NCBI GenBank assembly: GCA_943326315.2
Contig: CALPSU020000003.1
Span: 1 to 34,508, forward strand
Source of the DNA: Chryseobacterium gleum
GTDB lineage: Bacteria > Bacteroidota > Bacteroidia > Flavobacteriales_D > Crocinitomicaceae
DNA length: 34,508 nt
Direction: 5' to 3'
The stretch's first letter is position 1. Each line of letters begins with the position of its first letter. Below the pieces are notes generated by a model. It was not told where the DNA came from, did no database searches, and saw nothing but the letters and a program-made list of their open reading frames with translations. Shown one piece after another: positions 1 to 34,508 of this stretch. The position numbers were made by a program, and so were the translations under genes.

Positions 1-464
1 AGTAGTTCAACTTCAACTCTTTCTTTTAAAGTTGTTGATAGACTTATACCTACAAAATCAGCTTTTATAGGATATCTTCTATGTTGCCTATCAACTAAAG
101 CTACTGTTTTAATAGCTTTAGTAGCTTGTTCAAGTAGCTTAACCAATGCGTATTGCATTGTTTTCCCTGAATTTATTACATCGTCAATTAACAATATATA
201 CCCATTCTTTAAAGTTTCTTGAGGTAAGGATAGTAATATAGGTTCAGACCAAGGTTCTGATTTATTTACTATCATTTCAAAAACTATAATCTCTTGAGTA
301 GAATGTTTATTAATTATTGCTTTTATTTTATTTGCAATTTGAATTCCATTTCCACTTATTCCACCTATAAAAAGTTTATTTTCTTCAAATGTATTTTCGA
401 TTATCTGATGAGCTAATCGAGTTATTTTCTGATCAATTTCTTGTTGGCTTAGTATTATTTGCAT
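1..464 (-). CDS. PyrR-like phosphoribosyltransferase family protein, C-terminus truncated by window edge
   Basis: Own translation of the minus strand from ATG at 464: MQIILSQQEIDQKITRLAHQII...GYILLIDDVINSGKTMQYAL...VALVDRQHRRYPIKADFVGISLSTTLKERVEVEL. PRPP-binding motif LLIDDVINSGKT. No stop inside the window, hence absent from the ORF track. Confidence 0.85.
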   Translation of the reverse strand, partial: MQIILSQQEIDQKITRLAHQIIENTFEENKLFIGGISGNGIQIANKIKAIINKHSTQEIIVFEMIVNKSEPWSEPILLSLPQETLKNGYILLIDDVINSGKTMQYALVKLLEQATKAIKTVALVDRQHRRYPIKADFVGISLSTTLKERVEVEL

Positions 465-465
465 T

Positions 466-1044
466 TTACTTAATTTTTGTATCGATTATTTTTTCACAAG
501 TAAAAACGAAGGCAGGAGGAAAATTTAATAAAGTAAAAGTTTTGTTGACTTCATTAAATATTGTTTGAAATAATTTGATAGAAGATAAAGAATATTGAAA
601 TTGAATAAATTTACCGTAATTTTTTAGTGAATTAAAAGAATTTGTAATAATAGATTCTTTTAATTCTCTTGAGAAATTAGACAATGGCAGTGATGAAAAT
701 ATTACATCTGCTTTATCAAGGTTGTTATTTTTCAGATATTCATCAACTTTTTCAGCACTGTCATTAATAAAGATCACTCTTGGATCTTTAATTATACGTC
801 TTAAATTTCTAATAAAAACCGTATTTAATTCAAAAATAAGTAATGTTGCATCAGGTGCCATCATTTTTATTATTTCAAATGTGAAAACACCTGTTCCAGG
901 TCCTAGTTCAACGAGAATCTTATCCTTTTTAAAATCAACATTTTCAATCATCCTTTTAGCTAAAAAACGAGAACTAGGAATGATTGAACCAATCGTTTTT
1001 TTATCTTCTAAAAATTGATTAATAAATGAATTCTTCTTAGCCAT
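466..1044 (-). CDS. SAM-dependent methyltransferase, phospholipid N-methyltransferase/rRNA adenine dimethylase-like
   Basis: ORF of 192 aa; N-terminal FLEDKKTIGSIIPSSRFLAKRM and SAM motif VELGPGTGVFT. Confidence 0.75.
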   Translation of the reverse strand: MAKKNSFINQFLEDKKTIGSIIPSSRFLAKRMIENVDFKKDKILVELGPGTGVFTFEIIKMMAPDATLLIFELNTVFIRNLRRIIKDPRVIFINDSAEKVDEYLKNNNLDKADVIFSSLPLSNFSRELKESIITNSFNSLKNYGKFIQFQYSLSSIKLFQTIFNEVNKTFTLLNFPPAFVFTCEKIIDTKIK

Positions 1045-1045
1045 G

Positions 1046-2305
1046 TTATTCTTTTATTGCAAAATTACTATTATTGATAATTGCAATAACAGATCCCGTT
1101 AATTCCATATTTATGAAAGGAGAATTATAAGTAGATGAAATTACATCCTCTTTTTTAAAATTCCATTTTAAAGATGGATCGAAAACTGTTATGTCAGCTA
1201 ACGAATTTAATTCAATTGGATTTGATTTAATTTCAAGTATTTCCCTAGATTTAACTGAGATAGACTCTACAACTGTTTTTAAGTCAAATTCTTGAGCAAT
1301 ATTAAGTGATCCGAAGACTGATTGTAAAGTTATATTTCCAAAAGAAGCATTGTCAAATTCAACATCTTTTTCTTCTTTATCAAATGGTCTGTGATCTGAA
1401 ACTATAGTATCTATAGTTCCGTCTTTTAAACCATTCCATAGTGCTATTCTATCTGATTCCCTTCTTAAAGGGGGCATTAATTTAAAATTAGAATCAAAAT
1501 CAAGAACTGCTGTTTCATTAAAAACTAAATGAGAAGCATGAACATCTGAAGTGATTTTCAAACCTTTTATCTTCGCATTTCTTATTAAATTGACACTTTC
1601 TTCACAAGAAATACCTGTTAAATGTATAGAACCACCTGTATATTCTAAAAGTCTAATGTTTCTTTCAACTTGAATTATTTCAGCTATTGTAGGGTCTGAT
1701 TTCAAACCTGTTTTAGTTGAAGCTTCACCTTCATTTACCATCCCATTGCCAGCCATTGAATTATCTCTTGAAAAAGCAATTATTTTGCCTCCGAAATTTT
1801 TACTATATAGTAATGCTCGATACATTATCCCTGAATTTACAGGTACTAAATCATCCGTATATAATCGAACACCAGCTTGATACATATCATACATTTCTGA
1901 AAGATTTTGACCTTCCATTTTTTCTGTAATTGCACCAAGTGGATGAAGGGTTGTAACTTCGTTTTCTGCTTTTTTTAATGCATAATATACTTGAGTTTTT
2001 CCATCGACAACAGGATTAGTACTTGGAAGCATTGCTACATGTGTATATCCTCCAAATGAAGCTGATAACAATCCGGTTTCTATTGTTTCTTTATGTTCTT
2101 CGCCTGGATCGCAAAAAGAAGCTTTTAAGTCAACCCAACCTTGAGAAATATGTAAATTATCACCCTGAATAATTTTAGCATCTTGATTATTAATTTCAGA
2201 ATCGATTGATGTAATAATTCCATTCTGAATCATTACATCTACTTTTTTACCATTAAAAGTAGATTTTGAATCAAGTATAATTGCTTGTTTAATAAGAATT
2301 TTCAT
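1046..2305 (-). CDS. Dihydroorotase-family amidohydrolase, probably non-canonical or inactive (PyrC'-like)
   Basis: 419 aa; [31 protein letters not shown] and [12 protein letters not shown] correspond to type I DHOase blocks, but the HxH motif is absent. Confidence 0.8.
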
Positions 2306-2325
2306 TTTTCTATATTTTCTTCAAA

Positions 2326-4383
2326 TTATTTTTTCCAAAATTTCAATAATCCCATTTCTATAAAAACACAAATAAGTCCTAGAAATAAAAATAACTTCCA
2401 ATATTCATATGGTTTTTCAAGATCGATTTTTGTTAGACTATTTCCTTCTATTATTTCAGAGAAATTAATATGTTTAATTCCTTGATTTTCAAAATTTACT
2501 ATTATTTCATTTGGTGAGAAAGAACTAATCTCAGATTCTTTTCTATTATAATTTAAAGAAATAATTCCTTCCTTAACTTCACTTACAATGTCATAGGTTC
2601 CAGATTTTAAAGACTCAGTAGCTTCAATTCCATTTAAGGATAAAAATGAGGTTGATCCTTGCTGAATAATTGTTGGAATAAAATCTACTTCTTTACCTAT
2701 TAATCTTATCGGTATTTCATTATTTTCTTTAAAATAGATTGGGAATTTTGAATCTTCACCTAATGTTAGTGAGATCGGATATTTTCTTTTACTTAATTCA
2801 GCAGTTCTTAATAAAACTGTACTAAATAAAGCATTTGAAGTAAAACTTCCATAGCTAGGAATAAGAGAACTTGAATATAAAAATACATTTAATTTACCTA
2901 AAGATCTCGAATATAAAGGATTTCCATTCTGAAGGGAAATTAGACTAATTGCCTGTGTCTTAGTTGAAAAATTTGATTTGTAAGCCTTAGCTAAAGATGG
3001 TAAATTTAATTTATCTGGATTTTTTTCAAAAACCGACTTAAAAAAAGTATCGTCCAAGTTTAAGTTTTTTATTTTAACTCCATCACTCATTAAATTACCA
3101 ATTAACGGCATATTTAAAATGTCTAAAAGAGCGTTCCAGCTAGTTATGTTCGTTTCGTTTATTTCTCCTGGAAATAGCATTAATGTACCACCATTTTCAG
3201 AATAATTAAATAGTTCATCTGTAATTCCTGAAGATAATTCATTTATACCATTAATAATTACCAGATCTTTATTATTTAAAAAACTTGTATTAAATGAATT
3301 TTGATCTACTTCACTTACATTATAATATTTATCTAAACTATAAACAAGAGATATATTATTAACTGAGTTTTCTCCATTAATAATTAAAATGTCAGATTTT
3401 TTGGAAACAAAATAACTAAAAAAGTACTCGTCATCAAAATATAATTGTTTATCATTAATACTAACTTTTCCACTTTTGTATCCTTCATTTTGCTCAGTGT
3501 AACTTATGGTAGATGTAAAATTGTCATTAGCATTAACATCTATAAAAACATCTCGTTTAATATTGTTTATTTCTAAATGTAATTCAAGGTTTGTTATATT
3601 GTTTTTTCCAACATTTTTAACTCGGATATTTAATTCATTACCTTGTCCTACTTTTTGTATAGGAGAAGAAAACCATACAGAATCAATTAGTAAATTCGAT
3701 TCTTCTTGCGGAATAAGTTTTACAGGATAATAAAATGATGTTTGATCAGATTTTAATTTAGTTAAATCAGATGTATTTTTTTGAAAATCTGACAGAATGA
3801 CAAACTGCTGAACTCCTATTTTCTTATTTGTTTCATGTTCTCTTTTTAATGCATTTTTCTCCCATTCAATTATATCTGAAATATTCCTTACAATTGGACT
3901 TATTTCAATTTTATCTAATCTTTCTAAGGCATCTATTTTGGACGTTAAGTGTTGTTCAATTCCATTCATTTCATTTGTCACAAGCAAGAATCGTGTATCT
4001 AGACTTGCATCTGTGATCATTTTTCTTGCCATTTCTCTAGCTTCTGAAATTAATTCACCTTCCGTACCTTTCATAGACATAGAGAAAGAATTATCGATGT
4101 AAATTGCAAGTACCGGTTTACCTCCTTTTGAGGTTTCGTTTGATGCCGGTATAAAAGGTTGTGAAAAAGCAATAACAATAAATGAAAATGCTAAAATTCT
4201 AGAAATTAATACTAATAAGTGCTTTAACTTTTGGGTAGATCTTGTTTGTTTATCAATAAATTGAATAAACTTTAAACTAGAAAAATACAGAATTTTATAT
4301 TTTCTAAAATTGAATAAATGAATAATAATAGGTATTATTAAAACACCAAAAGCCCAAAGAAATTCAGGATATACAAACTTCAT
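2326..4383 (-). CDS. BatA-domain (N-terminal double transmembrane) VWA-like membrane protein
   Basis: 685 aa; N-terminal MKFVYPEFLWAFGVLIIPIIIHLFNFRKYKILYFSSLKFI, VWA-like LAIYIDNSFSMSM, C-terminal TM helix. Confidence 0.8.
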   Translation of the reverse strand: MKFVYPEFLWAFGVLIIPIIIHLFNFRKYKILYFSSLKFIQFIDKQTRSTQKLKHLLVLISRILAFSFIVIAFSQPFIPASNETSKGGKPVLAIYIDNSFSMSMKGTEGELISEAREMARKMITDASLDTRFLLVTNEMNGIEQHLTSKIDALERLDKIEISPIVRNISDIIEWEKNALKREHETNKKIGVQQFVILSDFQKNTSDLTKLKSDQTSFYYPVKLIPQEESNLLIDSVWFSSPIQKVGQGNELNIRVKNVGKNNITNLELHLEINNIKRDVFIDVNANDNFTSTISYTEQNEGYKSGKVSINDKQLYFDDEYFFSYFVSKKSDILIINGENSVNNISLVYSLDKYYNVSEVDQNSFNTSFLNNKDLVIINGINELSSGITDELFNYSENGGTLMLFPGEINETNITSWNALLDILNMPLIGNLMSDGVKIKNLNLDDTFFKSVFEKNPDKLNLPSLAKAYKSNFSTKTQAISLISLQNGNPLYSRSLGKLNVFLYSSSLIPSYGSFTSNALFSTVLLRTAELSKRKYPISLTLGEDSKFPIYFKENNEIPIRLIGKEVDFIPTIIQQGSTSFLSLNGIEATESLKSGTYDIVSEVKEGIISLNYNRKESEISSFSPNEIIVNFENQGIKHINFSEIIEGNSLTKIDLEKPYEYWKLFLFLGLICVFIEMGLLKFWKK

Positions 4384-4415
4384 AATCCAAATATAATCAA
4401 ATTAGATTAAAGCAA
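4383..4415 (-). promoter_or_regulatory. Candidate Bacteroidota promoter of the BatA-type gene (TTG-N17-TATATTTG), box only 4 nt from the ATG
   Basis: Minus strand TTTTG-CTTTAATCTAATTTGAT-TATATTTG-GATT-ATG; -7 box at 4388-4395, TTG at 4413-4415. Confidence 0.5.
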
Positions 4416-4499
4416 AAGAACTCCTGCTTTAAAGAATTTAAACTAATTAGAATAAATATACTTTTGGTGTTGATTTAAAAGTGGTTAGGTGTTGTTTGT

Positions 4500-4967
4500 T
4501 TAAGTTAACTTTAATATTATTTCCTGATTATTTGGATATAATTCAATTAATTCAGCATATGAAAATAATTCAAAGTCTTTAAAATCAAAACCTGGAGATA
4601 CTACACAAGAGACTAGTGAATAATTGTTACTTGATGAAATCGAAGATCCAAATATGGTATCCTTCTTAACTAAGAATTGTGGATTTTCATTATTTGAAAT
4701 ATCGTTTCCAATAATTGTTTGTGTATGACCTTTCTTGTCAAGTGTATGAACTATTAAAGGGCTTCCTGAATGAAAAAACCAAAGTTCATCACTTTTTATT
4801 CGATGAAACTTGGAAACATTATCAGCTGTTAAAAGAAAATATATCGACGTCATCAGTTGTCTATCTATACCGGGTATAGAAATTTCAGAACGATAAGTTT
4901 CTGAGTAAAATCCTCCTTCTGGATGAGGAATTAAGTTTAATTTTTCTACTATTTTGGTTATTTCCAT
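4500..4967 (-). CDS. Cupin-superfamily DUF985 protein
   Basis: 155 aa; LNLIPHPEGGFYSETYRS, TSIYFLLTADNVSKFHRIKSDELWFFHSGSPL, VVSPGFDFKDFEL. Confidence 0.85.
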   Translation of the reverse strand: MEITKIVEKLNLIPHPEGGFYSETYRSEISIPGIDRQLMTSIYFLLTADNVSKFHRIKSDELWFFHSGSPLIVHTLDKKGHTQTIIGNDISNNENPQFLVKKDTIFGSSISSSNNYSLVSCVVSPGFDFKDFELFSYAELIELYPNNQEIILKLT

Positions 4968-4972
4968 TTTAT

Positions 4973-5734
4973 TTAATCTATAGGTCCTTTTAATGGTTGC
5001 TCTCCTTTTTTATGTATTAAAGGAAAAAAATACTTAACATCAAGAGCAATATAATTACCTGCTATATCACCATATAACCTTGTGTTATGTGTTTTTTTAG
5101 TTACTGAGTGTATTGTTTCTAAATTTAAAATATGTTTAAATGGGACACATATTGATCCTCCAAAATAGAAAAATCCGGATTTTTTAGTTCGGTATTCAAA
5201 GCCAACATTTGCATTCAAGTTTAAACCTATTTTATTAGAATAAAAACCATAATTAGTAAATGAATTAGGTCCGCCTGTTTCTGTTATCTTTTTTATATCT
5301 GTTGGTGAAAATCTTAAAGCCAGTCCCATGGATGAATTCATGAAAATTTCCTGACTCATTTGTATGTAAATCAAAGCGTTTAAAGGGATTTCATAACTAA
5401 TGAAAGACCAAGTGTCTGTAGCGGAAACATTAGTGTCTGATAAAGACATTGCTAAATTAAAATTCCGTTGTGTGTAATTTAATCCCGATTCGAAAGCAAT
5501 TAATTTAGTTATTCCTTTTCTAACCGTGCCTCCAAAGGAATACCCTGTTGTTTGATTTAAATGAAAAATGTAATTTTCACCTTTTAAATCCAGAGATTTA
5601 CTTCCTCCCATTGAAGTTGGAAATAATGGTCTAAATTGAACACCAAAATAGGAGGGGAATTTCTCTCTTTGAGAAAAAAACAGTGTTGAACTAAGTGAAA
5701 AAAGAAATATTAATATTTGTTTCATGTTTTTCAT
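4973..5734 (-). CDS. Putative outer-membrane beta-barrel protein with signal peptide
   Basis: ORF 4973..5749; more likely start at Met6 (5734) or Met9 (5725), giving MKQILIFLFSLSSTLFFSQ signal peptide. Alternating-strand barrel-like pattern ending in VKYFFPL. Confidence 0.6.
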   Translation of the reverse strand: MKNMKQILIFLFSLSSTLFFSQREKFPSYFGVQFRPLFPTSMGGSKSLDLKGENYIFHLNQTTGYSFGGTVRKGITKLIAFESGLNYTQRNFNLAMSLSDTNVSATDTWSFISYEIPLNALIYIQMSQEIFMNSSMGLALRFSPTDIKKITETGGPNSFTNYGFYSNKIGLNLNANVGFEYRTKKSGFFYFGGSICVPFKHILNLETIHSVTKKTHNTRLYGDIAGNYIALDVKYFFPLIHKKGEQPLKGPID

Positions 5735-5792
5735 AACGTAAATAAACAAAATAAATTATTAACGATATTCGTAATTTATTTAATAGAAACAT

Positions 5793-6380
5793 TTATTGAG
5801 TAATCCATTCAGTAGAATATTCTAAAGGTTTTCTGTGCGCTGAAGGCCAATCTATAGAAGGGTAACCAATATAGAACAATCCAAGGCATTTGTCTTTTTT
5901 TGCTAAGTTTAAAAATTCATTAGTTTTTTCGTTGTAGATCAATTTCGGTGTTGCCCAAAAACCACCTAATCCATAAGCAGTACAAGATAAATGTATGTTT
6001 TGGATAGCACAAGCTACCGCTTCAATTTCTTCGATTTCCAATATTTTTTCTTCCTTTTGTCTCTCCATACAAACGGCTATTACGACAGACGATTTTAATG
6101 GTCTAGTTATTAGTTTTGCAAATTTTAAATCATCTTGATTTTCTTTAGGAGTTAATTCTAGATATGTTTTAGCTAAAAAATCACTAAGCTTTTGCAATCC
6201 TCCTTCTGTGAATACTTTAAATCTCCAAGGTTGTGTGTTCCCATGAGTTGGAGCCCATTGAGCATTGTTTAAAAGTAATTCAATTTGTTCTTTATGAACT
6301 TTTCTATCGCTAAATTGTTCAGGGTAAATAGTTCTTCTGTTTTTTATTAAGTCTGTTATTTCGGATAAATTATATTTCAT
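5793..6380 (-). CDS. Nitroreductase family protein
   Basis: 195 aa; IKNRRTIYPEQFSDRKV, NNAQWAPTHGNTQPWRFKVF, GLGGFWATP, LGLFYIGYP. Confidence 0.9.
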   Translation of the reverse strand: MKYNLSEITDLIKNRRTIYPEQFSDRKVHKEQIELLLNNAQWAPTHGNTQPWRFKVFTEGGLQKLSDFLAKTYLELTPKENQDDLKFAKLITRPLKSSVVIAVCMERQKEEKILEIEEIEAVACAIQNIHLSCTAYGLGGFWATPKLIYNEKTNEFLNLAKKDKCLGLFYIGYPSIDWPSAHRKPLEYSTEWITQ

Positions 6381-6389
6381 TCTATTTTA

Positions 6390-8618
6390 TTATTTTGTGT
6401 TTTTCCTTTTTTGAAACTCTTGAAATTGTGTTAATTCAATTTTTAAAGGCCATGAATTGTTGTTCAGATTTGTATCAGCAGTTTCTAAAAAAGGATCCAA
6501 GATAAATTCATTTACTTCTTTATTTAAGATGAATACTTTTGATACAACACTATCTCCGTGTACCCAGATTTCTGCTGGAATTCTTATCAACTCAGATGAA
6601 GAATCTTTGAAAATAACCTTTATGATCAAGGGAGAAACCAAACCGCCTATATTTTCAAAAGAAACCTCGTAGTAATATTTATTATTTGCGATTTTGCAAT
6701 CTTTTTTAGTTTGACTTAACTCATTATTTTGATGAATAATATCTTGATTTTTTAAGTCTTTAGTATATAGATCATCAATAGTTTTATCCAATTCATTTAC
6801 TGTATTTAGGATAGATTTTTTATTAATTATTTCAGAAATGTAAGTTCTATTAAAATGAATACTGGTATCTCTATTTATAGTTATTTCATTCATTTTATCA
6901 CCTATATATTGGTATGCTTTAACTCCAGACAAAGCGATATCTACATTTTCTGTTGAATAAAACCAACCTCTCCAAAACCAATCTAAATCTACAGCTGAAA
7001 CATCTTCTATTGTTCTAAAGAAATCAGCAGGGGTTGGGTGTTTAAATTTCCATCTTTCACAGTATATTTTAAAGGCGTAATCAAAAAGTTCTCTTCCTAA
7101 AATAGTTTCTCTCAATATATTTAATGCTGCAGCTGGTTTAGCATAGGCATTGTTTCCAAATTGTAAAATAGATTCAGAATTTGTCATTGTGGGAGTCATT
7201 TTTTCTTTATCTCCTCGCATGTAATCTGTAATCATTGGCGCAGGTCCTCTTTTTGAAGGAAAATCTCGTTCCCATTCTTGTTCGGTTAGATATTGAACAA
7301 ATGTGTTTAAACCTTCATCCATCCAAGACCATTGTCTTTCATCAGAATTGATAATCATTGGAAAAAAATTATGACCAACTTCATGAATAACAACTCCCCA
7401 CATTGAATATTTGGTTGATTCTGAATATGTACCGTCATCATTTGGTCGACCACCATTGAAACTAATCATCGGATATTCCATTCCAATTGATTTTGAGTGT
7501 ACTGAAATAGCTACAGGGTAGGGGTATTCAACGGTGTATTTTGAATATGTTTTTAAAGTATGAGCGACTAATTTTGTAGAATATCTTTCCCATAAAGGAT
7601 TTCCTTCTTTAGGGTAAAAGGACATCGCTAAAACATTTCGTTTGGAAAAGTGTACACTTTGAACATCCCATATAAATTTCCGAGAACTAGCGAAAGCAAA
7701 ATCTCTTACATTTTCAGCTTTAAAATTCCACGTTTTAGTTTCTGAACTCTTACTTTTTTCATTCGCTAATGCTTCTTCTGGAGTAGTTATAAAAATAGGT
7801 GAATTTGAATTTTTAGCTGTTTTTAATCTAGAGATTTGAATTGGTGTTAATACCTTTTTTTGGTTTTGAATCTCGCCCGTGGCTGCAACCAAATGATCGG
7901 AAGGTACTGTGATTTGAACTTCATAGTCTCCAAATGGCAATGTAAATTCTCCAGAACCTAAAAATTGTTTATTTTGCCAACCTGTAATATCGTTGTATAC
8001 ACACATTCTAGGAAACCATTGCGCAATCGTGAAAATATAATTTTTATCTGTAGCGCAATATTCATACCCTGAACGTCCGCCAACTTCCATTCGATTATTA
8101 ATTAAATAGTTCCATTTTATTTGAAAACTAATTTTAGAACCTTTTAAAAGTGGTTTTTCTAAATCTATCCTCATCATTGTTTTATTGATTGAAAATCGCA
8201 TTTTTTCACCTTTTAAAGATTTTATATCTTCTATATTAAATCCACCATCATAATAAAAATCATGTTTTTTAATATCTTTTTCACTTTCAAAATCTTTCAT
8301 ATTTTCAATATTTATAGACTTTTTATCAGAATCTTGCGAAAAAATATTTTGATCTAATTGCAACCATAAAAAATTCAATTGATCTGGAGAATTGTTGGTA
8401 TAAGTAATCGTTTCTTCTCCTTTTAAGATTTGGGTATTTTCATCAATCGAAACGTTTATTTTATAATCAGCTTTTTGTTGGTAATAGTTATATCCAGGAG
8501 CCCCAGAAGCATTCCTGTATTCATTCGGAGTAGGAAGTAATTGTTCTAATTGAGCAAATTTGCTCTGAGAAAAAATTGATAATGGAGTTAGAAAAAAAAA
8601 TAAAAAATACTTATTCAT
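6390..8618 (-). CDS. M1 family (gluzincin) metallopeptidase, secreted
   Basis: 742 aa with signal peptide; zinc site HEVGHNFFPMIINSDERQWSWMDEGLNTF and GMEYPMISFNGG. Confidence 0.92.
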   Translation of the reverse strand: MNKYFLFFFLTPLSIFSQSKFAQLEQLLPTPNEYRNASGAPGYNYYQQKADYKINVSIDENTQILKGEETITYTNNSPDQLNFLWLQLDQNIFSQDSDKKSINIENMKDFESEKDIKKHDFYYDGGFNIEDIKSLKGEKMRFSINKTMMRIDLEKPLLKGSKISFQIKWNYLINNRMEVGGRSGYEYCATDKNYIFTIAQWFPRMCVYNDITGWQNKQFLGSGEFTLPFGDYEVQITVPSDHLVAATGEIQNQKKVLTPIQISRLKTAKNSNSPIFITTPEEALANEKSKSSETKTWNFKAENVRDFAFASSRKFIWDVQSVHFSKRNVLAMSFYPKEGNPLWERYSTKLVAHTLKTYSKYTVEYPYPVAISVHSKSIGMEYPMISFNGGRPNDDGTYSESTKYSMWGVVIHEVGHNFFPMIINSDERQWSWMDEGLNTFVQYLTEQEWERDFPSKRGPAPMITDYMRGDKEKMTPTMTNSESILQFGNNAYAKPAAALNILRETILGRELFDYAFKIYCERWKFKHPTPADFFRTIEDVSAVDLDWFWRGWFYSTENVDIALSGVKAYQYIGDKMNEITINRDTSIHFNRTYISEIINKKSILNTVNELDKTIDDLYTKDLKNQDIIHQNNELSQTKKDCKIANNKYYYEVSFENIGGLVSPLIIKVIFKDSSSELIRIPAEIWVHGDSVVSKVFILNKEVNEFILDPFLETADTNLNNNSWPLKIELTQFQEFQKRKNTK

Positions 8619-8630
8619 AATTATTAGATA

Positions 8631-9128
8631 TTAAATTTCAATATTATTTTCACGTTTTGCTGTAGAATAGATATAAGTTTCTTTTTTGTCTTTTTTAATA
8701 AAGGTTAATTTATTTTGTTGTTGCGTAATTTTGTCCATCAAGAGATCGAATCTAATAATTAAGGGTGAAATGATTTCAAATTTGGGACTGGTAAAATAAA
8801 AAGAAGTAATACCGTTTTTTTTAACTTCATAATCAACTAAATTCAATTTTATATCGGAATGATTATTACTGACGTTAAATCCAATTAAGATTAAATTTGA
8901 AATTTTAATTCGCATCAAAGAATCACTATAATGATTTTCTAATTCTTTTATTTTTAGTCCTTTTTCATTTATCCAATGTTCAATATCGTGAGTTGATACA
9001 TTTAAAGTTATTTCTAAACATTTATTTGTAGAATTATATTCGACTTCTGAAAAAGCAAAATAATACTCATGTGTATGAGCATTGAAGGAGAGTGTAAAAA
9101 ATAAAACTATAATTAATATATTTTTCAT
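8631..9128 (-). CDS. DUF6702-like exported protein
   Basis: 165 aa; signal peptide then HEYYFAFSEVEYNSTNKCLEITLNVSTHDIEHWI, typical of small exported proteins next to M1 peptidases in Bacteroidota. Confidence 0.6.
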   Translation of the reverse strand: MKNILIIVLFFTLSFNAHTHEYYFAFSEVEYNSTNKCLEITLNVSTHDIEHWINEKGLKIKELENHYSDSLMRIKISNLILIGFNVSNNHSDIKLNLVDYEVKKNGITSFYFTSPKFEIISPLIIRFDLLMDKITQQQNKLTFIKKDKKETYIYSTAKRENNIEI

Positions 9129-9224
9129 AAAATCATTTAATTTGATACGAATTTAAGATTTAAATAGTTGAAAAATTCTGTTTTATAGCCTTTATAGATT
9201 AATTTTACTCAAAAATAAATTAAA

Positions 9225-10010
9225 ATGCAAAAAATTGGTGTTATTGGTTGTGGTAATTTAGGATTATCTCTTATTGATGGAATACGTAAAAACAACCCTG
9301 ATACAATTATTTATGGTTCAAAAAGAAATATTTCTTCGTTAAAAAAAAATGAAGATCAAGTTACTTTTTTTACATCAGATAATCAATTAGTAATTAAAGA
9401 ATGTTCAATTATTATAATTGCTTTAAAGCCTTATAATGTTATTCCTTTTTTGACTGAAAATGCAAATTTATTCAACTCTGAAAAGCATACCATCGTTTCA
9501 GTAGCTACAGGAATTACGATCTCAGATATGGAAAAATGCTTCATTGATAAAATGGATATATTTAGAGCTATGCCTAATACGGGGTCGTCTGTAAATGAAT
9601 CAATGACAGCCATTTCAATTAGTTCAGACAAACTAAATAGGGAAGAGGAAGTTAAAGAAATATTCAATAGTGTAGGTCAAACAGTAGTAATTGAAGAAAC
9701 GTTAATGGAGTCCGCTACTGTTTTAGGGGCATGTGGAATTGCATACGTCTTAAGGTTTATGCGGGCAATGATTCAAGGTGGTATTGAAATTGGTTTCGAT
9801 GCTAAAACAGCAACTAAAATTGTAAGTCAAACAGTAAAAGGTGCAGCTGAATTAATTATTCGAAATGGCAGTCATCCTGAAGAAGAAATCGATAAAGTTA
9901 CAACTCCTAAAGGATGTACTATCGTCGGATTAAATGAAATGGAGCATAGTGGTTTTAGTTCAGCTTTGATTAAGGGTATTGTTACTTCTTACCAAAAAAT
10001 TGAAAAATAA
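9225..10010 (+). CDS. proC: Pyrroline-5-carboxylate reductase
   Basis: 261 aa; N-terminal IGVIGCGNLGLSL, IIIIALKPYNV, FRAMPNTGSSVNES, GACGIAYVLRFMRAMIQGGIEIGF, TTPKGCTIVGLNEME. Confidence 0.92.
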   Translation: MQKIGVIGCGNLGLSLIDGIRKNNPDTIIYGSKRNISSLKKNEDQVTFFTSDNQLVIKECSIIIIALKPYNVIPFLTENANLFNSEKHTIVSVATGITISDMEKCFIDKMDIFRAMPNTGSSVNESMTAISISSDKLNREEEVKEIFNSVGQTVVIEETLMESATVLGACGIAYVLRFMRAMIQGGIEIGFDAKTATKIVSQTVKGAAELIIRNGSHPEEEIDKVTTPKGCTIVGLNEMEHSGFSSALIKGIVTSYQKIEK

Positions 10011-10019
10011 TTTGTTAAA

Positions 10020-10664
10020 TCATTTTAATTCTTCTATTGCTTTTTTCGTTCCAATTTTTTTCGTGATAAAATCTATTTCTGCTTTTGGATTTCTTGCTGG
10101 TGAATATTCTCTCCCGTAAAAAATTATTTGTAAATGAAGTTTATTCCATAAATCTTTGGGAAATAATTTTTTCGCATCTTTTTCAGTTTGGATAACATTT
10201 TTACCATTTGTAACTCCCCATCTTGTTAATAATCGATGTATATGAGTATCAACGGGGAATGCAGGAACTCCAAAAGCTTGTGATACGACTACGGATGCTG
10301 TTTTGTGCCCAACACCTGGTAATTCTTCTAATAAACTCATATTATTTGGAACTTCTCCTTGATATTTATCAATTAAAATGTGTGATAAATTATAAATTGC
10401 ATGAGATTTTCGAGGAGATAAGCCACATGGTCTAATTATTTCTCTGATTTCATCGGGAGTTAATTTTATCATATCAAAAGGATTATTAGCAGCTTTAAAT
10501 AGAGTAGGTGTTACTCTATTTACCATTATGTCTGTGCATTGCGCAGATAATAATACAGATATCAATAATGTGTAAGTATCAGTATGGTCTAAAGGAACAG
10601 GTGTTTCAGGGTAAAGTTTTTCAAGTTCATTGATTATGAATTCACCTCTTTCTTTTTTAGTCAT
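10020..10664 (-). CDS. nth: Endonuclease III (DNA glycosylase/AP lyase) lacking the C-terminal 4Fe-4S cysteine motif
   Basis: 214 aa; LLSAQCTDIMVNRVTP, HhH LPGVGHKTASVVVSQAFGVPAFPVDTHIHRL (catalytic Lys and Asp present); C-terminus YGREYSPARNPKAEIDFITKKIG has no Cys. Confidence 0.92.
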   Translation of the reverse strand: MTKKERGEFIINELEKLYPETPVPLDHTDTYTLLISVLLSAQCTDIMVNRVTPTLFKAANNPFDMIKLTPDEIREIIRPCGLSPRKSHAIYNLSHILIDKYQGEVPNNMSLLEELPGVGHKTASVVVSQAFGVPAFPVDTHIHRLLTRWGVTNGKNVIQTEKDAKKLFPKDLWNKLHLQIIFYGREYSPARNPKAEIDFITKKIGTKKAIEELK

Positions 10665-10713
10665 TTTACTTAAATTTAAATAATATAGTATATAAAATTA
10701 CTATTTTCGTTCT

Positions 10714-10950
10714 ATGTTAGACAAAGATAATTTCTTTCCTCAATATCGAAAATTAGTTAATGAAAAAGCATTTTATAAAATTATTGACTCTAGAAATTTT
10801 GAAGAAATTCAAGTAATTGGATCAAGAAAAATAAAATATGTTTTTAGTGTTACACAGTATCCAGATATTTTGAAAATTAATGATATGTTAAATCTAGAAG
10901 GAGAAACGTATCAAAAGTCAACACAAATCGAATGGAATAGTTTGATGTGA
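10714..10950 (+). CDS. Small hypothetical protein (78 aa)
   Basis: Complete ORF MLDKDNFFPQYRKLVNEKAF...; lies in a divergent-then-convergent gap with no competing ORF. Confidence 0.6.
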   Translation: MLDKDNFFPQYRKLVNEKAFYKIIDSRNFEEIQVIGSRKIKYVFSVTQYPDILKINDMLNLEGETYQKSTQIEWNSLM

Positions 10951-10956
10951 TTTGCA

Positions 10957-10993
10957 GTTGATATTATTTTTTTATGGAAAAAATAATATCAAC
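10957..10993. repeat. Perfect 16-bp inverted repeat with 5-nt loop (GTTGATATTATTTTTT-tatgg-AAAAAATAATATCAAC) spanning the stop codon of the OmpA-like gene
   Basis: Read directly: arms 10957-10972 and 10978-10993; lies between or over two convergent gene ends. Confidence 0.85.
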
Positions 10994-13015
10994 ACGTCTA
11001 TTTTTAGCTCTGTCAATATCATTTTTTTCAGGACTTACTAATAAAAGTGTATTACTAAATCCCTGATATCTTAATCGATCTGATGAAATACCCCTACTAA
11101 TTAACTGTGAATAGACGTATTTTGCTCGTTTTTTACTTAATTTTAAATCATTTCCGCAACAAACGTGACCTCTAATAAATGCATGAATTTGTTTATTCTG
11201 GTTAAGAAAATTAAATAAATCATTCATTTCTTTAGTTGAAATTTCATTTATAATCGGATCAACTCCATTAAATTCAATACCCATAATCACTAAAACGACA
11301 GAGGTGTCTAATTTTGAAATGCTAATCCTCTCTAATTTCTGAAACATATCAAGATTATTTATTTTCGAAGATGCTTTAGTTCTAGATTTTTCTCTTACTA
11401 GCATTTTATCTATTTGATCTTGTGTTTTACCGATTGTATTTAGCTCTCCATTTTGATTTTCTTCAATTTCAACAGTGCTATTTTTTTCTTCAATAATAAA
11501 AGGTGAATCAACCAAAGTTTCAACAGAATCTTTTATAGTAATTACAGGATCAATTTCATAGTTTTCACTTCTAGTTTTACTTTTTGAAAAAATAATATCG
11601 ACACGTCTATTCTTTTTACGATCTAATTCTGTTAATTCAGGATCAATTAAAAGTAGTTTATTACTATAACCTTGATATCTTAATCTGTCTTCTGAAATTC
11701 CTCTACGAATTAATTCACTATAAACATGTTTAGCTCTTTTTTTACTTAATGGCATTTCATCTCCACAACAAACATGTCCTCGTAAAAAAACATCAACAGA
11801 TTTATTCTTTATAAGAAAATTAACTAGATCATCCATCTCTTGAAGAGAAGAAGGAATTATAATCGGCTCATCACCTTCAAATTCTAGATTCATATTTAGC
11901 AATACAATCGTCTTATCTAAATCGCTAACTCTAATTTTAGATAGTCTCATTCCTAGATCTGGATGATTTGTTTTTAAAGGGTTAGATGAAGACGATTTTT
12001 CGTGAACGATAATTTGATCAATCTGATCTTGGGTTTTACCTTCAATAAAAACTTCTCCTGTTTCCTCATATAATTTTTCTGATTTTATTTTAATTTCTTT
12101 TATTGAAGGTTCTTTATTGACTTTAATTTTAGGAGTATTTATTAATTCTGGTTCACTATTTTCAGGATTATATATTTCTTTGTTTTTTTCAATTTTTAAA
12201 AGTGAATCTTTACTGATATCCTTTTTATTAGCTAAAATTTTAGGTGAATTTTCTTTTATTTCTATTGGTTTTAAGTTTCTATTCAAAGTGTCATTATTTC
12301 TAGACGATCTAGTATTTATATTTCGTTGTGAATAATTAGTTGAGTCTTGATTTTTTGTAATGTTTTTGACATCAATATCTTTTTCAATATTTTCTAAAAT
12401 GAAATCCTTTTTTTCAATCAATGAATCCTTATCTAAATCTTTTCTTAAATTATTTAAATTGTTATTTTCTAAGTCATATTTTTTTGCAACTTGTATGTAT
12501 TTAACGGTATCTTGTTCTGGATCTTTAATGTTGTTTTCAAATTGATTTATTGCAGTTTTTTCTTGATTATTAATGGATTTTTTAATAGGTTTTGAGTTGT
12601 TCAATATTATTAAAGGATCTTTATATTTATATTTTATATCTACTCTTCTCCAGTTGTAACCATCTGAATAAGAGTATAAAAATGCTGGAGGATAATCTAT
12701 GTTAATTGGATTGTATTGATGTATTACGATTGAAGTGTCAATTGCATTTTTAATTAAAGACATCCTTTTTTTTGATTTAATGTGATTGTAAGAAGGTGAT
12801 CCTGTTTTTTCAACATATCCTATTATTTCAATAATTTCAATAGGTCTTGATTTTACTTCATTTACAAATTCGGCTAAAACCAACATAGATTCATGAGTAA
12901 GGCTAAAATCATCTACATCATAGTAAAATGTTTTCAAATGCAAAACTTCATTTTTTTGAGAATTCAAAAAAGTTGAAAAAGAGAAAAAAAACATTACTAA
13001 AACAAAGCGAATCAT
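10964..13015 (-). CDS. OmpA-family protein with two tandem OmpA-like domains plus a degenerate N-terminal third copy
   Basis: RGHVCCGDEMPLSKKRAKHVYSELIRRGISEDRLRYQGYSNKLL...NRRVDIIFS and RGHVCCGNDLKLSKKRAKYVYSQLISRGISSDRLRYQGFSNTLL...NRRVDIIFS. The ORF track starts at a TTG (13021) that is part of a promoter-like TATATTTG; ATG at 13015 preferred. Confidence 0.85.
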   Translation of the reverse strand: MIRFVLVMFFFSFSTFLNSQKNEVLHLKTFYYDVDDFSLTHESMLVLAEFVNEVKSRPIEIIEIIGYVEKTGSPSYNHIKSKKRMSLIKNAIDTSIVIHQYNPINIDYPPAFLYSYSDGYNWRRVDIKYKYKDPLIILNNSKPIKKSINNQEKTAINQFENNIKDPEQDTVKYIQVAKKYDLENNNLNNLRKDLDKDSLIEKKDFILENIEKDIDVKNITKNQDSTNYSQRNINTRSSRNNDTLNRNLKPIEIKENSPKILANKKDISKDSLLKIEKNKEIYNPENSEPELINTPKIKVNKEPSIKEIKIKSEKLYEETGEVFIEGKTQDQIDQIIVHEKSSSSNPLKTNHPDLGMRLSKIRVSDLDKTIVLLNMNLEFEGDEPIIIPSSLQEMDDLVNFLIKNKSVDVFLRGHVCCGDEMPLSKKRAKHVYSELIRRGISEDRLRYQGYSNKLLLIDPELTELDRKKNRRVDIIFSKSKTRSENYEIDPVITIKDSVETLVDSPFIIEEKNSTVEIEENQNGELNTIGKTQDQIDKMLVREKSRTKASSKINNLDMFQKLERISISKLDTSVVLVIMGIEFNGVDPIINEISTKEMNDLFNFLNQNKQIHAFIRGHVCCGNDLKLSKKRAKYVYSQLISRGISSDRLRYQGFSNTLLLVSPEKNDIDRAKNRRVDIIFSIKK
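10977..11431 (-). repeat. Intragenic duplicated module, C-terminal copy (GKTQDQID...VDIIFS)
   Basis: Aligns without net indel to 11586-12040, offset 609 bp at both ends. Confidence 0.8.
11586..12040 (-). repeat. Intragenic duplicated module, N-terminal copy (GKTQDQID...VDIIFS)
   Basis: Aligns to 10977-11431 with a constant 609-bp offset. Confidence 0.8.
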
Positions 13016-13174
13016 ATTCAAATATAGTAGTTTTTTTAGTTATTTAATAGTATCAAAATTATTAAAAATAGTTCTGATATTTTTTTTAGTTTATTTTTGA
13101 ATATAAATTATATATTTTTTTTAAATTCGTAAAAAAAATACAATCTTATTTTACCAAGTGTCATAAATTACAAT

Positions 13175-13660
13175 ATGAAAATTGACGATGAAATTCAAAG
13201 TAAATTCATTAATCCTCAAATAAAAGCAATTGTAAATTTAAGGTATACTGCAAATCTTTTGAATTCAAGTCAAAATGCTTTTTTTTCTGAATTTGATTTA
13301 ACTTTTCCACAGTTTAATATTTTAAGAATATTAAGAGGTGCAGAAAAAGCTATTAATGTCCAAAATGTGAAATCTAGAATGGTAGAGAAATCGCCTAATA
13401 TTACTAGAATAATGGATAAATTAGTTGCGAAAAATTTAATTAGTAGAAAAAATTGTATTGAAGATAAACGTTCAGTTTATATTGAAATTACCATAAAGGG
13501 TTTAGATGTTTTAAGTGAAATTGATTTTAAAATCAAAAAAAGTTCAATAACTCCTGATAATTTAAGTGACAAAGAAGCTGAAACATTAAGTGAACTTTTA
13601 GATAAGGTAAGAATAGGTATTAAGCAGAACGCAGGATCTAGCATTTTGAAGATCAGTTAA
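13175..13660 (+). CDS. MarR family winged-helix transcriptional regulator
   Basis: 161 aa; LTFPQFNILRILRGAEKAINVQNVKSRMVEKSPNITRIMDKLVAKNLISRKNCIEDKRSVYIEITIKG. Confidence 0.9.
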   Translation: MKIDDEIQSKFINPQIKAIVNLRYTANLLNSSQNAFFSEFDLTFPQFNILRILRGAEKAINVQNVKSRMVEKSPNITRIMDKLVAKNLISRKNCIEDKRSVYIEITIKGLDVLSEIDFKIKKSSITPDNLSDKEAETLSELLDKVRIGIKQNAGSSILKIS

Positions 13661-13700
13661 TAGGTGTTTTCAAGCCTTTTCACTTTTTTATTTTTGTTAC

Positions 13701-13774
13701 TGAAAGGAGACCTGTTTTTTTACTGTTTATTGCGATTTATAATTAATTCGTAAAAATAAACAGACTCCTTTTCA
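13701..13774. promoter_or_regulatory. Imperfect inverted repeat upstream of the TonB receptor-like gene (TGAAAGGAGACCTGTTT ... AAACAGACTCCTTTTCA)
   Basis: Arms 13701-13717 and 13758-13774, about 15/17 complementary allowing one offset gap per arm; sits between marR-like and receptor genes. Confidence 0.5.
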
Positions 13775-13813
13775 TTTCATTATGCCTACTTTTAAAGTAA
13801 AAAAATAAATATA

Positions 13814-16273
13814 ATGTTGAAGTATATATATATAATACTGTTCTATCTTATTTTTACAACAGATTCTTTCGGACAAATTCAAAAAAATGGAGTAATTAAT
13901 TCTGGTATTTTAAAAGGGAACGTAATTGATTCTGTTTCAAATTTACCTGTTGAATATGTTCAAATTAAATTACTTTCTTCTATTGACTCAACTATAATTT
14001 CATCTATTTATACTGACGTAAAGGGGGATTTTGTTCTAACAGAAATACCTTTCGGTCCTTTATTTTTAAAAATATATTTCATAGGTTATACTACTAAAGC
14101 AATAACTAATATATCTTTTTCAGCATCTTCAAATGAGATAAATTTAGGCAGTATTTTTATTTCTCCAGATGTATCAATAAATCTACAAGAAGTAAAAGTT
14201 GTAGGAGTATTAGATGTTTTCAAGACAGGTATAGATAAAAAAATATATAATGTTGCAGAAGATTTTTCTTCAAAAGGAGGTACTGCAAATGACATATTGA
14301 ATAAAGTTCCATCTGTAGGAGTAGATCAAGATGGAAAGGTTTCTTTAAGAGGTGATGGAAATGTCACAGTACTTATTGATGGTAGACCTAGTTCATTTTC
14401 TGGAGGAAATGGTAAAAGTTTATTAGATGCTATTCCTGCAAGTTCAATTGAACGAATTGAAATCGTTACAAATCCTTCTGCAAAATATTCACCAGATGGA
14501 ACTTCAGGAATAATAAATGTTGTGTTAAAAAAAAATAAATTAAGAGGTACAAATGGAATGATTACTAGTTCTGGAGCTACAGGATCTTTATTTAATGGTT
14601 CAGCTAGTTTTAGTTTTAGAAATTCCAAATTAAATACTTTTGCAAATTATACGTATAGATATAGTGAGGGTTTTAGAAATAATTATGGAACATTACAACA
14701 ACTTTCATCTACTGGAAATCAAATAAGTTTGAATCAAAATAGGAATGGTTTGGATTTAAATTCGGGAAATACTTTACGTTTTGGAACTGATTTTTATCTC
14801 AAACCAAATCAAACATTAGGTTTTACAGTTACAGGTAGTAATGGAGTTAGAAATAGAAGTGGCGATTTAAAAAACGTAATGTATGATAATAATTCACTTT
14901 TAATAAAGTCGTGGAATAGAAATTCATACGATCCAACTACCCAAATGAATTTTGATTTTAATGTGAATTTTAAAATTGATTTAAAAGAAAATAAAGGTTC
15001 AATTACTGGAGAAGTTACTCAGTCTTTAGGGAATGAAATTATTAATGGCTATTATGAGGAAACATACAATAATTTAAATGGAACACTTAGTTCTAAATCT
15101 AAATTAAAACAGCAATTAGTAGATTTAGAAAAAAATAACATAACAACTTCACAAATTGATTATGTACGAACATTTAAAAAATCTAATTTACGTTTTGAAT
15201 CAGGATTAAAGTCTATTTTAAAAAACTCAGGAGTAGATACAAAATCAGAACATTTAGATACCATTTCTCAAAATTTCGTAAGTGATTCCCTTGCAACTTT
15301 TAAATATTCATATAACGAGCAAGTTTATGGAGCTTATGGGATCATTGGTCATCAATTTGGCAAATTTAAATATCAAGGAGGACTTAGATTAGAACAGGCA
15401 ATGCAGTCCCCTTATTTGATTTCGACGAATGAAAAATTCACGAACAATTATTTTAATTTTTATCCTTCTGCTCATATAAAATATAATAAAAAAACAAATA
15501 CAGAATGGAGTTTAAGCTATAGCAGAAGGATTAATAGAGCCGCATCTAGTGATATGAATCCTTTTACGAATTATTCAGATCCTTATAATTTACGAAAAGG
15601 GAATCCTAGTTTAAAACCTGAATATATAAATTCATTTGATTTAGGGTATTCAATTGAGAAAACAAAAATTACACTTACTTCAAGTGTCTATTTCAGAAAT
15701 ACTACAGATGTAATACAAAGAATAAAAGTTTTTTACCCTAACAATACATCTGCAGTAACTTTTGCAAATATTGACCAAAGTCAAAGTTTAGGCTTTGAAT
15801 TAGTTATGGTTTACAAGCCAATTAAAAATTGGAAAAATGTAATTTCCTTCAATGGAAGTGGAATTAAATATACGGATGACACTAAGAATTTCAACTATAA
15901 TAATAGTGGTATTACTTGGGGTGCTAAATATATTGGAACAATTGATTTTTGGAAAAAAACAATGTCAGCTCAATTAAATGTAAATTATATAGCTCCAATG
16001 ATAACTGCACAAGGTGTAGCGCAAAGACGTGGTTCTGTTGATATTTCTATTGAAAAAAGTTTGAGCGAAGGTAAATGGTCTATTGGATCTAGAGTTACGG
16101 ATATTTTTAATAATCAAGGTTTTTCTTTTGAAGTTACTCAGCCAAGTATACATCAGACTTCTGAATATAAATGGCTCACAAGACGATTATATTTAACAAT
16201 AAGTTATAAATTTGGTAAACTTGAAATGTCAAATAAAAAAGTTAATATTGAAGGATCAAACCCCGATTTTTAA
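13814..16273 (+). CDS. TonB-dependent receptor-like outer-membrane beta-barrel protein with N-terminal carboxypeptidase-regulatory-like domain
   Basis: 819 aa; signal peptide, LKGNVIDSVSNLPVEYVQIKL, plug domain SKGGTANDILNKVPSVGVDQDGKVSLRGDGNVTVLIDGRPSS...IERIEIVTNPSAKYSPDGTSGIINVVLKK, barrel. Confidence 0.92.
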   Translation: MLKYIYIILFYLIFTTDSFGQIQKNGVINSGILKGNVIDSVSNLPVEYVQIKLLSSIDSTIISSIYTDVKGDFVLTEIPFGPLFLKIYFIGYTTKAITNISFSASSNEINLGSIFISPDVSINLQEVKVVGVLDVFKTGIDKKIYNVAEDFSSKGGTANDILNKVPSVGVDQDGKVSLRGDGNVTVLIDGRPSSFSGGNGKSLLDAIPASSIERIEIVTNPSAKYSPDGTSGIINVVLKKNKLRGTNGMITSSGATGSLFNGSASFSFRNSKLNTFANYTYRYSEGFRNNYGTLQQLSSTGNQISLNQNRNGLDLNSGNTLRFGTDFYLKPNQTLGFTVTGSNGVRNRSGDLKNVMYDNNSLLIKSWNRNSYDPTTQMNFDFNVNFKIDLKENKGSITGEVTQSLGNEIINGYYEETYNNLNGTLSSKSKLKQQLVDLEKNNITTSQIDYVRTFKKSNLRFESGLKSILKNSGVDTKSEHLDTISQNFVSDSLATFKYSYNEQVYGAYGIIGHQFGKFKYQGGLRLEQAMQSPYLISTNEKFTNNYFNFYPSAHIKYNKKTNTEWSLSYSRRINRAASSDMNPFTNYSDPYNLRKGNPSLKPEYINSFDLGYSIEKTKITLTSSVYFRNTTDVIQRIKVFYPNNTSAVTFANIDQSQSLGFELVMVYKPIKNWKNVISFNGSGIKYTDDTKNFNYNNSGITWGAKYIGTIDFWKKTMSAQLNVNYIAPMITAQGVAQRRGSVDISIEKSLSEGKWSIGSRVTDIFNNQGFSFEVTQPSIHQTSEYKWLTRRLYLTISYKFGKLEMSNKKVNIEGSNPDF

Positions 16274-16277
16274 TCTA

Positions 16278-16418
16278 CTATAACTTGTTTTTATCCAAAA
16301 TATAATTATTGAACTTAACTCCTAGACTCAAAATTGTGGTATCAAAATTTGATTTTTCAGTTTTTTTGAGAGATTCTTTTTTTAGAATGTTTTTTGGTTG
16401 AATATTTTTCGTTTTCAT
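16278..16418 (-). CDS. Possible small protein (46 aa)
   Basis: Own translation: MKTKNIQPKNILKKESLKKTEKSNFDTTILSLGVKFNNYILDKNKL*. Promoter-like TATATTTG (minus strand) at 16441-16448, 22 nt before the ATG. Below ORF-track size cutoff. Confidence 0.35.
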   Translation of the reverse strand: MKTKNIQPKNILKKESLKKTEKSNFDTTILSLGVKFNNYILDKNKL

Positions 16419-16567
16419 AACTAGTTTTTTATGTTTTTTTCAAATATAAAAATCTCTCTCAAAGATTATACCGCTATTGAGTAATCTGTCACTTTGATTG
16501 AGTATGATAAATTCAAATAGTTTTTTATTCTAATTGATTCAAGAAATATTTTTACTTTTATTTTATT

Positions 16568-17053
16568 ATGAAAATTTCAAGCTTAAGTGAAATAAAAAAA
16601 GCAGTTGCACAATTATCTAAAGAAGATATATTGGAAGTGTTCAATAATGTTGTTAAATTCAGTAAAGAGAATAAAGAGCTAACGCATTATTTATTATTTG
16701 AAAGTGATTTTGAAGAGAATTATATTTTAAAAATAAAGGAAGAAATTTCATTAGAATTCTCAAAAATTGATAAACGTAGTTGGAAAACTATGAAAAAAAC
16801 AATTCAAAGAATATTAAGAAATGTAAAGAAATATATAAAATATTCTAAAAAACCAACAACTGAAATAGAATTATTATTGCATTTCTGTAGTCAATTAAGA
16901 AAATTAAATATTTCTAGTTATTCAAATCAAATAATACTAAATATTTATATTAGACAAATAAATACTATAAATAAAACATTGCAAAAACTTCACGAAGATC
17001 TTCAGTTTGATTACAAAGAAGAAATTGAGGACGCAGAAGAAATTTTAAAATAA
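16568..17053 (+). CDS. Hypothetical helical protein (161 aa)
   Basis: Complete ORF MKISSLSEIKKAVAQLSKEDILEVFNNVVKF...; no family recognised with certainty. Confidence 0.65.
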   Translation: MKISSLSEIKKAVAQLSKEDILEVFNNVVKFSKENKELTHYLLFESDFEENYILKIKEEISLEFSKIDKRSWKTMKKTIQRILRNVKKYIKYSKKPTTEIELLLHFCSQLRKLNISSYSNQIILNIYIRQINTINKTLQKLHEDLQFDYKEEIEDAEEILK

Positions 17054-18019
17054 CTATTTACCGAAACCGTCGGATAAATTTCTTGCAACTGCATCGTGAT
17101 ACATAGAAATGTTTTTTGATTTTTTTACTCTTTTGAAAATAGTGTTTGAATCAGAAAATGATTTTGAAAAATACTCCCAAAAAGATTCCATTTTCATTAA
17201 TAAGTGTTTATCGCCAGAAAGCTGTTGTGCATAATTGTCCATTAAAACATCGTGAAATTTCATAAATACTTCCGCGGAATTATCATTAAAATCATCGCTG
17301 TTATTTTGAATCATCTCAGGAAGAAATGGATTCGCGATAATACCACGACCAATCATCCATTTTTTTATAGTTGGGAATTTTTCACGTAGTAGATTTAATT
17401 CACTTACAGTTGTTATATCACCATTATAAACCATGCTTTGCGTTGATTTACTTACACAGTTTTGAAAAGCATCTTGATCAACTGATCCAGTATATAATTG
17501 TTTAGCTGTTCTGCCATGGATAATAATTTCAGATAAAGGAAAATTATTTAAACGAGGTATCAAATCCGATGTTTCTGTATTATTGTCATAACCTAACCGC
17601 ATTTTTATGGAAAGTTTAATGTCAATTTTAGGGAGAACATTTTCAAGTAATTCAACAATTTTTAACGGTTGACATAACATCCCTGATCCCATGCCTTTTT
17701 TAGCAACCATAGGGTAGGGGCAACCTAAATTCCAATTCATTTCTTTATGACCTAATTCAGATAAATAATTAGCTAAATAAATAAAATCTTCAGCATCGTT
17801 AGTCATTATCTGAGGAATTATTCGGTAGCCAATATTGTTTTCAGGTTTGACATCAATACTATGTGATTTTTTTATTTCTTTTGAATGAGATAAGCAAATC
17901 CAAGGAGAATAAAACGTATCAATACCTGAGAAAAAAGAATTAAATGCATTTCGAAACCTAAAATCAGTTAATCCTTGAAGTGGTGCTAAAAGTATTTTAT
18001 CTTTCTGAGATTGGTTCAT
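17054..18019 (-). CDS. tRNA-dihydrouridine synthase family protein
   Basis: ORF 17054..18055; Met13 (18019) is the likelier start: MNQSQKDKILLAPLQGLTDFRFRNAF; motifs MNWNLGCPYPMVAKKGMGSGML, IKMRLGYD, IIHGRTAKQLYTGSV, NGDITT, MIGRGIIANPFL. Confidence 0.9.
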   Translation of the reverse strand: MNQSQKDKILLAPLQGLTDFRFRNAFNSFFSGIDTFYSPWICLSHSKEIKKSHSIDVKPENNIGYRIIPQIMTNDAEDFIYLANYLSELGHKEMNWNLGCPYPMVAKKGMGSGMLCQPLKIVELLENVLPKIDIKLSIKMRLGYDNNTETSDLIPRLNNFPLSEIIIHGRTAKQLYTGSVDQDAFQNCVSKSTQSMVYNGDITTVSELNLLREKFPTIKKWMIGRGIIANPFLPEMIQNNSDDFNDNSAEVFMKFHDVLMDNYAQQLSGDKHLLMKMESFWEYFSKSFSDSNTIFKRVKKSKNISMYHDAVARNLSDGFGK

Positions 18020-18130
18020 TGTATTGAAAATTTCGTCGAATTTACAGAAAAACATCTGAAGTCAATTTATAGTTGAAAAAAATGTGAACAAGATCTAAAG
18101 AATCAGAATTAGTTTTAGATTGGTTCTTAC

Positions 18131-18138
18131 TATATTTG
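18131..18138 (+). promoter_or_regulatory. Candidate -7 box TATATTTG for fabG
   Basis: Exact TAnnTTTG match 19 nt upstream of fabG ATG; no clear TTG at -33. Confidence 0.4.
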
Positions 18139-18157
18139 ATGCATTAAAAATGAAGAT

Positions 18158-18904
18158 ATGAAATTATTACAAGATAAAGTAGTACTTATAACAGGTGCAT
18201 CAAGAGGGATTGGAAAGTCAATAGCTGAAGAGTGTGTAAAACAAGGCGCTATAGTTGCTTTTACATATTTATCTTCAGAGGAAAAAGCTAGAGCTTTGGA
18301 GGTTGAATTATCTGTAAACGGTGGCGTAGCAAAAGGTTTTAAATCAGATGCTGCTAAGTATGATGATGCTCAAACATTAGTCGATGATGTTGTTGCACAA
18401 TTTGGGACTATTGATGTCTTAGTTAATAATGCTGGTATTACTAGAGATACTCTTTTGATGAGAATGTCAGAAGAGCAATGGGATGAAGTAATGAATACAA
18501 ATTTAAAATCGGCTTTTAATTTAACAAAAGCTGTTCAACGTCCAATGTTGAAAGCTAAGAAAGGCTCAATCATAAATATGTCATCTGTCGTTGGTGTAAG
18601 TGGAAACGCTGGACAATCTAATTATGCAGCATCGAAAGCTGGATTAATTGGTTTTACAAAGTCTATTGCACAAGAATTAGGATCTAGAAATATTCGTTGC
18701 AATGCAATAGCACCAGGATTTATTGAAACAGAGATGACTGCTGCGCTTGATCAAAATGTTGTAGAAGAATGGAGGAAATCTATTCCATTAAAAAGGGGTG
18801 GTTCTCCAAAGGATGTAGCTGATTTGACGGTTTTTTTAGGGTCTGATATGTCAACATATATTACAGGTCAAACAATCAACGTTTGTGGTGGAATGTTGAT
18901 GTAA
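18158..18904 (+). CDS. fabG: 3-oxoacyl-[acyl-carrier-protein] reductase
   Basis: 248 aa SDR; VVLITGASRGIGKSIAEE, NNAGITRDTLLMRM, YAASKAGLIGFTKSIAQELGSRNIRCNAIAPGFIETEM, YITGQTINVCGGMLM. Confidence 0.95.
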   Translation: MKLLQDKVVLITGASRGIGKSIAEECVKQGAIVAFTYLSSEEKARALEVELSVNGGVAKGFKSDAAKYDDAQTLVDDVVAQFGTIDVLVNNAGITRDTLLMRMSEEQWDEVMNTNLKSAFNLTKAVQRPMLKAKKGSIINMSSVVGVSGNAGQSNYAASKAGLIGFTKSIAQELGSRNIRCNAIAPGFIETEMTAALDQNVVEEWRKSIPLKRGGSPKDVADLTVFLGSDMSTYITGQTINVCGGMLM

Positions 18905-18922
18905 GTATATACTAGTAGTTTT

Positions 18923-18965
18923 AAAAAAGAAATTCATTCAATTTTTTTGAATGAATTTCTTTTTT
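18923..18965. terminator. Strong bidirectional intrinsic terminator between convergent fabG and symporter genes
   Basis: Perfect 19-bp arms AAAAAAGAAATTCATTCAA (18923-18941) and TTGAATGAATTTCTTTTTT (18947-18965), 5-nt loop, T-run. Confidence 0.92.
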
Positions 18966-18997
18966 GATATGAATTATTTTTAATTATTAAATCTAGT

Positions 18998-20218
18998 CTA
19001 AGCCTCAATCTTTAAACGTTGTTCAATTTCAATTGCATAAACTTTAGCATCAAATTCCTTTTCACTCTTTGCTATTACTAATGTTGCCACACCATTTCCA
19101 ATTATATTAGTAATTGCTCTAGCTTCACTTAAAAATTTATCTACGCCGAATAAAAATGCAAGTCCTTCTAAAGGGATATTATGAAGTGAGGATAGGGTTG
19201 AGGCTAAAACGACAAAACCACTCCCGGTAACTCCTGCAGCACCTTTTGACGTTAACATAAGAATACCTATTATTAAAAGAATCTCTTGGAAACTTAGCGG
19301 AACATTATAAAGCTGTGCTAAAAATATAACAGACATAGATAGATAAATTGATGTTCCGTCTAGATTGAATGAATAACCAGTAGGTACTACTAATCCAACA
19401 ACAGATTTTTTACATCCAAGATCCTCTAATTTTTTCATTAAGTTAGGTAGAGCTGTTTCGGATGAAGAAGTACCTAAAACGATGATAATTTCTTCTTTTA
19501 TATAGCGTAAAAACTTGAAAATGTTTAATTTATATAGTTTCATGATGCCTCCAAGTACAATTATGACGAATGCTATCATAGTAAAATAAACGCAACCAAC
19601 TAGTTTTCCTAAAGGTAATAAGGAATTTAAGCCATATTCTCCAACAACATAAGCCATTCCACCGAATGCACCAACAGGAGCCAAATACATAACGTATTTT
19701 AATGTTTTAAAAACAAATTTAGAAGCCTTCTCTAATCTTATAACTATTGATTCTCTATTTTTCAAATAAGTAAGGGATATTCCAATTAATATCGCAATAA
19801 TTAAAACTTGAATAGTAAAATTATCTCTGATAAAATGTAACCAACTAAATGGTTCAGCAGCTTTTGAAATGAATTTAGAAGCATCTTTTCCTACTAAAGA
19901 TGCTTTGTCTATATTTCCTGGTTTAAAGAGGAATGCAACACCAACACCAATTGCTAAAGCTAAAGTAGTTACGATTTCAAAATACACTAAAGACTTTAAT
20001 CCAATTCTTCCTACTTTTTTTAGATTCCCCATTGACCCAATTCCTAAAACTATCGTTAGAAATATAATTGGAGCAATAAATAACTTTATAATGCTAATAA
20101 AAGATTTACCTATTATTTCCATTTTAACACCTTGTTCAGGAAAGAAATGCCCAAGTAATATTCCATAAACAATTGCTAGGATTACATAAAAAGTAAGATG
20201 TGTGAATATTTTTTTCAT
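18998..20218 (-). CDS. Dicarboxylate/amino acid:cation symporter (DAACS/SLC1 family)
   Basis: 406 aa; GSMGNLKKVGRIGLKSLVYFE, GTSSSETALPNLMKKLEDLG, VPTGYSFNLDGTSIYLSM, MLTSKGAAGVTGSGFVVLASTL. Confidence 0.93.
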   Translation of the reverse strand: MKKIFTHLTFYVILAIVYGILLGHFFPEQGVKMEIIGKSFISIIKLFIAPIIFLTIVLGIGSMGNLKKVGRIGLKSLVYFEIVTTLALAIGVGVAFLFKPGNIDKASLVGKDASKFISKAAEPFSWLHFIRDNFTIQVLIIAILIGISLTYLKNRESIVIRLEKASKFVFKTLKYVMYLAPVGAFGGMAYVVGEYGLNSLLPLGKLVGCVYFTMIAFVIIVLGGIMKLYKLNIFKFLRYIKEEIIIVLGTSSSETALPNLMKKLEDLGCKKSVVGLVVPTGYSFNLDGTSIYLSMSVIFLAQLYNVPLSFQEILLIIGILMLTSKGAAGVTGSGFVVLASTLSSLHNIPLEGLAFLFGVDKFLSEARAITNIIGNGVATLVIAKSEKEFDAKVYAIEIEQRLKIEA

Positions 20219-20415
20219 CTATTTTATTTAATATTTATAAAAGTGAACTACTGTAAATATATTTAAAATTAAAGTAAAAACAGTTATTCTTTCAAATAGG
20301 ATTTAATATATAACCAATTATCAAATAAGAAAAAAATAACTTAGCTTTGGAGTATAATTTAAAATTGATAATAAATGCATCTTAATTTAGTCATTTATTA
20401 ATTTAACGAAATTAA

Positions 20416-21840
20416 ATGGTTTTTAGTAGCATTGTCTTTTTACTTTATTTTCTCCCTATTTTTTTGATAGCCTATTTTTTGGTTGGAAAGAAATATAAAA
20501 ACCTTGTTATACTTCTTTTTAGTGTGTTTTTTTATAGTTGGGGAGCACCTAAATTTATTTTTGTAATCCTATTAACTACTTTTTTAGATTTCCATTTAGT
20601 AAAATGGATGTGCAAAACGACCAATTTTTCAATTCGAAAATGGATACTTTTCTTTTCAGTATCCATGAATTTAGGTTTATTATTTTATTTTAAGTATTCT
20701 AATTTTTTCATTGAAAATATTAATAGTGTTTTACAAGTTTTAGGAATTAAAAATATTGAATGGGTGAAATTGATTCTTCCGATTGGAATTTCATTTTATA
20801 CTTTTGAAACAATTACATATGTAGTAGATGTTTATCGAAGAATTCATAAACCGTTGCTTAATTTTTGGGACTACTTATTATATATCATTTTATTCCCCAA
20901 GTTAATTGCCGGTCCAATAGTGAGATATCATGAGCTAGCTGATCAAATTAAAGATCGATCTAAAGAAGAAACAACTGAAAACCGTTTAGCTGGATTTTAT
21001 CGGTTTTCAATCGGTTTAGCAAAAAAAGTGTTGATAGCGAATCAGGTTGGAGTTATTGCAGATCATGTTTTTCAATCGAATTTTAATGATTTAACTTCTC
21101 TTACTGCTTGGGTTGGTGTTTTAGCGTATACTTTTCAGATTTATTTTGACTTCTCAGGATATTCAGATATGGCAATAGGAATAGCTAAAATGATTGGATT
21201 TAAATTCCCTGAAAACTTCGATAATCCTTATGTTTCTAAAAGTGTTACTGAATTTTGGAGAAGATGGCATATTTCTTTAGGGAATTGGATGCGTAACTAT
21301 CTTTATATTCCATTAGGTGGGAGTAAGGTTGATACCAAAAGGCGTTTATTCTTTAATTTGTGGATCGTTTTCTTGTTGTCAGGTTTATGGCATGGAGCTT
21401 CTTGGGGTTTTATTGTTTGGGGGGCTTATCATGGACTATTTTTAGTAATTGAGAGGGCAGGTTTTCATAAAATTTTATCTAAAATTGGAAAGTTTCCAAG
21501 TACTTTTTTTACTTTTTTAGTTATTGCAATAGGTTGGGTCTTTTTCAGAGTCGAAAAAGTAGACGATTCATTTGTTTATCTTCATCGACTTTTCTCATTT
21601 GATGATTTTAAAATACAATCATTTGATAAAGAGTCGTATACTTTCTTTTGTTTGGCTATTTTCTTTTCATTCTTTACTTATACTAAAATCGGACAAAAAA
21701 TACACGATAAAATATTTTTTCAGACTTTTTCAAATCGTTTTCATTTCATTTTGACTACTGTTTCTATTTTGCTCTTTGCATTTTCAGTAAGTTCAATTAC
21801 AGCTTTTGGTTTTAATCCGTTTATTTATTTTAGATTTTAA
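20416..21840 (+). CDS. MBOAT family O-acyltransferase (AlgI-like)
   Basis: 474 aa multi-TM; LPIGISFYTFETITYVVDVYR, FDFSGYSDMAIGIAKMIGFKFPENFDNPYVSKSVTEFWRRWHISLGNWMRNYLYIPLGG, LLSGLWHGASWGFIVWGAYHG. Confidence 0.93.
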   Translation: MVFSSIVFLLYFLPIFLIAYFLVGKKYKNLVILLFSVFFYSWGAPKFIFVILLTTFLDFHLVKWMCKTTNFSIRKWILFFSVSMNLGLLFYFKYSNFFIENINSVLQVLGIKNIEWVKLILPIGISFYTFETITYVVDVYRRIHKPLLNFWDYLLYIILFPKLIAGPIVRYHELADQIKDRSKEETTENRLAGFYRFSIGLAKKVLIANQVGVIADHVFQSNFNDLTSLTAWVGVLAYTFQIYFDFSGYSDMAIGIAKMIGFKFPENFDNPYVSKSVTEFWRRWHISLGNWMRNYLYIPLGGSKVDTKRRLFFNLWIVFLLSGLWHGASWGFIVWGAYHGLFLVIERAGFHKILSKIGKFPSTFFTFLVIAIGWVFFRVEKVDDSFVYLHRLFSFDDFKIQSFDKESYTFFCLAIFFSFFTYTKIGQKIHDKIFFQTFSNRFHFILTTVSILLFAFSVSSITAFGFNPFIYFRF

Positions 21841-21842
21841 AG

Positions 21843-22973
21843 ATGAATTATTTAAAAGGAAAAATAAAAGAAATTTTACTGATTTTCATTTTGCTAGTGT
21901 TGGTTTTTCCAGCTATTCAAAAAATGTTTAACATAATAAAAGTAGAATGGTTGAAGGGTGCAATAATTAAAATCGATAAGAAAGAATTAACGACTTATAA
22001 TTGGTTTTCAGGAGAGTATCAAGAACAATCAGAAAAATACTTTAACGAAAATTTCGGATTTAGAAATGCTTTTATTCGATTGAATAATGAAATTGGATTT
22101 GATTTTTTCAGGAAAGCCAAAGCAAATGGAGTTATCATAGGAAAGAACGATTATTTATTCGAAGAGAATTATATAAAAGCTTATTATGGGACTGATTTTA
22201 TAGGGAAAGATAGTATTGATCAAAGAATGGATCGATTAAAATATGTTCAGGATACCTTAAAAAAACTTAATAAAAATATTATTTTGATTTTTGCAGCGGG
22301 AAAAGGATCGTACTATCCAGAATATATTCCCGATAAATTTAAAGTAAAAAAACGAATGACTAATTACGATTATCACTTAAAATTAGCAAAAGATTTTAAA
22401 ATTAATTATATCGATTTCAATGACTATTTCTTAAAAAATAAACATAAATGTAAACACCCGCTTTATCCCCAATATGGCATTCATTGGAGTAAATATGGAA
22501 TGTGTTTAGCTGCTGATTCAATAATTCGTTATATCGAAAAAATGAGAAATATAGATATGAATAATCTTTATTGGAAAAAAGTAGATATAGAGAATCCTAA
22601 AGATGAAGATTACGATATTGCAAATGGGATGAATTTAATCTTTAAATTAAAAAGTTTTAAAATGGGGTATCCTCAAATAAAATTTGAAAATGCAAAGTCA
22701 AAAGTGAAACCTAACCTATTAGTTGTTTCAGATAGTTATTACTGGGGTATGTTTAATTTTGGAATTTCTAATGTTTTTAATAAGAGTCATTTTTGGTATT
22801 ATAACAAAGAAGTTTATCCTGAAACTTTTTCAAAGCCTTTATTTACAAGTGATATTGATTTGAAAAAAGAAATAAATGATCACGATGTCATTATAATTAT
22901 GTCAACACAAGCTACTATGACAGATTTAGGTTGGGGATTTATTGAAAAATTATATCAAACCTTAAAAAAATAA
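21843..22973 (+). CDS. AlgX/AlgJ-like SGNH-fold acetyltransferase partner of the MBOAT protein
   Basis: 376 aa, N-terminal TM; KANGVIIGKNDYLFEENYIKAYYG, QYGIHWSKYGMCLAADSI, LLVVSDSYYWGMF; 2 bp after the algI-like stop. Confidence 0.8.
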   Translation: MNYLKGKIKEILLIFILLVLVFPAIQKMFNIIKVEWLKGAIIKIDKKELTTYNWFSGEYQEQSEKYFNENFGFRNAFIRLNNEIGFDFFRKAKANGVIIGKNDYLFEENYIKAYYGTDFIGKDSIDQRMDRLKYVQDTLKKLNKNIILIFAAGKGSYYPEYIPDKFKVKKRMTNYDYHLKLAKDFKINYIDFNDYFLKNKHKCKHPLYPQYGIHWSKYGMCLAADSIIRYIEKMRNIDMNNLYWKKVDIENPKDEDYDIANGMNLIFKLKSFKMGYPQIKFENAKSKVKPNLLVVSDSYYWGMFNFGISNVFNKSHFWYYNKEVYPETFSKPLFTSDIDLKKEINDHDVIIIMSTQATMTDLGWGFIEKLYQTLKK

Positions 22974-22999
22974 AACTTCGATCAATTAAGACCCATTAA

Positions 23000-23068
23000 A
23001 AACAAAAAGTAGAAAAGACGGGCGTCCTTTCTACTTTTCTTAATCAACCTAACCTAACCACCTAAATC
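23000..23068 (-). ncRNA. Candidate small RNA of about 65-70 nt
   Basis: Minus strand: promoter TTG-N20-TATATTTG (23103..23073), then GATTTAGGTGGTTAGGTTAGGTTGATTAAGA, then AAAAGTAGAAAGGACgcccGTCTTTTCTACTTTT hairpin and U-rich tail. Confidence 0.45.
23005..23038. terminator. Intrinsic terminator hairpin
   Basis: Arms AAAAGTAGAAAAGAC (23005-23019) and GTCCTTTCTACTTTT (23024-23038), 14/15 paired, 4-nt loop; usable on both strands. Confidence 0.85.
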
Positions 23069-23072
23069 AATA

Positions 23073-23103
23073 CAAATATAAATATTATTAAATTAATTTT
23101 CAA
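23073..23103 (-). promoter_or_regulatory. Candidate promoter TTG-N20-TATATTTG for the putative small RNA
   Basis: caaatata at 23073-23080 and caa at 23101-23103 on the + strand. Confidence 0.5.
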
Positions 23104-23183
23104 AATTTATTTTGTTAAAAAATCAAAATATTTTCACAAAGTATTAGATAGTATATAACGTTTTAATTTAAATTTTCATAGTA

Positions 23184-24518
23184 TCACTTCTTAACCCATC
23201 TAAATATATGTTTCAATCTTACTCTATGACCAAATTGTAATATTCCATTTGCATAAATTCTACCTGCTAAACTCAATACTACTAGAGAAGAAATAATCAA
23301 TATCAATAAAGATAAAAATAGTTCGTAAAAGTGCCCGGTTTTATAACCTTGAGAAAGTTTAACCATTACTACAACTGGAGATGTAAAAGGTAAATAATGG
23401 AATAAAGTCGATAAAGAATTTTCAGGGTTTTGCATAGAATAATATCCACTATATAACGCAAAACAAAGTAAGAAAATTAGTGGTAATACAAATTGTTGAC
23501 CATCGCTTTCAGAACCAGCTGAAGCACCAATCGCAGCAAATAAAGTTCCGTAGAAAAAATATCCAATTATAAAGAAAACAATAAAATATCCCGTCATAAA
23601 TGTGAAGTTAATTCGTTCATATACAAGATCTACAAATTCATTGTATTCTCTAGCTGAGAAAAATTGCTCTTTACTAGATTGTGTTAAAACCTCATTAGAT
23701 AATTCTGTAATATTCAAGTTAGAAGCATCTAATAAATTTGGGAAAAGATTTTCTCTCATAAAATATAATCCAAATCCTATAAACACAACCCAAATTATAA
23801 ATTGAAAAAAAGCTGCTAGACCTATTCCAATTATTTTACCAAGCATTAATTGTTTGGGACTTACACAGCCTAAAAGTACTTCAACTATTCTGTTGCTTTT
23901 TTCTCTTGAAACACTTCGTAGAATTGTCATCCCAAATAGAAAGATAAAGATGAAAATAACAGTGCCATAAAAAAGGCCAACCCAACCACTTAAATCAGAA
24001 GCTTCATCATTTGGGTCGTATACATTTCTAAAACCAATGGTTAAAGGTTGTTTAATTTTTCTAAAATCTGAGATCGAAAATTTAGTAAATTGTTTAACAA
24101 GAACCTCTTCTAATCTTCTTTCAGCTTGATATTGAATTCTTGTTTGCATGGTCATAGAAGGCTTCTCTCTAAAAAAAACAAAAGCTGTTTTGTTTGAAAG
24201 AATTTTTTCATTAATCTCAAGTAAAGCATCAAATTCTTGGTATTGTTTTGCTTTTTCAAATTCATGGGTTTGAATGTACCCATCTGCAAAAGAGTAGGAG
24301 ATGGCTTCATCTTCTCTGGATAACATTTTATTTTCCATGATACCTGCAGGATCAACGATCAATACATTCCAGTTCTGTTTTGTTTGACCGCCCAAGACAA
24401 ATAATAAATATATAAGCCCTAAAACCATTAAAGGTCCAAGAATTGAAAGTATTAAAAAAGAACGTGCACTAATTCGTTCTTTCCATTCCCTAAGTGCTAT
24501 TATCCAGCTATTTCGCAT
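23184..24518 (-). CDS. ABC transporter permease (NatB-like/ABC-2 family)
   Basis: 444 aa; ALREWKERISARSFLILSILGPLM, SREKSNRIVEVLLGCVSPKQLMLGKIIGIG, HYLPFTSPVVVMVKL. Confidence 0.9.
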   Translation of the reverse strand: MRNSWIIALREWKERISARSFLILSILGPLMVLGLIYLLFVLGGQTKQNWNVLIVDPAGIMENKMLSREDEAISYSFADGYIQTHEFEKAKQYQEFDALLEINEKILSNKTAFVFFREKPSMTMQTRIQYQAERRLEEVLVKQFTKFSISDFRKIKQPLTIGFRNVYDPNDEASDLSGWVGLFYGTVIFIFIFLFGMTILRSVSREKSNRIVEVLLGCVSPKQLMLGKIIGIGLAAFFQFIIWVVFIGFGLYFMRENLFPNLLDASNLNITELSNEVLTQSSKEQFFSAREYNEFVDLVYERINFTFMTGYFIVFFIIGYFFYGTLFAAIGASAGSESDGQQFVLPLIFLLCFALYSGYYSMQNPENSLSTLFHYLPFTSPVVVMVKLSQGYKTGHFYELFLSLLILIISSLVVLSLAGRIYANGILQFGHRVRLKHIFRWVKK

Positions 24519-25440
24519 CTTGTAATTGTTCTTTAGGTTTAACTAAATCTATGAATATTTCTTGCATGGATGGTAATACTTCCCAGGCAGCTTCCATATT
24601 TATTTGTCCAATTAATACTTTTAATAAATCATCAAAACGATTTTCTCCTCGCATTTTCACTCGAACAATAAATTTATCGTCTCCAAGAATTTCTTTATCT
24701 ACAATTTCAAATCCTGTCCATAAGGCATTTACAAAGGCAATCATGCTTCCTCTAAATTTTACAGCATATTCACCTTTCTTTCTATTTTCTTGTAATTCGG
24801 ATATTTTTCCTTCTATTATTTTTTTTGATTCATGGATTAAAGCAACTCTATCACAAATAGCTTCTACACTTTCCATGTTATGAGATGAAAGAATAATGGT
24901 TTTACCTTTAGCCTTCATTTCAATTAACTCTTGTTTAATCAATTCAACATTGATAGGGTCAAAACCACTAAATGGTTCGTCTAGAATTAATAATTTAGGT
25001 TCATGTAAAACGGTACATATAAATTGAACTTTCTGAGCCATTCCTTTGGACAACTCTTCAATTCTTTTATCTCTCCAGTCTTGAATGTTAAATTTTTCTA
25101 ACCAATAATTAAGTTTTACAAGGACATCTGATTTTGATAATCCTCGGAGTTGACCTAAAAATAAAGCGTGATTTTCAACGGTCATACTTTTATATAAGCC
25201 TCTTTCCTCAGGTAAATAACCAATTTCTGATAAGTGTTTTTGAGTCAATATATCACCATTGAATCGAATAACTCCACTGTCCGGTTCGACAATTTTATTG
25301 ATAATTCGAATAAGAGTTGTTTTTCCAGCTCCATTAGGTCCAAGCATTCCAAAAATTTCACCTTGATTGATTGTCATTGACACGTCATCCAACGCTAGTT
25401 TTTTATAAAAGGACTTTGATATTTTTTGAATTTCTAACAT
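24508..25440 (-). CDS. ABC transporter ATP-binding protein (NatA-like)
   Basis: 310 aa; Walker A GPNGAGKTTL, signature ELSKGMAQKVQ, Walker B LLILDEPFSGFDP; 11-bp overlap with the permease gene. Confidence 0.95.
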   Translation of the reverse strand: MLEIQKISKSFYKKLALDDVSMTINQGEIFGMLGPNGAGKTTLIRIINKIVEPDSGVIRFNGDILTQKHLSEIGYLPEERGLYKSMTVENHALFLGQLRGLSKSDVLVKLNYWLEKFNIQDWRDKRIEELSKGMAQKVQFICTVLHEPKLLILDEPFSGFDPINVELIKQELIEMKAKGKTIILSSHNMESVEAICDRVALIHESKKIIEGKISELQENRKKGEYAVKFRGSMIAFVNALWTGFEIVDKEILGDDKFIVRVKMRGENRFDDLLKVLIGQINMEAAWEVLPSMQEIFIDLVKPKEQLQDAK

Positions 25441-25504
25441 TTTCTTTTTAGACTTAAGATTTTTAGACTTTAGATATTATATTAGACTGACAAATTATAT
25501 TGGT

Positions 25505-26962
25505 CTATTGTATAGTATCTATTGGTCTACTGTCTTGTAATATAAATTTCGCAATTGATTCAATGTGTCCAGTGTGAGGGAATTGATCAACTAATGATAA
25601 TTTATCTAATTTATATCCTGCTTTTAGTAATGTTTCTGTATCTCTGGCTTGTGTTGAAGGATTACAAGAAATATAAACAATATTTTTAGCTCCTAAATCG
25701 ATTACTTTAAGTAAAGTTTTCGGAGCAATTCCTGCTCTAGGAGGATCCAAGATTATAGTACCTATTTTCCCTTGATAATCTGGAAATTCTTTTAAAAATT
25801 TACCCACATCTGCAGCATGGAAATCGATGTTAGAAATATTGTTTCTTTTTGCATTTTTACGAGCATCTAGAATTGCTTCTTCCACAATATCAACACCTAT
25901 AATTTTAACGTCACTTTTTCTAGTTGTCAATATTTGACCGATTGTACCAGTTCCGCAAAAAAGATCCATGACAACTTCACTGGAATTAAGTTCTCCTTCG
26001 AAAACATAATCTAAAGCTTTGTTATAGAGTCTTTCAGCACATTTTGGATTTGTTTGAAAAAAACTTTCCATGCTTATTTCAAATGAAAGTCCTACAATTT
26101 TTTCAATGACTTTATCTTCTCCATAAAGTAAACGAATAGAACCATTTTCTATTTTTGCTCTGTCTGCAACATTATCATTAATTGTATGTTGAAATCCAGC
26201 TAATCTTTTACCTAATTTCGATTGTAAAAATTGCGAAAAAGATTCTACATCAAATTTTTCAACGTCTTCAGAAGAAGTTACTAAATTCAGTAATAATTGA
26301 TCTTGAAAAAAAGATTTACGAACAACAATATGTCTAAAAAAACCAGTTTTCTTTGGTGGATGCCATGCTGGTAAATTAGTATCTTTTAAATAATTTCTAA
26401 TATCTACTAAAATTGTTTCCCATTGATCATCAAATAACCCACTTGGTTTATTTAAACTTTCAACTTTCCACCAAGTACCTCTGCGTTTAAAACCTAGAGC
26501 AAAAGATTCGTCGATTTCTTCTCCTGTTGAAGGAACATGTTCTATACAAGAGAAACTATATTCCATTTTATTTCGGTAATAAAAATGATCTGGAGAAGAT
26601 ATAAATTCATCAAAAATTGAATCAATATCTTTTACATTTCCAATTCTTTTAAACAATTCTAATGTTGTTTCCTTTTTAGCTTGTTCTTGTAGGTGAATTG
26701 GTACATAAATATATGGGCCACCTGATATTTCCTGAAAATTTGAGATAACTTCTAATTCTGATCTATCAATTATATCTATTAGTTTTGCTTCTGCAAACTT
26801 TTTTTTCTTTTTTTCTATTCTAGCTCTTATTTTTTGTCCTGGAAATGAATTATCTACAAAAACTACATAAAAACCATCATCTGTAGGTACTTTAGCAATC
26901 CCTCTTCCTCCAAAGGAATAATCTGTAATAGTTAATTCGACAACTTCTCCTCTATGAAACAC
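25505..26962 (-). CDS. TrmA/RlmD-family RNA (uracil-5-)methyltransferase, variant without canonical Fe-S cysteines
   Basis: 485 aa; TRAM-like N-terminus, YYRNKMEYSFS, VMDLFCGTGTIGQIL, TIILDPPRAGIAPKTL, catalytic IVYISCNPSTQARD. Confidence 0.9.
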   Translation of the reverse strand: MFHRGEVVELTITDYSFGGRGIAKVPTDDGFYVVFVDNSFPGQKIRARIEKKKKKFAEAKLIDIIDRSELEVISNFQEISGGPYIYVPIHLQEQAKKETTLELFKRIGNVKDIDSIFDEFISSPDHFYYRNKMEYSFSCIEHVPSTGEEIDESFALGFKRRGTWWKVESLNKPSGLFDDQWETILVDIRNYLKDTNLPAWHPPKKTGFFRHIVVRKSFFQDQLLLNLVTSSEDVEKFDVESFSQFLQSKLGKRLAGFQHTINDNVADRAKIENGSIRLLYGEDKVIEKIVGLSFEISMESFFQTNPKCAERLYNKALDYVFEGELNSSEVVMDLFCGTGTIGQILTTRKSDVKIIGVDIVEEAILDARKNAKRNNISNIDFHAADVGKFLKEFPDYQGKIGTIILDPPRAGIAPKTLLKVIDLGAKNIVYISCNPSTQARDTETLLKAGYKLDKLSLVDQFPHTGHIESIAKFILQDSRPIDTIQ

Positions 26963-26985
26963 GTACTTATAATTAATGATTGATA

Positions 26986-27405
26986 TTATTTTTCTCGATC
27001 TATGATGTGTTGAATTGTTTTATTTTCTAAAATATTCAACGTTTCATCTCGCACTTCTTCCATCACAAAACGAAGACCACATGCATTTTCATCTGGACAT
27101 TCATCGCATATTTCATAATAATTTTTACTTGCACAAGGAAGTAAAGCAATTGGACCATTAAATAGACGAATTATAGTAGAAAGTTGAATTTCTGAAGGTT
27201 TTTTTCTAACAAAATAGCCACCACCTTTTCCCATTTTAGAACCTAAAACCCCATTTTTTTTCAATTCTAAAAGTATTGTTTCTAAAAATTTTCTCGGAAT
27301 ATTAGCTTCTTTAGCAACCTCAATAATTAAAGTTGGTTTTGTAGGGTCTTGCTTACATAAATAAGTAAGTGCATGAATAGCATATTTTGTTTTTTTAGAA
27401 AGCAT
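26986..27405 (-). CDS. Rrf2 family transcriptional regulator with C-terminal cysteine cluster
   Basis: 139 aa; MLSKKTKYAIHALTYL, IPRKFLETILLELKKNGVLGSKMGKGGGYFVRKKPSEI, LLPCASKNYYEICDECPDENACGLR. Confidence 0.93.
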   Translation of the reverse strand: MLSKKTKYAIHALTYLCKQDPTKPTLIIEVAKEANIPRKFLETILLELKKNGVLGSKMGKGGGYFVRKKPSEIQLSTIIRLFNGPIALLPCASKNYYEICDECPDENACGLRFVMEEVRDETLNILENKTIQHIIDREK

Positions 27406-27435
27406 AATTCAAATCTTGTAAATAGGTATTAATAT

Positions 27436-28212
27436 TTAATTTAAGCCTCTAATAATTCCTTTATCTGAATTATTTATAAATTCTAAAATTTCACCTCTTA
27501 ACTTAGTTTCAGGAAGGGTTTCTAAAATAGCAGCTATTCCTTTAGATACGTTATTGTTTTGAACATAAAGAATTCTATAAATATCTTCAATTTCACGAAC
27601 TTGTTCATCAATAAAACCTCTTCTTCGAATTCCAACCGAATTTACACCTGCATAAGTAAGTGGTTCTCTTGCTGCTTTAATATAAGGAGGTACATCTTTT
27701 CTTACTAAAGATGCTCCACCAATAAATGCATGAGCTCCAATATGAACAAATTGTTGAGCAACAACTGTACCTTCTAAAATTGCATAATCATCTATAGTAA
27801 CATGACCTGAAATTCCAACATAACTAGCAAGAATAACATTGTTTCCTATTAAGCAGTCATGAGCTATGTGTACATAGGTCATTAATAGACAGTTGTTTCC
27901 AATTTTAGTTGTAAGTCGATCTTTTGTACCTCTATGAATAGTTACACATTCTCTGATCGTAGTGTTATTTCCAATCTCAACAGTAGTATATTCTCCATCA
28001 AATTTTAAATCTTGAGGGATTACACCTATAACAGCGCCAGGGAAAATTTCACAACCTTCGCCTATTCTTGTTCCTGGATAAATAGAAACATTTGAATGTA
28101 TTTTAGTACCTGAACCAATCACAACATCATCATGAATAGTTGTAAAAGGACCGATAAAAACGTCCAATCCAATCGTTGCCTTTTCGGATATACTAGCTAA
28201 GTTGCTTATCAT
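27436..28212 (-). CDS. lpxA: UDP-N-acetylglucosamine acyltransferase
   Basis: 258 aa left-handed beta-helix hexapeptide repeats; VIGVIPQDLKFDGEYTTVEIGNNTTIRECVTIHRGT, AHDCLIGNNVILASYVGISGHV. Confidence 0.95.
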   Translation of the reverse strand: MISNLASISEKATIGLDVFIGPFTTIHDDVVIGSGTKIHSNVSIYPGTRIGEGCEIFPGAVIGVIPQDLKFDGEYTTVEIGNNTTIRECVTIHRGTKDRLTTKIGNNCLLMTYVHIAHDCLIGNNVILASYVGISGHVTIDDYAILEGTVVAQQFVHIGAHAFIGGASLVRKDVPPYIKAAREPLTYAGVNSVGIRRRGFIDEQVREIEDIYRILYVQNNNVSKGIAAILETLPETKLRGEILEFINNSDKGIIRGLN

Positions 28213-29617
28213 ATGTTTCTACTTTATCTTTCACAACTTGCGCAAGCATTTCAGCTTCCATTACAATTTGTCCATTTACGTATGCTTTTCCACCCATTTC
28301 AACTAAACCTCTTCTAATAGGAGAAAGCAAAAATAATTCAAAAACTAATGTGTCACCAGGAACTACTTTAGATTTAAATTTTACTTTATCTATTTTCATG
28401 AAGTAAGTTGAATATAAATGTGGATTTTCAATTTTACTTAATGCAAATATACCACCAACCTGAGCCATTGCTTCAATTTGTAATACACCTGGGAAAACCG
28501 GGTTTCCAGGAAAGTGTCCAGTGAAAATAGGTTCATTCATGGTGATGTTTTTAACACCAATAATTGAATCTTCACTTATAGACATAACTTTATCAACCAT
28601 TAAGAATGGATACCTATGCGGTAGCATTCTTTCAATATCATTAATGTTATATAAAGGCTCTACGGTTAAATCAAAGAAACGCGCAATTTTTCCTTTAGAT
28701 TTAAAATGGTCTTTAATTATTTTAGCAAATTTCACATTTCCGGAATGACCAGGTCTTGCACCAAGAATATGTGCTCTTATTGGTTTTCCAATTAATGCTA
28801 AATCACCAATTATATCTAGTAATTTATGACGTGCAGGTTCGTTTTCAAATTGTAATTTAGTTGTATTTAGAACACCGATACCATCTAATTTAATTTTTAA
28901 CTCTTCTTTCCCTAATAATTTTGCTAAATCATCAAGTTCTTCTTGCTTTACATCTGTTCTTTCAACTAAAACTATTGCATTATCTAAGTTTCCACCTTTT
29001 ATAAGGTTGTTTTTAGCTAAAAACTCTAATTCTCTCAGAAAAACAAATGTTCTGCACTTTGAAATTTCTTTTTTAAAGTCTGTTATAGCATATATTCCAG
29101 CATGTTGCGTTCCTAGTACTGGAGAATTATAATCTACCATTACCGTAACTCGATATCCAGGATCTGGAATAGCTAAAAATTCAGTTCCTTTTTCTAAATC
29201 TTCGAATTTTAAAATTTCATCTAATTCTAGATATACTCTATCAGCATCTTGATCTTCGTATCCAACTTCTTCAAATGCATTAACAAATAATAATGAGCTA
29301 CCATCCATAATAGGGATTTCAGGGCCATCAATTTTTATCAAAGCATTATCAATTTGCATTCCATATAAAGCTGCAAGTACATGTTCAGTTGTATATACAC
29401 GAGCGCCTTTTGATTCTAATGTTGTACCACGATCAGTAGCAACAACTAAATCAACATCAGCATTAATAATTGGTTGGCCTTCTAAGTCTATTCTTTGAAA
29501 TTTATAACCATGATTAGAAGGAGCAGGACAAATTTCAATATTTACCAATTCTCCTGTGTGAAGTCCAATTCCTTTTAATAAAACTGACTCTTTTAAAGTG
29601 CGTTGCTTTTCAGCCAT
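28193..29617 (-). CDS. lpxC-fabZ: Bifunctional UDP-3-O-acyl-N-acetylglucosamine deacetylase / 3-hydroxyacyl-ACP dehydratase (LpxC-FabZ fusion)
   Basis: 474 aa; LpxC part KGIGLHTGE, TTEHVLAALYGM, DGSSLLFV, HKLLDIIGDLALIG; FabZ part MLPHRYPFLMVDKV, GHFPGNPVFPGVLQIEAMAQVGG. Confidence 0.96.
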   Translation of the reverse strand: MAEKQRTLKESVLLKGIGLHTGELVNIEICPAPSNHGYKFQRIDLEGQPIINADVDLVVATDRGTTLESKGARVYTTEHVLAALYGMQIDNALIKIDGPEIPIMDGSSLLFVNAFEEVGYEDQDADRVYLELDEILKFEDLEKGTEFLAIPDPGYRVTVMVDYNSPVLGTQHAGIYAITDFKKEISKCRTFVFLRELEFLAKNNLIKGGNLDNAIVLVERTDVKQEELDDLAKLLGKEELKIKLDGIGVLNTTKLQFENEPARHKLLDIIGDLALIGKPIRAHILGARPGHSGNVKFAKIIKDHFKSKGKIARFFDLTVEPLYNINDIERMLPHRYPFLMVDKVMSISEDSIIGVKNITMNEPIFTGHFPGNPVFPGVLQIEAMAQVGGIFALSKIENPHLYSTYFMKIDKVKFKSKVVPGDTLVFELFLLSPIRRGLVEMGGKAYVNGQIVMEAEMLAQVVKDKVETYDKQLS

Positions 29618-29621
29618 TTCT

Positions 29622-30662
29622 TTATGCTTTAGTTAATTCTTTTAATTTATTTTCTAAATCTTGAAGTCTTTTCAAAATTTGCGGTAGTTTTCTAAAACCA
29701 AAATATGATTTTTTAAAATCCTCTAAAGAAATACCAGGTGACCCCATTAATGTATCTGCTTTTCGAACTGTATTTGGAATACCAGATTGAGCAACAATTT
29801 TTGTTCCATCCGCAATATGGATGTGACCACTAATTCCAGCTTGCCCACCAATCATAACATTTTCACCAATTTTAGTAGATCCTGCAACTCCAACTTGTGA
29901 CGCCATTACAGTATTTCTTCCTATTTCTACATTGTGCGCTACTTGTATTAGATTGTCTAATTTCACACCTTTGCGAATAACTGTTGAACCCATTGTAGCT
30001 CTATCGATTGTGCAATTTGATCCAATTTCAACATCGTCTTCAATCAACACATTTCCAATTTGAGGAATTTTTTGAAATTCTCCATTTTCATTTGGTGCAA
30101 ATCCAAACCCATCTGCACCTATAATAGTACCAGCATGAATTATACAATTATTTCCTAAAATACAATCAAAATAAACGGTTGAACCTGGGTGTAAAATACA
30201 ATTATCACCAATTTTAACATTTTCTCCTATATAAACATTAGGGTAAATAGTTACATTATTTCCAATTTTTGCGTTATCACTTATGTAACTAAAGGCTCCC
30301 AAATATAGATCTGACCCTATGATTGCTGAATCAGAAATGAAAGATGGTGATTCAATTTTTGGTTCTTTTTTTCGCATTTGATCATAAAATTCAAGCAGTT
30401 TAGCGAAGCAAGAATATGCATCATCAACCTTAATAAGTGTTAAGGTTGATGGTATTTCCTTAATAGGCACGAAAGTTTTATTTACGATACAAATAGATGC
30501 ACCGGTTGAGTATATGTATTCTTCGTATTTCGGGTTAGATAAAAATGAAAGCGTTCCGATTGAACCTTCCTCAATTTTAGACAATCCTTTTACGGTAACA
30601 TCTATATTTCCAAAGACTTCACCGTTTAAAATACCTGCTATTTGTTCTGCTGAAAATTCCAT
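29622..30662 (-). CDS. lpxD: UDP-3-O-(3-hydroxyacyl)glucosamine N-acyltransferase
   Basis: 346 aa; [25 protein letters not shown], hexapeptide repeats, [50 protein letters not shown]. Confidence 0.96.
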
Positions 30663-30738
30663 CCTTCAAAAATATAAAAAACTAAACTCTAGTCTACAGA
30701 GACTGAATTAGAATTATTAACAATAGTTGTTTAGAAAG

Positions 30739-31440
30739 TTAAATACACTTGCTTTTGAAAGGAAGCGAGAAGTTTGTGATGTTTAATTTTGTTTTATACC
30801 AAATCACATCACAACCAATTTCTTGCTTTTTATCATTTGTAAATATTAAGTGATGTTCAGGTTTTGGAGATGCTGAAAGGTTTGATTTTGAGTAATCTAT
30901 CTTCCCAGATTTTTTTAAATATCTAAGGATTTCTTTAGAATTAATAAGCTTTAATTCTTCTTGTTGACAAGTAACATGTGCGCTTGAGTCAGGAAAAACT
31001 AAATCATCATCTTTAGGAAAGTATATTAGGTCTCCAAACCCTTTTTTGGTGTTTTGTGTTTTATTAGCATTTTTTTGAGAAAAATGAATTTCAGAAATAA
31101 AGCTCTCATCGGCTAAAGTGAAAAAGAATTTTAATTTACCTTTATTATTGATTTCTTTTTCAACAACATAAACTTTTGGATTTCCTTCTTTTTTACTTTC
31201 TTCAAAAAGAACTTCACCATCGTTTAAAATTAAAGTTAGATCTGTTTTTGTTAGTCCGAATTTTTTCATTTGTAAAGCTTCAGTTTCAGGTAAAACTAGA
31301 ATTCTTTCTAAGATACTATTTTTAACTCTGTTACCTGGAAGCCAACTACAACCTCTGTTTTGGAAAAAGAAAACGACGAAAACAAGTCCGACGCCAAAAC
31401 CAATTCCATAATATTTTAATCTACGAAAAATTGAGTCCAT
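30739..31440 (-). CDS. Hypothetical membrane-anchored protein
   Basis: 233 aa; N-terminal TM YYGIGFGVGLVFVVFFFQNRGCSWLPGNRVKNSILERIL; family not recognised with certainty. Confidence 0.7.
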   Translation of the reverse strand: MDSIFRRLKYYGIGFGVGLVFVVFFFQNRGCSWLPGNRVKNSILERILVLPETEALQMKKFGLTKTDLTLILNDGEVLFEESKKEGNPKVYVVEKEINNKGKLKFFFTLADESFISEIHFSQKNANKTQNTKKGFGDLIYFPKDDDLVFPDSSAHVTCQQEELKLINSKEILRYLKKSGKIDYSKSNLSASPKPEHHLIFTNDKKQEIGCDVIWYKTKLNITNFSLPFKSKCI

Positions 31441-31552
31441 TTATTGTTTTTTTAAGGTGCAAAGATACCTTATTTTTTAGACATTAATGAGACATTTTTT
31501 AATTACGCATTAGATTTTTAGACTTTAATAATTTTAGCTAAAATTTAGGCAT

Positions 31553-31580
31553 AAAAAAAAGGTTGCAGTAACAACCTTTT
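31553..31580 (-). terminator. Intrinsic terminator downstream of trxA
   Basis: Minus strand AAAAGGTTG-TTACTG-CAACCTTTTTTTT; arms 31557-31565 and 31572-31580. Confidence 0.88.
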
Positions 31581-31599
31581 AGTTTAATATATGATTTTA

Positions 31600-31920
31600 T
31601 TAGTTCAATATTGCATCTAATTTAGAAGCTAATTGTGCTTTTGGAACTGCTCCAACTGACTTGTCAGCTACTTCACCACCTTTAATAAAAAGGATTGTTG
31701 GAATATTTCTAACTCCAAATTTTGCAGAAATACCAGGATTCTCATCTACGTTAACTTTTCCAACTAATGCTCTACCTTCGTATTCAGTATATAATTCGTC
31801 AACAACTGGTCCAACCATACGACATGGTCCACACCATTCTGCCCAAAAATCAACTAATACTGGAATTTTAGAATTTAACACTAATTCTTCGAAGTTTGCG
31901 TCTGTAATTTCAACTGCCAT
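31600..31920 (-). CDS. trxA: Thioredoxin
   Basis: 106 aa; VLVDFWAEWCGPCRMVGPVVDEL, VNVDENPGISAKFGVRNIPTILFIKGG. Confidence 0.96.
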   Translation of the reverse strand: MAVEITDANFEELVLNSKIPVLVDFWAEWCGPCRMVGPVVDELYTEYEGRALVGKVNVDENPGISAKFGVRNIPTILFIKGGEVADKSVGAVPKAQLASKLDAILN

Positions 31921-31978
31921 AATTTCTATTTTTTTATAAAGTGATATTTATTTGAATTTTATTTTGTAAAAATAATTC

Positions 31979-32033
31979 TTGTTTACGTAACAATCAATTA
32001 TTTTGCCAATTTAAATATACTGTCAAATTGACA
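31979..32033. promoter_or_regulatory. Two palindromes upstream of trxA (TTGTTtacgtAACAA and TGTCAaatTGACA class)
   Basis: 31979-31993 TTGTTTACGTAACAA (5-bp arms) and 32021-32033 TGTCAAATTGACA (6-bp arms, 1-nt centre); centres about 41 bp apart. Confidence 0.3.
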
Positions 32034-32037
32034 AAAA

Positions 32038-32436
32038 CTAGTTCTCTATAGAAAATCGTTTCATAGTTTTTTGATTTTCAGTTCTTAATTGGTAGAAGTA
32101 AGTTCCGTTGGGTATCGTTTTTGTGTCGAATCGGATAATATTTCCGCCTTCGTTTACTTCTTTTTCTTGAATATTTAAATAGGTTGACAAGTCATCGTTT
32201 AATAATTCAAGAATTATTTCTCTCTTCCTGTTGGTTGTGAAATAAAATTCAACTTCTCCTTTAGCAGGATGAGTTTCAAGGCCATATAAAACACAATAAT
32301 CTTCAATTGGTACAGCACCTTTTCCGAGGTATTTCAATAATTTCTTATACGCTATAACAAGAATTAAAACTGCTAACGAAGTGTAGAGAACGCCAAGTGC
32401 TACTTTTCCAAATGTAAATCCCATTAAAACTATCAT
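32038..32436 (-). CDS. Hypothetical membrane-anchored protein with beta-sandwich-like C-terminus
   Basis: 132 aa; N-terminal TM then GGNIIRFDTKTIPNGTYFYQLRTENQKTMKRFSIEN; ATGA overlap with the upstream gene. Confidence 0.65.
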   Translation of the reverse strand: MIVLMGFTFGKVALGVLYTSLAVLILVIAYKKLLKYLGKGAVPIEDYCVLYGLETHPAKGEVEFYFTTNRKREIILELLNDDLSTYLNIQEKEVNEGGNIIRFDTKTIPNGTYFYQLRTENQKTMKRFSIEN

Positions 32437-32699
32437 AAAGCCATTAGTCCTTTAATTTTTGTTGCTTCTATATATATATTAATGATAGAATTTACATCTA
32501 ACATTAATTCTTTCGTTGTAATACTTATGAATTTACCTGAACTTGATTCGTGCATAGTAATTTCGCTTGAGGAGTTAAATAGTTCCATTGTCAACGCAAT
32601 GTTTTCAGAAGTGTTTGGAACGATGAATTTGAACATGTATACGTTTGGCCATTCTTCTAATTCCAATTGATTACGAAGATTTAAATAAGGATCATTCAT
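32433..32699 (-). CDS. DUF493 (YbeD-like) family protein
   Basis: LEEWPNVYMFKFIVPNTSENIALTMELFNSSSEITMHESSSGKFISITTKELM; Met8 (32699) gives a 4-bp ATGA overlap with the upstream stop. Confidence 0.7.
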   Translation of the reverse strand: MNDPYLNLRNQLELEEWPNVYMFKFIVPNTSENIALTMELFNSSSEITMHESSSGKFISITTKELMLDVNSIINIYIEATKIKGLMAL

Positions 32700-33280
32700 T
32701 TTTTTATCAATTTTCGGCACAAAGATAGTCGTTTAGCTTCGTTGATTAACATTTCTGGTAAAATGTTTCTTTTTGTATTTAAATCTTCGAATAAAAAACC
32801 GCCTTTAGAATTGAATTCTAAAATTGATTTTAAAATATTCATTGGGTCAGGTTCAATTGATATTAATATATTTTGTTTATTTAAATCATCTAAAATGATC
32901 CATTTTTCAGAATAGGAGTAATGTATAAAAATTAGCTCCATACTATAAATAGATAGTTCAATAGCAGATTTCGAATTGGTTATAGCGTTTTTTATTTGAT
33001 TTTTGATTCGTTGGTAATAATTGAAGCTTTCTAAAATGTTTTCAGAAAAAGCGTAAGTGTTTTTTTGGATTTCTTCAATTTTATTTATTTCGTCTCCTTT
33101 AAAATGAATGAATGCATCATGCATTTGCATCATTTTTTTTTCTTTAGCTAGAAAAACTTTTTCGATTGGAGGTTTTGAAATGAAGAATTGTTTGTATTCA
33201 AAAAGCCGTTCTTCATATAAGTCAAGCAAATCATCCTCCTGATTATGAGGAAAGAATAGAAGAGCTTCTTTAACTGTCAT
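32696..33280 (-). CDS. Hypothetical protein (194 aa)
   Basis: Complete ORF in a tight same-strand cluster; no family recognised. Confidence 0.65.
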   Translation of the reverse strand: MTVKEALLFFPHNQEDDLLDLYEERLFEYKQFFISKPPIEKVFLAKEKKMMQMHDAFIHFKGDEINKIEEIQKNTYAFSENILESFNYYQRIKNQIKNAITNSKSAIELSIYSMELIFIHYSYSEKWIILDDLNKQNILISIEPDPMNILKSILEFNSKGGFLFEDLNTKRNILPEMLINEAKRLSLCRKLIKK

Positions 33281-33283
33281 TTA

Positions 33284-34042
33284 TTAATGATTGGGCGTAT
33301 AATTTCTTTTGTTTTTACGCATTTTAATATTCATAAACTCAATAACTAATGAGAATCCCATGGCGAAGTAAACGTAATTTTTATTAATTTGAATTTCGAA
33401 AGATTCACATACTAAGATTACTCCGATAGCTACTAAAAAAGCAAGTGCAATCATTTTTATCGAAGGTCTTGTGTTAATGAAGTCGCTTACTTGTTTAGCG
33501 AAAATTAGCATAATAATCATGGAAATTATGACTGCTAGATAAATAATAATCATTGGGTCGGCATGTAGTTTTTCTTTAATGTCAGCCGTCAATCCAATAG
33601 CTGTAATGATAGAGTCAAAACTAAAAACAATATCAATCATAATAATTTGAAAGATAACCGCTCTTAAATTGTCTTTTCCTTTTTTTTCTTTTTCAAGATG
33701 GCCTTTCATGTTGTCTATCATTTCTTCTCCACTTTTATAGATTAGAAATAAACCCCCAGCAAATAAAACTAGATTATGACCACTAAAAAACTTCATTTCA
33801 CCGATTGAAAATAACGATGTATTTAGACTCATCATCCACGCTGCAATTGTAAGGAGAAATAATCTCACAATAAGTGCTAAAGCCAAACCTACTCTACGAG
33901 CAGTTCTTTGGTTTTTAACATGTAATTTATCAGTTATAATTGAAATGAAAATAATATTATCTATACCAAGAACAATCTCAAGCGTTGTTAGCATTAATAG
34001 GTATAAGAGTCCGTCAATTGATGTTAATACTGAAAAATCCAT
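33284..34042 (-). CDS. TerC family integral membrane protein
   Basis: ORF 33284..34099; Met20 (34042) MDFSVLTSIDGLLYLLMLTTLEIVLGIDNIIFISI is the likelier start; second motif IIMIDIVFSFDSIITAIGL. Confidence 0.92.
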   Translation of the reverse strand: MDFSVLTSIDGLLYLLMLTTLEIVLGIDNIIFISIITDKLHVKNQRTARRVGLALALIVRLFLLTIAAWMMSLNTSLFSIGEMKFFSGHNLVLFAGGLFLIYKSGEEMIDNMKGHLEKEKKGKDNLRAVIFQIIMIDIVFSFDSIITAIGLTADIKEKLHADPMIIIYLAVIISMIIMLIFAKQVSDFINTRPSIKMIALAFLVAIGVILVCESFEIQINKNYVYFAMGFSLVIEFMNIKMRKNKRNYTPNH

Positions 34043-34221
34043 TTTATTTATTTTTTTAAAAAAAATCACGTAAAAATAGTAAAAAAAACAGATTTTCATT
34101 TAGATTTGGCAACATTGATTTGTATATCTGCATTTTAACTTTGTCAAAATGCTGTTAATAACTCCTTTTTATAGGAATTATTTCGACTATAAAAAGCTGT
34201 AGAACTTAAAAATATTATAAT

Positions 34222-34229
34222 TACTTTTG
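34222..34229 (+). promoter_or_regulatory. Candidate -7 box TACTTTTG for purL
   Basis: TAnnTTTG match 18 nt upstream of ATG; no clear TTG at -33. Confidence 0.35.
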
Positions 34230-34247
34230 TTACACATTATTGATTTT

Positions 34248-34508
34248 ATGGAAAGCACTTTGAACCAAGAAGCAACTTTAGAACAAGCAGTAGAGCTTGG
34301 ATTACGTCCCGATGAATTTGAAATGATTAAAGGGATTTTAGGTCGCACACCTAATTTTACTGAAACGAGTGTTTACTCGGTGATGTGGTCAGAACATTGT
34401 TCATATAAAAATTCAATTTACTGGTTGAAACAATTACCTAAAGAAGGTCCTCATATGTTGGTAAAGGCAGGTGAAGAAAATGCGGGTATGGTTGATATTG
34501 GTGGCGGA
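34248..34508 (+). CDS. purL: Phosphoribosylformylglycinamidine synthase subunit PurL, N-terminus only (cut by window edge)
   Basis: Own translation: MESTLNQEATLEQAVELGLRPDEFEMIKGILGRTPNFTETSVYSVMWSEHCSYKNSIYWLKQLPKEGPHMLVKAGEENAGMVDIGG. Confidence 0.92.
   Translation, partial: MESTLNQEATLEQAVELGLRPDEFEMIKGILGRTPNFTETSVYSVMWSEHCSYKNSIYWLKQLPKEGPHMLVKAGEENAGMVDIGGG

Follow-up and report, generated by a model that had tools for sequence, protein, structure and literature searches.

Hfq, ProQ and CsrA are reportedly missing from Bacteroidota, and in few species of this phylum is it known how small RNAs (sRNAs) work. The FopS family of Bacteroides thetaiotaomicron comprises 14 copies of about 65-70 nt, which have a single-stranded conserved 5' seed part and a terminator; FopS is bound by the RRM-1 protein RbpB, pairs at the translation start regions of susC, and has been reported on a phage too and as deposited in Rfam (PMC11697453). 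RbpB was reported to bind, with preference, the sequence GUAGGAUA, with a KD of 5.1 uM (PMC12119571). Within the Flavobacteriales, Rfp18 of Flavobacterium psychrophilum is strongly structured, and its pairing region is in the third stem-loop (PMC9723704).

We analyzed a 34,508-nt stretch of DNA (the window), which carries on its minus strand, at 22998-23070, a predicted transcript of about 65-73 nt that we call type A. The comparative evidence makes us highly confident that it belongs to a genuine, undescribed multicopy family of regulatory RNA genes of about 65 nt. Like FopS (with GibS), the family has multicopy paralogues of about 65-70 nt, predicted housekeeping Bacteroidota promoters of their own, intergenic positions and a phage copy. 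The architecture, compared with FopS by description, is also similar: the 5' region is single-stranded and conserved, and an intrinsic terminator comes after it. FopS is bound by RbpB, and genes for RRM-1 proteins occur in most genomes that carry the present RNAs. However, FopS is found in Bacteroidales and the present RNAs in Flavobacteriales, the window sequence matched no family of this kind in Rfam at E<=10, and the targets of FopS are susC start regions, whereas the two partial genomes searched here showed no start-region enrichment. By analogy, the RNAs may work like the FopS kind, but membership of the FopS family is not claimed, as the comparison with FopS was made by its published description. 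The likeness to Rfp18 is that both sRNAs are conserved in Flavobacteriales, but the present RNAs are multicopy and have a single terminator hairpin and an open leader. Identity with Rfp18 was rejected, since one stable hairpin and a weak, non-covarying leader fold were found instead of several stem-loops. A search of the window against Rfam gave no match at the gathering threshold and no convincing match at E<=10, none being near its cut-off, and the sole match above the threshold for the related subtypes was a tRNA gene. A literature search by motif and family name revealed no prior description of the RNA family.

The predicted promoter (minus strand, 23073-23103) consists of a TTG at 23103-23101, a 20-nt spacer and a -7 box, TATATTTG, at 23080-23073. 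Downstream lies a G-rich, C-free leader, GATTTAGGTGGTTAGGTTAGGTTGATT, with three UAGG units (minus strand, 23042-23068), which stands out by its near-invariance across copies. With its flanks it reads TTGATTTAGGTGGTTAGGTTAGGTTGATTAAG (about 23070-23039), and the stretch GATTTAGGTGGTTAGGTTAGGTTGATTAAG runs from 23068 downwards. The leader at 23042-23068 is predicted to form the 5' end and the functional region of the RNA, as a seed and/or a protein-binding site. The terminator hairpin (minus strand, 23004-23039), identified by its fold, stem covariation and loop conservation, contains the conserved loop region GACGCCCGTC. In its stem, AAAAGTAGAAAGGAC-gccc-GTCTTTTCTACTTTT, 15-16 pairs form, one of them G-U, and the tail TTTTTGTTTTT follows; the U-rich terminator tail occupies 22993-23004 on the same strand, with the predicted 3' end at about 22998. 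The fold of the locus has a z of -3.97 against dinucleotide shuffles, and the hairpin is the only terminator-like site in 22800-23300 (0.1 expected). The telomere-like repeat GGTTAGGTTAGGTT occurs only once within the window, and the three TAGG units of the leader have P = 0.002 by shuffling. On the plus strand, a gene for an AlgX/AlgJ-type SGNH protein ends at 22973, and on the minus strand an ABC-2 permease gene has its stop at 23184.

The initial annotation had proposed a compact orphan sRNA with its own promoter, a G-rich repeat body and an intrinsic terminator in the gap between the AlgJ-like gene and the ABC permease. The neighbors match this description, and all the minus-strand elements that it named (TTG-N20-box, leader, hairpin and U-rich tail) are present where it placed them, except that the 5' end shifts to about 23070-23068, where it likely lies, and the leader block measures about 28-29 nt. 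In general, 5' ends are expected 0-3 nt upstream of GATTTAGG. Comparative genomics strongly backs the proposed sRNA, but not its status as an orphan, as the locus is one member of a family that has many copies and several related subtypes. Two further suggestions did not survive. Pairing of the leader with the anti-Shine-Dalgarno region at the 16S rRNA 3' end has a predicted energy of -10.8 kcal/mol, which 19% of shuffled leaders equal, and the proposed 5-codon GTG open reading frame loses its stop codon in several copies, varies at one codon in others and is absent from type B.

A comparison of 201 bases around the feature with 59 related genomes revealed matches that span mainly the region from the -7 box to the terminator. 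The best matches had 77-91% identity in 11 of 11 genomes of the same genus, with several copies each, and several other genera also gave matches. Conservation was assessed in 52 aligned copies and in a profile built from 101 distinct ones. It extends well beyond the terminator hairpin, the opposite of the result that the initial annotation had said would refute it. Identity in the leader, GATTTAGGTGGTTARGTTAGGTTGATT, is 1.00 at most positions, and the type-specific 5' end, GATTTAGGTGG, is near-invariant. Housekeeping promoters of Bacteroidota have the form of a -7 box TAnnTTTG and an upstream TTTG. At a fixed offset of -12, the TA of this box is kept in 98% of the 101 copies and its TT in 99-100%; at this offset 61 of the 101 have the full TAnnTTTG and almost all have TAnnTT (about 1% by chance). 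A TTTG peak lies about 19 bases upstream of the box. The stem varies freely in sequence. Compensatory changes, which the initial annotation had suggested looking for, are present at 12 of 14 stem pairs (142 cells versus 42 in shuffles), and the stem covariation score is 0.47 versus 0.20 in shuffles. The loop ACGCC[CTA]GT is found in 76 of the 101 copies, with the consensus ACGCCYGT. A weak hairpin within the leader itself is unsupported, since its pairs never covary in the alignment. Near-invariance of the leader and retention of the putative promoter box and the loop across dozens of independent loci is beyond chance, and the alignments demonstrate purifying selection on the predicted promoter, leader and loop, together with the predicted anatomy of the gene.

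The covariance model R1 matched the window at 22999-23072 (G000:C3, E 3.3e-24), a copy that was also a training sequence of R1, and it matched 115 other genomes of the same family; of 150 genomes of the Crocinitomicaceae, the taxonomic family of the window, 116 have the RNA. There were up to 15 matches per genome, some of which are related subtypes. Across this family of aquatic bacteria, a genome can have up to about a dozen nearly identical copies of the gene. When 84,980 species genomes were searched for the exact leader pattern, 95 stretches were obtained. Their titles and shared contigs place them in Fluviicola, Brumimicrobium, Lishizhenia and other Flavobacteriales, i.e., Crocinitomicaceae, and by this pattern the family appears to be limited to the Crocinitomicaceae. 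The titles Chryseobacterium gleum, Kuenenia, Actinomyces (including Actinomyces viscosus) and Glaciecola look misassigned, because several of these sequences are contigs of genomes placed in the genus or family of the window. One such sequence, CP034120.1, titled 'Glaciecola amylolytica', bears the RNA three times (L136, L137 and L147) and is apparently a Fluviicola-like genome under a wrong label.

The neighbors of 86 copies fall into 89 unrelated protein clusters, which argues against a cis partner; their contexts are often not convergent, and no functional theme was found among them. A WbqC-like/carboxypeptidase-like locus carries copies in Lishizhenia, Fluviicola and Brumimicrobium, suggesting that it is an ancestral site. 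Tandem clusters of two to four copies were also found (L037, L040 and L074). A plasmid search gave no match, and two IMG/VR contigs (L318 and L319) bear a full type A gene. In L319 (IMGVR_UViG_3300031548_000029, 5870-6070), the gene is complete with a promoter-like region and a terminator, and the genes around it encode a Mu-type portal, a Mu F-like protein, a terminase, a tail terminator and two DNA methylases. These genes identify L319 as a real, Mu-like phage genome. L318 is by inspection a host region with DnaE- and AccC-like genes, in which a D12 methylase gene adjoins the sRNA. The sequences thus establish carriage of the putative sRNA gene by a phage and suggest that phages also carry sRNA regulation.

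The UAGG repeat of the leader matches what an RRM protein of Bacteroides has been reported to bind: GUAGGAUA, the ligand of RbpB, is close to GUAGGUUA and UUAGGUUA of the present RNAs. RRM_1 genes are found in most of the sRNA carriers. Across the Flavobacteriales, 19 of 59 RRM-positive genomes versus 2 of 61 RRM-negative ones contain the motif TAGGTTAGGTT with a stable hairpin and a T-run behind it (P about 2e-5, kinship ignored). In the two RRM-negative exceptions the hairpins, at about -9 kcal/mol, are weak and not terminator-like. The association weakens within the family, where the sRNA is present in 106 of 130 RRM-positive and 10 of 20 RRM-negative genomes (odds ratio 4.4, P 0.004, kinship ignored). 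It is also not strict, as no RRM protein was detected in either of the two genomes of genus g4 with type A copies, nor in G005 and G064. Because the co-occurrence is weaker within the family and genus g4 is an exception, we treat binding of the leader by an RRM protein as likely, not proven. In a genome of another Flavobacteriales family (G054, f10), seven RRM_1 proteins are encoded, some in tandem (G054:C6:1439-2504 and G054:C236:57-844).

The explanation that we somewhat favor, by analogy with FopS and RbpB, is that the copies are sibling trans-acting sRNAs, with UAGG repeats bound by an RRM protein and a leader that pairs with mRNAs. We infer that transcription of each copy would start at a housekeeping-type Bacteroidota promoter of its own and end at the intrinsic terminator, leaving the single-stranded, C-free 5' leader as the working part. 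The single-RRM protein of these bacteria would bind the tandem UAGG units, and the leader, above all its exposed 5' end, would base-pair with target mRNAs and change their translation or stability. The presence of several copies may serve dosage or separate inputs. The evidence on targets comes from start-region tests in two partial genomes. Complementarity to the leader at translation start regions was not above that of shuffled leaders in 714 Lishizhenia genes (G016), and the same test gave no enrichment in 634 genes of G099. The target searches, which used duplex energy and k-mers, also covered the start regions of 551 mixed genes, again with no enrichment. An enrichment of CCTAAAT, noticed post hoc in the first genome, was discarded after it was not replicated in the second.

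Because no start-region targets were found, a protein sponge remains a serious rival, though we consider it rather unlikely. The UAGG repeats would then sequester the RRM protein, much as CsrB does with CsrA, the sRNA itself would pair with no mRNA, and the copies would provide dosage. This agrees not only with the lack of start-region complementarity but also with the co-occurrence of the invariant leader with RRM genes and with types A-E, described below, sharing the UAGGUUAGG repeat and not a common 5' sequence. However, each RNA offers only two to three binding units, the type-specific 5' ends are near-invariant too, which a sponge does not need, and genus g4 has no detectable RRM gene. 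The model recalls CsrB/RsmZ in its repeated short protein-binding motif and several copies per genome, but here the RNA is very short and has no GGA-in-loop motif. CsrA reportedly does not occur in Bacteroidota of this kind (PMC12119571). The converse, improbable in our judgement, is a family that acts purely by base-pairing, in which the RRM protein has no role and its co-occurrence reflects shared ancestry. The near-invariant 5' end GATTTAGGTGG and the RRM-negative carriers would fit this model, but it leaves the UAGG core common to the types unexplained, and the target searches gave no signal for it.

Two simpler readings deny the RNA a regulatory function of its own. The multicopy, sometimes tandem occurrence and the copies on a Mu-like phage and beside a phage-type methylase gene (L318) could point to a mobile repeat, REP/MITE-like or spread by phages, that merely contains a terminator. 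This is very unlikely, as copies in the same genome differ in their stems but keep promoter, leader and loop, the same WbqC-like/carboxypeptidase-like locus is occupied in three genera, and no transposase is tied to the copies among their neighbors. The hairpin with T-rich flanks between convergent genes could also be only the shared terminator of the AlgJ-like and ABC-permease genes. As the whole explanation this was refuted, and we give it almost no weight: the 5' block and the promoter are far better kept than the stem, the copies lie in unrelated gene contexts that are often not convergent, and the invariant leader, fixed -7 box, covarying stem and kept loop together rule out a plain shared terminator. 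A secondary terminator role at this locus is possible. For the favored reading of RRM-bound, mRNA-pairing sRNAs, a near-invariant multicopy family with a UAGG motif makes the question of RRM proteins as sRNA partners in the phylum directly testable. More tentatively, the Crocinitomicaceae, and perhaps Bacteroidia more widely, might use modular tiny RNAs in which a variable 5' tip for specificity is joined to a shared UAGGUUAGG part, the platform on which a eukaryote-like RRM protein would sit, and to a terminator that is disposable. Present as many siblings and hijacked by phages, such RNAs would form an Hfq-independent sRNA-chaperone system that runs parallel to FopS/RbpB or predates it.

Weaker matches of the covariance model gave at least five further types (B-F), in each of which the leader is followed by a terminator. 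Type B has the leader AGTAGTAGTAGGTTAGGTTGATTAGTGTGA with the GACGCCCGTC hairpin, types C and D have the leaders CAGTGAATAGTGGTTAGGTTAGGTTRACA and AGTTGTAAAAGGTAGGTTAGGTTAGGTTAAA, type E is represented by L204, and type F has the leader TTAGGTTTCATAAGTAGTAGTGTTA with the ACGCCCGT hairpin. The UAGGUUAGG repeat is common to types A-E, with a 5' tip that differs by type, and the loop ACGCCYGT is common to types A, B and F. Type B is present in many Crocinitomicaceae genomes (L174-L185, L187-L192 and L205). Type F was found at L212, L213, L197 and L211, in tandem at the first two, and its TTTCATAA is complementary to UUAUGAAA, i.e., an AUG start context. Weak model matches in other orders are a mixture, many of them plain terminators. 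Those in one class-level family (f24; L214-L218, L223 and L227), which belongs to another Bacteroidia order, look genuine: they have C-poor leaders, AGTTAAGTTTAGTTAGGTTAGGTTAG, with a GATGCCCGTC or GGGCGCCCGC hairpin, and possibly represent a wider superfamily.
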